NCBI GenBank assembly: GCA_018057765.1
Contig: JAGPDB010000003.1
Coordinates: 1-64,000 of the forward strand
Source of the DNA: Acidimicrobiia bacterium
Lineage (GTDB): Bacteria; Actinomycetota; Acidimicrobiia; IMCC26256; JAGPDB01
Length of the DNA stretch: 64,000 nucleotides
Direction: 5' to 3'
Positions 1 to 64,000 of this stretch are shown one piece after another. The notes below the pieces were generated by a model. It was given only the letters and a program-made list of their open reading frames with translations, ran no database searches and was not told where the DNA came from. The stretch's first letter is position 1. The number at the start of each line of letters is the position of its first letter. The position numbers and the translations under genes are program-made.

Positions 1-765
1 ATATAGAAATACTAAAGCAGCTTTAGTAGCAGGATGGTTTTTCACACCAGAATGATTAGTATTAATATAAATAGTCCTATTTAATGGGCCAATTGGTGAT
101 TCGCAACTAAAGCCATTTACATTTTTGTCATCACATGAAACAAAGGAAATAATAGGAACATCTAACACGGGGATTCGGTCTTGTTCACCGACCCAATTGC
201 GAAGAACATCTTGATCGAATAGTTTTTTACCTGCTTGGATAAATTTGAATAAGTTCCCAAAGCCAGTATTAGTTGCAATATCATTAAAACCTAGTTGACA
301 AGGTGATGCTAATAAAATAACTGCTTTAACTTTTTCAGGGTATAAGCGTGCTAAAAATAATGACATTAATCCTCCGAATGAATGGCCTATTAGGACAACT
401 GGTTCTCCTGAACTTTCATAAAATTTATTAAAAACATTTTTTAATTTGGGAACTCCATTTCTAGTAGGACCATTATTTCTTTTTGATCCCCAAATATGCG
501 CCGCTATAAAATTATCTTTTAGATGGTTGCGTAATGGCACGACTTTTTTTCCTAAATCTGTTATACCGGGAATAATTAATGTTGGGTTTTGAAGTTTTCG
601 TGTTTTTCTAGGTGCAGGTTTCAGGTCGAAGTGTGTTTTAGTTTTTACTACTAATGGAATCGATGTAGATACCAAAGCGAGAGATAGTGTAATTGCATTT
701 CCAGCAGTTATTTTCCGGTTCCTCAAATTAGATAAATGAGATGTAGGAAGAAAATTTGTAGTCAT
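1..765 (-). CDS. Alpha/beta hydrolase (lipase/esterase-like), C-terminus cut by the window edge
   Basis: An open frame on the minus strand runs from an ATG at 765 off the window start; 255 codons are visible without a stop. A purine-rich ribosome-binding site (AGGGGGCG) precedes the ATG. A hydrophobic segment at about residues 24-40 suggests an N-terminal membrane anchor or signal. After it comes a beta strand with LIIPGI, then the nucleophile elbow GHSFGG, which is typical of alpha/beta-hydrolase lipases and esterases. Near the visible end, CDD and NHSGV could supply the acid and the catalytic His. The substrate cannot be told from the sequence. It diverges from thrS, with about 160 bp between the two starts. 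The family is fairly secure; the function is open. Confidence 0.8.
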   Translation of the reverse strand, partial: MTTNFLPTSHLSNLRNRKITAGNAITLSLALVSTSIPLVVKTKTHFDLKPAPRKTRKLQNPTLIIPGITDLGKKVVPLRNHLKDNFIAAHIWGSKRNNGPTRNGVPKLKNVFNKFYESSGEPVVLIGHSFGGLMSLFLARLYPEKVKAVILLASPCQLGFNDIATNTGFGNLFKFIQAGKKLFDQDVLRNWVGEQDRIPVLDVPIISFVSCDDKNVNGFSCESPIGPLNRTIYINTNHSGVKNHPATKAALVFLY

Positions 766-840
766 ACGTCGCCCCCTAGAACAAGTATGGTTACAGAAAT
801 ATAGATCCAACTAATAGCAAATAGGTGGATGGGTGCAATA

Positions 841-846
841 TATAAT
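841..846 (+). promoter_or_regulatory. Candidate -10 box upstream of thrS
   Basis: TATAAT lies 79 nt before the thrS ATG in the 160-bp gap between divergent genes. No convincing -35 hexamer is seen at 16-18 bp. It would give a leader of roughly 70 nt. There is no T-box signature in that leader. Confidence 0.35.
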
Positions 847-925
847 TCTCTCAGTATGAAAAAGAGCGTATTTCAAGACAATTACTGCGAAATATTGTTT
901 GCATTCCTGATAACCTATTAGAACT

Positions 926-2920
926 ATGCCAAATATAAAATTGAAATTACCCGATGGATCCATAAGAGAATCAGAAAGTGGAATTACCGGATATGGCTTC
1001 GCAAAAAGTATCAGTAATTCTTTAGCTAAAGCTGCAATAGCAATAAAAGTGGATAACAATATTGTTGATCTAAATGAAGCTATAGAGAATGATGGCGACA
1101 TCTCAATAATAACTCCTAACAGCGATGATGGTCGTGAAATATTGAGGCATTCAAGCGCGCACATAATGGCTCAAGCAGTATTCGATCTTTTTCCAGGTGC
1201 CAAATATGCAATAGGTCCAGCAATAGCAGAAGGTTTCTATTACGATTTCGAATTACCAAATGATCAACGTTTTAGTGATGACGATCTAGTTCGTATCGAA
1301 AAACGTATGAGCGAGATTATAAAAGACGATCAGAAATTTGTTCGAGGCGAAACATCAATTGAAGAAGGCCGAAACAAATTTAAAGATCAACCATTTAAAA
1401 TTGAAATTATAGATAAAGTTAGCGCAGCTTCTGAGTCAATTGAAGAAGATTCAGTAGATTTTGCTGGTGGAGACCAAATTAGCTTTTACGAAAATGTAGA
1501 CAAAGATGGAAATGTCAAATATGTTGATATGTGTACTGGTCCACACGTTCCATCGACACGTTACATTAAAGCTTTCAAACTAATGCGACTTGCTGGTGCA
1601 TATTGGCGTGGTGATGAAAAGCGCCCAATGCTGCAACGTATTTATGGTACGACATGGGAAGATAAGCAAGCACTAGAAGCATACCTAATTATGTTAGAAG
1701 AAGCAGAAAAACGCGACCACAGAAAAATTGGTGCTGAACAAGATTTATTTTCTTCACCAAGCGAAATTGGTATGGGTTTATTTTTGTGGCATCCAAAAGG
1801 CGCAATAATTCGAAAAGAGCTAGAGGATTTTTCTCGAGCTGAACATGTAAAGGCAGGTTATGAATTTGCTTACACGCCTCATATATCTAAAAGTGAATTG
1901 TTTGAAAAGTCTGGACATTTAGGTTTCTATAGAGAGAGCATGTATCCTGGGCTTGAATCAGAAGGAACAAGTTATCATTTAAAACCAATGAACTGTCCTA
2001 TGCACAATTTAATTTTTGAATCTAAATTACGTTCATATCGAGAATTACCTATACGTATTTTTGAACTTGGCACTGTTTATCGCTTTGAAAAATCAGGCCA
2101 AATGCATGGTACTGCTAGAGCTAGAGGTTTTACTCAAGATGATAGCCACATTTATTGTACCCAGGAACAAGTTGTTCCAATTTTAAATGAGCTTTTAGAT
2201 TTTGTTCTATATATGTTGCGTATTTTAGGTTTCGAAAAGTTTGAAGCAGATCTTTCAACTAAACCAGAAAAAGCTATTGGTGGGCAAGCTGACTGGGATA
2301 TGGCGGAGCAAGCTCTAAAAAATTCATTAGATAAATCTGGCTTAACATACAAAATCGCGGAAGGTGAAGGAGCCTTCTATGGACCAAAGATCGATATACA
2401 TTTGACTGATGCAATTGGTCGACGTTGGCAAGTTTCTACACTTCAAGTTGATTTTAATCAACCAGAAAGATTTGAACTTGAATATGTTGATTCAAATAAT
2501 GAAAAAGTTCGACCGATAATGATTCATAGAGCATTGTTTGGTTCTGTTGAGCGTATGTTTGCAATGGTAACAGAACATTATGCTGGAGCCTTTCCAGTTT
2601 GGCTTGCGCCAGAGCAAGTAATAGTTGCACCAGTAGCAGATCGTCACGAGGATTACGCACATGAAGTTATAAACTCATTGAAATCTCAAGGTGTACGCGC
2701 ATATATTGCAAGTGCTGAGTCTGAAACTTTAGGTTCACGAATCCGGAAAGCAAAAACTGACAAGGTTCCATATATTTTGGTAGTTGGCGATGAAGATATT
2801 AATAATAATACTGTCGGTGTAAATAAGCGAGGCCATGATAAACCTGAAAGAGATGTGGAACTTGAAGCATTTACAAAAGGTATAGTAGAAAATATTGACT
2901 CAAAATCTATCGAGGTATAA
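926..2920 (+). CDS. thrS: Threonyl-tRNA synthetase
   Basis: This class II synthetase charges tRNA-Thr in the cytoplasm. The 664-residue product is full length for the bacterial enzyme. It has an N-terminal TGS domain (about 1-62) and an editing domain with the HxxxH metal motif HSSAH (His75-His79) plus CTGPH near residue 200. The catalytic core carries the zinc-binding MNCPMH motif, a class II motif 2 (VYRFEKSGQMHG) and motif 3 around IHRALFGSVERM. The C-terminal anticodon-binding domain starts near residue 565. The start has no clear ribosome-binding site. The HIT gene follows after one base, so the two are probably cotranscribed, as in mycobacteria, where thrS leads the PI/PIM cluster. Confidence 0.97.
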   Translation: MPNIKLKLPDGSIRESESGITGYGFAKSISNSLAKAAIAIKVDNNIVDLNEAIENDGDISIITPNSDDGREILRHSSAHIMAQAVFDLFPGAKYAIGPAIAEGFYYDFELPNDQRFSDDDLVRIEKRMSEIIKDDQKFVRGETSIEEGRNKFKDQPFKIEIIDKVSAASESIEEDSVDFAGGDQISFYENVDKDGNVKYVDMCTGPHVPSTRYIKAFKLMRLAGAYWRGDEKRPMLQRIYGTTWEDKQALEAYLIMLEEAEKRDHRKIGAEQDLFSSPSEIGMGLFLWHPKGAIIRKELEDFSRAEHVKAGYEFAYTPHISKSELFEKSGHLGFYRESMYPGLESEGTSYHLKPMNCPMHNLIFESKLRSYRELPIRIFELGTVYRFEKSGQMHGTARARGFTQDDSHIYCTQEQVVPILNELLDFVLYMLRILGFEKFEADLSTKPEKAIGGQADWDMAEQALKNSLDKSGLTYKIAEGEGAFYGPKIDIHLTDAIGRRWQVSTLQVDFNQPERFELEYVDSNNEKVRPIMIHRALFGSVERMFAMVTEHYAGAFPVWLAPEQVIVAPVADRHEDYAHEVINSLKSQGVRAYIASAESETLGSRIRKAKTDKVPYILVVGDEDINNNTVGVNKRGHDKPERDVELEAFTKGIVENIDSKSIEV

Positions 2921-2921
2921 T

Positions 2922-3455
2922 ATGGCACACATTGATCAATTATGGGCAGGATGGCGTAGTGAATATGTTCAAAGATCTGCACAAGCATCAATACAACGAC
3001 GATTAGGTCAAGATGTAGCTGAATGTATATTGTGTGAAATTGCTAAAGAGGGTAAAGATCATTATGTGATAGCAAAAACAAAAGAATGTTTTGTTGTCAT
3101 GAATTTATATCCATATTCGAATGGTCATTTAATGGTAGTTCCATTAGAACACCATCAGAATCTGGAAAACTTTTCTGACCATACAAGAAATGAAGTTATG
3201 CGACTAACAAACACTGCTAGTAAAATATTGCGTGAGGTTTATAATCCAGATGGTATAAATATAGGTGCCAATCTAGGTGAAGCAGCAGGTGCTGGTATAC
3301 CTGGACATATGCATATGCATGTTTTGCCTAGATGGATGGCAGATAGTGGCTTTATTACTACAGTTGCAAATACGCGGGCATTGCCAGAGACTTTAGAATC
3401 AAGCTATGAACGAATTTGGAATTTGTGGCCCGAAAACGAAAGAGTGTCAGAATAA
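2922..3455 (+). CDS. HIT-family nucleotide phosphorylase/hydrolase (Ap4A phosphorylase-like)
   Basis: A histidine-triad protein of 177 residues. The active-site HxHxH is GHMHMHVLP (His129, 131, 133). An N-terminal CILC (35-38) fits the zinc-binding cysteine pair of this branch. A start 27 nt upstream exists, but the ATG at 2922 has a GAGGT ribosome-binding site and begins with the conserved-looking MAHIDQLWAGWR. The mycobacterial gene in the same position, between thrS and pgsA1, encodes a diadenosine-tetraphosphate phosphorylase, so that activity is the best guess by synteny. The stop codon overlaps the next start (TAATG), implying translational coupling. Confidence 0.9.
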   Translation: MAHIDQLWAGWRSEYVQRSAQASIQRRLGQDVAECILCEIAKEGKDHYVIAKTKECFVVMNLYPYSNGHLMVVPLEHHQNLENFSDHTRNEVMRLTNTASKILREVYNPDGINIGANLGEAAGAGIPGHMHMHVLPRWMADSGFITTVANTRALPETLESSYERIWNLWPENERVSE

Positions 3456-4000
3456 TGCTAAAGAAAACAATTGCTAGCAGTGTGGAAAAATCTACGTTGG
3501 ATGAAAGAGCGCATGTAGATGTTTTACCAGATGATCTGGATGTGACAAAACATGTTGGACCCTATCAATTTCCGTCTCCTAGAAAAAGAAAAACAGCCGC
3601 AGCATTTATAATTTCAATAGGCCTAATAACTATAGGATTAGGTATTAATTCTGCTAATAATTATTTAATAGGTTCGGGTATTATTTCTGTAATTATTGGA
3701 TTGCTATTTTTTCTTTTAGGTTGGGAATTAAATGCTAAAGATATAGATGCGTTAGTACTTGCAGCTTCACAAGCACCATTTTCTGTAGGTCATGCAAGTG
3801 CTCAACTATGTTTTACCGGATGGGCATCAAAACCTACATGGCGCGTCGTTGTATTTTCTAGCGACGAACCTCCAACTGAAAGAGGTTTAGTGGAAATTAG
3901 TGCAGTTACAAAACAAATTACTTCAACATTCTTTGATATGGAAGAACAAGATACAAAAGTCAAAGGCCAAGCTAAGAGATCGAAGTCAACAAATGTTTAA
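3455..4000 (+). CDS. Unknown two-helix membrane protein in the PI/PIM cluster
   Basis: I do not recognise a family. The 181-residue product starts at the ATG that overlaps the HIT stop (TAATG). An acidic N-terminal region of about 45 residues precedes two adjacent hydrophobic segments (about 50-68 and 72-95), forming a helical hairpin in the membrane. About 85 residues follow, mostly hydrophilic, with a possible beta-rich stretch (TWRVVVFSSDE). Tight coupling to the HIT gene and its position just before PI-phosphate synthase suggest an envelope-associated role, but no catalytic motif is visible. The reading frame is convincing from spacing and composition. Confidence 0.75.
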   Translation: MLKKTIASSVEKSTLDERAHVDVLPDDLDVTKHVGPYQFPSPRKRKTAAAFIISIGLITIGLGINSANNYLIGSGIISVIIGLLFFLLGWELNAKDIDALVLAASQAPFSVGHASAQLCFTGWASKPTWRVVVFSSDEPPTERGLVEISAVTKQITSTFFDMEEQDTKVKGQAKRSKSTNV

Positions 4001-4029
4001 CTCTTCCCAATGTGTAAATAACCCTTTTG

Positions 4030-4042
4030 TGCAATTATTGCA
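4030..4042. repeat. 13-bp perfect palindrome before pgsA
   Basis: TGCAAT and ATTGCA flank a single T, 15 bases before the pgsA ATG. It could be a small operator or chance in AT-rich DNA. No second copy was noticed nearby. Confidence 0.3.
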
Positions 4043-4057
4043 GGGACGGACCTTGTA

Positions 4058-4777
4058 ATGCTTGACCAACATGGCCGTAAATACGCGGAAAAGATAACAT
4101 CTCCAATAGGAATTTTCTTATACAAATGTGGAATTTCAGCAGATATGCTAACTGTACTAGGTTTATTTGTAGCAATAGCAACAGGAGTTGCAGTAGCAAC
4201 TGGACACCATGTCCTTGCAGGCTTAGGGGTTCTAGTTGCTGGTATCCCAGATCTGCTCGATGGTTCAATTGCCCGAGCTAGTGGAAAAGTTAATTCAAGA
4301 GGCCAATTTCTAGATTCTCTATTCGATCGTATATCTGATGCCGCACTTTTCACTGGAGCCGTATGGTTTTATGCACATGGTGAGAGATCTCAAGCGTTTA
4401 TGGCTGCACTAAGCGCGATTGCTCTAACAGTTTCATTATTAATCTCCTATGCTCGTGCCCTAGCGGCAGCCATAGGATTCCAAATAAAGGGTGGAATAAT
4501 GGAGCGAGCAGAGCGCCTTATTGTCTTTGGTGTGAGTATTGTATTTGGATACTTGTGGATTGGAATATGGATAATTGCTGTGTTGGGTTCAATTACGCTT
4601 ATTCAAAGACATATTAAAGTTTGGAAACTCGCTACACAAGCAAATGGTCTCGCAAGCAAACTTGCTGATCTGCAAGCAAAGTATGATTTATTCACTGAAA
4701 AAAGAGCAGAAAATAAGGCTAAACGCCGATCAATTCGTAAGCAGAATCATGAACAACAAGATGGTTCAGATAATTAG
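4058..4777 (+). CDS. pgsA: CDP-alcohol phosphatidyltransferase, probably phosphatidylinositol phosphate synthase
   Basis: This integral membrane enzyme (239 residues) carries the full CDP-alcohol phosphotransferase signature, D-x2-DG-x2-AR-x8-G-x3-D-x3-D. The residues are Asp65, Asp68, Gly69, Ala72-Arg73, Gly82, Asp86 and Asp90. Several hydrophobic helices surround the motif, and the C-terminus is a basic cytoplasmic tail of about 45 residues. The family transfers a phospho-alcohol onto CDP-diacylglycerol. The next two genes are a PIM-type acyltransferase and a PimA-type mannosyltransferase, as in mycobacteria, so inositol phosphate is the likely acceptor. A phosphatidylglycerophosphate synthase role is the alternative. 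Confidence 0.9.
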   Translation: MLDQHGRKYAEKITSPIGIFLYKCGISADMLTVLGLFVAIATGVAVATGHHVLAGLGVLVAGIPDLLDGSIARASGKVNSRGQFLDSLFDRISDAALFTGAVWFYAHGERSQAFMAALSAIALTVSLLISYARALAAAIGFQIKGGIMERAERLIVFGVSIVFGYLWIGIWIIAVLGSITLIQRHIKVWKLATQANGLASKLADLQAKYDLFTEKRAENKAKRRSIRKQNHEQQDGSDN

Positions 4778-4792
4778 ATAATTGGTATATAA

Positions 4793-5674
4793 ATGTCTAA
4801 TAACAAAATGTTGTATTCCTTAAAAATAGGTACAGCTATAACAAAAATTATTCCTCGTAGGATTGTGATGTTATTTACTAAATACCTAGTTTCATTATTT
4901 AGCCTTATACCAACAGAAATGTTAAAAAACATAATGAATGTACAGGGAATAATATCTCCAGAATTAAATGCTAGTGAATTGAAATTACGTGCAAGAAAAG
5001 TGCTTAATTATTATGCTCAATATTGGGTAGATGTTTTTTGGATAAGTTCTAATCGTAGTTCTAAAGATATTTCTGAAATCATAAATGTCGAAGGAAAAAA
5101 TTATTATGATAATGCTGTTATAAAAGCATTAAAAAATAATTCTGGGGTAATCCTTGCGCTTGGCCATCTTGGTAATTTTGAACTTGCAGGAGCATGGTTA
5201 GGTACAACTGGCACAATCCCATTGGTAGTTGCCGAACGACTTAAACCACCAGAATTATTTAACCTTTTTACTAAATCTCGAGAAGTAGCTGGGATGGAAG
5301 TTATAGCACACGATGATAATCCAACAAAAAAACTAATTACAGGTTTGAAATTAGGTCGCACTATTTGTTTAGTCGCTGACAGAGATATTTCAAAAAATGG
5401 TCAAATTCATAAGTTTTTTGATAGAGATAAATCTATGCCTCAAGGACCTGCCACATTGTCTTATCTAACTGGAGCAGTAATAGTACCGGTAGCAACATAT
5501 TTAAATCATGATTTTACTTTAACCATTGTTTTTTATCCAGAATGCGAACTACAAAAAGGTGATAATAAAAAGGAGATAATATATAACACTTCGAAAAAAC
5601 TTTTCGAAGATTTTGAAGAAATGATTTTGCGGGACCCTAGTCAATATCATGTGTTACAAAATGAGTGGGAATAA
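4793..5674 (+). CDS. LpxL/HtrB-type acyltransferase, likely PIM acyltransferase
   Basis: A lysophospholipid-acyltransferase-family protein of 293 residues. The catalytic HX4E is visible in GHLGNFE (His125 and Glu130). A hydrophobic N-terminal region (about 20-45) would place it on the cytoplasmic face of the membrane. It sits 15 bp after pgsA and directly before the PimA-like gene. The mycobacterial gene at this position (PatA) acylates the mannose of phosphatidylinositol mannosides. The assignment to PIM acylation rests on this context; the fold and active site are seen directly. Confidence 0.88.
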   Translation: MSNNKMLYSLKIGTAITKIIPRRIVMLFTKYLVSLFSLIPTEMLKNIMNVQGIISPELNASELKLRARKVLNYYAQYWVDVFWISSNRSSKDISEIINVEGKNYYDNAVIKALKNNSGVILALGHLGNFELAGAWLGTTGTIPLVVAERLKPPELFNLFTKSREVAGMEVIAHDDNPTKKLITGLKLGRTICLVADRDISKNGQIHKFFDRDKSMPQGPATLSYLTGAVIVPVATYLNHDFTLTIVFYPECELQKGDNKKEIIYNTSKKLFEDFEEMILRDPSQYHVLQNEWE

Positions 5675-5675
5675 T

Positions 5676-6851
5676 ATGGACATAGACGACATTGTTCCAT
5701 CCTTTCTAAAAAAAGACAAGAAAGAAAATATTGATCTTTCAAAATTTCCCCTTAGAGTTGCCATAATATGTCCCTACTCAATGTCGATACCAGGCGGTGT
5801 ACAAAATCAAGTTATTTTGCAAATGGAATTTCTACGCAAGGCTGGCATAGATGCAAGAATAATCGCTCCTTGTGATGGAGTTCCACCGAACCAATATATA
5901 ATACCAGTTGGAACAACAAGAGCAATACGTGGTAACGGATCATTGGCACCAATTGCAGATGGTATTGATGTTACGTCTATGACTTTAGGTGCTATATATA
6001 ATTTTACGCCAGATGTATTGCATCTTCATGAACCCATGATCCCGGGTCCAACAATCGCTGCAATGCTAGGAGCAGATTTACCAATGGTTGCTACATTTCA
6101 TGCGGCTGGCGAAGGTTCACAAGCGTTAAGATATTTTCAAGCACCAGCCAGAGGCGCAATTTCGAGAGTGCAAATAAAAGTTTGTGTGTCATCTGAAGCC
6201 AAAGCATTGGCGGAAAAATTTATGCCCGGCGATTATGAAGTAATAGCTAATGCAATAAATATAAATGAATACAAAAATATTGTAAAGTGGCCCCACATTA
6301 AACCAATAGTAATGTTTGTCGGTAGACACGAAGACCGCAAAGGTTTAAGATTTCTCATTGATGCATGGTTAGACTCTGAAATTACACAAAATAACTTCGA
6401 TCTGTGGGTAGCTGGCTCTGGTGAAGAAACAGCATCATTAATTTCTAAGACTACACATTGTAAATCAATACATTTTGTTGGTCGAGTAGATGATAAAGAG
6501 TTAAAAAGGAGATTGGCATCAGCAGAAATCCTCATAGCTCCTGCAACTGGTGGAGAAAGTTTTGGGATAATACTTCTAGAAGCAATGGTATCTGATTGTG
6601 CGATAATAGCGTCAGATATTCCTGGATATGCTGGGGTAGTTAGAAATAATTTAGAAGCTATATTAGTAGAACCAGGTAATGTAGATTTATTGCGCAAGTC
6701 CTTGGAAGAACTTATCTTGAATAAGCCTAAGCGAGATGAATTAAAAGAAAATGCCAAAAAAAGAGTCAAGGAATTTTCTATCGAAAAAATTGTTGAAAAC
6801 TATAGGGATGTTTATGAATCTGCGATAGAACTGCATAGGAGTCTGGTGTAG
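5676..6851 (+). CDS. pimA: GT4 glycosyltransferase, PimA-like phosphatidylinositol mannosyltransferase
   Basis: A GT-B fold, family 4 glycosyltransferase of about 391 residues. The N-terminal domain has PGGVQNQV, the acceptor-side Gly-rich loop. The C-terminal donor-binding domain opens with FVGRHEDRKGL and contains the EX7E motif in GGESFGIILLEAM. PimA transfers mannose from GDP-mannose to phosphatidylinositol on the inner membrane face; neighbours pgsA and the acyltransferase support this. Three in-frame ATGs (5649, 5661, 5676) are possible. I prefer 5676, which lies just after the acyltransferase stop and has GTGGGA upstream; 5649 would overlap by 26 nt. Confidence 0.88.
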   Translation: MDIDDIVPSFLKKDKKENIDLSKFPLRVAIICPYSMSIPGGVQNQVILQMEFLRKAGIDARIIAPCDGVPPNQYIIPVGTTRAIRGNGSLAPIADGIDVTSMTLGAIYNFTPDVLHLHEPMIPGPTIAAMLGADLPMVATFHAAGEGSQALRYFQAPARGAISRVQIKVCVSSEAKALAEKFMPGDYEVIANAININEYKNIVKWPHIKPIVMFVGRHEDRKGLRFLIDAWLDSEITQNNFDLWVAGSGEETASLISKTTHCKSIHFVGRVDDKELKRRLASAEILIAPATGGESFGIILLEAMVSDCAIIASDIPGYAGVVRNNLEAILVEPGNVDLLRKSLEELILNKPKRDELKENAKKRVKEFSIEKIVENYRDVYESAIELHRSLV

Positions 6852-6887
6852 TAAACTTAAAAATGTATCAATTTGAAAGGAATATAG

Positions 6888-7448
6888 ATGACCGTAGCTT
6901 TAGTAATAATTGGGGTAGTTCTACTACTCGTACTAATTTTTGTTGGGCTATATAATAGCCTCGTTACTTCACGAAATAGAGTAGATAATGCATGGTCACA
7001 AATTGACGTTCAATTAAAGAGACGTCATGACTTGATACCTAATTTGGTTGAAACGGTCAAAGGTTATGCAACACACGAGAAGTCAACATTTGAAGATGTA
7101 GTAAACGCACGTAATGCGGCAATGCAAACAGGTGGAAGTGTTGCACAAACTGCAGCTAACGAAAATATGCTTACCAGTGCATTGAAATCTCTTTTTGCTT
7201 TATCGGAATCATATCCAGATCTAAAAGCAAATCAAAACTTTCTAGCTTTACAAGAAGAATTGACTTCGACTGAAGACCGAATTTCATATTCACGTCAATT
7301 TTATAATGATCAAGTACGTTCTCTCAACACAAAGATTCAAAGTATACCAACAAATATTGTTGCTGGTATTGGTGGATTTACACTTAGGGAATATTTTGAA
7401 ATCGATGAAGCTGATAAGCAAAATGTCGAAGTTAAATTTGATTCATAA
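6888..7448 (+). CDS. lemA: LemA family protein
   Basis: A 186-residue protein with one N-terminal membrane helix (about 3-24). A helical-bundle domain follows that matches LemA: SRNRVDNAWSQIDVQLKRR, then RHDLIPNLVETVKGY. A good ribosome-binding site (GAAAGGAAT) precedes the ATG. The biochemical role of LemA is not settled. It is commonly linked to membrane proteolysis, and here it is directly followed by htpX, a pairing that recurs in bacteria. Confidence 0.95.
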   Translation: MTVALVIIGVVLLLVLIFVGLYNSLVTSRNRVDNAWSQIDVQLKRRHDLIPNLVETVKGYATHEKSTFEDVVNARNAAMQTGGSVAQTAANENMLTSALKSLFALSESYPDLKANQNFLALQEELTSTEDRISYSRQFYNDQVRSLNTKIQSIPTNIVAGIGGFTLREYFEIDEADKQNVEVKFDS

Positions 7449-7494
7449 ACTAAAATTGCAGTATTCAACTCATAACTTATAAACCGAAATATAT

Positions 7495-8406
7495 ATGTAC
7501 GAACAAATTAGAAAAAATAAACAAAAAACTTTTTTAGTTTTATTTACCTTCATATTGCTAGTAGCTGCTGTGGGTTTAGCCTTTAACTATTTATTAGGTT
7601 ATGGAGTTGCTGGCGTAATAATTGCGATTATTGTAGCAATTTTTATGTCATTTTTTTCTTATTTTTATTCAGACAAAGTTGCCTTAATGGCAGCTAATGC
7701 TAAACCAGCCGACAAGGATGAATATAGAAGATTTCATAATCTAGTAGAAGGGCTTTGTATAGCTTCTGGTTTGCCAAAACCAAAACTTTATATTGTAGAG
7801 GATCCGTCCCCAAATGCTTTCGCGACTGGTCGTAATCCTAAACATTGTGCAATTGCAGTAACAACTGGTTTGCTAGATATGATGAACCGTGTAGAACTCG
7901 AAGGTGTCATCGCGCACGAACTCTCACATATTAAAAATTACGATATTTTAATTTCAACAATTGCGGTCACTGCCGTTGGTGCAATTGTTGTATTATCTCA
8001 AATCGGTATGAGAATGTCATTTTTTGGTGGTGGAAAATCTAAAAGAGATTCGAACTCAAACAACAGCCCATTTGGTGCTGTACTATTGATACTGCCATTA
8101 TTATTGTTGATACTCGCTCCGTTTGCAGCAAGGCTTTTGCAGTTTTCTATATCTCGAAATAGAGAATGCTTGGCTGATGCTTCTGCAGTATCGTTAACTA
8201 GATACCCGCCTGGTCTAATATCAGCATTAGAAAAATTAAAATCTGATACTTCAGAAGTTAAAAAAGGATTAAGTGTTACTTCTTCAATGTGGATAGAACA
8301 ACCCATGGACGAAGGTGAAAAAACTGAGAAACCAAGTTGGTTTGCCCGTGCTTTCGCTACACATCCGCCACTTGATGAGCGAATTGCAAGATTAAAAGAA
8401 ATGTAA
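7495..8406 (+). CDS. htpX: M48 membrane metalloprotease HtpX
   Basis: An integral membrane zinc protease (303 residues) for quality control of membrane proteins. Two hydrophobic helices lie at about 15-60. The zinc-binding HEXXH is HELSH in IAHELSHIKNYD, followed by two further hydrophobic segments. The third zinc ligand Glu sits in NRECLADASAV. The C-terminal THPPLDERIARL is characteristic of the family. The gap to lemA is 46 bp, so the two may be one transcript. Confidence 0.96.
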   Translation: MYEQIRKNKQKTFLVLFTFILLVAAVGLAFNYLLGYGVAGVIIAIIVAIFMSFFSYFYSDKVALMAANAKPADKDEYRRFHNLVEGLCIASGLPKPKLYIVEDPSPNAFATGRNPKHCAIAVTTGLLDMMNRVELEGVIAHELSHIKNYDILISTIAVTAVGAIVVLSQIGMRMSFFGGGKSKRDSNSNNSPFGAVLLILPLLLLILAPFAARLLQFSISRNRECLADASAVSLTRYPPGLISALEKLKSDTSEVKKGLSVTSSMWIEQPMDEGEKTEKPSWFARAFATHPPLDERIARLKEM

Positions 8407-8430
8407 ATGGAATTTATTCTAAGGAGATAA

Positions 8431-9462
8431 ATGTTCGACGAAAAAAAATCAATCTTTGCAACGAAAGCAATGAAAATCTCTATGGGAGTTATTCCAGTCG
8501 TTCTTATTGCTGGGTATTTTGGATTTAATGCATTAAGCAGTGATAATAAAAAAACAAATAAAAAAGTTAGTGCAACTACAACTACTACTATAAAAAAACA
8601 AGATGTAAAAGCTCCACTGACAGGGCTGGTTGATGAAACTGGGCTATCACTTACGCGCCCAGCATTAGCGGTAAAAATAGGCAATAATACTGAAGCCCGA
8701 CCTCAAGCTGGTATCACTCAAGCTGACATAGTCTATGAAGAAATAGTTGAAGGTCAAGTTACCCGTTACATGGGGATTTTCAATTCACAAGTACCAGCGC
8801 GTATAGGGCCAGTAAGAAGCGTTAGGGGTATGGACCCAAATATTTCACTAAACTGGGGTGGAATATTTGCATATAGTGGCGGAACGCCAGCTAATGAGTC
8901 AAAGATAAAAGATACTAAAGGCGTACTTTCTCTTAATGAAACTTCATCTCGTGATGCAATGAAAAGAGATCCATCACGTGGCGCGCCAAATAATCTTTAT
9001 GTCCAAACAGCAACGATGTTTACAAAAGGTGGAAAGCCAGTACCTCCTAAACCACAATTTACTTATTCAAAAAAAGTACCAATCACTGATGAAATATCAA
9101 CAAAATTTGAAATTGGATTCGGAGCAGGTTTTGCATGCACCTGGGTATATGATTCAACAACTAATAAATATTTACGATTTTATGGGACGAAACCAGTAGT
9201 TGATGACGAAGGAACACAAGTTAGCGTGTCAAATGTAGTCGTACAAACAATTGTCTATCCTTCTGAGTCAGAAGGATTAACTACCGGTACAGGTAAAGTA
9301 CAAATATTTCGGGATGGTAAAGTAATCACCGGAACATGGGAGCGTCCGAGTAGTGCAAATCCAGCTGAATTTAAAGATTCAAATGGAAAAGTTATAGCTT
9401 TGACACCAGGACAAACTTGGGTTGAACTTGCAAGTGTAAAAACGCCTGTAACATTAAAATAA
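8431..9462 (+). CDS. DUF3048 domain-containing membrane-anchored protein
   Basis: A 343-residue protein with a strong ribosome-binding site (AAGGAGAT). A basic N-terminus and one hydrophobic helix (about 15-32) form a signal anchor, followed by a Thr/Lys linker with a run of threonines. The exported part has the DUF3048 (YerB-like) pattern: PLTGL, RPALAVKIGN, ARPQAGI, DIVYEEIVEGQVTRYMGIF and ARIGPVRSVR. A C-terminal domain ends GQTWVELA. The function of the family is unknown. It probably faces the cell wall. Confidence 0.9.
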   Translation: MFDEKKSIFATKAMKISMGVIPVVLIAGYFGFNALSSDNKKTNKKVSATTTTTIKKQDVKAPLTGLVDETGLSLTRPALAVKIGNNTEARPQAGITQADIVYEEIVEGQVTRYMGIFNSQVPARIGPVRSVRGMDPNISLNWGGIFAYSGGTPANESKIKDTKGVLSLNETSSRDAMKRDPSRGAPNNLYVQTATMFTKGGKPVPPKPQFTYSKKVPITDEISTKFEIGFGAGFACTWVYDSTTNKYLRFYGTKPVVDDEGTQVSVSNVVVQTIVYPSESEGLTTGTGKVQIFRDGKVITGTWERPSSANPAEFKDSNGKVIALTPGQTWVELASVKTPVTLK

Positions 9463-9475
9463 TTAGGAGAAAATA

Positions 9476-10348
9476 ATGGATCAATCTTCAAGAATGCGTC
9501 TAAAGACAGGATTAGCTGACATGTTATGTGGCGGTGTAATAATGGATGTTGTAAATGCTGAACAAGCAATCATTGCTGAACAAGCAGGTGCTTGTGCGGT
9601 TATGGCGTTAGAAAGAGTACCAGCAGATATTCGACGAGATGGTGGTATTGCTCGCATGAGTGACCCGGCCATGATTGAAAAAATCCAAAAATCAGTTACT
9701 ATTCCCGTTATGGCAAAAGTTCGAATAGGCCATTTTGCGGAAGCACAGATATTAGCCGCTATGGGTGTTGATTTTATAGATGAATCAGAAGTACTTACAC
9801 CAGCAGATGAAGCATTCCATGTTAACAAACATGATTTTGAAATACCTTTTGTCTGCGGAGCAACAAACCTTGGTGAAGCATTACGTCGTATTAATGAAGG
9901 TGCGGCGTTAATCAGATCTAAAGGTGAAGCAGGTACTGGTAATATAGTTGAAGCAGTAAGACATTTACGTTCTATACATTCAGATATCGAAAAATTACAA
10001 GATGCAAAATCGCAAGAGAAAACTGAATATATAAACAGAGAACGCATACCTTTAGAGCTTTTAGAACTTGTACTTGAAAATTCTAAACTGCCTGTACCAT
10101 TATTTTGTGCTGGAGGAATTGCAACACCGGCAGATGCATCATTAGTAATGCAACTAGGTGCAGAAGCTATTTTCGTGGGTAGTGGAATATTTAAATCAGA
10201 TGATCCAGCCCCGCGCGCACTAGCGATCGTAGAAGCAACAACACATTATAAGGATGCTGACCTTTTGCGTAAAGTATCTACAAACCTAGGAGTTCCTATG
10301 GTCGGTATTACAGATCCTGAAACAAAGTTCGAGAATCGCGGTTGGTAA
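9476..10348 (+). CDS. pdxS: Pyridoxal 5'-phosphate synthase, synthase subunit
   Basis: PdxS (290 residues) condenses ribose 5-phosphate, glyceraldehyde 3-phosphate and glutaminase-derived ammonia into pyridoxal phosphate. Conserved segments are [20 protein letters not shown], the active-site lysine in [20 protein letters not shown] for the second lysine and phosphate loop, and [10 protein letters not shown] near the C-terminus. A TAGGAG ribosome-binding site precedes the ATG. pdxT follows after 39 bp and supplies the glutaminase. Confidence 0.98.
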
Positions 10349-10387
10349 ATATCAGACTCTCAACCAGTTTTAAAAATGTAGGATGTC

Positions 10388-10993
10388 GTGGATAGGTCTA
10401 TAAAATTAAATATTGGGATTTTAGCTTTACAAGGAGCATTTAAATTACATCAAGTGATGTTTGAAGAAATTGCTTTAGATTACGCAAAACATGATATTGC
10501 TATTACGACCAAGCTTGTTCTTAAAGATATTGATTTAGAAAATATTGATGCAATTGTTGTACCTGGTGGTGAATCTACGGTATTAAATAAACATTTAGAA
10601 CGTAGTGGCTTGGGCAAGCTACTTTTTGAAAAAATAAATTCAGGACTATTTGCTTTCGGTACATGTGCAGGGCTTATCTTGCTTTCTCAAGATAAAAAGA
10701 TATTGAATTGTGAGATACAAAGAAATGCTTATGGTACTCAAAAAGATAGCTTCATGGCTACAGTCGATTTAATTCCAACTAATGAAAAAATTGAGGTCGC
10801 ATTTATACGAGCACCAAAAATAATTTCAATTTCAAAAGATGTTAACGCGATAGTCAAATATAAAGACAAAATCGTAGGAGTACAGTCGCAAAGTGCAATA
10901 GGTGTAACTTTTCATAATGAAGTAACTAATGATTCTGCTCTACACAGATTTTTCGTAGATACATTAATAAAGCGATTAGCATGTACACAATAG
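10388..10993 (+). CDS. pdxT: Pyridoxal 5'-phosphate synthase, glutaminase subunit
   Basis: PdxT (201 residues) hydrolyses glutamine and passes ammonia to PdxS. The class I glutamine amidotransferase triad is present: the nucleophile Cys in GTCAGLIL and the His-x-Glu in TFHNEVT. The GGEST loop is intact. The start is a GTG preceded by TAGGATG; the ATG just before it is out of frame and stops at once. The gene order pdxS-pdxT-yebC is typical of actinobacteria, which sometimes carry a further gene in between; none is present here. Confidence 0.95.
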   Translation: MDRSIKLNIGILALQGAFKLHQVMFEEIALDYAKHDIAITTKLVLKDIDLENIDAIVVPGGESTVLNKHLERSGLGKLLFEKINSGLFAFGTCAGLILLSQDKKILNCEIQRNAYGTQKDSFMATVDLIPTNEKIEVAFIRAPKIISISKDVNAIVKYKDKIVGVQSQSAIGVTFHNEVTNDSALHRFFVDTLIKRLACTQ

Positions 10994-11014
10994 AAGGAAA
11001 TGCAAGGGGATAAT

Positions 11015-11764
11015 ATGAGCGGTCATTCTAAATGGTCTTCCATCAAACATCAAAAAGGTGCTGCAGATGCTGCACGTGGAAAAGTATTTGCAAAAATGGC
11101 GCGCCAGATAGAAGTTGCGGCCCGTGCTGGTGGAGGAGACCTCGAAGCCAATGCATCATTACGACTAATGGTATCCAAAGCTCGTGGTGTATCAATGCCA
11201 AAAGACAACATTGATCGTGCAATAAAAAGAGGTACAGGTGAAATCGAAGGTGTTTCATATACGGCAATAAATTATGAAGGCTATGCAACCCATGGTGTAG
11301 CAATTTACGTTGAAACATTGACAGATAATAAGAATCGTACAGGCCCAGAAATTAGAACTATATTTTCTAAAGCTGGAGGTTCTCTTGCCGAGCCTGGAGC
11401 AGTCGCCTGGCAATTCGCAAGAAAAGGTGTAATTGATGTTCCTATTGATTCAACTACAGAAGATGAATTGATGGAAGTTGCATTAGAAGCTGGAGCTGAG
11501 GATCTAAATAATCTTGGTGATAGATTCCAAGTAGTTACAGACGGCCATGATTTATTTGCAGTTAAAACTGCACTTATCGAAAAAGGATTCCAAGTTACTT
11601 CAGATGATCTAACAATGTTGCCTACAACTTTGGTACCTATTGAAAATCCTGATCATGCTCAATCCGTATTGAAAGTTATCGATGCTTTAGAAGAACATGA
11701 TGATGTGCAGAATGTATACGCAAACTGCGATATTAGCGATGAGATTATTGAACAACTCTCCTAA
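11015..11764 (+). CDS. yebC: YebC/PmpR family protein
   Basis: A 249-residue protein starting with the hallmark MSGHSKWSSIKHQKGA. The ATG at 11015 has an AAGGGGA ribosome-binding site and matches the family start; an in-frame ATG 15 nt upstream would add residues not seen in the family. The three-domain family is described as transcriptional regulators, and some members are reported to act at stalled ribosomes. It follows pdxT closely, before an unknown gene and ruvC, as in other actinobacteria. Confidence 0.95.
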   Translation: MSGHSKWSSIKHQKGAADAARGKVFAKMARQIEVAARAGGGDLEANASLRLMVSKARGVSMPKDNIDRAIKRGTGEIEGVSYTAINYEGYATHGVAIYVETLTDNKNRTGPEIRTIFSKAGGSLAEPGAVAWQFARKGVIDVPIDSTTEDELMEVALEAGAEDLNNLGDRFQVVTDGHDLFAVKTALIEKGFQVTSDDLTMLPTTLVPIENPDHAQSVLKVIDALEEHDDVQNVYANCDISDEIIEQLS

Positions 11765-11831
11765 ATGATGTTTTTATCCTGAGTGATTTGAACAATTTCT
11801 TAACATCGCACATTACTATCTTTTTTCGAAC

Positions 11832-11837
11832 TAACAT
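11832..11837 (+). promoter_or_regulatory. Candidate leaderless -10 box
   Basis: TAACAT ends 6 nt before the ATG at 11844, which has no ribosome-binding site. This is the spacing expected if transcription starts at the A of the ATG. Confidence 0.45.
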
Positions 11838-11843
11838 CTAGGC

Positions 11844-12515
11844 ATGGATAAATTCGAGTTGAAAATACCTTATACCGGTGAACAAATTTCGACGTTTAAA
11901 ACTATTAGCGATATGGGATCGTTAGTTGATTCAAACTCTGAAACTTTTAACCTAATTTCTGATGAAGAAATGAATTTTTTTAAGGTTGTGACTCTTGGTT
12001 TTTATAGATTAAATATGAACGGTACATGTTTATTGATAGATAAAGATTTTGATAATTTAATTACTATTTTTAATATAACTTCAAATGATAAACGTGGAAA
12101 AGGAAAACTGGATTCCACTATTCGTATATCCTTAAAAGGCGAAGATGATAAATACATATATTGTGATTGTGAGCTCACAAGAAAAGGCTTTATTAAACGA
12201 CTAGATGTAGATTTAGAAAAGATATTCTCACCAATATTAAGTGAAACAATTGAAAAAGCATTACAAAACTACGTTGAACCGTTAAGTTCAAAAAACTTTA
12301 TCTATGAACCACTTGTTTCTCCATCAGAAGTTGGGATGGATTCAAATACTGTAGAAAGTCTAGATGTAGAATCACTTACAAGTCTTGTTTCAAGTGGAAA
12401 TATAAGAGAAGCACAAGCATTTTCAATACCTCTTTGGGTAAAAATATTACAATTACCTGCAAATATAATTCTTTCCCCTATACGTATAACACGTAAGTTC
12501 TTATTTGATATATAG
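11844..12515 (+). CDS. Unknown protein, possibly a CoxG-like SRPBCC fold
   Basis: A 223-residue protein that I do not firmly recognise. The first 140 residues alternate predicted strands and end in a long helix. The central part (NDKRGKGKLDSTIRISLKG followed by a second strand pair) resembles the rhythm of CoxG-type SRPBCC lipid-binding domains. This is a pattern impression only. After a Ser/Glu-rich linker, the last 30 residues (PLWVKILQLPANIILSPIR) look amphipathic and could touch the membrane. It sits between yebC and ruvC and likely has its own leaderless promoter. Confidence 0.7.
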   Translation: MDKFELKIPYTGEQISTFKTISDMGSLVDSNSETFNLISDEEMNFFKVVTLGFYRLNMNGTCLLIDKDFDNLITIFNITSNDKRGKGKLDSTIRISLKGEDDKYIYCDCELTRKGFIKRLDVDLEKIFSPILSETIEKALQNYVEPLSSKNFIYEPLVSPSEVGMDSNTVESLDVESLTSLVSSGNIREAQAFSIPLWVKILQLPANIILSPIRITRKFLFDI

Positions 12516-12577
12516 ATAGAACATAGAATATTCAAAATTAATATGATCTAATGGTCTCTAAATCCGGCTATTTCGGC

Positions 12578-12583
12578 TAGAAT
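12578..12583 (+). promoter_or_regulatory. Candidate leaderless -10 box for ruvCAB
   Basis: TAGAAT ends 7 nt before the ruvC ATG, and no ribosome-binding site is visible in between. A convincing -35 is not seen. Confidence 0.5.
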
Positions 12584-12590
12584 CGAACTT

Positions 12591-13268
12591 ATGTTCGCGC
12601 GAATATTAGGTATTGATCCAGGATTAACCCGATGCGGTTACGGCTTAATAATGTCCGGGCAAAGACGAGATATTTCAATAATTTCTAACGGTATATTATC
12701 TACACCCAAAGAGAACACCACAACTGAGCGTATAAAAGAAATTCACCAAGATATAGATTTACTAATACGTGAATTTAAACCAGATGTAATAGCTATAGAA
12801 AAAGTTTTTTTTCAGGCAAATGTATCTACTGCTATAAGTGTCGCACAGGTTAGCGGTGTAGTGCACTCTGTTGCTTCATCATTGTCTATACCAGTTTTTG
12901 AATATACGCCTACACAAATAAAAAATGCTGTGACCGGTGATGGGCAAGCTGACAAAATTCAAATACAAACCATGGTCACAAGATTGTTGAATCTAAATCA
13001 AATTCCAGAGCCAGCAGATGCTGCAGATGCTTTAGCTGTAGCAATTACTCATTCTTTATTTCAACAGGCACCATCAGAGGGTAATGATTCCGAGAGTGCA
13101 ATATATGCGGGTTCTAAATTACATGATGCAATAGCTAATGCGATCACATCACAAAATTTACAAAAACAAAAAATAGTGTCAAACTCTGTAAAGAAAAATA
13201 TTATTCGAAAGGCAAAACCTGATCGAGAATATGAACTACCAAAAAAACGGGAAGGTATTACTAGATGA
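12591..13268 (+). CDS. ruvC: Crossover junction endodeoxyribonuclease RuvC
   Basis: RuvC resolves Holliday junctions with RuvAB. The first catalytic Asp is Asp9 in LGIDPGLTRCGYG. The second acidic residue is in IAIEKVFFQ, and the final pair is in PADAADALAVAITH. The core ends near residue 160, yet the protein has 225 residues. The extra tail of about 60 residues is Lys/Asn-rich and looks disordered; most family members stop soon after the last catalytic motif. ruvA starts inside the stop codon (ATGA overlap). Confidence 0.95.
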   Translation: MFARILGIDPGLTRCGYGLIMSGQRRDISIISNGILSTPKENTTTERIKEIHQDIDLLIREFKPDVIAIEKVFFQANVSTAISVAQVSGVVHSVASSLSIPVFEYTPTQIKNAVTGDGQADKIQIQTMVTRLLNLNQIPEPADAADALAVAITHSLFQQAPSEGNDSESAIYAGSKLHDAIANAITSQNLQKQKIVSNSVKKNIIRKAKPDREYELPKKREGITR

Positions 13269-13840
13269 TTGCTCTTCTAAATGGCAATATAGCAAGCGTG
13301 ACATTAAACGGTGACGTTACTATAGATGTAAATGGTGTGGGTTATAAAGTTTCTATGCCCGAACGTGAGACAATAAATTTACGTGCTGGTAATGCAATTA
13401 CAGTATTTGTTCATACACAAGTTAGGGAAGATTCTATTGTTTTATTTGGTTTCATTGAGTCGAGTTCTAAAGAGCTTTTTGAAAAATTGATTTCGGTTTC
13501 CGGTATAGGAGGAAAACTGGCACTTGTTATGCTCTCTGTCCTCAGTGCCCAAGGCATAGTCGACGCTTTAAGTACATCTGATGTAGATATGCTTTGTTCA
13601 GTACCAGGTATCGGTAAAAAAACTGCACAAAGAATGGTTGTAGAGTTGTCCAGCGTTCAATCAATATTCGATATTTTTGTTCCAAATATTCAAAGCACAA
13701 CACAGAATGAAGTTCGAGAAGCATTAGAGGAACTTGGGTATAGACGTGATGAGATAACATCAATTATTACTAATGTAGACCCAACTTTGAGCATCGATGT
13801 GATGATAAAAGAATGTTTGCGACTTATGGCAAAGGTATAA
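13265..13840 (+). CDS. ruvA: Holliday junction branch migration protein RuvA
   Basis: RuvA (191 residues) binds the four-way junction and loads RuvB. It has the N-terminal OB domain (MIALLNGNIASV, VNGVGYKVSMP), two helix-hairpin-helix motifs (VSGIGGKLALVMLS and VPGIGKKTAQRMVVEL) and a C-terminal three-helix domain starting near EVREALEELGY. It overlaps ruvC by 4 nt, so translation is coupled. Confidence 0.97.
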   Translation: MIALLNGNIASVTLNGDVTIDVNGVGYKVSMPERETINLRAGNAITVFVHTQVREDSIVLFGFIESSSKELFEKLISVSGIGGKLALVMLSVLSAQGIVDALSTSDVDMLCSVPGIGKKTAQRMVVELSSVQSIFDIFVPNIQSTTQNEVREALEELGYRRDEITSIITNVDPTLSIDVMIKECLRLMAKV

Positions 13841-13848
13841 GGTTTATT

Positions 13849-14892
13849 TTGCGCAATGAAATAATTGATCTAGTGGATCCAGAAATTGAAGAAGAAGTGG
13901 TTGATGTTGAAATACGAAATTCAACACGACCTAGTAGCTTTGATGAATTTGTAGGGCAAGATGACATTATTACACATCTTTCAATAATGATTGAAGCAGC
14001 AAAAACTTCATTGCGACCTTTAGATCATGTTTTATTAGCAGGGCCACCTGGTTTGGGTAAAACATCGCTTGCTTCTATTATTGCTAGAGAAATGGGAGTT
14101 AACCTATCAGTGACTTCTGGTCCAGCGCTTGAAAGACCAGGCGATTTAGCAGCGATACTTTCTAATCTTAAAGACAACGATGTATTGTTCATTGATGAGA
14201 TCCATAGGCTCTCTCGTAATATTGAAGAAGTTCTATATCCGGCAATGGAGGACTTCCAATTCGATATAGTTATTGGTAAAGGACCGACTGCAAGAAGTGT
14301 GCGTATTGATCTTCCTAAATTTACTTTAGTGGGAGCTACTACACGTACAGGTTCAATAACAGGGCCACTGCGTGATCGCTTCGGATTCTTTGCGCGTGTG
14401 CAGTATTATACAGATGAAAATTTAATAAAAATTGTTGAACGAGTAGCGAAATTGGATGAGACGAATATTACACCTGAGGCTGCTAGCTTAATTGCAAAAC
14501 GTGGTCGTGGTACACCTCGTATAGTTCAACGTTTATATAGACGTGTTAGAGATTATTGTCTTGTAAAACATGATAGTGATATTAATCCAGAAGGTGTTAA
14601 TAATGCTTGCGAACTTTTTGGAATTGATGAGCAAGGTCTAGATAATTCGGATCGCGCATATCTTGAATGTCTAACTGCAACATATTCTGGTAGAGCGGTT
14701 GGCGTTTCTACCTTGGCCGTCACTTTAGGTGAGTCGAATGAAACTATTGAAGATATGATTGAACCTTATCTAATAATCAATGGTTTTGTAGAAAGAACTT
14801 CACGAGGTAGGGTAGCTACTGAAAAAGCATTTATGCATCTAAATATAGAACCAAAATCGATACCACAGAGAGACCAAGCCGATAAAGATTAA
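13849..14892 (+). CDS. ruvB: Holliday junction helicase RuvB
   Basis: The AAA+ motor of the branch-migration complex. Walker A is GPPGLGKTSLA, Walker B is LFIDEIHRL, sensor 1 is LVGATTRTG and the arginine-finger region is GPLRDRFG. A winged-helix DNA-binding domain forms the C-terminus. I choose a TTG start at 13849 because AAGG lies 6 nt before it. An in-frame ATG at 13813 would overlap ruvA by 28 nt and lacks a ribosome-binding site. The product is 347 residues, close to the family norm. Confidence 0.96.
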   Translation: MRNEIIDLVDPEIEEEVVDVEIRNSTRPSSFDEFVGQDDIITHLSIMIEAAKTSLRPLDHVLLAGPPGLGKTSLASIIAREMGVNLSVTSGPALERPGDLAAILSNLKDNDVLFIDEIHRLSRNIEEVLYPAMEDFQFDIVIGKGPTARSVRIDLPKFTLVGATTRTGSITGPLRDRFGFFARVQYYTDENLIKIVERVAKLDETNITPEAASLIAKRGRGTPRIVQRLYRRVRDYCLVKHDSDINPEGVNNACELFGIDEQGLDNSDRAYLECLTATYSGRAVGVSTLAVTLGESNETIEDMIEPYLIINGFVERTSRGRVATEKAFMHLNIEPKSIPQRDQADKD

Positions 14893-14929
14893 TATTTACA
14901 TTTTTAACTAGTTTATCAATAAATTTAAG

Positions 14930-14935
14930 TATAAT
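14930..14935 (+). promoter_or_regulatory. Candidate promoter -10 box for yajC-secD-secF
   Basis: TATAAT within AAGTATAATACG lies in the 115-bp gap after ruvB. Transcription would start near 14942 and give a leader of about 66 nt. The -35 is weak (TTAACT at 14904, a long spacer). A second TANNNT, TAAGAT, ends 9 nt before the yajC ATG. Confidence 0.4.
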
Positions 14936-15007
14936 ACGTGAATAATTACCCAAATTGCAGGTGTAATACCACAATTTATTCACAAATGCGACTAAGATTT
15001 CGCCCTT

Positions 15008-15373
15008 ATGATCACATTTGCAGCAAATTCAAATTCGAGCGGTATTCCGACATTATTATTTAGTGCGGTTGCTATAGCTTTCTTATTCTTCTTTATGATA
15101 GTTAGACCTCAGAAAAAAAATACTTTAAGACACAAAGCACTATTAGATGATCTAGAAATAGGTGATGAGATAATAACAAACGGTGGTATATATGGAACAA
15201 TTGATTCTATAAATGACGACACAATTCAATTAGAAATTGCCAATAAAACAAATATTACACTTTCTAAGAAGTCGATTGCAATGAAAAAAGTGCTAAAAGA
15301 AGAACTTAAAATAGATGATTTAAAAAAAGATGACACTGTAAAAGATGACGCTGATTTGAAAGAAAATAAATGA
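15008..15373 (+). CDS. yajC: Preprotein translocase accessory subunit YajC
   Basis: A 121-residue small membrane protein of the SecDF-YajC complex. One helix (about 14-33, with the conserved FFMIVRPQKK exit) is followed by an SH3-like cytoplasmic part: IGDEIITNGGIYGTI, then DDTIQLEIA. The tail is a charged Lys/Asp repeat region. secD begins within the stop codon (ATGA overlap). Confidence 0.95.
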   Translation: MITFAANSNSSGIPTLLFSAVAIAFLFFFMIVRPQKKNTLRHKALLDDLEIGDEIITNGGIYGTIDSINDDTIQLEIANKTNITLSKKSIAMKKVLKEELKIDDLKKDDTVKDDADLKENK

Positions 15374-17160
15374 GTAATGCAATACCAACATGGGTCTATA
15401 CGTTTATTACTGTCGCTTTAATAGGTGCTGTAGTATATTCTTCGTTTAAAACATCTGGCGGAATAAAAAAACCCGTCCAATTATTCGTTCTAACAACTGT
15501 AACAGTATGTTATGTTTTCTCTCTAACTTTTATTAAAGATGTAAAACCACAGTTGGGTCTAGATTTGCAAGGTGGGGTCAGTGTTACTTTGCTAGCTAAA
15601 GGCAATCCTAATGCTAAAAATATCGATGTAGCAGTGAGTATTATTCGTGAACGAGTCGATGGTTTAGGTGTAGCTGAAGCAGAAGTGTACCCTGAAGGTA
15701 AAAATATAATTGTGGATCTTCCTGGATTAAAAGATGCTAAACGCGCGCAAGAAACAGTTGGTCAAACTGCAAAATTGTATTTTCGTGAGGTTGCAGAAAA
15801 TAACTATAATTTTCAAAGTGACGGAATTGATCCCCAAGTACAAGAGGTATTGACTCAAATTGCGGTTACTAATCAAGATAAGACAAAGACTTCTAATCAA
15901 GATAAGACAAAGACTTCTAAGTCTAAGTCTGATAAATCGACGACTACTCCAACTACATCAACAAGTGTTCCATCGTCAGAACCACAAGCAGGCAAAGCAG
16001 GAAAACACGTAACGTTAGAAACAACTGCTACAACCATTCCTGAAGCGACCACAACCACAACCACAACACCTACAACTACACAAACAACTATTTCCACTTT
16101 ACAAGTACAATGTGGAGGAAAAAATCCTACTACTGTATCTTTGACCGGCGACTTATCAACATTTACAACACGTGAGAATGATAAGCCTGAAAATGCGATT
16201 ATAGGAAAAGATAAAATAACAGGATTACCAAAATTGTTATGTCCAGCAGTGTTAGGTGGAGATATTGTCTCCGATTCATATAAAAGTGTGGATAGTACTG
16301 GTAAGATATCTACTGCTGTAAAGCTTAAGAGTAAAAGTTCAAAACAATTTACAGAAAAAATTGGAATACCTCTAAGTGATAAAGCAGTTGCAATTGTACT
16401 AGATGGAATAATTGTTTCAGATCCAGTTATAAATCCTGATCTAGCAAATGGATTATCTAATGATACAATCGAAATATCTTTCGGTAGTGCAAAAAATGTT
16501 AGTGATGAAGCAGAGAATTTAGCACAGGTACTAAAATTTGGTGCTCTTCCAGTTGAACTCGAACAACAAACAGCTTCAAAAATTTCGCCAACTCTTGGTA
16601 CTGACCAACTAAATTCAGGTTTAGTAGCAGGAGGTATAGGGTTATTACTAGTTATTTTATATATGTTCTTCTACTATCGTATTTTATCGCTTGTTGTATT
16701 TGGCGGAATCTTATTCTCAGGTATGACAACATATGCACTAATTTCATGGTTAGGTAGCACTCAAGGTTTATCTCTAACACTAGCCGGAATCGTAGGTCTT
16801 ATTATCTCATTAGGTGTTACTGTCGATTCTTATGTGGTCTATTTTGAAAAGCTTAAAGATGAAGTTAGGTATGGAAGAAGTGTGCGTTCATCACTTGATA
16901 GTGGTTTTAAAGCTGCATTTAAAACCATTTTAGCTGCAGACCTAATATCACTATTTGGTGCTATAACACTTTTTTATCTAGCAGCAGGTTCAGTACGTGG
17001 ATTCGCTTTTTTCTTAGGTGTATCAACTGTATTAGACCTAATCTTTTCTGTTTGCTTCATGCATCCACTTGTAAAGATATTGGCGCTAAGTCCGAAGCTA
17101 ATAACAAACCGTTTTATCGGGTTTACTGTTGCATTAGACAATAAAGATATTAAAGCCTAA
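15370..17160 (+). CDS. secD: Protein translocase subunit SecD
   Basis: SecD (596 residues) uses the proton motive force to help late export through SecYEG. A membrane segment near 35-55 precedes the periplasmic P1 domain with LGLDLQGGVSVTL. The C-terminal five-helix bundle contains GLIISLGVTVDSYVVYFE. The P1 region is interrupted by a Thr/Ser/Lys/Pro-rich stretch at about 168-243, including long Thr runs and a perfect duplication of NQDKTKTS. Low-complexity P1 linkers are known in actinobacterial SecD, but this one is long. secF follows 17 bp later. Confidence 0.96.
   Translation: MSNAIPTWVYTFITVALIGAVVYSSFKTSGGIKKPVQLFVLTTVTVCYVFSLTFIKDVKPQLGLDLQGGVSVTLLAKGNPNAKNIDVAVSIIRERVDGLGVAEAEVYPEGKNIIVDLPGLKDAKRAQETVGQTAKLYFREVAENNYNFQSDGIDPQVQEVLTQIAVTNQDKTKTSNQDKTKTSKSKSDKSTTTPTTSTSVPSSEPQAGKAGKHVTLETTATTIPEATTTTTTTPTTTQTTISTLQVQCGGKNPTTVSLTGDLSTFTTRENDKPENAIIGKDKITGLPKLLCPAVLGGDIVSDSYKSVDSTGKISTAVKLKSKSSKQFTEKIGIPLSDKAVAIVLDGIIVSDPVINPDLANGLSNDTIEISFGSAKNVSDEAENLAQVLKFGALPVELEQQTASKISPTLGTDQLNSGLVAGGIGLLLVILYMFFYYRILSLVVFGGILFSGMTTYALISWLGSTQGLSLTLAGIVGLIISLGVTVDSYVVYFEKLKDEVRYGRSVRSSLDSGFKAAFKTILAADLISLFGAITLFYLAAGSVRGFAFFLGVSTVLDLIFSVCFMHPLVKILALSPKLITNRFIGFTVALDNKDIKA
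15871..15918 (+). repeat. Tandem 24-bp duplication inside secD
   Basis: Two identical 24-bp units (15871-15894 and 15895-15918) encode NQDKTKTS twice, in frame. They lie at the start of the low-complexity linker. The identity at DNA level suggests a recent slippage event. Confidence 0.9.
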
Positions 17161-17177
17161 GTGGCTAGAGGAAAATT

Positions 17178-18119
17178 ATGACTTTTAAATCAACACTTTC
17201 AGATCTATATCATGAAGAAACCAACTTTCAATTTACAACGAAAATTTGGCGCTGGGGAGCAATTTCCGGGCTGTTAATTGCAATTTCAATCGGTTCATTA
17301 TTTGTTAATGGTCTAAATACAAGTATTGAATTTAAAGGTGGAACAAGTTTTGAATTAAAAATGTCGAATAAAAAAGTACCCTCTGTCGCCGATGTTAGAG
17401 ATTTATTGGCGACTGAAGGTTTAGCAGATTCGAAAGTACAGATTGTTAATAATGACACTGTAAAAATTGTTGCAAAGAAAATAGGAAAAGCTGAACAAAA
17501 TATTCTGTTTAAAAAACTTAGTGATTACTCTGGCACAAAAATTGAAGAAATTTCTTTTTCTGATGTTGGTCCATCATGGGGTAAACAGTTAACGTCTAAA
17601 GCAGTAAATGCTATGATCGCATTTTTTGCTCTTGTAGCCTTGTATATGATTATCAGATTTGAATGGTCGATGGCATTGGCATCTATTTCAGCTGTTATAC
17701 ATGACATAATAATTACCGTGGGGGTATATTCTGTTTTTAATATTATGGTCTCACCTGCAACAGTAGTCGCATTTTTAACTATTTTAGGTTTCTCGCTATA
17801 TGATACTGTTGTTGTATTCGATAAAGTAAGAGATAACCAGAAAATATGGCAGAAATTGAGGCAAACTACATACTCTGAAATGGTTAATACATCTTTAAAT
17901 CAGGTACTTATGCGGTCTATAAATACTTCGATTGTTGCTGTTTTACCAGTTATATCGTTAATTTTTGTTGGAACTTATCTTTTAGGAGCTGTTGCTTTAT
18001 TAGATTTCGCTTTGGCGTTAGCAATCGGTCTTGCTACAGGTGCATATAGTTCAATTTATGTCGCAACGCCTTTAATAGTTGTTATCAAGCGATGGAGTAA
18101 AAAAGTCGATAATATTTGA
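17178..18119 (+). CDS. secF: Protein translocase subunit SecF
   Basis: SecF (313 residues) partners SecD. It shows the first membrane helix near 25-46, the periplasmic motif FKGGTSFELK, and a C-terminal RND-like bundle with LGFSLYDTVVVFDKVRDN and NTSLNQVLMRSINTS. The stop overlaps the region of the rel start, so these genes may share a transcript. Confidence 0.96.
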   Translation: MTFKSTLSDLYHEETNFQFTTKIWRWGAISGLLIAISIGSLFVNGLNTSIEFKGGTSFELKMSNKKVPSVADVRDLLATEGLADSKVQIVNNDTVKIVAKKIGKAEQNILFKKLSDYSGTKIEEISFSDVGPSWGKQLTSKAVNAMIAFFALVALYMIIRFEWSMALASISAVIHDIIITVGVYSVFNIMVSPATVVAFLTILGFSLYDTVVVFDKVRDNQKIWQKLRQTTYSEMVNTSLNQVLMRSINTSIVAVLPVISLIFVGTYLLGAVALLDFALALAIGLATGAYSSIYVATPLIVVIKRWSKKVDNI

Positions 18120-18121
18120 GT

Positions 18122-20458
18122 ATGGCTCTACCTGACGTTCCTCGATCCAATAATGAACGCGATTCAAAAAGTATCTTCCCTTGGAGAAGATCGCACATTG
18201 ATATTGATGTCGCAGGTCTAGTCGAGATATATAAATTACATCATCCGAATAAGAGTTCAGAGATAATTGTAAAAGCATTTGAAGTCGCAAGAAAAGCACA
18301 TGAGAATCAAATTCGTAGAAGTGGCGAGCCTTACATTGCGCATCCTGTGATGGTTGCTCATATTGTTGCTGAATTAGGGTTAGACGATGTGACAATATGT
18401 GGTGCATTATTGCACGATAGCGTTGAAGATACAAACACAACATTAGATGACGTAAAAAATTTATTTGGTGAAGATATTGCAGGTATTGTTGATGGAGTAA
18501 CGAAACTTGATCGAATACATTTTCAAAGTAATGAACAAGCCCAAGCAGCATCAATGAGAAAAATGCTCGTGGCAATGGCAAAAGATATTCGTGTATTAAT
18601 AATTAAACTCGCGGACCGCCTTCATAATATGCGAACAATTGCAGCCATGCCGGGTGTTAAACAAAAACGTATAGCACAAGAGACAATGGATATTTATGCA
18701 CCGCTCGCACATCGACTAGGAATTTCCGATGTCAAAAGCGAGTTAGAAGAATTATGTTTTGCAGTATTGCAACCTAAGCGTTATGCCGCTATTGAATACA
18801 TGGTTGAAGAAAAAAGTGGCGAACGTCAAGAATTATTGGACGATGTAACTCAAGACCTTAAAGAACTTTTAGAGAATGTGAATATTAATGCACAAATCAG
18901 TGGTCGTCCAAAATACTTATGGTCAATATATGAGAAAATGGTAGTTCGCGGTAAAGATTTTAATGAAGTTCAAGATCTAGTTGGTGTGCGTGTCATAGTT
19001 GATAGTCTTAAGGATTGTTATGGTGCACTCGGTTCTATTCACTCCATATGGGCGCCAGTTCAGGGCCGGTTCAAAGACTATATTGCTATGCCAAAATTTA
19101 ATTTATATCAATCATTACACACTACAGTAATAGCAGGATCAGGGGTCCCTATCGAAGTACAAATACGAACTCAGGATATGCACATACGCGCAGAGATTGG
19201 GATAGCAGCCCATTGGGCATATAAAGATATTGGTCGTGGAGGGACAAACAAAGATAATAAATCCAAGAGGATAGCTACGTCTGATCCTATGAAGAAAAAT
19301 AGAAAACAAATTATTCCTCAAGATATATCTTCGCTTCCATGGTTAGATCGTATTGTTGACTGGCAAAACGATACAGCTGATCCAAATGATTTCATGGAAA
19401 TGCTTAGAGATGATCTAGAACAAGATGAAGTTTTTGTTTTTACGCCTAAAGGTAAAGTTATGTCTTTGCCACTTGATGCTACTGCCGTAGATTTCGCATA
19501 TGCTGTCCATACTGACGTAGGGCATAGATGTATTGGCGCTAAAATTAATGGTCGGCTTGTACCCTTAAATGCAAAGCTTTCATCTGGTGATACTGTAGAA
19601 GTTGTTACATCGAAAGCGGAAGATGCAGCACCGTCTCGTGATTGGGCAGATTTCGTACAATCCTCTAAAGCAAAAAATAAAATTCGTGCTTGGTTCTCAA
19701 GGGAACGTAGAGAAGATGCAACTGTTTCTGGTAAAGAAGATTTAATAAAAGAAATGCGTAGGTTAGGTTTACCTGTTCAAAAAGTTCAATCAACTAATGC
19801 TTTAGCAGAACTTGCAAAAGATATGAGTTATACATCTTTAGATGATCTTTATAGAGCAATTGGTGATCATAATTTGTCACCTAAAACAGTAGGTCTCAAA
19901 CTTAGCCAACATTTGAAGTTTGAGACAGGCGATGCCCAAATGTCTACAACTGCATTTAAACCTACAATACTTGCCCGTGAAAACAGAAGTAAAAATGTAG
20001 GTATTCATGTTGAGGGGCTAGACGATGTTATGGTTCGACTCTCTAGGTGTTGTACACCCGTGCCAGGTGATGAGATCATAGGTTTTATTACGAGAGGTAG
20101 AGGTGTTAGTGTTCATAGATCTGATTGTTCGAATGCTGTGGCTTTAAGCACTACACAAAATGAGCGATTGATCGATGTAGAATGGGACCTAGGTTCTGGG
20201 TCAAGCTTTATAGTCTCAGTTGAGATCGAAGCTTTTGATAGACCTAGACTTTTGCAAGATATCTCCTCTGCATTATCTGATTTTAAAGTTAATATTATGG
20301 GATGTAATACACTTACTACTTCTGATCGTATAGCTAAACTTAGGTTCGATTTCGAATTGGCTGATCCTTCTCATTTAGATTCAATCATAAGTGGATTAAG
20401 AAGAACCGAAGGTGTAATCGATGCATCTAGAATCGTACCAGGGTCTAACAAAGTTTAA
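18122..20458 (+). CDS. rel: Bifunctional (p)ppGpp synthetase/hydrolase (RelA/SpoT homologue)
   Basis: A 778-residue long RSH protein for the stringent response. The hydrolase HD domain is intact (His98-Asp99 in LLHDSVEDT), so it should both make and degrade (p)ppGpp, unlike the synthetase-only RelA of enterobacteria. The synthetase domain has YQSLHTTVI and VEIQVRT-like VQIRTQDMH. The TGS domain begins FVFTPKGKVMSLP, and the C-terminal zinc-finger/ACT region has RCCTPVPGD. A TTG at 18116 is an alternative start; the ATG at 18122 is preferred. It follows secF, as in mycobacteria (there with a gap of two genes). Confidence 0.96.
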   Translation: MALPDVPRSNNERDSKSIFPWRRSHIDIDVAGLVEIYKLHHPNKSSEIIVKAFEVARKAHENQIRRSGEPYIAHPVMVAHIVAELGLDDVTICGALLHDSVEDTNTTLDDVKNLFGEDIAGIVDGVTKLDRIHFQSNEQAQAASMRKMLVAMAKDIRVLIIKLADRLHNMRTIAAMPGVKQKRIAQETMDIYAPLAHRLGISDVKSELEELCFAVLQPKRYAAIEYMVEEKSGERQELLDDVTQDLKELLENVNINAQISGRPKYLWSIYEKMVVRGKDFNEVQDLVGVRVIVDSLKDCYGALGSIHSIWAPVQGRFKDYIAMPKFNLYQSLHTTVIAGSGVPIEVQIRTQDMHIRAEIGIAAHWAYKDIGRGGTNKDNKSKRIATSDPMKKNRKQIIPQDISSLPWLDRIVDWQNDTADPNDFMEMLRDDLEQDEVFVFTPKGKVMSLPLDATAVDFAYAVHTDVGHRCIGAKINGRLVPLNAKLSSGDTVEVVTSKAEDAAPSRDWADFVQSSKAKNKIRAWFSRERREDATVSGKEDLIKEMRRLGLPVQKVQSTNALAELAKDMSYTSLDDLYRAIGDHNLSPKTVGLKLSQHLKFETGDAQMSTTAFKPTILARENRSKNVGIHVEGLDDVMVRLSRCCTPVPGDEIIGFITRGRGVSVHRSDCSNAVALSTTQNERLIDVEWDLGSGSSFIVSVEIEAFDRPRLLQDISSALSDFKVNIMGCNTLTTSDRIAKLRFDFELADPSHLDSIISGLRRTEGVIDASRIVPGSNKV

Positions 20459-20635
20459 TATTCAGAGCGTAGGTTCATTTTAGATTCTTTACTGTTTGGT
20501 TCATATTTTTCTGTGAGGAATGGCCAGGCCACAACAAGCAATGACACCTAAGACCATTGTGGTCACTTTAGCGACGCAAGAACGTGAGTGAAGCATAGGA
20601 AAATATTTACAATCATCACGTACTAGAATGCTGTA
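20459..20635 (+). other. 177-bp intergenic region with RNA-like helices
   Basis: This gap holds no gene I can support but has unusually GC-rich, self-complementary sequence for this genome. GGCCACAA (20527-20534) can pair with TTGTGGTC (20557-20564) with one G-U pair. A competing hairpin GACCA-TTG-TGGTC uses 20552-20564. If hisS is leaderless, the region is not its leader, so it could be a rel 3' end, a small RNA or a terminator-like element without a U-run. Confidence 0.3.
20624..20629 (+). promoter_or_regulatory. Candidate leaderless -10 box for hisS
   Basis: TAGAAT ends 6 nt before the hisS ATG, with no ribosome-binding site between. It is the same hexamer as before ruvC. Confidence 0.5.
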
Positions 20636-21898
20636 ATGGCAACAAGCGACATATATAGGGCACCAATTGGTACAAAAGATATTTTTGGTTTTGAGGCACG
20701 TAAGTGGCAGACTCTGATTAATATTTTTGCCAAGCAGGCACATTTATATAACTATGACCTAGCAATGACACCAGTATTTGAACACATTGAAGTATTTAAT
20801 CGTGTGGGTGAAGATACTGATGTTGTTTCAAAGGAAATGTATGACTTTTATGATAAAGGCGATCGTCATATTGCATTGCGTCCTGAAAGCACTGCGGGCA
20901 TAGCCAGAGTAGTTGCACAGCATAGGCCGATTTCACCTTTCAAAGCTTGGTATATGAATCAGCATTTTCGATATGAACGTCCTCAAAAAGGTAGGTTGAG
21001 AGAGCATCACCAATTTGGTATTGAAGCTATTGGTATTGATGATCCAATGATAGATGTTGAGATTATTGCTTTTGCTCATAATTTCTTTAAGTCATTGGGT
21101 GTGACTCAATATATAATAGGAATTAATTCAATGGGGGATAGTGAAGCGCGCGCAAAACACATGATTGCCTTGAGAGAGTATTTTATAAAGTATGTTGATT
21201 TACTTGGCGAAGATTTTGCGTTACGTGTTGAAAAGAATCCATTGCGTATTCTTGATACTAAAGATCCTGCATGGATTGAGATAGCAAAAAATGCACCCCA
21301 GATTTTAGATTTTTTATCTGAGCAAAGTATCACAGATTTTGAGGTAATAAAAGAGTCCTTAACAAATTTAGGCATACCGTTTGAAGTAATCCCGACTCTT
21401 GTTCGTGGTTTTGATTATTATACAAATACAACTTTTGAATTTATATCAAGTTCTATAGATGCAGCACAAGCAACAATATGTGCTGGTGGTCGTTATAACA
21501 AATTAGTAAAAGAAATGGGTGGTGAAGAAACACCCGGTATTGGTTTTGGGTTGGGAATCGAAAGATTGTTGATGGTCATAGAAGCGGAAAAACTTGAAAT
21601 TCGAACACGAATATTAGACGTTTTTATTGTTGATTTAATAAATTCCTTTGAGTCTAAAAATTATTTTCAAAATATTAATTCTGATTTACGCAACAGCGGT
21701 ATTAGCGTGGATAATTGTTTCGGCATTAAATCAATGAAAGCTTCGATGAAACAAGCTGATCGAAGTGGTGCGAGGTTCGTAATTATTTGTGGCGAGAATG
21801 AATGGGATAAGAAAGTTATTACACTAAGAAATATGTCATCAGGCGAACAATGCGAAATGACTACAGATATGATCATCGATTATTTAAAAAAACATTAA
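20636..21898 (+). CDS. hisS: Histidyl-tRNA synthetase
   Basis: A class II synthetase of 420 residues. Motif 2 is MNQHFRYERPQKGRLREHHQ. The histidine-specific motifs are LVRGFDYYTNTTFEF and GGRYNKLV, and motif 3 is GIGFGLGIERLLM. The C-terminal anticodon-binding domain starts near residue 325. The N-terminus IGTKDIFG differs slightly from the usual RGTxD. The gene sits 177 bp after rel, as expected for actinobacteria. Confidence 0.96.
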   Translation: MATSDIYRAPIGTKDIFGFEARKWQTLINIFAKQAHLYNYDLAMTPVFEHIEVFNRVGEDTDVVSKEMYDFYDKGDRHIALRPESTAGIARVVAQHRPISPFKAWYMNQHFRYERPQKGRLREHHQFGIEAIGIDDPMIDVEIIAFAHNFFKSLGVTQYIIGINSMGDSEARAKHMIALREYFIKYVDLLGEDFALRVEKNPLRILDTKDPAWIEIAKNAPQILDFLSEQSITDFEVIKESLTNLGIPFEVIPTLVRGFDYYTNTTFEFISSSIDAAQATICAGGRYNKLVKEMGGEETPGIGFGLGIERLLMVIEAEKLEIRTRILDVFIVDLINSFESKNYFQNINSDLRNSGISVDNCFGIKSMKASMKQADRSGARFVIICGENEWDKKVITLRNMSSGEQCEMTTDMIIDYLKKH

Positions 21899-21942
21899 TA
21901 AATAAACTATTTATGTAATTTTTACTGGATTTCTAGGTTCTT

Positions 21943-22977
21943 GTGGCCGACAATAACTACGTGAAGTTATTTGATTTTATCCGCCACTATTTTAAGAATA
22001 CGAAAAAGCAAAATAAGCATGTAACAAATGAAGAAGGTTCGTTCTTAGTTGAAGTTTTAGTTGCAGCATCTATTCTTTTGATACTTGCTGCTTCAGCAGT
22101 ATCACATCTGTCAACACTTACTAATATAAAGATACAAACAGAAACCAGAGATCGTGCTCTAACTTTAATGACCTCTCTACATGAAAATATGCAATCTGCG
22201 GGATGCGGGTTTGATGTAGGGGTTACAAAAATTGTAGTAAAAGATGTTGTAAGTTTAGCAACAACAACACCATGGTCAAGAGTACTAACATGTGCTTTTT
22301 CTACAATAGCCGCTACTAGAAATTCTCCCTATGCAGGTATAATGATTGATGAAGATGGAAATGCGGTATTAGATAATATCTATAATGATAATCTATATTT
22401 TATTAGCGCTTTTTGTTATGATAGAGCACCTGATGGTAAATGTGAATTAGGTGATCAGGAGTTTATACGACCAGTTATTTTGAATGATTCTGGTGTTGAA
22501 GTTAAATATGAAGTAAAAGTGAATTATTGGTTTGAGAAAACTGGAACAACAAATTCTTCTACAGCGTGTACAGGTGGTACTAATACCATTGATAAGGTTC
22601 AACAGCCAGATGTTATAGCAAGAAAAGTTACACTAAGTTGGAAAAATATTAGTTTAGCAAGTGGCAAAGAAACTATAAGTGTAACCAAACGACAGAATAT
22701 ACCTCAAGATTCAATTGCCTTTTCTTCATCGACTAGGGTAGGTGGTTATTTTAATTCTGGTTCTACAGTTGTAATGTATCCAGATATTATTGATGGAAGT
22801 ATACAAGTTAGTAGTCTGCAAGTAACTCGCAATACTCTAAGCAATGGTGGAAGTAATTGTATTTGGTTTCCCTTTCTTGTTAAAAATGCACCCACTCCAA
22901 CTTTGTTTCAAGATGGTGCTACTCCAAAGTCTTCAGCAACTTTGACTGTTGCACCCTTAGGAAATGGTGCAATTTGA
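21943..22977 (+). CDS. Type IV pilin-like/pseudopilin protein 1
   Basis: A 344-residue protein with a class III signal peptide. A basic leader ends at Gly32, then SFLVE gives the expected Glu at +5, followed by a hydrophobic helix of about 20 residues. Prepilin peptidase should cut after Gly32. The large C-terminal domain has several Cys (such as SACTGG and NCIWFP) that may form disulphides outside the cell. The start is a GTG; no better upstream start is seen. It overlaps the next pseudopilin gene by 4 nt. Which pilin class it belongs to cannot be told. Confidence 0.8.
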   Translation: MADNNYVKLFDFIRHYFKNTKKQNKHVTNEEGSFLVEVLVAASILLILAASAVSHLSTLTNIKIQTETRDRALTLMTSLHENMQSAGCGFDVGVTKIVVKDVVSLATTTPWSRVLTCAFSTIAATRNSPYAGIMIDEDGNAVLDNIYNDNLYFISAFCYDRAPDGKCELGDQEFIRPVILNDSGVEVKYEVKVNYWFEKTGTTNSSTACTGGTNTIDKVQQPDVIARKVTLSWKNISLASGKETISVTKRQNIPQDSIAFSSSTRVGGYFNSGSTVVMYPDIIDGSIQVSSLQVTRNTLSNGGSNCIWFPFLVKNAPTPTLFQDGATPKSSATLTVAPLGNGAI

Positions 22978-23810
22978 TGACTTCATTCATACTTAAATTT
23001 AACGAAAACAAAAGAGAACAGAATGGCTTTTCTTTAATTGAATTAATGATAGCAACCTTAATATCTGTAATTGTATTTGGATTTGCCGTAACATTTATTG
23101 TTTCATTTTCCTCTGCTTCATACCAAGCTTCAGCAAAGAAAGATGTTACGACTCAAGGACGGGTTGCTATGTCTCGTGTCTTAAAAGATGTTTCTGGTGC
23201 ATCCAATATTCCAACTTGTAATCAATATAAGACACAACAAGCAACTTTAGCCGCTTCAACCGATACTAATTATTTCAAAAATAATCCTGAAAAATGTGAT
23301 GAAATCATTAATGGTTCTCAGGTGATATCTGTAGCTGGTGGTTCAACAGTATGTTGGTATATAAGTGATGTTGCACAAAACACTTCTATTATTTATCCAT
23401 CGAAATTTGCATGTTTATTTGCAGGAAATAGTACAACATCAACCTGTATAAAAAGTAACCAGAATGATCCAGATACCTTATATTATAACGAATGTAATAC
23501 TGGCTCAAGTACACCAATTGCTAACTCGTCGAGTATCGTGGTGAATTTGGGACCACATAAAGAACTAACTTCAAGTCCAGGTAGAATGCCGGTACGCGAA
23601 CCACTCTTTTCATATTTCAACTATGATAATTCTCCTTTTGATTCAGTTAATTATAATAAAATTTTAAAGATTACAATGCAAGTGAAGTTATCTTACGAGA
23701 ATGGCAAAAATATTGGTGGTAATAAAGATTATTCAACTTATGATTTCTCGCAAACCATACAACTCTCTGGAATGAAGGCCTATTTAGAAACGGGTGCTTA
23801 TGGAAATTAA
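22974..23810 (+). CDS. Type IV pilin-like/pseudopilin protein 2
   Basis: A 278-residue protein with prepilin motif NG/FSLIE (cleavage after Gly18, Glu at +5) and a hydrophobic N-terminal helix. It resembles PilW/GspJ-type minor pilins by its N-terminus and its place between a PilV-like and a PilX-like gene. The exported domain contains paired Cys residues. The ATGA overlap with the previous gene and overlap with the next indicate one operon. Confidence 0.82.
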   Translation: MMTSFILKFNENKREQNGFSLIELMIATLISVIVFGFAVTFIVSFSSASYQASAKKDVTTQGRVAMSRVLKDVSGASNIPTCNQYKTQQATLAASTDTNYFKNNPEKCDEIINGSQVISVAGGSTVCWYISDVAQNTSIIYPSKFACLFAGNSTTSTCIKSNQNDPDTLYYNECNTGSSTPIANSSSIVVNLGPHKELTSSPGRMPVREPLFSYFNYDNSPFDSVNYNKILKITMQVKLSYENGKNIGGNKDYSTYDFSQTIQLSGMKAYLETGAYGN

Positions 23811-25467
23811 AAATTTATTCCGACGAAATTTTAACAAAACAAAAAACAATGAATCTGGTTATGCGTTAGTTGCTGTATTAGGCATTGTAATTCTTACTAT
23901 TGGTATATTATCTTCAATGACTTTGATGACACTTTCTGATGTACAGAGTAGTTCTAAGAACCGTGCTGTTTTGGAAGCAAGACTTAAAGGTGAATCTGGA
24001 CTAGACACTATTTATTCCGCAGTAAATGCCAGTAAGTCATTAAACATTACTGAGGCATTAGGTTCTATTAAAATTGGATCTACAGAAGTAGTACCTACCT
24101 CATGTACACCAACAGTAACTACATCAGGAAAAGTATTAACTAAAACTTATTGTTGGGGACCACAGATCTCTATTGCCCCAACTGGTGATTTATCTATATC
24201 TTGTCCCGATGCAACAAAAGAATGTATACGATTGCGTTTAAAAAGTTTGGTAACGTCCGCTACTGATTATGACCTGGGTATAACTGGAAATTCAGGTGAT
24301 AAATTTTCTAGTGATTTGACAAATGAAGAATATATTATAGATATAGCTGTAAGAACTAAGTGTAAATCAAATTTGCTAGTGAAGGATTGCACTTATTCAC
24401 GAATGCAGCAAAATATTAGTAAACGTAAATATGTTGAATATGCTTCTATAAGTCAAACTGAGACAGTTGCTGACTCTGTAATATTAAATTCAGGCGTACC
24501 TTTGCCCGCTACAGATTCTTCATTCTCGCGTATTGGTACATATTCAGGACAAGACGTATTCAATGGTAACATTCACTCGAACTCAAGCGTAATACTTGCA
24601 TGTAATGGTTTTCGACTATTCAGTGATAAATATATTACGTCAACTGGCATAGCTGGAAATTCAGCTAAAGGAAATCCATCAATTTCAGGTTGTAATAATG
24701 GGCCAACTTCTGGTAACGCAAAGGAATCAACACGACTAGCTGTAGTTTTACCAGACAGAGTTGGAGATCAAAGCGCTGGAAACTTACAACAAATTGCAAA
24801 AAATGAAAATTCTACAAAATATAATTATCGATATAACACAAATTTAACATTTAGAGATAATGGAACTTTTGACGCACTAGTCGGTGGTACAACTAAGAAT
24901 GTGCCTATGCCATCTAATGGTGTTATTTTTTTAGAGCAGGGTGGAAGTATTTCAGGAACAGTGAAAGGAAAAGTAACTATTGCATCAGCACCTGGACCTA
25001 ATGCTGATATATTGATAAGTAATAATCTCGTATATCTTGATCCTACAAAAGATTTATTAGGTGTATATTCTGGAAAAGATATAATTATTGCCTGTATACC
25101 TAGTGGAAGTGCATGTCGAGATATAACTGTTAATGGTTACTTGAAAGCAAATACTGATTATACTTCTGTACCCTCATATCTAGGAACAATATATACGCAA
25201 CAATGGGCAACTTCTGCTCCTGGTGGGAGATTTACTTTATTTGGAGCTATGGAATCCTATAATAGAGGAACTTTTGGCTCAATAGAGTCAGTTTCTAACG
25301 GTAATGTAACTAATGGTTTTATAAAATATGTTGTTTTCGATAATAGATTACTATATGAACAGCCACCATCGATGTTACGAGATGGTACTGTACCTTTTAT
25401 AAGATCTAGTATTAAGGATATCCCCTGTGATAATGCTTGTACTCGCTTTGAACAAACAAACCCATAA
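23800..25467 (+). CDS. PilX/GspK-like large minor pseudopilin
   Basis: A 555-residue protein whose N-terminus ESGYALVAVLGIV has the prepilin Gly (Gly20) but no Glu at +5. This is typical of tip-type PilX/GspK minor pilins. The rest is Gly/Ser/Asn-rich and predicted beta-rich. Near the C-terminus VFDNRLLYEQPP resembles the YDPRL-PP signature seen in many PilX-like proteins. A GTG at 23794 is an alternative start. With the two preceding genes it could form a minor-pilin tip complex that primes pilus assembly. The assembly ATPase and platform protein are not in this window. Confidence 0.78.
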   Translation: MEIKNLFRRNFNKTKNNESGYALVAVLGIVILTIGILSSMTLMTLSDVQSSSKNRAVLEARLKGESGLDTIYSAVNASKSLNITEALGSIKIGSTEVVPTSCTPTVTTSGKVLTKTYCWGPQISIAPTGDLSISCPDATKECIRLRLKSLVTSATDYDLGITGNSGDKFSSDLTNEEYIIDIAVRTKCKSNLLVKDCTYSRMQQNISKRKYVEYASISQTETVADSVILNSGVPLPATDSSFSRIGTYSGQDVFNGNIHSNSSVILACNGFRLFSDKYITSTGIAGNSAKGNPSISGCNNGPTSGNAKESTRLAVVLPDRVGDQSAGNLQQIAKNENSTKYNYRYNTNLTFRDNGTFDALVGGTTKNVPMPSNGVIFLEQGGSISGTVKGKVTIASAPGPNADILISNNLVYLDPTKDLLGVYSGKDIIIACIPSGSACRDITVNGYLKANTDYTSVPSYLGTIYTQQWATSAPGGRFTLFGAMESYNRGTFGSIESVSNGNVTNGFIKYVVFDNRLLYEQPPSMLRDGTVPFIRSSIKDIPCDNACTRFEQTNP

Positions 25468-25578
25468 TTCATTAATATATTTAGAATACTTCTAAAATTA
25501 TAATAAAATTCAACTAGAATTTGCTCATATTTATAAGTCCATTTCGACTGTATCGATACTATATGAGGAAATCAATAA

Positions 25579-27384
25579 ATGTTAAGAACGCACTATAACA
25601 ATGAAACAGCCAAAGTTAGTGTTGGCGAAAAAGTGGAAGTTTGTGGATGGGTAGATGCTCGCCGTGATCATGGCGGAATTATATTCTTTGATTTGAGAGA
25701 TCGTAGCGGTATCGTCCAAATAGTAGGAGACCCAAGTATAGAAGGTATTGAATCATTAAAAGATTTACGTCTTGAATACTGCGTAAGAGTAATAGGGAAA
25801 ATTGCTACGCGTCCAGATGGTACAAAGAATGATGAATTGGAAACCGGTTCTATAGAAATACATATAGAGGAACTAGAAATTTTAAATGCTAGTGATTCAC
25901 TTCCTTTTCCATTAGATAATGCAGAAAATGTAGACGAGAATTTGCGATATCAATACCGATATTTAGATTTACGTAGACCAAGGCTACAACGCAATCTACA
26001 AATTAGAGCAAAAGTGAATAAGGCAATTCGTGATTCATTTAGTGAGCAAGGCTTTACTGAAGTAGAAACACCTCTATTAATTGCGTCAACTCCAGAAGGA
26101 GCAAGAGATTTTGTTGTACCATCGCGCTTAAGCCCAGGAACCTTTTATGCGCTTCCTCAATCACCTCAATTGTTTAAGCAATTACTAATGGTTGGTGGTG
26201 TAGATAAATATTTCCAAATTGCGAAATGTTTACGAGACGAAGATTTACGTGCAGATCGCCAATTTGAATTTTCTCAACTAGATATGGAAATGAGTTTTGC
26301 AAATCAAGAAGACGTATTAGCTTGTGTCACGACAAGTTTAAATGCAATTGTGCAAAGTGTAGCCCCAGATGTTGAAACCAGCTTTGATACTATGACATGG
26401 CATAAGGCAATGGATGAATATGGTATTGATAAACCAGATCTGCGTTTCGGAACAAAGCTAATTGACTGTACGCAAGTATTTGTATCTACAGAGTTCAATG
26501 CTTTTAAAGCACCAACGATAAAAGCACTTTGCCTTGATGGTCAAGGGTCTATCTCTAGGTCGAATTTAGATTCACTTACAGAAAAAGCAAAAAAACTTGG
26601 TGCCAAAGGCTTAGTTTGGATGCGAGTTACTTCTGACGGTCTAGATTCACCAATCTCTAAATTTCTTTCACCAAAAGAAATATCAGAATTAATAAAAACA
26701 ACTAATGCAAATGAAGGCGACTTATTATTGATCGTAGCTGATCAATGGCAACAAGCATGTGAAGTATTGGGAACCTTGCGCAACGATTTGTTGCGACCAA
26801 ATGTTTCTGACCCTCCTTTAAAGTTTTTATGGATTACTGACTTTCCACTATTTGAGGGTTTATCAAAAGATGGAAAACCAATACCAGCACATCATCCTTT
26901 CACGATGCCCCACGTTGATGATTGGGAGAAACTATCTAAATTGGAAAAACAAATTGCAGCGGGTGAGGAACTCGATGAGATATTTGTGCGATCTATTAGG
27001 TCACAGAGTTATGATGCTGTATTAAATGGTTGGGAATTAGGCTCAGGTAGTGTTCGTATTCATAGGCGAGATATTCAATCCCAAATATTTGCAATTTTAG
27101 GGATGGACGAAGAGCGACAAATGAACCGTTTTGGTTTTTTACTCGATGCATTCAAATTCGGTGCTCCTCCACATGCTGGTTTTGCTTATGGGATTGATCG
27201 AGTTGCAGCTATTTTAGCTGGTGAAGAGAATATACGTGAAGTGAGTGCTTACCCTAAGACTCAAACTGGACATGATCCTTTAAGCAAAGCACCTAGTGAA
27301 ATTGATGAAGAACAGCTCAAAGAACTAGGGTTAAGCATACGCGAAGAAGTTTTAAAAGCAAGACGAGCCGGGAAACAGGGATAG
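25579..27384 (+). CDS. aspS: Aspartyl-tRNA synthetase
   Basis: A bacterial-type class II AspRS of 601 residues. It has an N-terminal OB anticodon-binding domain (VCGWVDARRDHGGIIFFDLR) and the class II core with FREEDLRADRQ-like CLRDEDLRADRQFEFSQLD. A bacterial GAD insertion domain lies around 290-410, and motif 3 is FGAPPHAGFAYGIDRV. A GAGGA ribosome-binding site lies upstream. Whether it also charges tRNA-Asn, as in organisms relying on GatCAB, cannot be judged here. Confidence 0.97.
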   Translation: MLRTHYNNETAKVSVGEKVEVCGWVDARRDHGGIIFFDLRDRSGIVQIVGDPSIEGIESLKDLRLEYCVRVIGKIATRPDGTKNDELETGSIEIHIEELEILNASDSLPFPLDNAENVDENLRYQYRYLDLRRPRLQRNLQIRAKVNKAIRDSFSEQGFTEVETPLLIASTPEGARDFVVPSRLSPGTFYALPQSPQLFKQLLMVGGVDKYFQIAKCLRDEDLRADRQFEFSQLDMEMSFANQEDVLACVTTSLNAIVQSVAPDVETSFDTMTWHKAMDEYGIDKPDLRFGTKLIDCTQVFVSTEFNAFKAPTIKALCLDGQGSISRSNLDSLTEKAKKLGAKGLVWMRVTSDGLDSPISKFLSPKEISELIKTTNANEGDLLLIVADQWQQACEVLGTLRNDLLRPNVSDPPLKFLWITDFPLFEGLSKDGKPIPAHHPFTMPHVDDWEKLSKLEKQIAAGEELDEIFVRSIRSQSYDAVLNGWELGSGSVRIHRRDIQSQIFAILGMDEERQMNRFGFLLDAFKFGAPPHAGFAYGIDRVAAILAGEENIREVSAYPKTQTGHDPLSKAPSEIDEEQLKELGLSIREEVLKARRAGKQG

Positions 27385-27392
27385 TATAGGTA

Positions 27393-28673
27393 ATGACATC
27401 GAGTTTATTTAGCGAAACATCGATTGATCTTCGTAAGGTGAGTGCTCCTTTAGCTGAAAGAATGCGTCCAAAGACTTTTGATGAAGTTGTAGGCCATAAA
27501 GAACTCGTTGGGCAGGGAAGCCCTTTCCGTTCAATAGTTGAAACATCATCGAGTGCTAGTTTTGTTCTTTATGGTCCTCCGGGTTGCGGTAAAACAACAA
27601 TAGTAAATGTTATTGCTAACGAAACAAAGCACTTTTTAGAAATGTTAAGCGCAATGAGCTTAAGTGTATCGGATATTAAGAAAGTTGCAGCAAGCGCAGC
27701 TGTTCGTTTAGGTGAAAGAAATATTTTTACCATTGTGTTTATAGATGAGATACATCGTTTGACCAGGGTGCAACAAGATGCATTATTACCTCATGTGGAA
27801 CGTGGTACGTTTCGCTTGATTGGCGCAACAACTGAAAATCCTTACGTTTCACTATCTGCAGCTTTGAGATCACGTATGAGTATGTATCCATTAACATCAC
27901 CAACTAGTAATGACATCATTGAAATATTGAATCGTGCTATGTCTAACGACGATAAAATATTAGAGAGAAAAACAAAAGTTAGTAAAGAAATATTACATGA
28001 AATTGCAAACTCATCATCGGGTGATGTACGTTTCGCATTAGGAGTCTTAGAGACTTTAATTAGTGCAACAAAAACTGAGAAAGCATCTCTCGCTGTTTTA
28101 AGTGAAATATTAGGGACACGTCAAAGACCGACTGGTGGTGAAGAACATTATGATGTATTAAGTGCATTTATAAAATCAATGCGCGGTTCTGATCCAGATG
28201 GAACTATGTATTTCTTAGCAAGACTAATAGATGCCGGAGAAGATCCAATTGCGATTATGAGAAGAGTTGTAGTAGCAGCAAGTGAAGATGTTGGTCTGGC
28301 AGATTCAAGAGTACTAGGTGTTGCAAATGCAGCTGCACAAGCAGTCTCTTTTGTGGGTATGCCCGAATCCAGAATCATTATCGCTCATGCAGCATTGGCA
28401 GTTGCACGAGCACCAAAATCTAATTCTGCTTATCTAGCAATTGATAAAGCACTTGATTATGTGCGGAGTCATCCAGTATCGACTGTACCTCACCACCTTA
28501 GAGATAAGGTTTCACAAGCCCTTGTGGAAAAAAGCCCTTTAAAAGGACAGAAAAAATTAGAAGTTTATAAGTATCCCCATGCTTACGGTGGATATGTACA
28601 TCAAGAGTATTTACCAGAGGAAGTTAATGAAACCTTTTATGTCGAATCGAAAAATGGTGCAGAAGCTACCTAG
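27393..28673 (+). CDS. rarA: Replication-associated recombination protein A (RarA/MgsA)
   Basis: A 426-residue AAA+ ATPase acting at stalled replication forks. N-terminal LAERMRPKTFDEVVGH is followed by Walker A GPPGCGKTTI, Walker B VFIDEIHRL and sensor 1 LIGATTENPY. The C-terminal tetramerisation and MgsA domains contain YDVLSAFIKSMRGSDPDGT and the YKYPHAYGGYVHQEYLP ending. It starts 8 nt after aspS. The order aspS-rarA-alaS matches mycobacteria with intervening genes removed. Confidence 0.96.
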   Translation: MTSSLFSETSIDLRKVSAPLAERMRPKTFDEVVGHKELVGQGSPFRSIVETSSSASFVLYGPPGCGKTTIVNVIANETKHFLEMLSAMSLSVSDIKKVAASAAVRLGERNIFTIVFIDEIHRLTRVQQDALLPHVERGTFRLIGATTENPYVSLSAALRSRMSMYPLTSPTSNDIIEILNRAMSNDDKILERKTKVSKEILHEIANSSSGDVRFALGVLETLISATKTEKASLAVLSEILGTRQRPTGGEEHYDVLSAFIKSMRGSDPDGTMYFLARLIDAGEDPIAIMRRVVVAASEDVGLADSRVLGVANAAAQAVSFVGMPESRIIIAHAALAVARAPKSNSAYLAIDKALDYVRSHPVSTVPHHLRDKVSQALVEKSPLKGQKKLEVYKYPHAYGGYVHQEYLPEEVNETFYVESKNGAEAT

Positions 28674-28685
28674 AATTCATATTAT

Positions 28686-29048
28686 ATGAATGCAACCTCA
28701 ACTTTACTAATAATAGTAGCAATACTTGTGGCTATGGTCTTGGGGGTATTATTAGCTGTAACAATTTCATTATATTATGCGTCAAGACAAATAAAATTGC
28801 GAATTGATAAACTTGACGAACATTTAGTCATATTAGTTGAAACAATCGAAAATTTAGATCAAAGTTCGACAATCGAGTTAAAAGCTTTACATGATTCCTT
28901 AGCTGAGCAACAGATAGTACATAAATCAATTGCAAAGTCGTCAAAAATCTTTAATTTGGTCTTTAAGAAACCGGCTGTTATAGTCGGTGCATCGAAAAAA
29001 ACAATAGATAATTCAAAAAAGAGAAAAAAGCGTAATGCGAAGGTTTAG
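28686..29048 (+). CDS. Small membrane protein, DUF948-like
   Basis: A 120-residue protein with one N-terminal transmembrane helix (about 6-30), a predicted coiled coil (about 32-75) and a strongly basic tail (KKRKKR). This layout fits the DUF948 proteins found upstream of alaS in actinobacteria such as Streptomyces. That assignment is by shape and position, not by a diagnostic motif. Function unknown. Confidence 0.75.
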   Translation: MNATSTLLIIVAILVAMVLGVLLAVTISLYYASRQIKLRIDKLDEHLVILVETIENLDQSSTIELKALHDSLAEQQIVHKSIAKSSKIFNLVFKKPAVIVGASKKTIDNSKKRKKRNAKV

Positions 29049-29115
29049 TCTTTTCAGCGAAGTTTTCACTTATGGATATCTACGATAAGAGGGTTAAGCC
29101 TTTAAGAAGGAAAAA

Positions 29116-29307
29116 ATGTTTAAAAGACTAAGATGGTTAATAATTGGTTACATAATCGGAGTATTCACATTCGATATCTTAAAACGTGAACTTGACGAAC
29201 GTTTCGGAGAGAATAAGACTTACAGTACTATTACCGAGACAATAATAAGTGTCACAGATTTCAACAAAAATAAAAATAGCGCACAAGATTATATAGACGA
29301 GAGCTAG
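29116..29307 (+). CDS. Very small membrane protein upstream of alaS, DUF6167-like
   Basis: A 63-residue protein with the ribosome-binding site AAGAAGGAAAA. It begins MFKRLRWLIIGYIIGVF, a short basic start and one hydrophobic helix, then a charged soluble part. Streptomyces genomes have a similarly placed small protein (DUF6167) between the DUF948 gene and alaS, beginning with a comparable MFRR pattern. The family call is inferred from position and N-terminus. Confidence 0.65.
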   Translation: MFKRLRWLIIGYIIGVFTFDILKRELDERFGENKTYSTITETIISVTDFNKNKNSAQDYIDES

Positions 29308-29310
29308 AAT
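29305..29310 (+). promoter_or_regulatory. Candidate -10 box before alaS
   Basis: TAGAAT overlaps the stop codon of the small upstream gene and ends 10 nt before the alaS ATG, which lacks a ribosome-binding site. The spacing is longer than at hisS or ruvC, so this is less certain. Confidence 0.3.
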
Positions 29311-29320
29311 ATATAGCTAT

Positions 29321-31975
29321 ATGAATTTGAGTAAACCCAATAAGCAATTGTCACACTTAGATGAAATAAGAGAATCATTTCTAGCTTATTTTGAAGGTAA
29401 AGGGCATACTCGAGTAGCAAGTTCATCGTTGCTTCCGCAAGATCCAACGGTTTTATTTACTATGGCTGGAATGTTACAGTTCAAACCGTATTTTATTGGT
29501 TTAGAAACTCCACCATATAATCGAGCTACATCATCACAAAAATGTGTTCGTGCTGGCGGTAAGCATAATGATCTAGATGACATTGGTCGTACAAATAGAC
29601 ATTTTACTTTTTTTGAGATGTTGGGTAACTTTTCTTTTGGTGACTATTTTAAAAAAGAAGCAATCAGATATACATGGGATTATATTACAAATGTCTTAAT
29701 GTTTGAAAAAGATAAACTCTGGGTTACTGTTCATGAGAGCGATGATGAGGCTGTAGAAATTTGGGTTAAAGAAACTGGAATATCAAGAGATCGTATACAA
29801 CGTCTTGATGAAGATAATTGGTGGAAGATGGGCGATGTTGGGCCCAATGGTCCGTGCAGTGAAATTTTTTATGATTTAGGTAAAGAGTATGGTAAAGATG
29901 GTGGCCCAAAAGATGGTAGCGAAGATCGTTTCATAGAATTTTGGAACCTTGTTTTTATGCAATATGAAGATAAACCAGATGGGACTAAAATTTCACTTCC
30001 TAAACCAAGTATCGATACAGGAATGGGCTTAGAGCGTGTTTTGTTTATAAAAGAAAAAGCATCAAATATTTGGGGCTCTTCACTATTTCTTCCAATGATT
30101 AAAATATGTGAAGGATTAACAGCTGCAAAATATGGTGAAGATTATGAATCTGATGTAAGTCTTAGAATTATGGCAGAACATGCACGTACTGCTGCCTTTT
30201 TAATTTCTGACGGATGTATTCCATCTAATGAAGATAGAGGTTACGTATTACGTAGAATTTTGCGTCGAGCTGTACGTCATGCATATATTTTAGGAGCAAA
30301 AACAGTAGTAATGCCCACGATTGTTGAAAATGTTATTTCTATTATGGGTAATGCCTATCCAGAACTTATAGAAAATAAAGACCGTATATTGTTGATTGTG
30401 CAAACAGAAGAAGAAAGATTTAGAGAAACCTTAGAGAAAGGCTTAAATCGTCTCGATACAATATTACAAGAAAGTAACGTATCAGGGAAAGAAGCTTTTT
30501 TCTTACATGATACTTTGGGCTTCCCAATAGATCTAACTAAGGAAATAGCACAAATCTCAAAACGTGATGTTGATCTTGTGGAATTTGAGAAAGAATTAGA
30601 AGCTCAATCTAATCGTTCTCGTAATAGTCGTAAGGATCAAACTGTCAAAACTTCAAATGCTAGTACGGCGTATAAAAAGGTTTTAGATGAAAACGGACCT
30701 ACTGTTTTTTTAGGTCGTGATTACGAAAGTATTAATGATGCCAAAGTGTTGACTCTATTAAATTCAGAATCATCTATCGTAGATACCTTAAAAGCTGGAG
30801 AAAAAGGCCAAATAATCTTAGATAAGACAACATTTTATGCAGAATCTGGTGGTCAAGTTGGAGATACTGGTATCTTATCTAATGAGAATGTTGAAATTCA
30901 AGTAACAAATACTAGCTATGGAATTGCACCTAGCTTGATTGTTCAAGAAGTAAAAATAATCAGTGGAACAGTCAATATTAACGATCTTTTAACTGCACAA
31001 TTTGATGTAGTAAAACGAAATCGTATCAGAAGGAATCATACAGCAACCCATATCCTTCATTGGGCACTACGTTTAGTTGTTGGCGACCATGTTAAACAAG
31101 CAGGTTCATTAGTTGATGATCAACGTTTACGTTTTGACTTTCAACATTTTGACCAGTTAACTCCTGAACAAATTAGTGAAATCGAAAGATTGTCAAATGA
31201 ACAGATCATAAGTGCTGCAAATGTAACACATTTAGAGATGCCAATTGAAGATGCCAAAAAAATGGGTGCCATTGCTTTCTTTGGCGATAAATACGGAGAG
31301 AAAGTCAGAGTATTAACCGCAGGTCCATCTATAGAGTTTTGTGGTGGCACTCATGTTGACAATCTGGGGTTTATTGGTTCGATTCGAATTATTAGTGAAG
31401 GATCAATCGGTTCGAATATTCGAAGAATTGAAGCATTGACTGGTGATAATGCTTACCATTCTTATGTACACGATCGTGAAATATTAAAAAATATTGCTGA
31501 TTCGCTAAAAGCAACAGTGAAAGAACTTCCAGTAAAAATAAAATCAATGAATGACACCATAAAAGAATTAAATTCATCTGTCAAAAAAATGCGTACAGAA
31601 TTTTTAAACGCACTTGTGTCTACTTATGTTGCTGATGCCAAAGATGGATGTTTAGTATTCCGTCGCGATAATATGACACCAGACGATTTACGCATTTTAG
31701 CTAATGGTATAAAAAATGAGCTCTCAGGTATTGTTTGTATTGTAGGATTAAATGACGAGAAAACCAAAGCTGGAATTTGTGTTAGTGTCTCCAATGAATT
31801 TATTGAAAAAGGAGCAAATGCTAGTACTATAGCTTCTAATGCTGTAAAACTTCTTGGAGGGGGTACAGCAAAAAATTCTGAACTGGCAATTGGTGGAGGA
31901 CAAAACGTTGACAAAATCGACGAAGCTCTAATATCCTTACAAAGTTCTTGTGATTCTTTCTTAAAGAATAAATAA
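29321..31975 (+). CDS. alaS: Alanyl-tRNA synthetase
   Basis: AlaRS, 884 residues, full length. The N-terminal catalytic domain starts near IRESFLAYFEGKGH and contains motif 2 TFFEMLGNFSFGDYFK. The editing domain has the HxxxH motif in RRNHTATHILHWALR and the FCGGTH zinc motif. The C-terminal oligomerisation domain carries the Gly-rich LLGGGTAKNSELAIGGG. It lies directly before ruvX, as in mycobacteria. Confidence 0.98.
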   Translation: MNLSKPNKQLSHLDEIRESFLAYFEGKGHTRVASSSLLPQDPTVLFTMAGMLQFKPYFIGLETPPYNRATSSQKCVRAGGKHNDLDDIGRTNRHFTFFEMLGNFSFGDYFKKEAIRYTWDYITNVLMFEKDKLWVTVHESDDEAVEIWVKETGISRDRIQRLDEDNWWKMGDVGPNGPCSEIFYDLGKEYGKDGGPKDGSEDRFIEFWNLVFMQYEDKPDGTKISLPKPSIDTGMGLERVLFIKEKASNIWGSSLFLPMIKICEGLTAAKYGEDYESDVSLRIMAEHARTAAFLISDGCIPSNEDRGYVLRRILRRAVRHAYILGAKTVVMPTIVENVISIMGNAYPELIENKDRILLIVQTEEERFRETLEKGLNRLDTILQESNVSGKEAFFLHDTLGFPIDLTKEIAQISKRDVDLVEFEKELEAQSNRSRNSRKDQTVKTSNASTAYKKVLDENGPTVFLGRDYESINDAKVLTLLNSESSIVDTLKAGEKGQIILDKTTFYAESGGQVGDTGILSNENVEIQVTNTSYGIAPSLIVQEVKIISGTVNINDLLTAQFDVVKRNRIRRNHTATHILHWALRLVVGDHVKQAGSLVDDQRLRFDFQHFDQLTPEQISEIERLSNEQIISAANVTHLEMPIEDAKKMGAIAFFGDKYGEKVRVLTAGPSIEFCGGTHVDNLGFIGSIRIISEGSIGSNIRRIEALTGDNAYHSYVHDREILKNIADSLKATVKELPVKIKSMNDTIKELNSSVKKMRTEFLNALVSTYVADAKDGCLVFRRDNMTPDDLRILANGIKNELSGIVCIVGLNDEKTKAGICVSVSNEFIEKGANASTIASNAVKLLGGGTAKNSELAIGGGQNVDKIDEALISLQSSCDSFLKNK

Positions 31976-31980
31976 TTTTA

Positions 31981-32424
31981 ATGAAAAGATATTTGGCTCT
32001 TGATATCGGTAAGAAGAGAACCGGTTTAGCTCTAGTAAATGATGAAACTAAAGTTGCTACTCCCTTACTAGTCATAGCGCAACAGACTGAATCACCCATA
32101 TTCATAGAAGAATTATACGATCAAATTATAGAATTTGAAATAGATTCATTAATTGCTGGGGTACCTGTAGATTTAAAAGGACATGAAGGAATTGCTGCAA
32201 AAGATGTAAGGTCTCGTGTGGAATCTTTATTAAAAAGGTTGAATTCAAAAAGGGAGAAAAAGAATCTTGCGAAGCTGGTCGTGGTGTATGTCGACGAGAG
32301 ATTGTCTACAGCTCAAGCGGAAAAAGCTCTAAAATCTGCGGATGTGTCCTCAAAAAACCGTAAGAACATGCGAGATGCACATGCGGCTATGGTCATCGCT
32401 CAATCTTACATAGATTCACTCTAA
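31981..32424 (+). CDS. ruvX: Putative pre-16S rRNA nuclease RuvX/YqgF
   Basis: A 147-residue RNase H-like protein. LALDIGKKRTGLAL carries the first catalytic Asp. LIAGVPVDLKG and VYVDERLSTAQA provide the second acidic position, and MRDAHAAMVIAQ the last. YqgF is linked to maturation of the 16S rRNA 5' end. It starts 5 nt after alaS and precedes mltG by 12 nt, so all are likely one transcript. Confidence 0.95.
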   Translation: MKRYLALDIGKKRTGLALVNDETKVATPLLVIAQQTESPIFIEELYDQIIEFEIDSLIAGVPVDLKGHEGIAAKDVRSRVESLLKRLNSKREKKNLAKLVVVYVDERLSTAQAEKALKSADVSSKNRKNMRDAHAAMVIAQSYIDSL

Positions 32425-32436
32425 AATGATTCGAGT

Positions 32437-33492
32437 ATGGCTAGACTCAAAATTACTAAACCAAAAGAAAAGAAACGTGTAAAAAAACGTAATCGTAAGA
32501 CACTAATTGCGATATCGATATTCTTAATTCCAATTCTTATTTTTTCTGCTTATATGTGGTACAGCATTTCCGCTATTGGTTCACCAGGAAAAAAAATGAC
32601 ACTAAATATAAACTCCGGTTCATCAACTGCCCGAATAGGTGATGTCTTAGAAAAAAATGACATAATTAACTCTGGTACAGCCTTTACCTTTTACTCAAAA
32701 CTTGCAGGACGTGGTCCTTACCAGGCAGGTCAATATGAGTTTCGTAAAAATATTGGTGCAAGTGTTGCTGCAGATATATTAGAAAAAGGACCGGTTATAA
32801 GTTATGATAAATTCACTATTATTCCTGGTCAAAGACTATCTGAAATATCAAAAAATGTAGGCAAATTACCAGGGCTATCTTCACATGCTTTTGAAGTGAT
32901 TGCCAGCGAAGGAGATTATCGTTCTAAATATATGCCCGAAGGAATAAATAACTTAGAAGGATTCTTACTTCCAGAAACTTATCAGGTCTCATCAGGTGAG
33001 AATGAGGGAGATATTATTAGGAACTCTCTACAATCTTTTGAAACTCGTGCAGAATTGAACGGACTCTCAGTTCCATTTAGAAATTTAACTGCGTACCAAG
33101 TTGTTACTGTTGCATCATTGATTGAAAAAGAAGCAAGGTTTCCAGGTGATCGCGATAAAATAGCAAGTGTGATTTATAATAGGCTTGCAATAAATATGCC
33201 TTTACAAATCGATGCCACTGTACTTTATGGTTTAGGTAGATCTAGTGGTTCATTATCAAAGAAAGACTTAGCTACTGATACTCCTTATAACAGTTATCTA
33301 TATAAAGGAATACCAAGTACCCCAATTTCGATGATCTCTATGGCATCACTAAAGGCTGCATTGAATCCTGCAGATACTCAATATTTATATTATGTATTGA
33401 CGGATAAAAAGACTGGTGAACATAAATTTGCCAGAACATATGAAGAACATTTAGCAAATATTGCTGATTCAAAAGCCAGAGGCGTACTCTAA
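32437..33492 (+). CDS. mltG: Endolytic murein transglycosylase MltG
   Basis: A 351-residue membrane-anchored lytic transglycosylase (YceG family) that trims nascent peptidoglycan strands. The Lys/Arg-rich cytoplasmic start (residues 8-21) is followed by one transmembrane helix (about 22-43). The outer domain has the catalytic Glu in NNLEGFLLPETY (Glu174). Near the C-terminus are VIYNRLAINMPLQIDAT and YNSYLYKGIPSTPI, hallmarks of the family. aroE follows, as in mycobacteria. Confidence 0.96.
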   Translation: MARLKITKPKEKKRVKKRNRKTLIAISIFLIPILIFSAYMWYSISAIGSPGKKMTLNINSGSSTARIGDVLEKNDIINSGTAFTFYSKLAGRGPYQAGQYEFRKNIGASVAADILEKGPVISYDKFTIIPGQRLSEISKNVGKLPGLSSHAFEVIASEGDYRSKYMPEGINNLEGFLLPETYQVSSGENEGDIIRNSLQSFETRAELNGLSVPFRNLTAYQVVTVASLIEKEARFPGDRDKIASVIYNRLAINMPLQIDATVLYGLGRSSGSLSKKDLATDTPYNSYLYKGIPSTPISMISMASLKAALNPADTQYLYYVLTDKKTGEHKFARTYEEHLANIADSKARGVL

Positions 33493-33512
33493 ATATATAA
33501 AATAGGAAAGTC

Positions 33513-34385
33513 ATGTCAGATATAACTAAAACATGTGTAATTGGTTCTCCGGTTGAACATTCATTATCTCCGTTTATTCATAATGCAGGATATAAAGAAT
33601 TAAATCTGAATTGGAAATATTCCAGAGAGGTAGTCGATAAAAGTAATTTTGTTCAGCGTATTGGAGATTTGATATCTCAGGGCTATGTAGGGTTTAACAT
33701 AACAATGCCTTGTAAAGTCGAGGCTTTTAAATTTTGTAATATAGTTGATGGTTCGGCAAAACGATTAAAAAGTGTAAATACAATAGTTCTAAGAGGGGGT
33801 CTAACACATGGCTATTCTACTGATGGTGAAGGATTCATAAATTTTCTAAAAGATGAAAATATTGATTTTGTTGGAAAAAAGATTTCAATAATAGGAAGTG
33901 GGGGAGCTTCAAGTCTTATATGCGATTCTCTATATCATCATGGATCACACATAACAATATGTGCAAGAAATGAAATAGCGGCAAATAGTATTTGTGAAAA
34001 TGTTTTGTCGTTTAATATTGAAGTTGATAAAAATATTTCTTCTATTATTTCCATTGCCCTGGATGATGCTGGTCAAGTTATAGCAGATAGCGATATTATA
34101 ATTAATGCAACTCCAGTTGGGATGAAAACAAATAAAGATGAAATTAATGTTGCGCCTTTTAATATAGAATTATTGAATAATAGCCAAATAGTTATTGATA
34201 CTATTTACCATCCGCTAGAAACATATCTATTAAAAGAAGCAAAAACTCTTGGATGTCCGGTATATAATGGTGTCCCAATGCTTTTATATCAAGCAGCATC
34301 AAGTTTCGAGTTAATGACAGGTTTTACTGCGCCGATAAAAATAATGCGTAAAGAATTAATGAAAGAAATTCAAAATAGGCTGTAA
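33513..34385 (+). CDS. aroE: Shikimate dehydrogenase
   Basis: AroE (290 residues) reduces 3-dehydroshikimate with NADPH. SPVEHSLSPFIHN binds shikimate. The catalytic Lys lies in NITMPCKVEAF (usually NVTxPxK). The dinucleotide-binding loop is IIGSGGASS, and NATPVGM is conserved. A ribosome-binding site (AGGAAAG) precedes the ATG. It opens a run of shikimate genes that also encloses the prepilin peptidase gene. Confidence 0.95.
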   Translation: MSDITKTCVIGSPVEHSLSPFIHNAGYKELNLNWKYSREVVDKSNFVQRIGDLISQGYVGFNITMPCKVEAFKFCNIVDGSAKRLKSVNTIVLRGGLTHGYSTDGEGFINFLKDENIDFVGKKISIIGSGGASSLICDSLYHHGSHITICARNEIAANSICENVLSFNIEVDKNISSIISIALDDAGQVIADSDIIINATPVGMKTNKDEINVAPFNIELLNNSQIVIDTIYHPLETYLLKEAKTLGCPVYNGVPMLLYQAASSFELMTGFTAPIKIMRKELMKEIQNRL

Positions 34386-34402
34386 TACTTTAAGGAACAA
34401 TA

Positions 34403-35221
34403 GTGAACGTTAGTATCGATTCTCTTAACTCAGACCAATGGCTATATGTATGGGTGTTTTTGAGCGCACTTTTTGGTTTAGCCATAGGTTCTTTTTTAAA
34501 TGTTGTTATCTGGAGGGTACCTTTGAACATGTCCCTCATAAAAGGAGGATCTATTTGTCCTAAGTGCAGAAAAGAAATATCGGCAAAAGAGAATATTCCT
34601 CTTTTTAGTTATATTTTTTTAAGAGGAAAATGTAAGAACTGTAAAGCAAAAATATCTAAACAGTATCCCGCCGTTGAATTATTAACTTCAATAGTATGGG
34701 TAATAACAACTTGGCGTATTGGATTACATTTATATACTTTTGGGTTTCTAATATTTTTTACGGGTCTTATAGCTTTAAGCACAATAGATATCAAAACTAA
34801 ATTGCTCCCAAATAAAATTGTCTATCCAACTGGTATTATTTTTGTTGTCATAATATCGAGTTGGGCAATAGCTACTAATAATATAGAAATTTTGCGTAAT
34901 TGTCTAATAGTTGGGATCATCTATTTTCTGTTTCTTTTTGCTATTTGGTTCGCTTCAAATGGTAAAGCCATGGGATTTGGTGATGTTCGCTTATCTTTCT
35001 TTTTGGGTTTCGCTATGGGGTTTTACGGGTTTATGATTAGCTATGCGGGTATGTTACTTTCCTTCATATTGGGTGCTGTTATAGGCATTTTTATTGCTAC
35101 TTTAACTAAATCAGGAAGAAAAATGAAAATTCCATTTGGCCCATTTTTGGCTTCTGGAACAATAATTGTCATTTGGTGCGCGTCAATGCTCTCACATATC
35201 ATAGAATTACCTAATGTTTAG
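34403..35221 (+). CDS. pilD: Prepilin peptidase (type IV leader peptidase, A24)
   Basis: A 272-residue polytopic membrane aspartic protease that cleaves and N-methylates prepilins. The N-terminal cytoplasmic domain has two CxxC zinc pairs (CPKCRKEI and CKNCKAKI). The catalytic Asp residues lie in TIDIKTKLLPN and in FGDVRLSFFLG. The start is GTG after TAAGGAA. It likely processes the pseudopilins encoded at 21943-25467. Its position between aroE and aroC is also found in mycobacteria. Confidence 0.94.
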   Translation: MNVSIDSLNSDQWLYVWVFLSALFGLAIGSFLNVVIWRVPLNMSLIKGGSICPKCRKEISAKENIPLFSYIFLRGKCKNCKAKISKQYPAVELLTSIVWVITTWRIGLHLYTFGFLIFFTGLIALSTIDIKTKLLPNKIVYPTGIIFVVIISSWAIATNNIEILRNCLIVGIIYFLFLFAIWFASNGKAMGFGDVRLSFFLGFAMGFYGFMISYAGMLLSFILGAVIGIFIATLTKSGRKMKIPFGPFLASGTIIVIWCASMLSHIIELPNV

Positions 35222-36365
35222 ATTTTTAACAGCCGGTGAATCACACGGTAAAGCACTCAATATAATACTTGAAGGTATTCCGTCAGGTTTAGAAATTTCC
35301 GTAGAAGATATCGCGATTGAATTATCCCGACGACGACTTGGCTATGGTCGTGGTCCTCGTATGCGTTTTGAACAAGATGAAATTGAGATATTAGGTGGAG
35401 TTCGCCACGGTGTAACTTTGGGTTCACCCATTAGTGTTGTTATATATAATAGCGAATGGCCTAAATGGGAAACTGAAATGTCTCCAGGCCCTGGTTCTTC
35501 AGATAAAAAATTAACACAACCACGTCCTGGTCATGCAGATTTTATCGGTATGCGAAAATACGATCTTGATGATGCTAGAAATGTTTTAGAGAGAGCTAGC
35601 GCAAGAGAAACTGCTGCACGAGTAACGGTTGGTGCTATTAGTAAAAAATTGATTGCACAACTAGGTACACAAATAATGTCTCACGTTGTATCTATAGGTG
35701 AGGCAAGAGTTAGTGATGGAGCAGCACAGCCTACATTCCAAGATTTAAATATAATAGATGAGAACGAAGTTAGATGCTTTGACCAGATATCTAGCGAAAA
35801 GATGATAGCTGAAATTAAAGCTGCAGCTAAAGTAGGGGATTCGCTCGGTGGAGTATGCGAGATTCTAGGATTTGGAGTGCGAGAGGGTTTGGGATCACAT
35901 ATTCAATGGGATCGCAAAATTGATGGCCTACTTAGCCAAGCTTTGATGAGTATTCAAGCTATTAAGGCTGTAGAAATTGGTGATGGTTTTGATAATGCGT
36001 ACCGTCGTGGTTCATTAGCTCATGATGAAATCTTATATAGAGATAATCATTATGTTCGACCAACTTCACGTGCTGGAGGTGTTGAAGGAGGAATGACCAA
36101 TGGAGCTCTACTGGTTGCCCGCATTTGGATGAAGCCTTTGGCTTCTCTAAATCGTCCAAGTATTAGAACTACCGATGTCGTTACCCATCAAGAGACTGTT
36201 TCTTTTAAAGAGCGTACTGATGTTACTGCTGTTCCAGCTGCTGGTGTTGTTGGCGAAACTATGATTGCTATAACTTTAGCTAGTGAATCAATAAAGAAAT
36301 TTGGTGGGGATTCCATGAAAGAATTTTTAACGAATGCAAATAATTTTTCAGATTCACTTGATTAG
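35214..36365 (+). CDS. aroC: Chorismate synthase
   Basis: AroC (383 residues) converts EPSP to chorismate with reduced FMN. Conserved motifs are TAGESHGKAL near the start, RRRLGYGRGPRMRFEQD, RPGHADFIGMRKYD, the RASARETAARV stretch and GVEGGMTNG. It overlaps pilD by 8 nt, so the two are translated together. Confidence 0.97.
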   Translation: MFRFLTAGESHGKALNIILEGIPSGLEISVEDIAIELSRRRLGYGRGPRMRFEQDEIEILGGVRHGVTLGSPISVVIYNSEWPKWETEMSPGPGSSDKKLTQPRPGHADFIGMRKYDLDDARNVLERASARETAARVTVGAISKKLIAQLGTQIMSHVVSIGEARVSDGAAQPTFQDLNIIDENEVRCFDQISSEKMIAEIKAAAKVGDSLGGVCEILGFGVREGLGSHIQWDRKIDGLLSQALMSIQAIKAVEIGDGFDNAYRRGSLAHDEILYRDNHYVRPTSRAGGVEGGMTNGALLVARIWMKPLASLNRPSIRTTDVVTHQETVSFKERTDVTAVPAAGVVGETMIAITLASESIKKFGGDSMKEFLTNANNFSDSLD

Positions 36366-36373
36366 GTTGTACT

Positions 36374-37963
36374 ATGAATAAGAATCATATTTTTATAATT
36401 GGTCCGAGCGGTGTTGGTAAAACTACTGTTGGTGAGCTTGTTGCAAAAAAGTTAAATTATAAATTCGTTGACTTAGATGTAGAAATATCAAATAGGTTGA
36501 AAAAATCTATTTCAGAATATTTTCTCAAAAATGGTGAGTCACAATTTCGAATAATTGAGAGGGAAGTCCTACTAGAACTAGCAGCTATAGAAGATCAAAG
36601 TGTCATTGTTACTGGTGCAGGTTCTGTTCTTAATGCTTTAAATATTGACACGATGAAATCTAGCGGCACGATAGTATTTTTGAATGCTCAAATAAAAGAT
36701 ATAGTCAGTCGTGTTAGAAATGATGGAAATAATAATCATCGCCCACTATTAAATGGCGATTTGGAATCAAATGTTACTAAACAATTTAAAGAACGTCTAG
36801 GCGTATATGAAATCGCACAAGATATCTCGATAGGAACTTCAAATAGAGATATTGAAGCTGTGTCAAATGCTATTATTAGACAATTCGAGAGATTTAGTGG
36901 TGAAAAATCTGACATAGGTTCAAAAATCGTTGTTGGTGAATATTTAGCTTCAGATATTGCAGAAATAGTTAGTCGATATTCATCTACTTTTATTATTACA
37001 CAGGAAAATATTCCGTTACGAGTTTCGCTTTATAATACCTTAAAAGAAAACGATATAATTTTTCATGAAATCATAGTTCCAGATGGTGAGGAAGCAAAAT
37101 CTTTTAATACCTATGAGTCAGTCTTAAATAAGATGGCTGAACTCAAAGCGAACCGTTCTAGTTGCATCCTTGCTCTCGGCGGTGGAGTGGTTGGAGATTT
37201 AGCTGGTTTTGTGGGATCTACATTCATGCGAGGTATTGATGTGGTGCAAATGCCAACGACTTTACTTGCCCAAGTCGATTCTTCTATTGGTGGAAAATGT
37301 GGAATCAACATAAGTGCAGGAAAAAATATGGTTGGAACAATCACCCAACCAAAAGTTACATTTAGTGATATAGCTTATATACAAACATTACAGGAAAATG
37401 ATTATATTTCCGGGCTAGGCGAAGTTGCTAAATATGCTTTGTTAGGGAACCTGACTGTAAAAGAACTTATTGAAGATAATCATCAACAAATATTAGCTCG
37501 TGATGTTAGTATTCTTATACCCTTAATAAAATCTTGTATGAATCATAAAGTCCATATTGTATCGCGCGATCCATTCGAGCGAAATGGAATGCGTGCAACA
37601 CTCAATTTGGGTCATACTTTAGCGCATGTACTTGAAAAAATTACTGATTTTAAATTTGATCACGGTCAAGCGGTGGCTGTTGGGATTAGGTTTATCTGCG
37701 AACTTTCTTTAGATCTAGATTTAATATCAAAAGAACAAAGAAATGAATATATCTCAATACTCGATATTTTAGGATTGGGTTTAACTGTTCCAGCACAAGC
37801 AAAAGAAATTGGTGCACTAAAAATGGTCGATTACATGTATTCAGATAAAAAGTCTGACGGATTACTCAATCTTGTACTTTTCCTGCCGGGTGGTGGCGTT
37901 GAATTGACTCAAGATGTTGACAAAAATATTGTTATAGAAGCGCTTGATAGATTTATTGTTTAA
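36374..37963 (+). CDS. aroKB: Fused shikimate kinase / 3-dehydroquinate synthase
   Basis: One uninterrupted 529-residue frame joins two shikimate-pathway enzymes. Residues 1 to about 172 are shikimate kinase: Walker A GPSGVGKTT, Asp33/Asp35 in FVDLDVEI, Arg59 in QFRIIEREVL and the lid RPLLNG (Arg123). The usual Gly-Gly-Gly shikimate loop reads GAG here (81-83). Residues about 183-529 are dehydroquinate synthase with LGGGVVGDLAGF, RGIDVVQMPTTLLAQVDSSI and zinc-ligand segments GEVAKYALL, LNLGHTLAH and FDHGQAV. In mycobacteria aroK and aroB are separate adjacent genes, so this is a fusion of neighbours. Confidence 0.95.
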   Translation: MNKNHIFIIGPSGVGKTTVGELVAKKLNYKFVDLDVEISNRLKKSISEYFLKNGESQFRIIEREVLLELAAIEDQSVIVTGAGSVLNALNIDTMKSSGTIVFLNAQIKDIVSRVRNDGNNNHRPLLNGDLESNVTKQFKERLGVYEIAQDISIGTSNRDIEAVSNAIIRQFERFSGEKSDIGSKIVVGEYLASDIAEIVSRYSSTFIITQENIPLRVSLYNTLKENDIIFHEIIVPDGEEAKSFNTYESVLNKMAELKANRSSCILALGGGVVGDLAGFVGSTFMRGIDVVQMPTTLLAQVDSSIGGKCGINISAGKNMVGTITQPKVTFSDIAYIQTLQENDYISGLGEVAKYALLGNLTVKELIEDNHQQILARDVSILIPLIKSCMNHKVHIVSRDPFERNGMRATLNLGHTLAHVLEKITDFKFDHGQAVAVGIRFICELSLDLDLISKEQRNEYISILDILGLGLTVPAQAKEIGALKMVDYMYSDKKSDGLLNLVLFLPGGGVELTQDVDKNIVIEALDRFIV

Positions 37964-38002
37964 TTCCATGAATGCTATAGGTAAATATGAGAGAATTAAC
38001 CT

Positions 38003-38431
38003 ATGCGTGTTTTAGTTATAACAGGACCAAATTTGAATTTATTGGGTAGTCGAGACCCCGAAATTTATGGTACAGCAACATTACAAGATTGTATCAATGT
38101 TGTTAAGAAAGCTATGCCTAATGAAAATGTTTCAGATTTCCAAAGCAATGATGAAGGTGCCTTAATCAATACCATTCACGATGCCCGTAATAATCAAGAT
38201 GCGATTATTATTAATGCTGGCGCCTATTCACATTATTCACATGCAATTAGAGATGCATTGGAGTTATTCGATGGTATCAAGGTCGAAGTTCATCTTTCTA
38301 ATCCCTATGCTCGTGAAGAATTTAGACGTACATCAGTTATTTCACCTGCTGTCGATGGAGTTATCGCTGGTTTTAAAATAAATAGCTATCTTTTGGCCGC
38401 CCAAGCTATAGAGGCCTTATCTAAAGGTTAA
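38003..38431 (+). CDS. aroQ: 3-dehydroquinate dehydratase, type II
   Basis: A 142-residue type II enzyme. GPNLNLLGSRDPEIYG contains the catalytic Arg and the Tyr. NAGAYSHYSHAIRDAL and EVHLSNPYAREEFRRTS form the active site with its His and the substrate-binding Ser. It closes the run aroE-aroC-aroKB-aroQ; together with the absent aroG and aroA steps this would make chorismate. Confidence 0.97.
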   Translation: MRVLVITGPNLNLLGSRDPEIYGTATLQDCINVVKKAMPNENVSDFQSNDEGALINTIHDARNNQDAIIINAGAYSHYSHAIRDALELFDGIKVEVHLSNPYAREEFRRTSVISPAVDGVIAGFKINSYLLAAQAIEALSKG

Positions 38432-38459
38432 TTCAATTCATATTGTCAATAAATTGAAT
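38431..38459. repeat. AT-rich inverted repeat after aroQ
   Basis: ATTCAATT (38431-38438) and AATTGAAT (38452-38459) are perfect inverse copies with a 13-nt loop. No U-run follows, so a terminator function is doubtful. Confidence 0.3.
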
Positions 38460-38515
38460 ATACGCTAAACTTACCATTTGTATTGATTTAAGGTATATTT
38501 AGGATTTAGTGTTGT

Positions 38516-40156
38516 ATGGAAACTCAAACTGATATTGTTCAGTTAGAAACTATGATAAGTGACTTTGAATCGCTTATAGGTGTTAAGAAAATACACAAAA
38601 TTAGTAACCCACAATTAGATAAAATTTTTGATCTTGCAGACGAAATGTTAGCCGATGACCTTCAAGCATCTAAATTATTTATTGAGCTATTTGGTTTGGA
38701 CAGCAGTGGTTTTGAAACTAGCCAATGGTATAAAAAATTCCAGTCCGTCTGGTTAGAAAATGTAAAAGTTATATATAGCGCTTTTAAAAGATTTGAAAAG
38801 GACATTCCAGAATCTACTGATATAAATAAAATGTTCTTAATTTATATATACAGTGAATATAAAGATTTACTTAATCTATTAAGAATGAATTTACCTGAAA
38901 GTAAACTTTCAAGTTTATACAACCGGCTACTTCTTAGAATTTCATCTGAAGAAATCTCTTCAATATTTAATGAATATTCAGAATTTCATTTTATACAACT
39001 AAGAACTGCGATTATAAAAAGAGTTAATCCCCGAGAATTTCTAGAAAGTTATTCACATACATATGAGCTACTGATGGAAAAGTATTTCCTTAAAGGTGTT
39101 GCCCTTCATGGTTTAGTTTCTAAGTCAGTTATCAAGAATATGATTATATTTAGTGCTGATCCTGTTGGTGAGCTTGAAGCTAAGTGTACTATATTTGATT
39201 CTTTAGTGGATAAATATCTTGATGTTGACGATGTGCTTAGGCATCCTTTTGCTAATTTGACTGTGATTAAATCTTTGGTTTTGAGAAATGCGGATCCTGA
39301 AGGTGTTTTGTTGTCTAAGTTTGAGACTTTTGATTATTTGGTTTCTAAGTATTTTGATATTGATGATGCCGCAAAGCATCCGCTAATTAGCATAGGTGTT
39401 ATTAGGTTTTTGGTTTTGAGAAGTGCTGATCCTGAAAGGGATTTGTTGGCTAAGTTTGAGACTTTTGATTATTTGGTTTCTAAGTATTTTGATATTGATG
39501 ATGTTCATCCGTTTACTAATATGACGGTTCTTAAATTTTTGGTTTTGAGAAGTGCTGACCCTGAAGGTGATTTGTTGGCAAAAATCAAAGTGTATAATGA
39601 TCTAGTCAAAGTGTTTCCTGATGATTCTTATCTCGGTGCAATTAAAATTTCTGCATTGAACCAGAACATTAGTCCAAGTATATTTAGAATATATGTAGAT
39701 CGCGCATTAAAACTAAAAGAACATACCGGCTATTCCATGAAATTGTGTTTATACCAAAGTGTTAGAATCCCATTATCTGATGATTTTGATGTATTTATAA
39801 AAAAAGCGATACCTCCGATAGAAAAATATATCAAATTCCTACAGGTAGTACACCCAATATCGTTAGACAAAACATACAGTAATTCTGATTTAGGTTTATA
39901 TGGTTTCTTACCTGATCCTGGAAACGATTTTTCAAGTGATGCTAAAGCCCAAATTGAAGTATTGATCAAAGATGAAATAATTTCACCAAAAGAATTAGAA
40001 GCATTATATTTATATTTTATTGACGATAATTTTGAAGATGCCGCAAATATTTTAGAATGTGAAATTCAAGAATTGGATAGTGCCTTGAAAATTATCCTAG
40101 AAAGGATTAAGACTCTGTCTGCAGAGCCATCGGATACTTACTTAACTCTTGCTTAG
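38516..40156 (+). CDS. Unknown helical tandem-repeat protein with HTH-like C-terminus
   Basis: I do not recognise a family for this 546-residue protein. It is almost wholly predicted alpha-helical. Between about 165 and 370 it holds five copies of a 43-45-residue unit with the pattern ADPEG-LL-KFETFDYLVSKYFDIDD followed by HP-x-VIK-LVLR. Anchor residues are at 179, 223, 268, 313 and 356. Units 3 and 4 share a 53-nt identical stretch. Residues about 486-535 (SPKELEALYLYFIDDN, then AANILECEIQELDSAL) resemble sigma-factor region 4 or a LuxR-type helix-turn-helix. There is no signal peptide. No mycobacterial counterpart lies at this position. Solenoid-type protein binding is a reasonable guess, no more. 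Confidence 0.75.
   Translation: METQTDIVQLETMISDFESLIGVKKIHKISNPQLDKIFDLADEMLADDLQASKLFIELFGLDSSGFETSQWYKKFQSVWLENVKVIYSAFKRFEKDIPESTDINKMFLIYIYSEYKDLLNLLRMNLPESKLSSLYNRLLLRISSEEISSIFNEYSEFHFIQLRTAIIKRVNPREFLESYSHTYELLMEKYFLKGVALHGLVSKSVIKNMIIFSADPVGELEAKCTIFDSLVDKYLDVDDVLRHPFANLTVIKSLVLRNADPEGVLLSKFETFDYLVSKYFDIDDAAKHPLISIGVIRFLVLRSADPERDLLAKFETFDYLVSKYFDIDDVHPFTNMTVLKFLVLRSADPEGDLLAKIKVYNDLVKVFPDDSYLGAIKISALNQNISPSIFRIYVDRALKLKEHTGYSMKLCLYQSVRIPLSDDFDVFIKKAIPPIEKYIKFLQVVHPISLDKTYSNSDLGLYGFLPDPGNDFSSDAKAQIEVLIKDEIISPKELEALYLYFIDDNFEDAANILECEIQELDSALKIILERIKTLSAEPSDTYLTLA
39316..39503 (+). repeat. 53-nt direct repeat pair within the repeat protein
   Basis: The 53 nt at 39316-39368 recur identically at 39451-39503, a period of 135 nt (45 codons). 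More diverged copies lie before and after. Identity at silent positions implies recent duplication or gene conversion. Confidence 0.9.
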
Positions 40157-40194
40157 CTTATGTAATCAATAATTATCAGATCTTCTATTTTTAA

Positions 40195-42306
40195 TTAACT
40201 AGTTTTCAAATTCCGGATAAAAAAACTAACATCATCAATTGCTAATTTCTTGATCACATCTTCTTTTGCCGGCATATGAGTTGTGCCATCAATAGGGTCA
40301 AATTCAACGTCTACACCAAATGATTCAAGATGGTTTAGTAGTTGTAAAGAGTTTTCGAAAAGCACATTGTCGTCTGATCTTCCATGCACTAAACGAATCT
40401 TAGAATTTTTATCAAAAGTTTTATTTAGTAAAGACGACTTATCGTAATAATCTTTTTGAAAATTTGGATTTCCTAAGTATTTTTCTGTGTAATGGGTGTC
40501 ATAAAGTCTCCAATCAGCAACTTCTGCACCAATAATTGCAGCTTTAAATAAATCTGGACATTTACTAATACATCCAGCAGCTAGTGAGCCACCAAATGAC
40601 CAACCTGTAATCCCTATATTATTTTTATCAATATCAATATTGTCTTTTATAATTTGTTCAACAACTTTTACTTGGTCATTGACAGGCGGATCAAAAAAAT
40701 TGCCAATATTCTCATCTTCTTTACTAACGGAATTACTAGGAGTTCCGGCACCATCTATTGCTACAACAATAAATCCTAATGCTGCTAAATATTGAGAAAA
40801 TATCTGACGGGACTTATTCTTGATTGCAAACCGAAGATAATGTCCGCCACTATAAGAAGAAGGACCTCCATAAGAATGAACAATTAACGGTAACGGTCCA
40901 GGTATATTTTTAGGTTTTATGATTAATCCATGAATATTATTGAAATAGGTTTTATATTCACAGGAAACATCGAAATTAAAGTCTATTGCACTATTATCTT
41001 GAAAAATATTAAACATTGAAGCATTGTCAACAATTATTTTTGTCTCGGGAAACACGCTGGAATCGCTCCTGGATGTAATAACGTAATCATCATGTTTGCT
41101 CGATAAAGCTAGAGTTGTTGGTGCTCCTGACTTAACAATAATTTCTGTTAAATCGTGTTCTAATATTTCTCTAGCGTTTAAAGATCTGCTTTCTAGGCGT
41201 TTTAGGACTAAATCAAAACCATTTTCTAAAACTTCAAAATAAAGATATGACTTTGAGAATCCCAGAACTGAAACCAAACCAGCAGTACCAATAATTGGAC
41301 TTTCATCAATTGCTAATACACGTTTATCTTGAGTGGGATCAATCATATAATGTAACCAAGAGTTATTTCTTAGTTCTTTTGGTATATGCGAAAATATGTC
41401 AAATTGCCTTTTTTCGTCGTACTCATACTGTTTCTTATTGGTTTCGATCTTATATATAGTTACATAGTTTTGTTCTCGATTTTGAGATATTGCTAACGGA
41501 CTATTTTCATCATCAAATATTACGTTAATAAGGTATTCCTCATTAAAATCAAAAAACTCATCATCTTGTCCAAGCTCACAAATATTAATTATCAAGGTCG
41601 GATTTAAAGACCCTGCAAATGGATATTTATATTCTTTGGCTTCGTCATCTAATGATGGTTGTATCGATGTAGTCGTTAATTCATCTTGATTATGTCCAAC
41701 ACTTACAAAAGTTTTCGAATCTGGTGAAAACCAGCAAGATACATATCTTGACATTTCCTCCATCGAAATAAAATCTGAGATACCCCAAACAAAATTGTCT
41801 TTTTTTATAGTGTGAATTATCTTATTGTCTTCATATGAATATATTTTTACGGCGTTATTTTCGCAGATAGCTAAATATCTCCCGTTAGGTGACAGAAGAC
41901 TTAAAGAGATATTTTCGAAAGTCGAAATATAGCTATTAGAGATTAAGGAATATACATAAGTCGAACCATTAATAGAAAATACAATTAAAGATTCCTCATC
42001 GTTGTATTGAAATGAAGATATTCCACTACTGGTATCACGCAATCTTTCTTTTAGAGCTTTTACTTCTTGGCTTTCCTCTTTATCTGAAGAAAACTTATCA
42101 TCATTTGGATTAATTAATAATTTTTCAACAATATTATTCTCATTTTTAGCTATCCAAATTCCAAGGGAACCTTCATCATTGCAGGAACGTAAAAAGATAA
42201 CGTCTCTATATTTAGTAATAGCGAAGCCTCGCGGGATACCTTTACTAAGACGTAAGGATTTAGCATATAATTCAGGAAATTCGTCGAGCTTAGTAAATTC
42301 TGTCAT
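40195..42306 (-). CDS. S9 family prolyl oligopeptidase-like serine peptidase
   Basis: A 703-residue protein, the only complete minus-strand gene in the window. The N-terminal 420 residues look like the beta-propeller of S9 peptidases. The C-terminal alpha/beta-hydrolase domain has the nucleophile motif GWSFGGSLAAG, the acid in HGRSDDNVLFENS and the His in DGTTHMP. HSYGGPSSYSGG matches the oxyanion region. No signal peptide is seen, so it is probably cytoplasmic and cleaves short proline-containing peptides. It converges on the repeat protein and diverges from the M24 peptidase gene 61 bp away. TAAAAT lies 8 nt before its ATG. Confidence 0.9.
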   Translation of the reverse strand: MTEFTKLDEFPELYAKSLRLSKGIPRGFAITKYRDVIFLRSCNDEGSLGIWIAKNENNIVEKLLINPNDDKFSSDKEESQEVKALKERLRDTSSGISSFQYNDEESLIVFSINGSTYVYSLISNSYISTFENISLSLLSPNGRYLAICENNAVKIYSYEDNKIIHTIKKDNFVWGISDFISMEEMSRYVSCWFSPDSKTFVSVGHNQDELTTTSIQPSLDDEAKEYKYPFAGSLNPTLIINICELGQDDEFFDFNEEYLINVIFDDENSPLAISQNREQNYVTIYKIETNKKQYEYDEKRQFDIFSHIPKELRNNSWLHYMIDPTQDKRVLAIDESPIIGTAGLVSVLGFSKSYLYFEVLENGFDLVLKRLESRSLNAREILEHDLTEIIVKSGAPTTLALSSKHDDYVITSRSDSSVFPETKIIVDNASMFNIFQDNSAIDFNFDVSCEYKTYFNNIHGLIIKPKNIPGPLPLIVHSYGGPSSYSGGHYLRFAIKNKSRQIFSQYLAALGFIVVAIDGAGTPSNSVSKEDENIGNFFDPPVNDQVKVVEQIIKDNIDIDKNNIGITGWSFGGSLAAGCISKCPDLFKAAIIGAEVADWRLYDTHYTEKYLGNPNFQKDYYDKSSLLNKTFDKNSKIRLVHGRSDDNVLFENSLQLLNHLESFGVDVEFDPIDGTTHMPAKEDVIKKLAIDDVSFFIRNLKTS

Positions 42307-42314
42307 AGGAAAGT

Positions 42315-42320
42315 ATTTTA
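42315..42320 (-). promoter_or_regulatory. Candidate leaderless -10 box for the S9 peptidase
   Basis: On the minus strand TAAAAT ends 8 nt before the ATG at 42306. A short CCT-containing stretch, not a ribosome-binding site, lies between. Confidence 0.3.
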
Positions 42321-42367
42321 AGCTATATTCTTCTAAGATATATGTAAATTAAATATAAAGGTGAGAC

Positions 42368-43555
42368 ATGAGCGATTTAAAGAACCTTGGAGCAATTCAA
42401 TCTGAACTAACAAAAAGTAATGTTGATGGATGGATTGTGCCCGATTATCGCGGTTCAAACGAGATATTCAGTGTTTTAGTAGATGGTAGTTTCCATTTGA
42501 CGCGAAGAGCAATATTATTTATACCTACTAATGGTGAACCTATAGCTTTTGTTCACATAATAGATAAACCGCATTTTGTGCCAGCCGAAAAGAACTTTGT
42601 AGTTGAATACTATAGAACGTGGAAAGAGCTTCTGGATTGGTACAATAGAATTTTATCCCCATTGTCTTGCGTTGTAACAGAATATTCTCAAAATTGCGCT
42701 ATACCAACAATGTCCCAAGTCGATGGGGGTACTTTAGATGTTATTCGCAAATATGTAAAAGTCGAATCGAGTGCTGACATTTTCCAAAAAACAGTAAGTG
42801 CATGGACACTCGAAGACTATGAAGGACACGTTAAATCTGTTGAAGAAACAGTAAAATGTTTACGATCAGCTTTAGAGTTTGTAAAAACTTCTTTAACTAA
42901 TGGAACTGAAATTACTGAAATGGATGTTCAAAATTATATAGTTAAGGAATTTGTGAGTCATGGTATAGAAACATATAGTCCGCCTATTGTAGCTGTCTCA
43001 CCAAATAATGGAAATCCACATTATGATCCCGACACTCCTAATAATACAGTTATAACAAAAGATAATTTACTTCTAATTGACTTATGGGCAATTTTAAAAG
43101 AAGGCAAGAGTGTATATTCAGATATAACTTATATGTCTTATTTTGGTGATAAAATACCTGCAAAGATTATTGAAGTTTTTAATGTTGTAAGAGATGCTAG
43201 AAATGCTGCCATTAATTTTGTTAAAGAAAATATCTCTTCAGGTATTCAAGGCTATCAAGTCGATGATGTGTCGCGTAAAGTGATTTCTGATGCAGGCTAT
43301 GGTGACTATTTTTTGCATCGTACAGGTCATTCAATGGGGCCAGGTAATTTTTTACATGCTCGCGGTGTCAATATCGACAATTTTGAAACACACGATGAAC
43401 GTGAGGTTACACCAATGATCGGTTTTTCTATTGAGCCGGGTATCTACCTGCCAGAATTTGGTATTCGTTCAGAAATTGATATGTTCATACACCCAGATCT
43501 TGGCCCAATTGTTACAACACCATTACAAGAAGAGATTGAACATTTTGTAATTTAG
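42368..43555 (+). CDS. pepQ: M24 family Xaa-Pro peptidase
   Basis: A 395-residue aminopeptidase P/prolidase-like enzyme with a good ribosome-binding site (AAGGTGAG). The N-terminal creatinase-like domain spans about 1-160. The pita-bread domain carries five metal ligands: Asp in LLIDLWAI, Asp in VYSDITYM, His in GHSMGPGNF, and the two Glu in SIEPGIYLPEFGIRSEID. Mycobacteria also have an M24 peptidase between aroQ and efp. With the divergent S9 peptidase it could finish degradation of Pro-containing peptides. Confidence 0.9.
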   Translation: MSDLKNLGAIQSELTKSNVDGWIVPDYRGSNEIFSVLVDGSFHLTRRAILFIPTNGEPIAFVHIIDKPHFVPAEKNFVVEYYRTWKELLDWYNRILSPLSCVVTEYSQNCAIPTMSQVDGGTLDVIRKYVKVESSADIFQKTVSAWTLEDYEGHVKSVEETVKCLRSALEFVKTSLTNGTEITEMDVQNYIVKEFVSHGIETYSPPIVAVSPNNGNPHYDPDTPNNTVITKDNLLLIDLWAILKEGKSVYSDITYMSYFGDKIPAKIIEVFNVVRDARNAAINFVKENISSGIQGYQVDDVSRKVISDAGYGDYFLHRTGHSMGPGNFLHARGVNIDNFETHDEREVTPMIGFSIEPGIYLPEFGIRSEIDMFIHPDLGPIVTTPLQEEIEHFVI

Positions 43556-43635
43556 AATCATAATCATTTCTATAGTAGAAAAGTACGATTGAACAATTGA
43601 TCTCTCTGTATTGAAGATTATTATAAAAAGTAAGA

Positions 43636-43641
43636 TATAAT
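43636..43641 (+). promoter_or_regulatory. Candidate leaderless promoter for the SNF2 helicase
   Basis: TATAAT ends 8 nt before the GTG start at 43650. A -35-like TTGAAG lies at 43611-43616 with a 19-bp spacer. No ribosome-binding site is present. Confidence 0.5.
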
Positions 43642-43649
43642 GCCAGGCT

Positions 43650-46600
43650 GTGCCTAAATTTCCATTACATAACTCCACAAAAATACAATCTACAACTTTT
43701 ATACCAAAAGGTTTACAAGACGAAGCTTTAATTAGATTTTCTAGTCATCAGAGCTTCAATAGGGGTAAATCCTATGTAAAAAATGGTTTTGTTAAAAGTT
43801 TCATATGGAATCCTAAAGAAAAATGTCTTGATGGATCTGTTTTTGGAAGCGGTGAAAGTAAATATCAATGTTCAATAGAATTTAGTTTTAATGACGGAGA
43901 TATAAAAATTGGCAATTCAAGCTGTGAATGTCCAGTTGGGTACCAATGTAAACATTGTGTTTCAATTTTATTAGCGGGCAGGAAACTAATAACAAAAATG
44001 AATATGGCATTATTAGACGAAGATATAGATCTTGATGAAATTATGCAAGATACAACTTCTGATGAATGGAAATCTGAAATTGATTCTTTGCTTAATTCAA
44101 CACAAAACATAAATAGAGTTGCATTTAGAAAAGTCGGATTATTATTTGAGGTACTAGGAACAAAACGACGTACCAATCAATCTTTCTCATTCGATAGCAC
44201 TCCCGCAATAATGAGAAATCAATTAGCTGTAAGAATAGTTTATCTATCTGATACAAATCGTTGGAAAACAACTGAATTTAATTGGAAGTCAATAAGTACT
44301 AGAAATATAGTTGCAAGAGAAATAAATCCGAAACATTTTGAATGGCTTAATGACTTTAAAAATATTTGTATTGATACAGACAGGGAATATGTATATGATG
44401 ACACGGTCTACATTCTTTTAGACCAAGCTGGTTCATCACAAATATTTAATTTATTAGATGATGCGAGAAAATTAGGTATTGGTTTATATACAAAAATTAA
44501 TGCATCAAAATTAAATGAGATAAATCTTGATAAAGATAAAGCTCACGTGTCAATTAACGTAACAACAAAAAGTGATGATTCATTAGAAGTTGAAACTGTA
44601 TTAAAACATAATGATTATATTGTTAATACTTCTGGACTTGGCTTTCTGGGAAAAAATGCAAATACTGTTTATACTTATGATATAAATGACAAAATTTCTC
44701 ATATAGAAATATATAAGCTTGATACGAATGTTGATAGTGGTTTACAAGAAAATATTTTAAATAAGAAAAGTATCAAAATTCCGAAAAGTGAAAAGAAATC
44801 ATTTGAAGAGACTTATCTAAACAAAATACAAAGTCGCTTTCAAGCAATTTCGACGGATAATTCAATTGAAATCCCCAAAGCTCCATTAGCGACTTTGATA
44901 TTAGACCTTAAGCCTTCACAAAATAATGATGTATTTCATATCAAATTATTTTGGTCTTATGGAAATGCTAGCAATGGCCATAAGTACACTTTAAATTCTC
45001 ATAATGATGACAGTATTAGAAATTTTGTCTTTGAAAAAGAACTATTGTCAGAGCTCTCAGTTGCTGTATCTTCGATTGAAGAATTCTTTATAACAAATAA
45101 TTTCGGAGATTTGTTACTAAAGGAAACTGTGGTACTTACAGGTTCAAATCTGATCAAATTTAGCAATATTATTATGCCAGAATTAGCAAACATGGATGGA
45201 ATCAAAGTTGAGACAAAAAACGAAATAATAAATTACGAAGAATCCTATGATCTTCCAAAAATAGAAATCGGTACTTCTGAAAATCTAGATGGAAACCAAG
45301 ATTGGTTTAATCTAGACGTCGATGTAAAAGTAGGAGAGCACAGCGTTGATTTCCAGGATCTTTTTCGTGCATTGGCTCAAAACGACGAATATATGATTTT
45401 AGAGAATGGTACTTATTTTTCTTTAGATAATGAAATTTTATCCAGTTTAAAAAAATTAATAGATGAAGCAAAAGATTTACAAGAGAAAAAATCTGATACT
45501 TTACAGATAAGTCGGTATCATGCATCTTTTTGGGAAGAATTAAAAGAGCTTGGTATCGTGCGCGACCAAACTAATGCATGGCAGAAATCAATTGATGGAT
45601 TGTTGAATTTAGAAAGGATTGAACATGTAGATCCACCAAGTGAATTAAATGCGAAATTACGACCCTATCAACTGGAAGGATACCAATGGTTGTGCTTTTT
45701 ATACGAAAATAAACTAGGTGCAATACTTGGCGATGATATGGGTCTTGGAAAAACTATTCAAGCTCTAGCGATGATAGTTAAAATATTTCAGGATACTAAG
45801 AAAGCAGATCGAAAACCGTTTCTGGTAGTGGCGCCTACAAGTGTTGCTACTAACTGGTTAAGTGAGGCTAAAAAATTTGCACCAAAACTTAATACTGTTT
45901 TAATAACTCAAACAGCAAAAAAATCAGATAAGAAACTTATCGATGAAATTAAGAATGCGGATATAGTTATAACTTCATATACGCTTTTGAGAATTGATTT
46001 TGAATCATATTCTGATACAAAAACTATTAATTGGTCTGGAATGTTTTTAGATGAGGCTCAATTCATAAAAAACCATCAATCGAAAAGTTATCAATGCGTA
46101 CGAAAAATTAGTGTACCTTTTAAACTCGCTATGACAGGTACCCCAATTGAGAATAACCTAATGGAATTGTGGTCATTATTTTCAATAACTTCTCCTGGAC
46201 TTTTTGGTGGTCCAAAGAAGTTCACTGATATGTATAGAAAGCCAATTGAGAAAGACCAAGATAAAGAAAAATTAGATCAAATAAGGCGCAGGGCTAGACC
46301 TCTACTGCTTCGTCGTACTAAAGAACAAGTAGTAAAAGAGCTACCACCAAAAATTGAACAAGTACTGGAGCTTCAACTCAATGCCGATCATAGGAAAGTA
46401 TACGATCTTGTTCTTGCTCGCGAAAGACAAAAGGTCCTTGGCCTTATAGAAGATGTTGATCGTAACCAATTCACTATATTAAAATCTTTAACTACACTTC
46501 GTATGTTGAGTCTAGATCCTTCATTAGTGGATAATGAAAAGTATTCTCATGTTTCTTCCACAAAACTCGATTCATTAATAGAGCAAATAAATGAAGTTGT

Positions 46601-47060
46601 AGGAGAAAACCATAGAGCATTAATATTTTCTCAATTTACATCGTTCTTAGCGAAAGTAAAGAATCGTTTAGATGAAGAAAAGATTGAATATTGTTATCTT
46701 GATGGTAAAACAAAAAATCGAGGCGACGTTATAGATAAATTCAAAACTTCAAAAACGCCACTATTTCTTATTAGCTTAAAATCTGGTGGATTTGGATTGA
46801 ATCTGACGGAAGCTGATTATTGTTTCTTATTGGATCCTTGGTGGAATCCAGCTGCAGAATCACAAGCAATTGATAGAACTCATAGAATTGGTCAGAAGAA
46901 GCAGGTTATGGTTTATCGATTGGTAGCTAAAGATACTATTGAAGAAAAAGTTATGTTATTAAAGGAACGTAAAGCTAAATTATTTAAAAGTGTTTTAGAT
47001 GATGGCGAAATATTCTCATCTAAATTAACCGCTGAGGATGTGAAATCCCTATTTGAATAA
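43650..47060 (+). CDS. SWIM zinc-finger SNF2-family helicase
   Basis: A 1136-residue protein starting at GTG. The SWIM zinc finger is CxCx5CxH at Cys92, Cys94, Cys100 and His102. A long poorly conserved middle region (about 110-650) precedes the SNF2 motor. Motor motifs are Walker A GDDMGLGKTIQ (about 692-703), MFLDEAQFIKN, MTGTPIENNLMELWS, then ISLKSGGFGLNLTEADY and the arginine finger region AIDRTHRIGQ. Bacterial SNF2 proteins are double-stranded-DNA translocases, some tied to RNA polymerase recycling or DNA repair. The substrate here is unknown. It stands between pepQ and efp, which are adjacent in mycobacteria, so it is an insertion. Confidence 0.93.
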   Translation: MPKFPLHNSTKIQSTTFIPKGLQDEALIRFSSHQSFNRGKSYVKNGFVKSFIWNPKEKCLDGSVFGSGESKYQCSIEFSFNDGDIKIGNSSCECPVGYQCKHCVSILLAGRKLITKMNMALLDEDIDLDEIMQDTTSDEWKSEIDSLLNSTQNINRVAFRKVGLLFEVLGTKRRTNQSFSFDSTPAIMRNQLAVRIVYLSDTNRWKTTEFNWKSISTRNIVAREINPKHFEWLNDFKNICIDTDREYVYDDTVYILLDQAGSSQIFNLLDDARKLGIGLYTKINASKLNEINLDKDKAHVSINVTTKSDDSLEVETVLKHNDYIVNTSGLGFLGKNANTVYTYDINDKISHIEIYKLDTNVDSGLQENILNKKSIKIPKSEKKSFEETYLNKIQSRFQAISTDNSIEIPKAPLATLILDLKPSQNNDVFHIKLFWSYGNASNGHKYTLNSHNDDSIRNFVFEKELLSELSVAVSSIEEFFITNNFGDLLLKETVVLTGSNLIKFSNIIMPELANMDGIKVETKNEIINYEESYDLPKIEIGTSENLDGNQDWFNLDVDVKVGEHSVDFQDLFRALAQNDEYMILENGTYFSLDNEILSSLKKLIDEAKDLQEKKSDTLQISRYHASFWEELKELGIVRDQTNAWQKSIDGLLNLERIEHVDPPSELNAKLRPYQLEGYQWLCFLYENKLGAILGDDMGLGKTIQALAMIVKIFQDTKKADRKPFLVVAPTSVATNWLSEAKKFAPKLNTVLITQTAKKSDKKLIDEIKNADIVITSYTLLRIDFESYSDTKTINWSGMFLDEAQFIKNHQSKSYQCVRKISVPFKLAMTGTPIENNLMELWSLFSITSPGLFGGPKKFTDMYRKPIEKDQDKEKLDQIRRRARPLLLRRTKEQVVKELPPKIEQVLELQLNADHRKVYDLVLARERQKVLGLIEDVDRNQFTILKSLTTLRMLSLDPSLVDNEKYSHVSSTKLDSLIEQINEVVGENHRALIFSQFTSFLAKVKNRLDEEKIEYCYLDGKTKNRGDVIDKFKTSKTPLFLISLKSGGFGLNLTEADYCFLLDPWWNPAAESQAIDRTHRIGQKKQVMVYRLVAKDTIEEKVMLLKERKAKLFKSVLDDGEIFSSKLTAEDVKSLFE

Positions 47061-47214
47061 CCATTTTGGCTACCACCAAGGTCTTACTTTTAGGGTTTGT
47101 GACATATAGAGCCTGTCCTAGTAGATACAAATATCCACAAGAAAATGATCCAATACGCAAGCTTGGGCTTCCAAACAAGACCTCTATGGAAAATAGTGTA
47201 AACTATCTTTCCTT

Positions 47215-47775
47215 ATGGCACTATCTACAAATGATCTAAAAAATGGAATGGTTTTGAATCTCGAAGGAGATCTGATGCAAGTTGTCGATTTCCAACACGT
47301 TAAACCTGGTAAAGGTCCTGCTTTTGTCAGGACAACAATGAGAAACCTAAGAACTGGTGCGAATGTCGCAAAAACATTTAGTGCTGGATTAAAAGTTGAA
47401 CAGGCAATTGTCGATCGTCGTAACTATCAATTCTTGTATCGCGAAGGAACAGACTATGTTTTTATGGATCTAGATACTTACGATCAAATCCATTTAAGCG
47501 AAATTCAAGTTGGCGAAGCTCAAAAATACCTTAAAGAATCTGATAGCGCACTAATTCACATGTATGGCTCTGAACCTTTATTAGTTGAACTTCCCGCTTC
47601 AGTTGAATTAACAATCACAGAAACTGAACCTGGATTACAAGGAGACAGAGTTTCTGGAGCTAGAAAACCAGCAACTGTTGAAACAGGTGTTGTAGTGCAA
47701 GTCCCAATTTTTGTAAACCTAGGTGATGTTATAAAAGTTGACACTCGTACAGGTGATTATATCACTCGTGTGTGA
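47215..47775 (+). CDS. efp: Elongation factor P
   Basis: EF-P (186 residues, the usual length) helps ribosomes through polyproline stretches. The N-terminal KOW-like domain has GMVLNLEGDLMQVVDFQHV. The tip loop KPGKGPAFV presents a lysine at the position modified in some bacteria, though no modification genes are visible here. The C-terminal OB domain ends VDTRTGDYITRV. The start lacks a ribosome-binding site; TAAACT lies 10 nt upstream. nusB follows 15 bp later. Confidence 0.97.
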   Translation: MALSTNDLKNGMVLNLEGDLMQVVDFQHVKPGKGPAFVRTTMRNLRTGANVAKTFSAGLKVEQAIVDRRNYQFLYREGTDYVFMDLDTYDQIHLSEIQVGEAQKYLKESDSALIHMYGSEPLLVELPASVELTITETEPGLQGDRVSGARKPATVETGVVVQVPIFVNLGDVIKVDTRTGDYITRV

Positions 47776-47790
47776 TATAGGTATTTAGAT

Positions 47791-48231
47791 ATGTCAAAGA
47801 CGGATTCACGAGAAAGATGTGTATTACTATTTTTCGAAGCTGAACAAAAAGAACTTGAAGTTAACAAAGTCGTAAATACACTACCTGTGCCTCCTAATTC
47901 CTATTGTATAAAATTATTAGAAGATTATGAATCAAATGAAGAAAAAGTTATAGATCTAATCGAGAATAATATTAAAAATTGGTCAAGCGACCGTCTGCCA
48001 GCTTTCGATAGGGCAGTTTTGCGTATGGCAATAACAGAACTAGTTCGTTCTGATGAATCTCCAGCCGGTACAGTCATCTCTGAGGCTGTGAAATTATGTG
48101 AGAAATATTCGACAGATGATTCACCACGCTTTGTAAACGGTGTATTATCTAGCATTGCACATAACGTTCGTAGCGTAGAAATGTTTGAAAAGGCTAAGCT
48201 TGCTACTAGCAAAAAAAATGACAACATTTAA
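47791..48231 (+). CDS. nusB: Transcription antitermination factor NusB
   Basis: A 146-residue all-helical protein. The N-terminus has [17 protein letters not shown] (usually RRxAxxxLYxxE), the middle [18 protein letters not shown], and the C-terminus [10 protein letters not shown]. NusB binds boxA of rRNA leaders with NusE. The order efp-nusB is typical of actinobacteria. Confidence 0.94.
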
Positions 48232-48245
48232 GGTATAAATATTTC

Positions 48246-48536
48246 ATGACCGATACTCCCGTTCCAGTAGTTGAATCAGACTTCGACCTAGAATCTTTAT
48301 TAGATACGCCATGGGTTGTTATTGTCTGGAATGATCCCGTAAATCTTATGAGTTATGTCACCCATGTTTTACAGAAACTTTTTGGATATTCAAAAGAGAA
48401 AGCCACAGAATTGATGAATCAAGTTCATGTTGAAGGTAAAGCAGTTGTTTCAAGTGGGCGTCGTCTTGAGTGTGAAAATGATGTTTCCCGATTACACGGA
48501 CATGGTCTGTGGGCGACAATGCAGAAAGACGATTAA
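48246..48536 (+). CDS. clpS: ATP-dependent Clp protease adaptor ClpS
   Basis: A 96-residue adaptor that delivers N-degron proteins to ClpAP/ClpCP. The family core is seen in [17 protein letters not shown] (NDPxN substrate-pocket loop), [13 protein letters not shown] and [18 protein letters not shown]2017-like gene follows 7 nt downstream, as in other actinobacteria. Confidence 0.95.
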
Positions 48537-48543
48537 ATATATA

Positions 48544-49065
48544 ATGCGTGATACTAGATTTGATGTAACACTAGAAGGTGTAGAAGCATATTTATTTCCA
48601 GATGAAGTTAAAGTGTTTGTTGATATTGCAAATGACTTAAGAGCAATAATTGAGACACCTGCATTAGATGGTGATGATCCTGTACGCGAAAGATTATTTC
48701 CACGTGCATATCTTGACCCTACTGAAGAAAATGCAGAAATATCATGGGCAGCATTTTCTCATCCAGAACTATTAGAATCTCGAATATTAACATTGGAAGT
48801 GTTAATAGAATCATTAAAAAGATTAGAGTTAGCGAAACCTGAATCAGATGCTGGTGAAATGCAGGTTGTTGTGCTTACTATGTCTGAAACAGAGCATTGG
48901 TTAAAAGGTTTAAATGATTTACGTTTAGCTTTAGGCACAAGATTAAATATTGAGACAGAAGCTGATAATGAGCCTGATGAAGGTGACCCTACTAATGCAT
49001 TAAGACAAATTTATACTTGGTTAAGTGCTTTGCAACAAGATCTGTTAGAACAGGTTTATTTATAA
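48544..49065 (+). CDS. DUF2017-like protein
   Basis: A 173-residue mostly helical, acidic protein. The ATG at 48544 is preferred because an open frame further upstream lies inside clpS. The pattern LFPDEVKVFVDIANDLRAI near the start and RLALGTRLNIETEAD plus IYTWLSALQQDLLEQ near the end fit DUF2017, a family of unknown function usually encoded beside clpS. The call leans on this neighbourhood. Confidence 0.85.
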   Translation: MRDTRFDVTLEGVEAYLFPDEVKVFVDIANDLRAIIETPALDGDDPVRERLFPRAYLDPTEENAEISWAAFSHPELLESRILTLEVLIESLKRLELAKPESDAGEMQVVVLTMSETEHWLKGLNDLRLALGTRLNIETEADNEPDEGDPTNALRQIYTWLSALQQDLLEQVYL

Positions 49066-49402
49066 ATACTTTTTGTAATGTATTGACAATATTTTAAGAT
49101 ACATTTACAAAAATATAGTTTAAACAGACAATATGTTTTATGGCTATAGATACATAAAGTGCTTGGAACATTCAGTCACTAGATCGTATTGTATTAGACG
49201 ATCCGTTAGAAGTACGTTTATTTAAATGGGCGATTGCAAAAATTGGAGAATAGTTATATTTACTGCTGAGCGGATGAGTGTAATTGAACAATCATATTCA
49301 GGAATAGCTCAGCCAGCTGATTCAAATGGTGTAAATATGCAATTTTAATAAGTATAAAAGCAAATTTTCTCATGCTTCTTATAAGAATGTAGACTCAAGT
49401 AT
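49066..49402 (+). pseudogene. 337-bp gap with a possible decayed small gene
   Basis: From ATG 49140 one frame reads five codons, a TAA, then 31 sense codons (SAWNIQSLDRIVLDDPLEVR onward) to a TAG at 49251. A second frame continues from about 49247, containing an ATG at 49274, to a TAA at 49348. Together they look like one small gene broken by a stop and a frameshift. A TTGACA (49083-49088) lies upstream. I recognise no family, and chance cannot be excluded. Confidence 0.25.
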
Positions 49403-50350
49403 ATGAAAACAATTGTTATAGGATTTTTAAATACTGATATCATTGCAACTGGACTACCTCGTTTCCCAAAGTCAGGGGAACTGATATTTGGTGATGAGCT
49501 AAGTATAGGCCCTGGTGGGAAATCTCGTAATATTGCCAGCATGATTGCAAGACTTGTTGAGCCTAAAAGTGTTGCGATGTTAGGTAGGACATCTAGAGAT
49601 CCTTATGGATTGTGGAAATCTCCAGTAACAGCTTTAGAAGATGTTGGCGTTGATACTAGTCATATAAAAATATTTAATTTTGAAGAAACTGGAAAAATGC
49701 CTGGTATTGCTTTAATACCTGTTGATATCAATGGAAATAATCAAATAATTGTTTTACCTGGTATATGCGAAGATTTTTGTCCTAAAGATATCGAAGAATC
49801 GATCGAATTATTTAAAGAGGTCGGTCTAGAAAAAGGGATGTTAGTTTTGACCATGGAATGTCCAATCGAAACTTCTTTAAGTGCTGTAAAAATTTCTAAA
49901 GAACATGGTATAAAAGTGATGTTTGATCCAGGAGGACTACAGGAATCAGATGATATAACTGAATTATTAAATACTGGAATATTTTTAATTAAACCTAATG
50001 AACATGAACTTAAAATGTTGACAGGAATAAATGCAATAGATTTTGAAACAGCGCAGCTTGGTGCAAAAAAACTATTTGACTATGGAATCGAAAATGTATT
50101 GATTACACTAGGAGAAAAAGGGGCTTTTCTCTTTACACATAAATCTAATACGCGATTTGAAATACCAAATATAGAAGTAGATAAAAGCCAAAAAGATGCT
50201 ACGGGCTGTGGTGATCAAACAATGGCAACACTTGTTGCAATGTTACAAGCTGGAAAAACTCTAACTGAATCTGTAGAAATAGCTATAAAAGCTGGTACCC
50301 TACAATTCTTTCGAACTGGAATTAAACCTGTCGAGTTAGAAGATCTTTAA
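49403..50350 (+). CDS. PfkB/ribokinase-family sugar kinase
   Basis: A 315-residue carbohydrate kinase. The N-terminal substrate signature is GPGGKSRNIASMIARL (GGxxxN-A). The C-terminal signature is DATGCGDQTMATLVAML, where the catalytic Asp is kept but the usual GAGD reads GCGD. The Gly-rich N-terminus and length suit ribokinase more than fructokinase, but the sugar cannot be assigned. It lies just before the pyr operon; supplying ribose 5-phosphate for PRPP would make sense but is speculation. Confidence 0.85.
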   Translation: MKTIVIGFLNTDIIATGLPRFPKSGELIFGDELSIGPGGKSRNIASMIARLVEPKSVAMLGRTSRDPYGLWKSPVTALEDVGVDTSHIKIFNFEETGKMPGIALIPVDINGNNQIIVLPGICEDFCPKDIEESIELFKEVGLEKGMLVLTMECPIETSLSAVKISKEHGIKVMFDPGGLQESDDITELLNTGIFLIKPNEHELKMLTGINAIDFETAQLGAKKLFDYGIENVLITLGEKGAFLFTHKSNTRFEIPNIEVDKSQKDATGCGDQTMATLVAMLQAGKTLTESVEIAIKAGTLQFFRTGIKPVELEDL

Positions 50351-50359
50351 ATTTTCTAC

Positions 50360-50365
50360 TATAAT
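50360..50365 (+). promoter_or_regulatory. Candidate promoter -10 box for the pyr operon
   Basis: TATAAT lies 10 nt after the sugar-kinase stop. Initiation near 50372 would give a leader of about 113 nt before pyrR. The -35 region is weak. Confidence 0.45.
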
Positions 50366-50371
50366 TATTTC

Positions 50372-50484
50372 ATAATTGAGATGCTTCAAAGCTTCTCACG
50401 CCAATCATCCTGTGAGATGAGAATATCAAGCTAAGTCAGGTTGATATTTATAAAACTAGTTCTGTGAAACTAAGGAAGGCGAAA
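50372..50484 (+). promoter_or_regulatory. Structured pyrR leader, candidate PyrR-responsive RNA
   Basis: Three helices can form. Helix 1 pairs GAGATGC (50378-50384) with GCTTCTC (50391-50397), one mismatch. Helix 2 pairs TCTCAC (50394-50399) with GTGAGA (50412-50417) and excludes helix 1. Helix 3 pairs ATATCAA (50423-50429) with TTGATAT (50441-50447). Its loop side ends in AGGTT, resembling the end of the PyrR-binding consensus (GAGGYU). The ribosome-binding site AAGGAAGG is at 50472-50479. PyrR of Mycobacterium smegmatis is known to repress translation through its leader. Confidence 0.45.
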
Positions 50485-51093
50485 ATGACTTCACTTGTTG
50501 TGTTCAACCAAGACGATATTGTTCGTGTTTCTACTCGTATTTCACATGAAATTATTGAACGGAATTCCGGTTCGAGAAATATTATATTAATTGGGGTACG
50601 TCGGAGAGGTGCCCTTCTTGCAAATAGACTTAAAAAAATAATCAAAACTATTGATGGTATTAGTGTGCCGGTATATTCGTTAGATATTACAAACGCTCGA
50701 GATGATTTAACAAAAGAAGAAACACATAACCATTTAATTAATGAGACAGTCACTGGTATATCTATATCGAATGAAGAAGAATTAGGAATATATCCACAAG
50801 ATATTATGACCGTACCAATTATTGATTTTACAAATTTTAATGTGATCATTGTTGATGATGTTTTGTATACAGGTAGAACTACAAGAGCGTGTATGGAAAT
50901 TATTTCAAAAATATCTCGACCAAAAACAATTCAACTTGCTGTGATGATAGATCGTGGTCACCGTGAACTTCCTATTCGTGCAGATTATGTAGGGAAAAAT
51001 CTTCCGACGAAAAGGACTGAAACGGTAAATGTACTTATGATGGAACTTGATGGTCAAGATAGTATTGAAATAGCGAGGCAAAATATTGGGTAA
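50485..51093 (+). CDS. pyrR: PyrR, pyrimidine regulator / uracil phosphoribosyltransferase
   Basis: A 202-residue phosphoribosyltransferase-fold protein. The PRPP loop is VIIVDDVLYTGRTTRA, and IILIGVRRRGALLA plus VMIDRGHRELPIRADYVG are typical of PyrR. A GTG at 50464 could add seven residues, but the ATG at 50485 has AAGGAAGG at good distance. PyrR binds UMP and the pyr leader RNA. The first gene of the operon overlaps pyrC by 8 nt. Confidence 0.95.
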   Translation: MTSLVVFNQDDIVRVSTRISHEIIERNSGSRNIILIGVRRRGALLANRLKKIIKTIDGISVPVYSLDITNARDDLTKEETHNHLINETVTGISISNEEELGIYPQDIMTVPIIDFTNFNVIIVDDVLYTGRTTRACMEIISKISRPKTIQLAVMIDRGHRELPIRADYVGKNLPTKRTETVNVLMMELDGQDSIEIARQNIG

Positions 51094-52408
51094 AGATGGA
51101 TTTCTGATAAAAAATGCAACAATAGTTGATTCTCGAGGAACAACTAGTGGCGATGTTTTAATTGATGATGGCAGAATCACAGATGTTGGCAAGATCGAAC
51201 AAAGTGGTGGCGAATATCTAATCGATGCACACGGGCTAATTCTCTCCCCTGGAATTGTAGATATACAGGTACATTTACGCGAACCGGGATTTGAAGAGAG
51301 TGAAGAAATCGAAACTGGTGCACGAGCAAGTGCAGTAGGCGGAATGACAGCCGTTCAATGTATGCCGAACACAAATCCATGCATCGACAATGTGAATACC
51401 TTCCGAGACGTCAAACATCGCTCTCAAAATGCTATGGTCGATGTTTTTGTTTCTGCCGCAATAACAAAAAATCGGGCCAGTGAAGAAAATGTAGATTTTA
51501 AATCACTATATGAAGCTGGAGCTCGAACTTTTACTGATGATGGTGACTGTGTTAAAACTGCAAGACTAATGCGTGAAACAATAGAGACTCTAAGTCAATT
51601 CGATGATTGTGTCTTGGCTCAACATTGTGAAGACCATTCATTAGTTCATGACGGGATAATTGATGAAGGGGAAATTTCTAAACAGCTAGGCCTTAAAGGC
51701 CGCCATCGAGTCGGCGAAGAAATAATTGTAGCTAGAGATATTGCTCTTATGCGTGCATTTGCGTCACCAAAACTAAGATATCATGTTTTACATATTTCAA
51801 CTAAAGAAGCATTAACACAAGTACGCGATGCAATAGCTCAAGGCTTGAATGTTTCTAGTGAAGTAACTCCGCAACATATTGCACTTGCAAGCGATTTATT
51901 ATTAAGTGGAAATGCTAACTTTAAAATGAATCCGCCACTGCGAACATTTGATGATATAAATGCGCTTCGACTTGGTCTAAAAAATGGAACTATAGCTGCA
52001 ATTGCTACTGACCATGCTCCTCACCCTAAATCTAAAAAAGATTTGGGCATTGAACATGCACCGCCAGGAATGTTAGGTGTTCAAACCGTGTTGGCGGCTT
52101 CGATAACTCACTTGGTTGAAACTGGAGTGTTAACAATCGAAGAACTAATTAATGTGCTTTGTATTAATCCTGCAAAAATAATTAATGCTCATAAACTTGA
52201 AAATGGTGGTCATGGTTGCGATATAACTGTAGGTAATAAGGCAAACATAATGATATTTGACCCACAAGGCGAGTTTGTTGTTAATAAAAAAGATTTATTA
52301 TCAAAAAGTGAAAATTCCCCATGGGAAGGTCACACTCTTAAAGGTGTGGTGCATTACACATTTAAATCTGGTGAAATGACATGTGAGAAAGGGCAACCAA
52401 CAAAATGA
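51086..52408 (+). CDS. pyrC: Dihydroorotase (class I), with an altered zinc motif
   Basis: A 440-residue amidohydrolase that cyclises carbamoyl aspartate. It starts at TTG with GAGG 7 nt upstream. The metal motif, normally HxH, reads DIQVHLREPGF: Gln61 replaces the first His and His63 is kept. Other landmarks are intact: MPNTNP, FTDDGDCV, LAQHCEDHS, YHVLHISTKEA and the catalytic ATDHAPH. It lies between pyrR and carA as expected, but no pyrB precedes it. Its role in the pathway is likely from context; whether it is active with one ligand changed is open. Confidence 0.92.
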   Translation: MGKDGFLIKNATIVDSRGTTSGDVLIDDGRITDVGKIEQSGGEYLIDAHGLILSPGIVDIQVHLREPGFEESEEIETGARASAVGGMTAVQCMPNTNPCIDNVNTFRDVKHRSQNAMVDVFVSAAITKNRASEENVDFKSLYEAGARTFTDDGDCVKTARLMRETIETLSQFDDCVLAQHCEDHSLVHDGIIDEGEISKQLGLKGRHRVGEEIIVARDIALMRAFASPKLRYHVLHISTKEALTQVRDAIAQGLNVSSEVTPQHIALASDLLLSGNANFKMNPPLRTFDDINALRLGLKNGTIAAIATDHAPHPKSKKDLGIEHAPPGMLGVQTVLAASITHLVETGVLTIEELINVLCINPAKIINAHKLENGGHGCDITVGNKANIMIFDPQGEFVVNKKDLLSKSENSPWEGHTLKGVVHYTFKSGEMTCEKGQPTK

Positions 52409-53505
52409 CAAGTAATTCAAGACTTCAAGATTCCGTATTGATTTTTGCTGACGGCACACAATTCGAAGGTAGTGCCTGTGGCTATATCCCAGAAAATGGT
52501 GTAGCGAGTGGAGAAGTAGTTTTTAATACTTCAATTTCTGGTTATCAAGAAATAATATCTGACCCATCTTATGCTGGACAAATAATAACTTTTACAGCAA
52601 CACAAATAGGTAACTATGGAACGAACTCACAAGATAACGAATCCGAGAAACCATTTTGTAATGGCGTCGTTATTCGTGATCTAGCTAGAAAATATTCGAA
52701 TTGGAGAGCAAACGCCACATTAGATACTTATTTGCAAAGAAATCAGATACCTGGAATATGCAATGTTGATACACGTGCTCTAACAAGATTCATAAGAGAC
52801 AACGGATCCTTACCTGCAGCATTTGGCACTGATGAACAAACAGTTAAAAAAGCATCTTTGGATGCATTAAGCACTGATGGTCAAAATGTTGCAGCACAAG
52901 TATCAACTAAGAAACCTTATTTCTCTGGTACAAAAGATATGCCATTCTATGTTGTTGCGTATGACTTTGGTATTAAAAGTTCTATTATTGAAAATTTAAA
53001 TAGTAGAGGTATATATGTTGAAGTCGTCCCTCATGACACTTCTGCGCAAGAAGTATTTGGTAGAGCTCCCGATGGAGTCTTTTTATCTAATGGTCCTGGA
53101 GATCCAGATGCAGTAACGGGTGCTCGTGAAACTGTAAAACAATTTATTGGGGAACTACCCTTATTTGGAATTTGTCTAGGTCATCAAATACTAGGACTTG
53201 CCTTAAATGCAACAACGACAAAATTAGAATTTGGTCATCATGGTGGAAATCATCCAGTAAAAAATATTTTAACGAATGAGATAGAGATAACATCGCAAAA
53301 CCATAATTATGTTGTTGAAGCAGATTCAATAAAAAATGCTCAAATAACACATATAAATCTTAATGACCAAACAGTAGAGGGTTTACGCCTTGATGATGGC
53401 TTAACTTTTTCGGTTCAACATCATCCAGAAGCATCACCAGGCCCAACGGAGGCACAAAAAATGTTTGATGTATTTAGAGATACATTAGAAAAATTTGAAA
53501 ATTAA
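52405..53505 (+). CDS. carA: Carbamoyl-phosphate synthase small subunit
   Basis: CarA (366 residues) supplies ammonia from glutamine. The N-terminal domain has SGYQEIISDPSYAGQI and VDTRALTRFIRDNG. The glutaminase domain has the catalytic Cys in GICLGHQILGLA (about residue 257), the oxyanion SNGPGDPDA and the His-Glu pair in QHHPEASPGP. It overlaps pyrC by 4 nt. Confidence 0.97.
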   Translation: MTSNSRLQDSVLIFADGTQFEGSACGYIPENGVASGEVVFNTSISGYQEIISDPSYAGQIITFTATQIGNYGTNSQDNESEKPFCNGVVIRDLARKYSNWRANATLDTYLQRNQIPGICNVDTRALTRFIRDNGSLPAAFGTDEQTVKKASLDALSTDGQNVAAQVSTKKPYFSGTKDMPFYVVAYDFGIKSSIIENLNSRGIYVEVVPHDTSAQEVFGRAPDGVFLSNGPGDPDAVTGARETVKQFIGELPLFGICLGHQILGLALNATTTKLEFGHHGGNHPVKNILTNEIEITSQNHNYVVEADSIKNAQITHINLNDQTVEGLRLDDGLTFSVQHHPEASPGPTEAQKMFDVFRDTLEKFEN

Positions 53506-53519
53506 ATACTTAGGATAAT

Positions 53520-53545
53520 GGTCTGCTCTTGGCTTAGCTAAGACC
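53520..53545 (+). other. Small hairpin between carA and carB
   Basis: GGTCT (53520-53524) can pair with AGACC (53541-53545) around an inner palindrome CTTAGCTAAG. It lies in the 73-bp gap before carB's ribosome-binding site (AGAGGA). It may affect transcript stability; no U-run follows. Confidence 0.3.
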
Positions 53546-53578
53546 GGACCCAGCACAGAAAAAAGAGGAACATAGCAC

Positions 53579-56500
53579 ATGCCGAAACGTAGTGACATAA
53601 AATCAATATTAGTTATTGGATCAGGCCCAATCGTCATAGGTCAAGCATGTGAATTTGATTATAGTGGTACACAAGCATGCCGTGTATTGCGCGCAGAAGG
53701 TTTTCGAGTTATCTTAGTTAACTCTAATCCTGCAACTATAATGACTGATCCCGACGTTGCTGACGCAACTTATATAGAACCACTCGATGTTGCTCACGCC
53801 GAAGCAATAATTGCATTAGAGAAACCAGATGCTGTGTTACCAACTCTGGGTGGCCAAACAGCATTGAACTTAGGTCTAGCACTAGCCGATCAAGGTATTC
53901 TCGATAAATATAATGTTGAAATGATTGGTGCTAATCCTGATGCTATAAGAATGGCCGAAGATCGTGAACTTTTTAAAAATGCGATGACAGAAATTGGTTT
54001 ACAAACTTGTGTTTCACGAATTACAAACACGATTGATGAGGCATTATCGATAGCTAAAGAAATAGGTTACCCTATTATGCTTCGACCTAGCTTTATCATG
54101 GGTGGGGCTGGTACTGGTATTGCCTATGATGAGAAACAGATGCGTGAAATGGCGCGTATTGGTATAGAAGCATCTCCAATTGGCGAAATACTTGTTGAAC
54201 AAAGTGTTCTAGGTTGGAAAGAATATGAAACAGAAGTCATGCGTGATAGAAATGATAATTGTGTGATTGTTTGTTCAATAGAGAATTTTGATGCAATGGG
54301 AGTCCATACTGGTGATTCTATTACTGTTGCACCCCAACAAACATTAACTGATCTTGAATATCAACAAATGCGTGATGCATCTTTTGCAGTGCTACGTAAA
54401 ATTGGTGTCGATACTGGAGGATCAAATGTGCAGTTCGCTGTCAATCCTGCTGATGGAACCCAAATAGTAATTGAAATGAACCCACGCGTTTCACGTTCAA
54501 GTGCCCTTGCGTCTAAAGCCACTGGGTTTCCAATAGCTAAAATTGCAGCGCGATTAGCTGTTGGATATACATTAGACGAAATTCTAAATGATGTAACAAA
54601 AGCAACTCCTGCATGTTTTGAACCATCAATAGATTATGTCGTAACTAAAGTTCCTCGTTTTGCTTTCGAGAAATTACCTGGAGCTTCAAATACTCTGGGT
54701 ACTCAAATGCAAAGCGTTGGAGAAGTAATGGCTATAGGTCGCACATTCAGAGAGTCGCTGCAAAAAGCATTGCGCTCAATGGAGTATGGTCGTTTTGGTT
54801 TGAATTGCGATGATGGCGAGACATTTTTTGATGATTTAAATGATGAAGATCGTATAGATTTGCTTGTCAAGCCTAACCCTGAACGTATTTTTGCACTGGA
54901 GAGTTCATTGCGTGCTTTCATGACTGCGCAACGCGCTCATGAGCTGACTCATATTGATCCTTATTTTATAGATCAACTTCTACAAATAATTGAGACAAGA
55001 GAATTGTTGTGTTCGCGTACACCAGATACGATTTCTAAATCGGAGATGAAAAGAGTATTGCGTGATGGTTTTAGTGCAGAGCAGATCGCTTATGCTTGGT
55101 CCTGTTCTATGGATGAGATTTATGAAACTATTAAAAATTATAAAATAGAAAAAACTTTTAGTGCTGTAGATACTTGTGCAGGCGAATTTAGCAGTTCGAC
55201 GCCATACTTCTACTCGACGTATTCAGATGAAGACGAAATTATCCTCCCTGAAAAAAAGACGGTTGTAATATTGGGATCTGGACCCAATCGAATAGGTCAG
55301 GGTGTCGAGTTTGATTATTGTTGTGTTCATGCTAGTTATGCTCTTCGCGATTCTGGTTTTGCACCTGTAATGATTAATTGTAATCCTGAAACTGTATCTA
55401 CCGATTATGACACTAGTGATATGTTATTTTTTGAACCATTGACTGCAAGTGATGTGATAGCGATTTGTGAAAAGTTGAATCCTTTTGGAATTATTGTTGC
55501 TTTGGGTGGACAAACACCTCTTAAGCTTTCTTCGGTATTAAAAGAAAAAGGTTTTAATATTTTAGGTACTTCTCCAGAGTCAATTGATAAAGCAGAAGAT
55601 AGAGAATTGTTTCATGAACTATGTGAAAAATTAGAAATTAAACAGCCAGAAGGTGGAATTGCAATAACTACTGCACAAGCTTTAAATGTTGCTGAAAAAA
55701 TTGGATATCCTGTTTTAGTTCGACCTAGTTACGTCTTGGGTGGACGAGCGATGCAAATAGTAGATGAACCAAATCAACTTGTTGAGGCTATGGAAGAATT
55801 AACTGCAATGGGAACACTTGGTAAAGAAGGGGGATTATCATCAACTCGTCCAGCTTTGATTGATCGTTTTTTACAAGATGCTACAGAAGTTGATGTTGAT
55901 GCTTTACGTGATATAAATGGTGAATTCCTACTAGGTTCAATTATGGAGCATATAGAAGAAGCTGGCGTGCATTCGGGAGACTCTGCTTGTATTCTGCCAC
56001 CTCAAACTTTATCTAGTGATGTGATTGCAACGATAATTAAACATACCAAGGCTTTGGCTGAAAATTTAGAAGTTGTCGGATTGATTAACATACAGTTTGC
56101 AGTGCAAGATGACAATGTTTATATAATAGAAGCCAACCCAAGAGCATCACGTACGGTTCCTTTTGTCGCGAAGGCAACAGGTATACCAATTGCTAAAATT
56201 GCTACACGTTTAATGCTTGGTGAGACTTTTGAATCTTTAAGATCGGCAGGAATAATATCAGTTGAATTATCTTCAGAAAATATAATGCCTACAGATCGTA
56301 TAAGTGTCAAAGCCCCGGTCTTTCCTTTTGCAAGATTTCCAAAGGTTGATGCTGTACTAGGTCCTGAGATGCGTTCAACAGGAGAAGTTATGGGTATAAG
56401 CCCTACTTTTGGTACAGCATTCTATAAAGCTCAAATTTCTGCTGGCATGGTTATACCTTCTAAAGGTGTTGTATTTATTTCAGTTGCTGATAGAGATAAA

Positions 56501-56896
56501 GAAAATGCTATTGAAGTTGCAAGAATGTATGCTGCTTTAGGGTTTAGATTTGCGGCAACTTCTGGTACTGCGAGTGCTTTTGTACAAAAAGGTATTCCTG
56601 TTGATTATGTTATTGCGAAAGTTGGCGATGAATATGGAAACGATGCGGTTGATTTAATTGCAAATGGAAAAATTGACTTAGTCATTAATACACCTATGGG
56701 TAGAAGCACTCGACGCGATGGTCAACATATACGTATTGCAGCCACTAAATATCATGTTCCATGTGTGACAACAATAGCAGCAGCTCGTGCTCTAGCCTCA
56801 GGTATTGCACAATGGGAGAAATCTAATATACAGGTTGCTTCCTTACAAAAGATGCATGAAAATGTTCAATTGACTTTGGAATCTAACAATGTTTAA
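53579..56896 (+). CDS. carB: Carbamoyl-phosphate synthase large subunit
   Basis: CarB (1105 residues, full length) contains two homologous ATP-grasp halves. Each opens with a GSGPxxIGQ loop: [18 protein letters not shown] at the start and [16 protein letters not shown] near residue 564. Substrate channels include [15 protein letters not shown] and [13 protein letters not shown]. The C-terminal MGS-like allosteric domain (about 935 on) ends with VNTPMG-like [13 protein letters not shown], the region that binds UMP in related enzymes. Confidence 0.98.
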
Positions 56897-57881
56897 AAAT
56901 AAGAAGCATGTACATAGCGATGATGGTGATTGCTGTATAGAACTAGATATGACTGTTGAATTAAATACTTCAGTCGCAGATATTAAACTAGACAATCCTG
57001 TAGTTGCTGCTTCTGGGAGCATGGGGCATTCAGATGAACTTTTCGAAGTCATCGACCCTCGCGAATTTGGTGCTATAACCATAAAATCTTTAGCGCCTTT
57101 TCTTTCTCCTGGCAATCCTTCACCTCGCGTTGGGGCATGTCCTACTGGAATGATGAACTCAGTTGGCCTACCGGGACCACATATTAAAGATTGGATTGAT
57201 AGCGATTTAGAAAAATTAAAAAAATCTGGAGCAAAAATTATTATGGCTATTTGGGGTAGAACTTTTGAAGACTACGCTAAAGCTGCCAAAATAGTTACGC
57301 AATATTCAGAAAATTTTATTGCTTTAGAAGTTAATGTTAGCTGTCCTAATACTGAAGCGGGTAATAGGCTTTTTGCTTTTAGTAAAGATGACGTACAAAA
57401 AATTACTGAACTTGTTAAGAATGAAGTCGGTAATAAGTTACCTATTTTTATTAAGCTTTCTAGTTCAGTTACTTCAATAGTTGATATTGCAAGTGGGGCA
57501 GTTAAAGCTGGGGCAGACGGACTTACGTTATTTAATACTTCGCTTGGTCTGGTTATTGACCCTTATACTCGTAAACCTATTTTAGGCAAAGGTTCTGGTG
57601 GTTATAGTGGAGCGGGTGTTTTTCCAATCGTTTGCAAGGGCGTTTATGAAGTTCGTTCAGCATTTCCAGAAATACCTATTATTGGTGTGGGTGGTGTCAG
57701 CTCAGGGCAAGACGCTGCTGCATTGATGATGTGTGGTGCAAACTTAGTCGGTATAGCTACTGCTACTTTTGCTAATCCAAAAGCTGTGATTAGAATAAAC
57801 CAAGAACTAGCTGATTTCTGTTTTAATACTGGTGTAGTAAAAGTTTCGGAATTGACTAATACAATTGAGATGCCTACATGA
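56889..57881 (+). CDS. pyrD: Dihydroorotate dehydrogenase, class 1 type
   Basis: PyrD (330 residues) oxidises dihydroorotate to orotate with FMN. The catalytic base is Cys in [10 protein letters not shown], which marks class 1 (class 2 enzymes have Ser). The FMN-phosphate loop is [11 protein letters not shown], and [10 protein letters not shown] begins the barrel. About 30 residues precede the usual start, so a later start is possible; the ATG at 56889 overlaps carB by 8 nt. The sequence favours subclass 1B, which normally pairs with PyrK, but no pyrK is in the operon. Confidence 0.93.
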
Positions 57882-57893
57882 GAAAAGAGCAAT

Positions 57894-58598
57894 ATGTCAG
57901 AATTTGATGAAAATGTAAAAGAGAAATTAGTTTTAAGTTTAGATGTTGGTGATCTTGATGCTTCTTTAACGATGGTTGAATTAGTTGGCGATTATTTTGG
58001 ATATGTAAAAATTGGTAGTGAGCTATACGCTCAAAATGGTGCAGAGTCTGTTATAAAAATGCGAGAACTAGGTATTAAAGTTTTTCTTGATTTAAAACTC
58101 CATGATATTCCTAATACAGTTGAACGAGCATGCGAAGTTCACGCATCTCGAGGTATTTCTATGATGACTGTTCATGGCGCTGGTGGTAAGGAAATGCTAT
58201 TAGCAGCTCAACGCGGTTTGAAAAAAGGTGCTATATCTTGCGGATTTGATACTCCAATTTTGTTGGCAGTGACAGTATTAACATCTTTACCTGCTGACGA
58301 GGAAGCATTTAAAGCAAGATTGCTTTTAGCGCAAGAAGTTGCTTGTGATATTGTTTGTTCTACACACGAATTAGCATTGAAAAATTCAATTGCACCAAAT
58401 GTTCGAGCTTTAACGCCTGGCATTCGACTGGCTGGTCAAGATGTTGGCGATCAAAATCGTATAGCAACACCTGAATCTGCAATTAAAGATGGTTCAAATT
58501 GGCTTGTTTTAGGTCGTGCAGTCACTGGGGCAGATGACCCGATCAAAGCAACTAAAGATGTGTTTTTACAAGTCCAAACCGCTCTATATGATAATTAA
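57894..58598 (+). CDS. pyrF: Orotidine 5'-phosphate decarboxylase
   Basis: PyrF (234 residues) makes UMP, the last step of the pathway. The catalytic Asp-Lys-Asp array is FLDLKLHDIPNTV. LSLDVGDLD near the start and TPGIRLAGQDVGDQ plus LVLGRAVTGADDP bind the phosphate. It is of the short bacterial type rather than the long mycobacterial type. It closes the pyr operon. Confidence 0.96.
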   Translation: MSEFDENVKEKLVLSLDVGDLDASLTMVELVGDYFGYVKIGSELYAQNGAESVIKMRELGIKVFLDLKLHDIPNTVERACEVHASRGISMMTVHGAGGKEMLLAAQRGLKKGAISCGFDTPILLAVTVLTSLPADEEAFKARLLLAQEVACDIVCSTHELALKNSIAPNVRALTPGIRLAGQDVGDQNRIATPESAIKDGSNWLVLGRAVTGADDPIKATKDVFLQVQTALYDN

Positions 58599-58711
58599 AT
58601 AATTTAAGAAAAGTTATTTTCGCATATCTTGATGATTAATAATATTTGTTAGTACTGAATAAGAGAAATAATGCTATAACTGTTATATTTGTCTAAACGC
58701 CCCAAACCCAA

Positions 58712-58717
58712 TAGACT
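58712..58717 (+). promoter_or_regulatory. Candidate leaderless -10 box
   Basis: TAGACT ends 6 nt before the ATG at 58724, with no ribosome-binding site. It is close in sequence and spacing to the boxes before hisS and ruvC. Confidence 0.5.
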
Positions 58718-58723
58718 ACAACT

Positions 58724-59542
58724 ATGGATAATTCAATAGAAACTTTTATAAATCGTCCACCTGATAATACGTATAATGATGGACATATTATATCTTGGGA
58801 TTTTATAACCCCAAGAGGGAACCTTGCCGGTTTCGGATCAGTGGATAATACTAATGTACTTCTAAAAGTTGTTGTTAGTGATTCCGGAGAGATAGTTTCA
58901 CTCAGTGGCGATAATCCATTGATATTAACTTTTACGTATGGTTCTGGAAATATCGAAACGCAAATGGTTGTATTAACTCATCAAGGCGATGCGGTACATA
59001 TTCCTGGTGGAGCTACTTTAACAATCGAAACCGAGGCCATAGGTGCTGAATATATTGTTGAATACCCAAATACACCGGTCAATCCTTCGCTCCCTCTAAT
59101 TGAACATGATTCAAATGTTACAAGTACATTAGCCCCAGGTGAGGTGATGTTAGAAGAAATACCGTTGTTCCCTGAGGATAAGCCGTCTTATCGAATATTT
59201 GAAAGTCCAACTATCGATTTTAATGGACCAAATCGTGTTTATTTAGAAGTATTTCCAGATAAAACATTGGATGTTTTAAAATTATCCGCTGCTAATCTCT
59301 TAACCATTGATATTATCTCTGGTAGGGGTAATCTTTATCTCTTCAATGAAGAAACGAAAAAATTGCGTGTAATCGCATTGGAGCAAGGAGTATCTGCTCA
59401 AGTAGATGTTGGAGAGATATACTGCTTAGAAGCAAGTGATGAGGGTCTTGTTGTTCGTAATACATGTCCTGGGATCGATGGGTTACATGTACAACTTGTG
59501 GCAAATCCCGAGCAATTAGTTTCACAATGCATACTAATTTAG
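58724..59542 (+). CDS. Unknown beta-rich protein, possibly double-cupin
   Basis: A 272-residue protein with no family I can name. It is predicted almost entirely beta. Two segments have a cupin-like rhythm: GDAVHIPGGATLTIE near 90-104 and GVSAQVDVGEIYCLEAS near 223-239, suggesting two related barrels. Metal-binding His clusters typical of enzymatic cupins are not obvious, so a structural or binding role is as likely. No signal peptide. It lies alone between the pyr operon and mihF with its own candidate promoter. Confidence 0.7.
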   Translation: MDNSIETFINRPPDNTYNDGHIISWDFITPRGNLAGFGSVDNTNVLLKVVVSDSGEIVSLSGDNPLILTFTYGSGNIETQMVVLTHQGDAVHIPGGATLTIETEAIGAEYIVEYPNTPVNPSLPLIEHDSNVTSTLAPGEVMLEEIPLFPEDKPSYRIFESPTIDFNGPNRVYLEVFPDKTLDVLKLSAANLLTIDIISGRGNLYLFNEETKKLRVIALEQGVSAQVDVGEIYCLEASDEGLVVRNTCPGIDGLHVQLVANPEQLVSQCILI

Positions 59543-59666
59543 AAATATAGCCTTATATCCAAAAAACATCTCACGCGACGCGCTATAGTCTTTTACCAGC
59601 GGATTTAGAAGTAAAATACAATATATAGTTTTTCTATTACTAAGTTTGAAACTCGAAAGGACATAA

Positions 59667-59987
59667 ATGCCAACTCCTCCAATACTTACACCTGAACAAA
59701 GAGCAGCAGCATTAGAAAAAGCAGCATATGCTAGAAAAGCTCGTGCGGAAGTAAAAGAAAGATTAAAAATGGGGATCTTAACACTGCCAGAGCTATTTAG
59801 AGAGGCAGACGCTAATCCTATTTTGGTTAAAATAAAAGTTTCAGCTGTGATTGAATCACTTCCTGGAGTTGGAAAAGTAAAAGCCAAACGGTTAATGGAA
59901 GAATTGGAAATTGCTAGTTCGCGAAGACTCGGCGGTTTGGGTACTAAACAAAAAGCTGCTTTACTTGCTAAGTTTTCATCGCAATAA
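59667..59987 (+). CDS. mihF: Actinobacterial integration host factor (mIHF)
   Basis: A 106-residue nucleoid protein. Its basic N-terminal helix (AALEKAAYARKARAEVKERL) precedes the helix-two-turn-helix core with the helix-hairpin-helix-like SLPGVGKVKAKRLMEELEI, which contacts DNA. This family is restricted to actinobacteria and structurally unrelated to proteobacterial IHF. A ribosome-binding site (AAAGGA) precedes the ATG. The order mihF-gmk-rpoZ-coaBC-metK is the mycobacterial order. Confidence 0.95.
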   Translation: MPTPPILTPEQRAAALEKAAYARKARAEVKERLKMGILTLPELFREADANPILVKIKVSAVIESLPGVGKVKAKRLMEELEIASSRRLGGLGTKQKAALLAKFSSQ

Positions 59988-60005
59988 TTAAGGATAATAA
60001 TATAA

Positions 60006-60602
60006 ATGAGTGATGATCTATTAAATAACGGAAAACTTATTGTTATTGCAGGCCCTAGCGGTGTCGGCAAAGGAACATTGGTTTCTGAATTAATGAAAAA
60101 AATACCAGAATTATACCTGAGTATATCTACAACTACACGTGCGCCACGGCCACATGAAATTGAAGGTAAAAGCTACTATTTCCTTTCTGAAGAAGAATTT
60201 TTAACTACAGCAAAAAACGATGGTATGCTCGAATATTTTGAAGTTTATGGAGACTGGAAGGGTACACCTAAAGCTCCAATCGAAGAACATATAGCAAAAG
60301 GACAAAACGTTGTTTTGGAATTGGATGTTCAAGGTGCACTAAAAGTTAAAGATTTATATCCAAATACCTTTTTGATATTTGTTAAAGCTCCTAGTGAAGA
60401 AGTTCAAAGACGACGATTATTACAACGTGAAGATCCTACAATGACTCCTGAGTCGCTAGACAAAAGACTTGCAGCTGCAGCAGCAGAGGAAAACTTAATC
60501 CCCAAATTTTCTGCTATGGTCATAAATGATGACCTGGCTCGCGCATTAAGTGAGCTAACTGCTATAGTTAAAGATCATATAAGTAAAGTTACAACACAGT
60601 AA
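60006..60602 (+). CDS. gmk: Guanylate kinase
   Basis: GMP kinase of 198 residues. The P-loop is AGPSGVGKGTLVSEL. The GMP-binding stretch STTTRAPRPHEIEGKSYYF and the second region VVLELDVQGA are conserved, and the lid is RRRLLQRED. A perfect 7-bp inverted repeat (CACAGTA/TACTGTG, 60595-60612) spans its stop codon. Confidence 0.97.
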   Translation: MSDDLLNNGKLIVIAGPSGVGKGTLVSELMKKIPELYLSISTTTRAPRPHEIEGKSYYFLSEEEFLTTAKNDGMLEYFEVYGDWKGTPKAPIEEHIAKGQNVVLELDVQGALKVKDLYPNTFLIFVKAPSEEVQRRRLLQREDPTMTPESLDKRLAAAAAEENLIPKFSAMVINDDLARALSELTAIVKDHISKVTTQ

Positions 60603-60612
60603 ACATACTGTG
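60595..60612 (+). other. Hairpin over the gmk stop codon
   Basis: CACAGTA and TACTGTG form a perfect 7-bp stem with an AACA loop. No U-run follows, so it is not a canonical terminator. It could act in processing or modulate rpoZ expression. Confidence 0.4.
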
Positions 60613-60679
60613 GATAAGTGCTCTGTGAAGGTTTAGTCTTTCGGGTTCGGTTATCTGCAGAACAAATTTAGAGGTAATA

Positions 60680-61063
60680 GTGGAAAATAAAAAATCATCA
60701 CTCATGGATCCAGCAATGGAAGTTATGCTTGAAAATGCAGGATCAAAATTTACTCTTGTAACATTAAGCTCAAAACGTGCTCGTGAAATAAATGACTATT
60801 ATAACCAACTTGGTGAAGGTCTCGGACGCATAGTGCCACCTCAGATAACTTCAACATCACGTAAACCATTATCAATTGCATTAGAAGAAATATATAACGG
60901 TGACATTATTGCCATGCCTTTAGAAGAGACGGAGCAAAGTGCATCTGATCTTTCAGAAATTGAAGCAGCTGGCGAAAGTTTTGAAGATATAGCAGCATTG
61001 ATGTCAGAGGATTCTTCAGTTGATGTTGTGAGTGATGAAGTATCTAGTAGCGATATTGCTTAA
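60680..61063 (+). CDS. rpoZ: RNA polymerase omega subunit
   Basis: Omega (127 residues) stabilises the beta-prime subunit. It starts at GTG after GAGG. The conserved region is KRAREINDYYNQLGEGLGR and KPLSIALEEIYNGDI. The last 50 or so residues are an acidic Glu/Asp/Ser-rich tail that makes the protein longer than most omegas. It sits between gmk and coaBC. Confidence 0.93.
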   Translation: MENKKSSLMDPAMEVMLENAGSKFTLVTLSSKRAREINDYYNQLGEGLGRIVPPQITSTSRKPLSIALEEIYNGDIIAMPLEETEQSASDLSEIEAAGESFEDIAALMSEDSSVDVVSDEVSSSDIA

Positions 61064-61073
61064 ATAGAATTTA

Positions 61074-62369
61074 ATGTCTAAAACGAACTTACCACTTAAG
61101 GAAGTTCTATATGGTCGTAAAATAGTTCTTTGTGTAACAGCTAGTATTTCTGCATATAAATCAGTAAGTATTTTGCGGAAATTACGTAAACTTGGAGCTT
61201 TTGTAAGTGTAGCTACTACACCTTCTACAAAAAGGTTTATAGGAAGTCCAACTTTCTCTGCTTTAGCCAGCGAAGCAGTATTTGATGATCTTTGGACTAA
61301 CCGTGGTTCAATTGCACATACTACTTTGGGTAAAAGTGCAGATTTAATTTTAGTTGCACCAGCATCTGCTTCTATAGTCTCAAAAATAGCAAATGGGACT
61401 TGTGATGAAATCGTCTCAGCAATATTGCTTGCTACACCAAAAGATACACCAATCCTATTAGCGCCTGCGATGCACGAAGAAATGTATGAGAATTTTGCTA
61501 CTAAAGAAAATATTAAAAAATTAGAAGAGAATGGATATAATTTTATCGGGCCCGATATTGGCGAATTAGCTGGTGGCGATATTGGTAAAGGTCGTCTAAG
61601 TGATGAAGAAGTCATCGTCGAAAAAGTAATCCAATTATTAAATGACAGACCTCTAAAAAAGTTCGAAACACCCGAAACATTAATAACTGGTTTTCCTCAT
61701 GTGTATGATGCCGAGTCAAATGTTAAAACATTAGGATCCATAAAAAGAAAGATATTGATAACTGCAGGTGGCACTCGTGAGCCAATAGACCCTGTACGTG
61801 TAATTACTAATCGTTCGAGTGGCAAAATGGGTCATTGTCTTGCTGAGGCTGCGTTGATTAGTGGATATGAAGTTATACTTGTTACAACATCGAACCTTGA
61901 TAGCTCACTTGATATTTTACGAATTAATGTTGATACAGCAGATCAAATGAATGAGCAAGTAATGAAATATTTACAAGTGTGTGATGTAGTTATTATGGCT
62001 GCAGCTGTTGGTGATGTTAAACCAAAAAATTATTCAGCAACAAAATTAAAGCGCGAATCTGGTATCACTAATATAGAGGTGGAAGATAATATAGATATTG
62101 CTGGCGAGATATTAAAAAATAAGAAAAAGAATACAAAACTAGTATGTTTTGCTGCTGAAACTAACAATGCAATTGATAATGCAAAAAATAAAGCATTGAA
62201 AAAATTACCTGATGTTATGGTTCTAAATGATGTTTCTAGAGATGATTCTGGGTTTAATAGTTCAACTAATAAAATTTGGATAGGTCTAAAACCTGAATAT
62301 GATTTTGTCGAATATGAGACTATGCCCAAAGAAGAAGTTGCATTTTCTATACTAGGTGCAATTAATTAA
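61074..62369 (+). CDS. coaBC: Bifunctional phosphopantothenoylcysteine decarboxylase / PPC synthetase
   Basis: CoaBC (431 residues) makes 4'-phosphopantetheine for coenzyme A in two steps. The N-terminal CoaC flavoprotein domain (about 15-190) has LCVTASISAYKSV, ILVAPASASIVSKIANG and LAPAMHEEMYEN. The C-terminal CoaB domain (about 220-431) has ITAGGTREPIDPVRVITNRS followed by SGKMGHCLAE, and AAAVGDVKPKNYS with the catalytic-region lysine. It starts 10 nt after rpoZ. Confidence 0.96.
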   Translation: MSKTNLPLKEVLYGRKIVLCVTASISAYKSVSILRKLRKLGAFVSVATTPSTKRFIGSPTFSALASEAVFDDLWTNRGSIAHTTLGKSADLILVAPASASIVSKIANGTCDEIVSAILLATPKDTPILLAPAMHEEMYENFATKENIKKLEENGYNFIGPDIGELAGGDIGKGRLSDEEVIVEKVIQLLNDRPLKKFETPETLITGFPHVYDAESNVKTLGSIKRKILITAGGTREPIDPVRVITNRSSGKMGHCLAEAALISGYEVILVTTSNLDSSLDILRINVDTADQMNEQVMKYLQVCDVVIMAAAVGDVKPKNYSATKLKRESGITNIEVEDNIDIAGEILKNKKKNTKLVCFAAETNNAIDNAKNKALKKLPDVMVLNDVSRDDSGFNSSTNKIWIGLKPEYDFVEYETMPKEEVAFSILGAIN

Positions 62370-62379
62370 TTCTAAGTGC

Positions 62380-62385
62380 TAGGCT
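62380..62385 (+). promoter_or_regulatory. Candidate leaderless, extended -10 box for metK
   Basis: TGCTAGGCT: an extended TGN precedes TAGGCT, which ends 6 nt before the metK ATG. No ribosome-binding site is seen. I saw no SAM riboswitch in the 22-bp gap. Confidence 0.45.
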
Positions 62386-62391
62386 ATTATC

Positions 62392-63573
62392 ATGATTTTT
62401 ACTTCCGAGTCAGTAACTGAAGGCCATCCTGATAAGTTAGCTGACCAAATTAGCGATGCGATATTGGATTCAGTATTATTAGACGATCCTTATAGCCGGG
62501 TAGCATGTGAAACGCTTTTGGCAACGAATCTTGCTGTAATTGCTGGAGAAATAACTACAACTTCCAAAGTTGATATTCAAAACAAGGTCCGAGAAGTTAT
62601 TAAGAATGTTGGTTATGACCACGAAGGTGTTGGTTTTGACGGCAATACTTGTAAAATCATTTTATCTTATGTGGAACAATCGAATGAAATCGGTTCTTCA
62701 GTAAGTCATTCTTTGGAAACACGCAGTGGCAATAGTAAAGAGATTTATGAACAGATTGGAGCAGGGGATCAAGGTTTAATGTTTGGTTTCGCGTGCGATG
62801 AGACACCGGATTTAATGCCACTTCCAATTTGGCTTGCACATAAAGTTGCTAAACAGTTAAGTGATGTTAGAAAAAATGGTGTTATAAACTATTTGCGTCC
62901 CGACGGAAAATGTCAAATAAGTGTGAATTATGAAGGGGATAAAGCAGCAAGTATTCCAACAATTGTTGTCTCTTCCCAACACGATCCGGGTATTGAAATC
63001 GAAGAATTAAAAAGCGATATTATAAAACATGTAATTCGACCAGTGGTACCCGAAAATTTTGATCTTTCTGAAACCAGATTTTTAATTAACCCTTCAGGTT
63101 CATTCGTCTATGGAGGTCCACACACCGATACTGGTTTAACAGGTAGAAAAATTATTGTTGATACTTATGGTGGTATGGCTCGACATGGTGGAGGCGCATT
63201 TTCAGGTAAAGATGCTACAAAGGTAGACCGTTCAGGAGCTTATGCTGCAAGAGCCATTGCAAAATCAGTTGTTGCTGCTGGTTTGGCGAAACGCTGTGAG
63301 ATACAAGTTGCATATGCTATTGGTGTTGCGAGACCTGTGAGTATATTCATTGAAGCTTTCAATACCAATAATGTTGATTTAGATCAGTTAAACGAAGCAA
63401 TTCAAGAGACCTTTGACTTACGCCCTGGCGCAATTATAGATAATTTCGATTTACGAAAACCACGCTATTTAAATACTGCAGCTTATGGTCATTTTGGTAG
63501 AAGTGAAGATCACTTTACTTGGGAACAAGTTGATAAATATGTTGAGCAGCTAAAAAATCGTTTCAACCTATAG
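62392..63573 (+). CDS. metK: S-adenosylmethionine synthetase
   Basis: MetK (393 residues, usual length) makes SAM from methionine and ATP. Landmarks are [37 protein letters not shown] (ATP-binding hexapeptide region) and the P-loop-like [20 protein letters not shown]. The last residues [16 protein letters not shown] match the family C-terminus. Confidence 0.98.
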
Positions 63574-63574
63574 T
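63569..63574 (+). promoter_or_regulatory. Candidate leaderless -10 box for priA
   Basis: TATAGT overlaps the metK stop codon and ends 7 nt before the priA ATG; no ribosome-binding site is seen. Confidence 0.4.
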
Positions 63575-63581
63575 CGTTTCA

Positions 63582-64000
63582 ATGTATGCATTAATACAGC
63601 CAGACATTCTAAAAATTGAAAAATTATATTGGTATAGTATTAACGAAATAGACAATATAAGTGTGGGCTCCATTGTAAGAATTATTTTAAATGGAAGAAA
63701 AGTTCGTGGATGGGTGATAAAGAAATCTGAAATAATTCCAGATGATATTGAGATAACTAAACTGAAACCAGTAATTGAATTTGTTAGTCGTGGTCCTAAT
63801 GAAAAAATGCTGTCATTTTCGATTGAGTTATCAAAATATTATTTAGTTTCACCAGTAGTATTTTTAAGAATGTGTTCACCAGATGTGATAGTCAAAGATA
63901 CCCAATTTCAAAAGTCAAGTTATAGATCATTTACTAGACCGTCATGTGATGCTAAATCGCCCCAAGTAATATATGTAAACCCAAGAGAAAATAGACGAAA
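63582..64000 (+). CDS. priA: Primosomal protein N' (PriA), N-terminal part, cut by the window edge
   Basis: An open frame from ATG 63582 to the window end (139 codons). The start resembles the 3'-DNA-binding domain of PriA: VGSIVRIILNGRKVRGWVI, then a Leu/Lys-rich linker and LSFSIELSKYYLVSPVVFLRMCSP, matching the LxLAxWxAxYY-P region. The helicase core is beyond the window. The order metK then priA agrees with other actinobacteria, with intervening genes lost. Actinobacterial PriA often lacks helicase residues, which cannot be judged here. Confidence 0.8.
   Translation, partial: MYALIQPDILKIEKLYWYSINEIDNISVGSIVRIILNGRKVRGWVIKKSEIIPDDIEITKLKPVIEFVSRGPNEKMLSFSIELSKYYLVSPVVFLRMCSPDVIVKDTQFQKSSYRSFTRPSCDAKSPQVIYVNPRENRR

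Follow-up and report, generated by a model that had tools for sequence, protein, structure and literature searches.

Three overlapping genes lie on the forward strand at positions 21943-25467 of the window (the whole stretch of DNA analysed, 64 kb in length), between two genes on the same strand that we take to be hisS (20636-21898) and aspS (25579-27384); like those of other housekeeping genes, these names were presumptively assigned by eye, from the translations. The first gene of the cassette, a pilV-like prepilin gene in the GspI/ComGE position (21943-22977), encodes a protein of 312 amino acids in its mature form. The second, pilW-like and in the GspJ position (ORF 22974-23810), has its ATG start at 22977, overlapping the pilV stop codon. 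The third, pilX-like and in the GspK position (23800-25467), encodes 555 amino acids from ATG 23800, with the GTG at 23794, from which its ORF extends, as an alternative start.

All three genes encode class III signal peptides, in the order I-J-K. The cleavage-site contexts are NEEG/SFLVE for PilV and EQNG/FSLIE for PilW, both with Glu at +5 and with the leader-terminal Gly encoded at 22036-22038 and 23025-23027, respectively. PilX has NESG/YALVA, with Ala at +5; all 14 sequences in alignment A1 lack Glu at this position (13 of 15 relatives used, the partial L060 and L064 being left out). A six-frame scan of ORFs of at least 100 codons identified exactly two N-terminal prepilin motifs with Glu+5 in the window, those of pilV and pilW. 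PilW, which was aligned with 18 relatives (A5), matched N_methyl (PF07963, E 3e-6) and TIGR02532, both above the cut-off. The profile matches of PilV, aligned with 19 relatives (A4), were to ComGE/GspI and sub-threshold only, and the designations I and J are positional. Profile searches found no family match above the cut-off for the PilX of the window. A prepilin peptidase gene, pilD, adjoins aroC further downstream (34403-35221, forward strand), with both the A24_N (8.5e-33) and Peptidase_A24 (5e-12) domains. The locus thus agrees with an earlier note, which had described a three-gene pseudopilin cassette between hisS and aspS, encoding two Glu+5 pilins and a large PilX/GspK-like protein lacking this residue, with a prepilin peptidase at 34403.

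Variation and gene neighbourhood in relatives

In relatives, the cassette was found either near hisS-aspS or within a pilBTCA-VWX-DMNO-aroC cluster, and both Glu+5 prepilin genes were located upstream of pilX in 17 of the 20 named loci examined. The cassette formed one row with pilB, pilT or pilC in L081, L082, L092 and G001, and L081 also contained the row pilD-pilMNO-aroC. In four relatives, pilD lay between the cassette and aroC; the pilD-aroC pair of the window looks like a relic of the larger cluster. Alignment A3 comprised 22 of 25 loci (the frameshifted L080, L083 and L085 were left out), and the PilX tree was based on 25 sequences (the partial PilX of G002 contig 89 was left out).

Within the genus, cassettes occupied two sites and their heads differed strongly, as did those of the two cassette versions of one relative (G002). 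From the start through the whole transmembrane segment, the two pilV genes of this relative were nearly identical, and beyond it they diverged sharply; their heads seem to have been exchanged behind a constant transmembrane part. At E <= 0.01, PilX_N (PF14341) was detected in 11 of the 23 members of the PilX alignment and DUF4900 (PF16241) in six; these families were matched by the PilX of some relatives, but neither was matched by that of the window. Literature searches yielded nothing on DUF4900, and only work on Acinetobacter for the PilX N-terminal domain with pilus assembly. At the same threshold, CarboxypepD_reg was present in 15 of the 20 aligned PilV sequences and CBM96 in one (E 4.9e-62), and no Pfam domain was found in the PilV of the window.

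Across 58 genomes of the order, 36 matched both the PilX profile and MshEN, three PilX only, eight MshEN only and 11 neither (Fisher p 7e-5, in a test that ignores kinship). The 23 genomes whose PilX match fell below E 1e-20 all had MshEN. In 16 of the 39 positive genomes the PilX match was weak, and in most of these it was confined to the N-terminal part; these genomes may therefore hold other PilX-type proteins.

Pilus machinery of the genome

The source genome, a 1.76 Mb draft that is 97% complete, encodes an extension ATPase, a platform protein, a retraction ATPase, a prepilin peptidase and a major pilin. PilB is represented by a single ATPase that combines the domains MshEN and T2SSE and is encoded in an operon with PilC; there are two PilT/PilU-family ATPases above the TIGR01420 cut-off, and twin major pilin genes, pilA1 and pilA2, lie outside the cassette. 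The PilB/PilC operon also encodes a PilO-like protein (E 0.0025, below the cut-off) and a probable PilM-PilN fusion, for which a sub-threshold PilM match (E 0.042) was obtained in a relative only; their location and gene layout agree with PilM, PilN and PilO, but a profile search of the PDB with PilMN matched none of the three. ComEA, DprA and a short ComEC consisting of the N-terminal part only are present, all of them common genes. The earlier note had proposed a genome search for such genes and had named the lack of any assembly ATPase and platform protein in a complete genome as refuting its reading; no such lack exists, because the genome encodes PilB and PilC.

An H subunit (FimU/GspH) was not seen: N_methyl matches at E <= 1 were limited to pilA1, pilA2, pilW and pilV, in a search that a diverged H could escape. 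The PilY1 family had no match in the genome, yet it had none in the 14 control genomes either, so that the result carries no information.

Probable minor pilins of a type IVa pilus

Because the cassette encodes three I-J-K prepilins, the third without Glu+5, and the genome also encodes PilB, PilC, PilT, PilD and major pilins, we consider it most likely that the three proteins form the minor-pilin tip complex of a type IVa pilus, the host being an actinobacterium that is presumably monoderm; this degree of confidence covers the tip complex, not its ligand. PilD would cleave all three prepilins, and the I-J-K complex would prime and cap the pilus, with PilX at the very tip, needing no partner ahead of it, and PilV and PilW below it. 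Together with PilMN and PilO, PilB and PilC would then add PilA underneath the tip complex, and PilT would retract the fibre. The order I-J-K, with Glu+5 in I and J and none in K, is that of GspI-GspJ-GspK in type II secretion and of the type IVa sets PilHIJK and FimU-PilV-PilW-PilX, but the H subunit was not found here, and K has a predicted solenoid head. The I and K proteins of the cassette are also much larger than those of these sets.

The earlier note had suggested the tip complex of either type IV pili or a type II secretion system; the first part of this suggestion stands, whereas the second is weakened. A type II pseudopilus tip would have the same gene order and a Glu-less K, but no secretin was found in this 97% complete genome (the same search matched six of the 14 control genomes), and the two PilT/PilU-family ATPases are as in type IVa pili. 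We rejected the type II reading because of the missing secretin, and judge it very unlikely. The three Tad-type loci of the genome raise the question of whether the cassette provides the minor pilins of one of these Tad (T4c) systems. A TadE/G-like gene above the cut-off (PF13400) is nevertheless present at one of the three loci, the contig of the window has no T2SSE or T2SSF match, and in the four relatives listed above the cassette accompanies pilB, pilT or pilC. This reading was rejected because of the gene neighbourhood, the cassette not lying with TadA, TadB or TadC, and we judge it very unlikely.

The studied type IV pili of Actinobacteria are of the Tad type, according to the part of the source cited (PMC6916266). 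The locus suggests that an uncultured lineage of actinobacteria possesses a type IVa pilus whose tip resembles ComZ.

Predicted structure of PilX

The AlphaFold2 model of PilX was weak overall (mean pLDDT 57.6, pTM 0.50), with a confident stretch only at about residues 341-430 (pLDDT 79-92). It nonetheless predicts a large ice-binding-type beta-solenoid head (residues about 250-515 from ATG 23800; 24547-25344, forward strand) on a pilin, as in ComZ. The model inserts this solenoid between the penultimate and final strands of a GspK-like sheet that is mostly below pLDDT 50 (79-155, 161-175 and 188-195), with the last strand at 52-60. The top Foldseek match was ComZ (6qvi; E 6.4e-7, probability 1.00, 533 alignment columns), with a superposition of TM 0.30 and rmsd 10.7. 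In the VIA comparison, ComZ obtained a Z of 13.4 over 327 residues (model 58-543) and ice-binding solenoids a Z of 12.0-13.7 (PilX about 209-516), followed by a Caldicellulosiruptor adhesin domain (Z 7.0). Among the Foldseek and VIA matches listed, only ComZ spanned both the pilin domain and the solenoid.

Profile searches of PDB sequences with PilX did not find ComZ at E 1 or E 10, and those with PilX, PilV, PilW and PilMN found neither GspI, GspJ or GspK nor ComZ. PilW matched pilin helices only (best E 5e-4), and PilV weakly matched transthyretin-like and similar domains; the PilV model was uninformative beyond its helix (pLDDT 45.3). A search of a viral structure library gave no match to PilX (best E 0.23). 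The net charge (+3 for the mature PilX of the window; -14 to +7 for the 25 PilX tree sequences, leaders included) gave no pointer to DNA binding by PilX.

ComZ of Thermus thermophilus is described as a GspK-like pilin with Gly at +5 and an FfIBP-like solenoid between the last two strands, binding DNA and a GspI-like pilin (PMC6561018, in part). The pilA1-pilA2-pilA3 and comZ genes likewise encode a large Glu5-less GspK-like pilin with an ice-binding-type beta-solenoid together with further minor pilins, in a type IVa pilus machine with ComEA and ComEC (PMC6561018, same part). However, the host here is an actinobacterium in which no secretin was found, and there are three minor pilin genes rather than four. 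No sequence match to ComZ was found, a weak model supplies the position that the solenoid takes within the pilin fold, and DNA binding by PilX is only putative. Among the matches listed, a literature search on ComZ, actinobacteria and beta-solenoids found only the Thermus work to be relevant.

Possible ligands of the tip

The earlier note had proposed adhesion or DNA uptake as the role of the cassette, and both are plausible. The predicted ComZ-like fold of the largest protein and the differing tips of relatives suggest that the tip may aid DNA uptake or a hold on surfaces. From the model, PilX would be a ComZ-like tip pilin, its pilin domain carrying a beta-solenoid with a ligand-binding face; DNA and a surface or glycan are about evenly balanced as its ligand. 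If this ligand were DNA, it would be handed on to ComEA/ComEC. The predicted fold match offers a concrete lead for the DNA uptake half, without deciding the matter. The locus makes testable the question of whether a Thermus-type DNA receptor operates in bacteria without a secretin.

In the opposing account, the tip is an adhesin whose targets, recognised by the PilX solenoid and the PilV head, are glycans, particles or neighbours; the likeness in fold to ComZ would then reflect only a common scaffold and imply no role for DNA. This account, which concerns the DNA half of the explanation and not the tip complex, is nearly an even prospect. The CarboxypepD_reg and CBM96 domains of relatives' PilV argue for it, as do the head differences within the genus and between the two G002 versions and the rank of the Caldicellulosiruptor adhesin domain as the next solenoid match. 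A further argument is provided by the PilA-PilC tip of Streptococcus sanguinis, a glycan-binding modular pilin complex (PMC9934059, in part). Against it, the PilV of the window shows no Pfam domain, ComZ is the sole listed match covering pilin domain and solenoid, and the genome has DprA and ComEA as well as the short, N-terminal ComEC, common though these genes are. The S. sanguinis tip PilA-PilB-PilC resembles the tip complex proposed here in belonging to a monoderm type IVa pilus with modular minor pilins (PMC9934059, same part), but it has other head domains, and the GspK-like PilX of the window carries a predicted solenoid.

Rapid head divergence would be no less expected of an adhesin, or of a structure targeted by phages, than of a receptor for DNA in general. 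We tentatively suggest, as a possibility short of an even chance, that actinobacteria exchange their pilus tips as receptor cassettes. Each would combine PilX, as a ComZ-like receptor for DNA or another ligand, with modular heads on PilV and PilW; the cassettes would be located at two chromosomal sites and replaced through recombination precisely behind the PilV transmembrane segment, with populations bearing alternative tips on a common machine, probably under selection by phages or binding partners. If so, variable heads on a constant machine would be the means by which small bacteria alter the binding targets of their pili. A literature search on pili in flexible genomic islands, freshwater and actinobacteria found work on Methylophilaceae only. 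The source on the free-living UBA5794 Acidimicrobiia lists PilY1 and, in the part cited, does not describe a minor-pilin cassette (PMC12008989). It does report type IVa pilus and Tad gene sets, so that, as with the gene sets described here, a single actinobacterial lineage of the class Acidimicrobiia has both types (PMC12008989, same part).

The hisS-aspS cassette

Three overlapping genes on the + strand, between hisS (end 21898) and aspS (start 25579), most likely encode the tip complex of a type IVa pilus (T4aP), with a ComZ-like tip protein and a role in priming and capping the fibre. They were named pilV (21943-22977), pilW (22974-23810) and pilX (23800-25467) by gene position; housekeeping gene names (hisS, aspS etc.) were read by eye from the translations. 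The N-termini carry cleavage sites (slash) in PilV (NEEG/SFLVE), PilW (EQNG/FSLIE) and PilX (NESG/YALVA), with Glu at +5 in the prepilins PilV and PilW and Ala in the third prepilin, PilX. When all six frames of the 64-kb window were scanned for ORFs of at least 100 codons, the Glu+5 prepilin motif occurred in exactly two, pilV and pilW. In family profile searches, PilW matched N_methyl over the cut-off, PilV gave sub-threshold matches only (ComGE/GspI) and PilX had no family match over the cut-off. These ORFs and motifs bear out an earlier note, which had placed here two Glu+5 pilins and a large protein without this residue; the prepilin peptidase that it located at 34403 was confirmed by matches to two domains.

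The structure of PilX was predicted with AlphaFold from an alignment of 23 sequences (mean pLDDT 57.6, pTM 0.50). Local pLDDT was 79-92 for residues about 341-430, 52-60 for the last strand and <50 for most of the pilin sheet. As drawn, the pilin sheet spans residues 143-220, the solenoid about 250-515 and the last strand 533-541. The top Foldseek match was ComZ, the DNA-binding GspK-like tip pilin of Thermus thermophilus (6qvi; E 6.4e-7, probability 1.00, TM 0.30, rmsd 10.7), followed by FfIBP (E 0.015). VIA aligned the model with ComZ (Z 13.4, 327 residues, model 58-543, rmsd 9.2) and with ice-binding solenoids (Z 12.0-13.7, residues about 209-516), the next rows being a Caldicellulosiruptor adhesin domain (Z 7.0) and S. 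sanguinis PilA (6.1). The 6qvi structure (2019) is later than the AlphaFold2 training set; the ice-binding structures are not all later. Because PilX sequence profiles did not recover ComZ from the PDB, the likeness of the predicted PilX structure to ComZ is a fold match only.

PilX_N was matched in 11 and DUF4900 in six of the 23 aligned PilX sequences (E≤0.01). Among 20 PilV sequences, CarboxypepD_reg was found in 15 and CBM96 in one (E 4.9e-62); neither was matched in the window PilV. A long pilV-like gene is present at L082:3468-5801, in a MAG titled Actinomycetota (Dino_bin32). Its product, by far the longest of the 20, is our guess for the CBM96-bearing protein.

Assembly machinery in the genome

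The genome holding the window (G000; 1.76 Mb, 51 contigs, 97% complete) has a T4aP gene row on contig 6 (L008:6245-14733), encoding a MinD/CpaE-like ATPase, a 130-aa protein, a 596-aa protein, a PilO-like protein, PilB (MshEN and T2SSE domains) and PilC. The earlier note had called for a genome search, holding that the lack of any assembly ATPase and platform protein would refute its reading; PilB and PilC are present, and this objection therefore fails. The 596-aa protein is read as a putative PilM-PilN fusion, the PilM and PilO assignments being tentative, from sub-threshold profile matches and gene position. PilM and PilN seem to be fused in a single ORF in 3/3 genus genomes (L008:9191-10981, L051:3998-5863 and L100:3038-4837), and are separate ORFs in the related locus L081. 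The ATPase gene heading the row (L008:6245-8664) contains a VVQTP repeat and a run of N that interrupts it; the G001 counterpart, from a draft genome of the same genus, is a single 639-aa ORF (L051:6496-8415).

Twin major pilin genes lie in tandem on contig 1 (L010:13893-15139), just upstream of pilT; their products have 168 aa each, and 506 of 507 coding bases are identical. A second PilT-family ATPase is encoded on contig 17, and three Tad-type loci were found (L010:6005-12709, L014:6899-13844 and the strongly diverged L012:3541-7142). ComEA adjoins the N-terminal part of ComEC on contig 4, and DprA is on contig 5. The ComEC ORF (L066:10250-11548) has 432 aa only; the Competence domain was matched, the C-terminal metallo-beta-lactamase part was not.

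The cassette had also been likened to type II secretion. No secretin was found in this 97% complete genome, with a search positive in 6/14 control genomes, which makes type II secretion unlikely. The probable T4aP tip may bind DNA, favoured by the likeness to ComZ and by ComEA, ComEC and DprA, or an adhesion target, favoured by the PilV domains of relatives and by variability.

Relatives and gene neighbourhood

The window PilX alone matched 16 of 61 genomes, its own included. A profile built from the PilX of nine relatives yielded 25 named loci, by title from Acidimicrobiia (10), Frankiales (2), Solirubrobacteraceae (2), Nanopelagicales (1) or only Actinomycetes, Actinomycetota or bacterium (10). 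hisS follows pilX within about 2 kb in 15 loci, 14 of them also with aspS; the pilX-hisS gap is 1.4-1.9 kb in L068 and L071. aroC is downstream in five loci, with pilD in between in four, and none of hisS, aspS and aroC is near the cassette in five. Upstream genes were checked in 20 loci, the others being frameshifted or starting at a contig edge: both Glu+5 prepilin genes precede pilX in 17, and a single one in three (L075, L090 and L077, the last at a contig edge).

L081 has the row pilB-pilT-pilC-pilA-pilV-pilW-pilX-pilD-pilM-pilN-pilO-(189 aa)-aroC-aroKB-aroQ (pilM, pilN and pilO identified by eye). The simplest reading of the window's pilD-aroC-aroKB-aroQ row is therefore that it remains from a cluster of this kind. 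The cassette is most simply a piece of one, moved beside hisS-aspS in the window's order, a direction that we infer.

Among 58 genomes of this order, the PilX profile matched 39 and the MshEN family 44 (36 both, 3 PilX only, two of them weak, 8 MshEN only, 11 neither; Fisher p 7e-5, kinship ignored). PilX matches had E<1e-20 in 23 of the 39, all 23 with MshEN; the remaining 16 were weak, most confined to the N-terminal part.

Two cassette sites and variation within the genus

In G001 (96% complete, 6% contaminated), the hisS-aspS interval lacks a cassette (best cassette match E 0.77). Two contigs overlapping by 55 bases cover it, leaving 868 bases between the genes, with a different, antisense open frame inside. 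The G001 cassette is directly upstream of the minD-pilMN-pilO-pilB-pilC row, an operon site at which G000 has 124 bases and no cassette. The third genome, G002 (94%, 2%), has one cassette at hisS-aspS. At its operon site there are two versions, the first identical to the operon contig over a shared 141 bases, the second adjoining the same outer neighbour gene on a contig ending inside pilX. In a tree built from 25 PilX sequences, the genus is represented by four full-length sequences, which formed one group (100/100), split into a hisS-aspS type (100/99) and an operon type (99/96). The simplest reading of these three draft genomes is an old duplication with later losses.

Over 520 aligned bases (start of the outer neighbour, intergenic stretch and start of pilV), the two G002 operon-site versions share 94.6% identity; identity per 60 bases is 90-100% inside this stretch and 35-72% beyond. 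Their PilV proteins agree, apart from two differences, as far as residue 68, close to where the hydrophobic segment ends; the cleavage glycine is residue 40. Two strains binned together, or a duplication with subsequent exchange, could explain this pattern; in both cases the exposed heads have changed, with the anchor left as it was.

Between G000 and G002, full alignments gave 38% identity for PilV, 30% for PilW and 37% for PilX (BLAST: 34, 25 and 32%); the neighbouring proteins are 43-74% identical (aspS 74, rarA 68, alaS 62, mltG 60, hisS 60, yqgF 48, 120-aa protein 43). PilO also diverges rapidly (40% identity to G000 in G001, 36% in G002), so the tip proteins are not alone in their low identity.

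Tip complexes of minor pilins with a capping subunit that lacks Glu5 are established (PMC10191384), and T4aP together with Tad genes is on record for Acidimicrobiia (PMC12008989), so the kind is already known. The predicted solenoid tip in an actinobacterial lineage, together with the variable heads, marks the cassette as a variant; a literature search covering few subscription journals noticed no paper on either. Elsewhere in the window, a 546-aa ORF (38516-40156) has internal repeats of about 45 residues, seen by eye, around LVLR.ADPE and KFETFDYLVSKYFDIDD.

Follow-up and report, generated by a model that had tools for sequence, protein, structure and literature searches.

An orphan gene in a lineage-specific stretch between aroQ and efp

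The window analysed here, 64,000 nucleotides at the start of contig JAGPDB010000003.1 of an Acidimicrobiia bacterium, carries a gene of 546 codons directly after aroC, aroKB and aroQ (38516-40156, plus strand, ATG to TAG), whose codon-position composition is typical of the coding frames of this genome. Its neighbours in the accessory stretch that follows (40195-47060) encode, on the minus strand, an S9/DPP-IV-like peptidase and, on the plus strand, an M24 peptidase and an SNF2 helicase. Two congeners keep aroKB, aroQ, an M24 gene and efp without the 546-codon gene; their aroQ-efp stretch holds only the M24 gene, approximately 25% identical to the M24 peptidase found here, and the S9 and SNF2 genes are missing from it in both. 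Scans for promoters and terminators gave signals at chance level, and Rfam had no match across 37-48 kb.

Searches of the genome itself with the protein, with a profile of the repeat unit described below and with the DNA all returned this locus only, and no homologue was found in the two congeners, in 58 genomes of the same order or in 395 of the same class. Across 396 genomes of the phylum there were six weak matches (E 1e-4 to 0.07), all of them in proteins that inspection revealed to be unrelated, for example an LRR protein, a restriction-modification-like protein and a sugar isomerase-like protein. Scans of phage, plasmid, IMG/VR and GTDB contigs returned nothing, the pattern-based ones reaching close relatives only. 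The preliminary description of this DNA had raised the possibility of a distinct solenoid family and proposed looking for paralogues of varying repeat number; the idea of a family finds no support, as no such relative was found in the own genome, in the congeners, order, class and phylum or in the contig scans. Taken together, the lack of homologues and the comparison of the aroQ-efp stretch with the congeners identify the gene as an orphan in a lineage-specific stretch.

The 546-aa protein has a net charge of -25 and, with a peak 19-residue hydropathy of 1.23, no transmembrane-like segment. Two further ORFs of the window, at 11844-12515 and 58724-59542, are also without a Pfam match, in neighbourhoods that are otherwise conserved.

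The protein contains four secure tandem repeat units

Four tandem units of 45, 45, 45 and 43 residues occupy residues 195-372, all encoded on the plus strand: R1 (residues 195-239, 39098-39232, VALHGLVSKSVIKNMIIFSADPVGELEAKCTIFDSLVDKYLDVDD), R2 (residues 240-284, 39233-39367, VLRHPFANLTVIKSLVLRNADPEGVLLSKFETFDYLVSKYFDIDD), R3 (residues 285-329, 39368-39502) and R4 (residues 330-372, 39503-39631). The best ungapped self-alignment of the protein scores 259 at a lag of 45, as compared to a maximum of 46 in its shuffles, and a profile of R1-R4 gives 84-94 bits for each of the four units, which are also its training sequences. The repeat is also visible in the DNA, where TRF reports a tandem array with a period of 135 bp, 2.3 copies and 81% matches (39274-39579, plus strand). 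R4 matches over its first two-thirds; the pattern is gone after 'ADPEGDLLAK' (IKVYNDLVKVFPDD), and repeat-type DNA stops near 39580. Elsewhere in the window, a perfect 24-bp tandem repeat of 2.2 copies (15869-15920) lies in the QDKTKTSN linker of a secD-like gene.

Tandem repeats of 43-45 residues had been placed at 39050-39640 from the letters alone, and both the repeats and the coordinates are borne out by these measurements. Five units had been counted, of which the first, anchored at residue 179, is the possible degenerate unit R0 (residues ~150-194, 38963-39097, plus strand). It scores 4.1 bits on the unit profile, below the 4.8 attained by the top scorer among 500 shuffles of the N-terminal region; its ungapped matches of 45-49, at lags 89 and 134, lie barely at or above the shuffle maximum; it reads VNPRE where the ADPEG motif is expected; and its codon usage is that of the genome. 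Since this first unit is borderline, the earlier count was right in substance, but the secure units number four instead of five.

Divergence between units is mosaic

Differences between R2 and R3 are distributed abruptly along the unit, with 21 of 42 nt differing in the first 14 codons, 6 of 45 in the next segment and 0 of 48 in the last (Fisher p = 0.0004 for codons 1-14 against 15-29), such that only 6 of the 93 nt of the core differ (39410-39502 in R3). The R2/R3 duplication is recent. Read from the sequence, such a step is as expected of segment-wise gene conversion or unequal crossover, and we propose that the array would have gained units and kept them similar through unequal crossing-over or gene conversion among its 135-bp DNA copies. 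It follows from the same pattern that the variable part of the unit would be a loop and the start of its first predicted helix (helix A).

Codon usage of the array differs from that of its own gene

Within residues 195-357 we counted 20 A-ending codons against 56.9 expected from 51 window genes, a z of -7.3 that is inflated because the units, copied from one founder, are not independent. The flanks of the gene on either side are normal in this respect (z +0.15 and +0.32), and the minimum among 3453 windows of equal length in 51 other genes is -4.16. The codon usage of the array is therefore unlike that of the gene that carries it, a feature which, like the abrupt step between R2 and R3, the preliminary description did not mention. 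A segment search made without reference to the repeats delimited an A-poor third-position segment of composition unlike the rest of the gene (codons 184-354, 39065-39577, plus strand), which nearly coincides with the array, and R1 taken alone, although well diverged from R2 (dS about 1), has 7 A-ending codons against 15.3 expected.

These observations speak for a foreign origin, in which a multi-unit cassette, evolved under a different codon bias, would have been acquired, inserted in an ordinary local gene and then extended by tandem duplication. We consider this origin possible but rather doubtful: besides the inflation of z by copying of one founder, z falls as low as -3.96 in single windows of 45 codons elsewhere, the variable first part of R3 appears native, and A is involved in 10 of the 21 third-position differences between R1 and R2 where about 70% would be expected, a mild deficit only. 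Neither a donor nor a second copy emerged from the own-genome, phage, plasmid, IMG/VR and GTDB scans. That the array might be a coding cassette able to transfer and to homogenise itself, its 93-nt core constant and its 42-nt face variable, acquired from a source of different codon bias and inserted in a host gene, appears to us highly improbable.

The repeat unit has no match among known families

Pfam returned nothing above cut-off, whether queried with the complete protein, with portions of it, with individual units or with the unit consensus; NCBIfam and PADLOC yielded zero families, PHROGs gave no match better than E 0.059, and matches to PDB sequences were at chance level. No unit exceeded the curated cut-off of TPR, Sel1, HEAT, ankyrin or any other Pfam repeat, the sub-threshold matches being at chance level only. 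The suggestion that the unit belongs to none of the known repeat families thus survives, with nothing above chance in Pfam, NCBIfam, PHROGs, PADLOC or PDB, and 'distinct repeat' stands in the sense of unmatched by these libraries. What is new here, as far as such comparisons reach, is a repeat unit without a known match in an orphan gene.

Divergence from a known family is an unlikely explanation, whether the unit were a variant HEAT, ankyrin or AAA-lid hairpin or the C terminus (residues 445-535) a decayed sigma-70 region 3.2/4. The likeness to ankyrin is one of pattern, in that 'TVIKSLVLRNADPEG' recalls by eye the stretch 'xEVVKLLLxxGADPN', whereas the array has a period of 45 residues instead of 33 and no Pfam match. 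The AAA_lid family PF25568 reached E 0.0015 with the array alone; its 18.9 bits fall below the cut-off of 27, and the match covers a stretch of 21 positions. We rejected a BCS1-like AAA lid on this score and because the same short stretch, counted repeatedly, inflates the result: in a control, the tripled consensus drew several unrelated families at the E-value of the AAA lid, and the single unit drew none.

For the C terminus, 'PISLDKTYSNSDLGLYGFLPDPGNDFS' recalls 'PVSLESRVGEEDDSMLSDFVVDPNDFS' of the RpoD of the same genome by eye (BLASTP single-pair E 0.058), and the sigma factor family PHROG_351 matches at E 0.059. This resemblance to sigma-70 region 3.2/4 is confined to by-eye pattern and motif order, and profile and shuffle tests give it no support: a profile built from 34 sigma factors of the own genome and class places the 546-aa protein among its own shuffles, and hhalign of the C terminus against sigma gives a probability of 1% and a score of 15.3, beaten by 6 of 150 shuffles. 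Assignment to sigma-70 region 3.2/4 was rejected on these grounds. Among other sigma-related loci of this genome, L009 (G000:C13:30558-30704) is a 127-residue open frame whose C terminus resembles sigma region 4 (Pfam Sigma70_r4, 25.1 bits) and which leaves no space for region 2, and L003 and L004 (G000:C16 and C31) are near-identical sigma-factor genes with both frames cut by contig ends, a pair that would reflect a recent duplication or else a split in the assembly.

PARCEL repeats offer a further comparison, being 25-residue motifs with dyad-symmetric coding DNA that are dispersed within genomes (PMC2996958). They share with the array tandem repetition within unassigned ORFs, similarity at DNA level and possible transfer of coding repeats; the array differs in its 45-residue unit, its single locus and its inverted repeats, which are only short and imperfect. 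Without strong inverted repeats, and with a unit of this length, it was not counted as a PARCEL repeat.

Predicted fold and selection on the reading frame

AlphaFold modelled the full protein alone with a mean pLDDT of 36.9, and three units, supplied with a register-shifted internal alignment to their neighbouring units, with a mean pLDDT of 44.0. Both low-confidence models place two main helices in each unit with the ADPE turn between them, and Foldseek, queried with these models, found no structural match. A solenoid had been suggested for the array beforehand; two helices per unit recur in both predictions, but since both are of low confidence an alpha-solenoid is plausible but unproven, and the packing of the helices tentative. 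The parts of the protein on either side, residues 1-194 and 367-546, received no fold assignment. HEAT and armadillo-type repeats are built on two helices, and a 43-45-residue unit with two predicted helices is within their range; the array unit differs from them in that no Pfam model matched it and no structural match was found.

In the organisation that we propose, each unit would consist of helix A ('VIKxLVLR'), the 'ADPE' turn, helix B ('LLAKFETFDYLVSKYF') and a loop with 'HP'. The hairpins would most likely stack into a short alpha-solenoid or a helical bundle with another macromolecule as its binding partner, and the likely contact face would be the fast-varying loop together with the beginning of helix A (unit residues 1-14).

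Between units dN is below dS in all pairs (R2/R3 0.16/0.33, R1/R2 0.50/1.01), each value being drawn from 43 codons, with dS near saturation in most pairs. These values fit a frame that is translated and subject to some constraint, which we favour over slippage in a neutral frame. That the gene is young or decaying with no settled function, its repeats produced by replication slippage, is distinctly unlikely, for although it has no homologues, lies in an accessory stretch and underwent the R2/R3 duplication recently, its 546 codons form an open frame whose codon-position composition, the array apart, is normal, and every length change seen between units is of whole codons.

Our best explanation is of a lineage-restricted orphan with a soluble, acidic, helical product, and taken as a whole, with its binding role as a stack of hairpins, we give it roughly an even chance of being right. 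The orphan repeat protein appears to be evolving fast and is probably a binding scaffold, and a young, recombining binding protein is most likely, in preference to a new kind of system. The locus offers a clean case of a repeat array with codon usage different from that of its carrier gene, together with segment-wise homogenisation. A transferable cassette, if that were the true origin, would represent a modular way to make variable binding faces in streamlined bacteria. If relatives were discovered, the difference in codon use could serve to date the array and trace its source, and the 14 variable residues would become a testable binding face.
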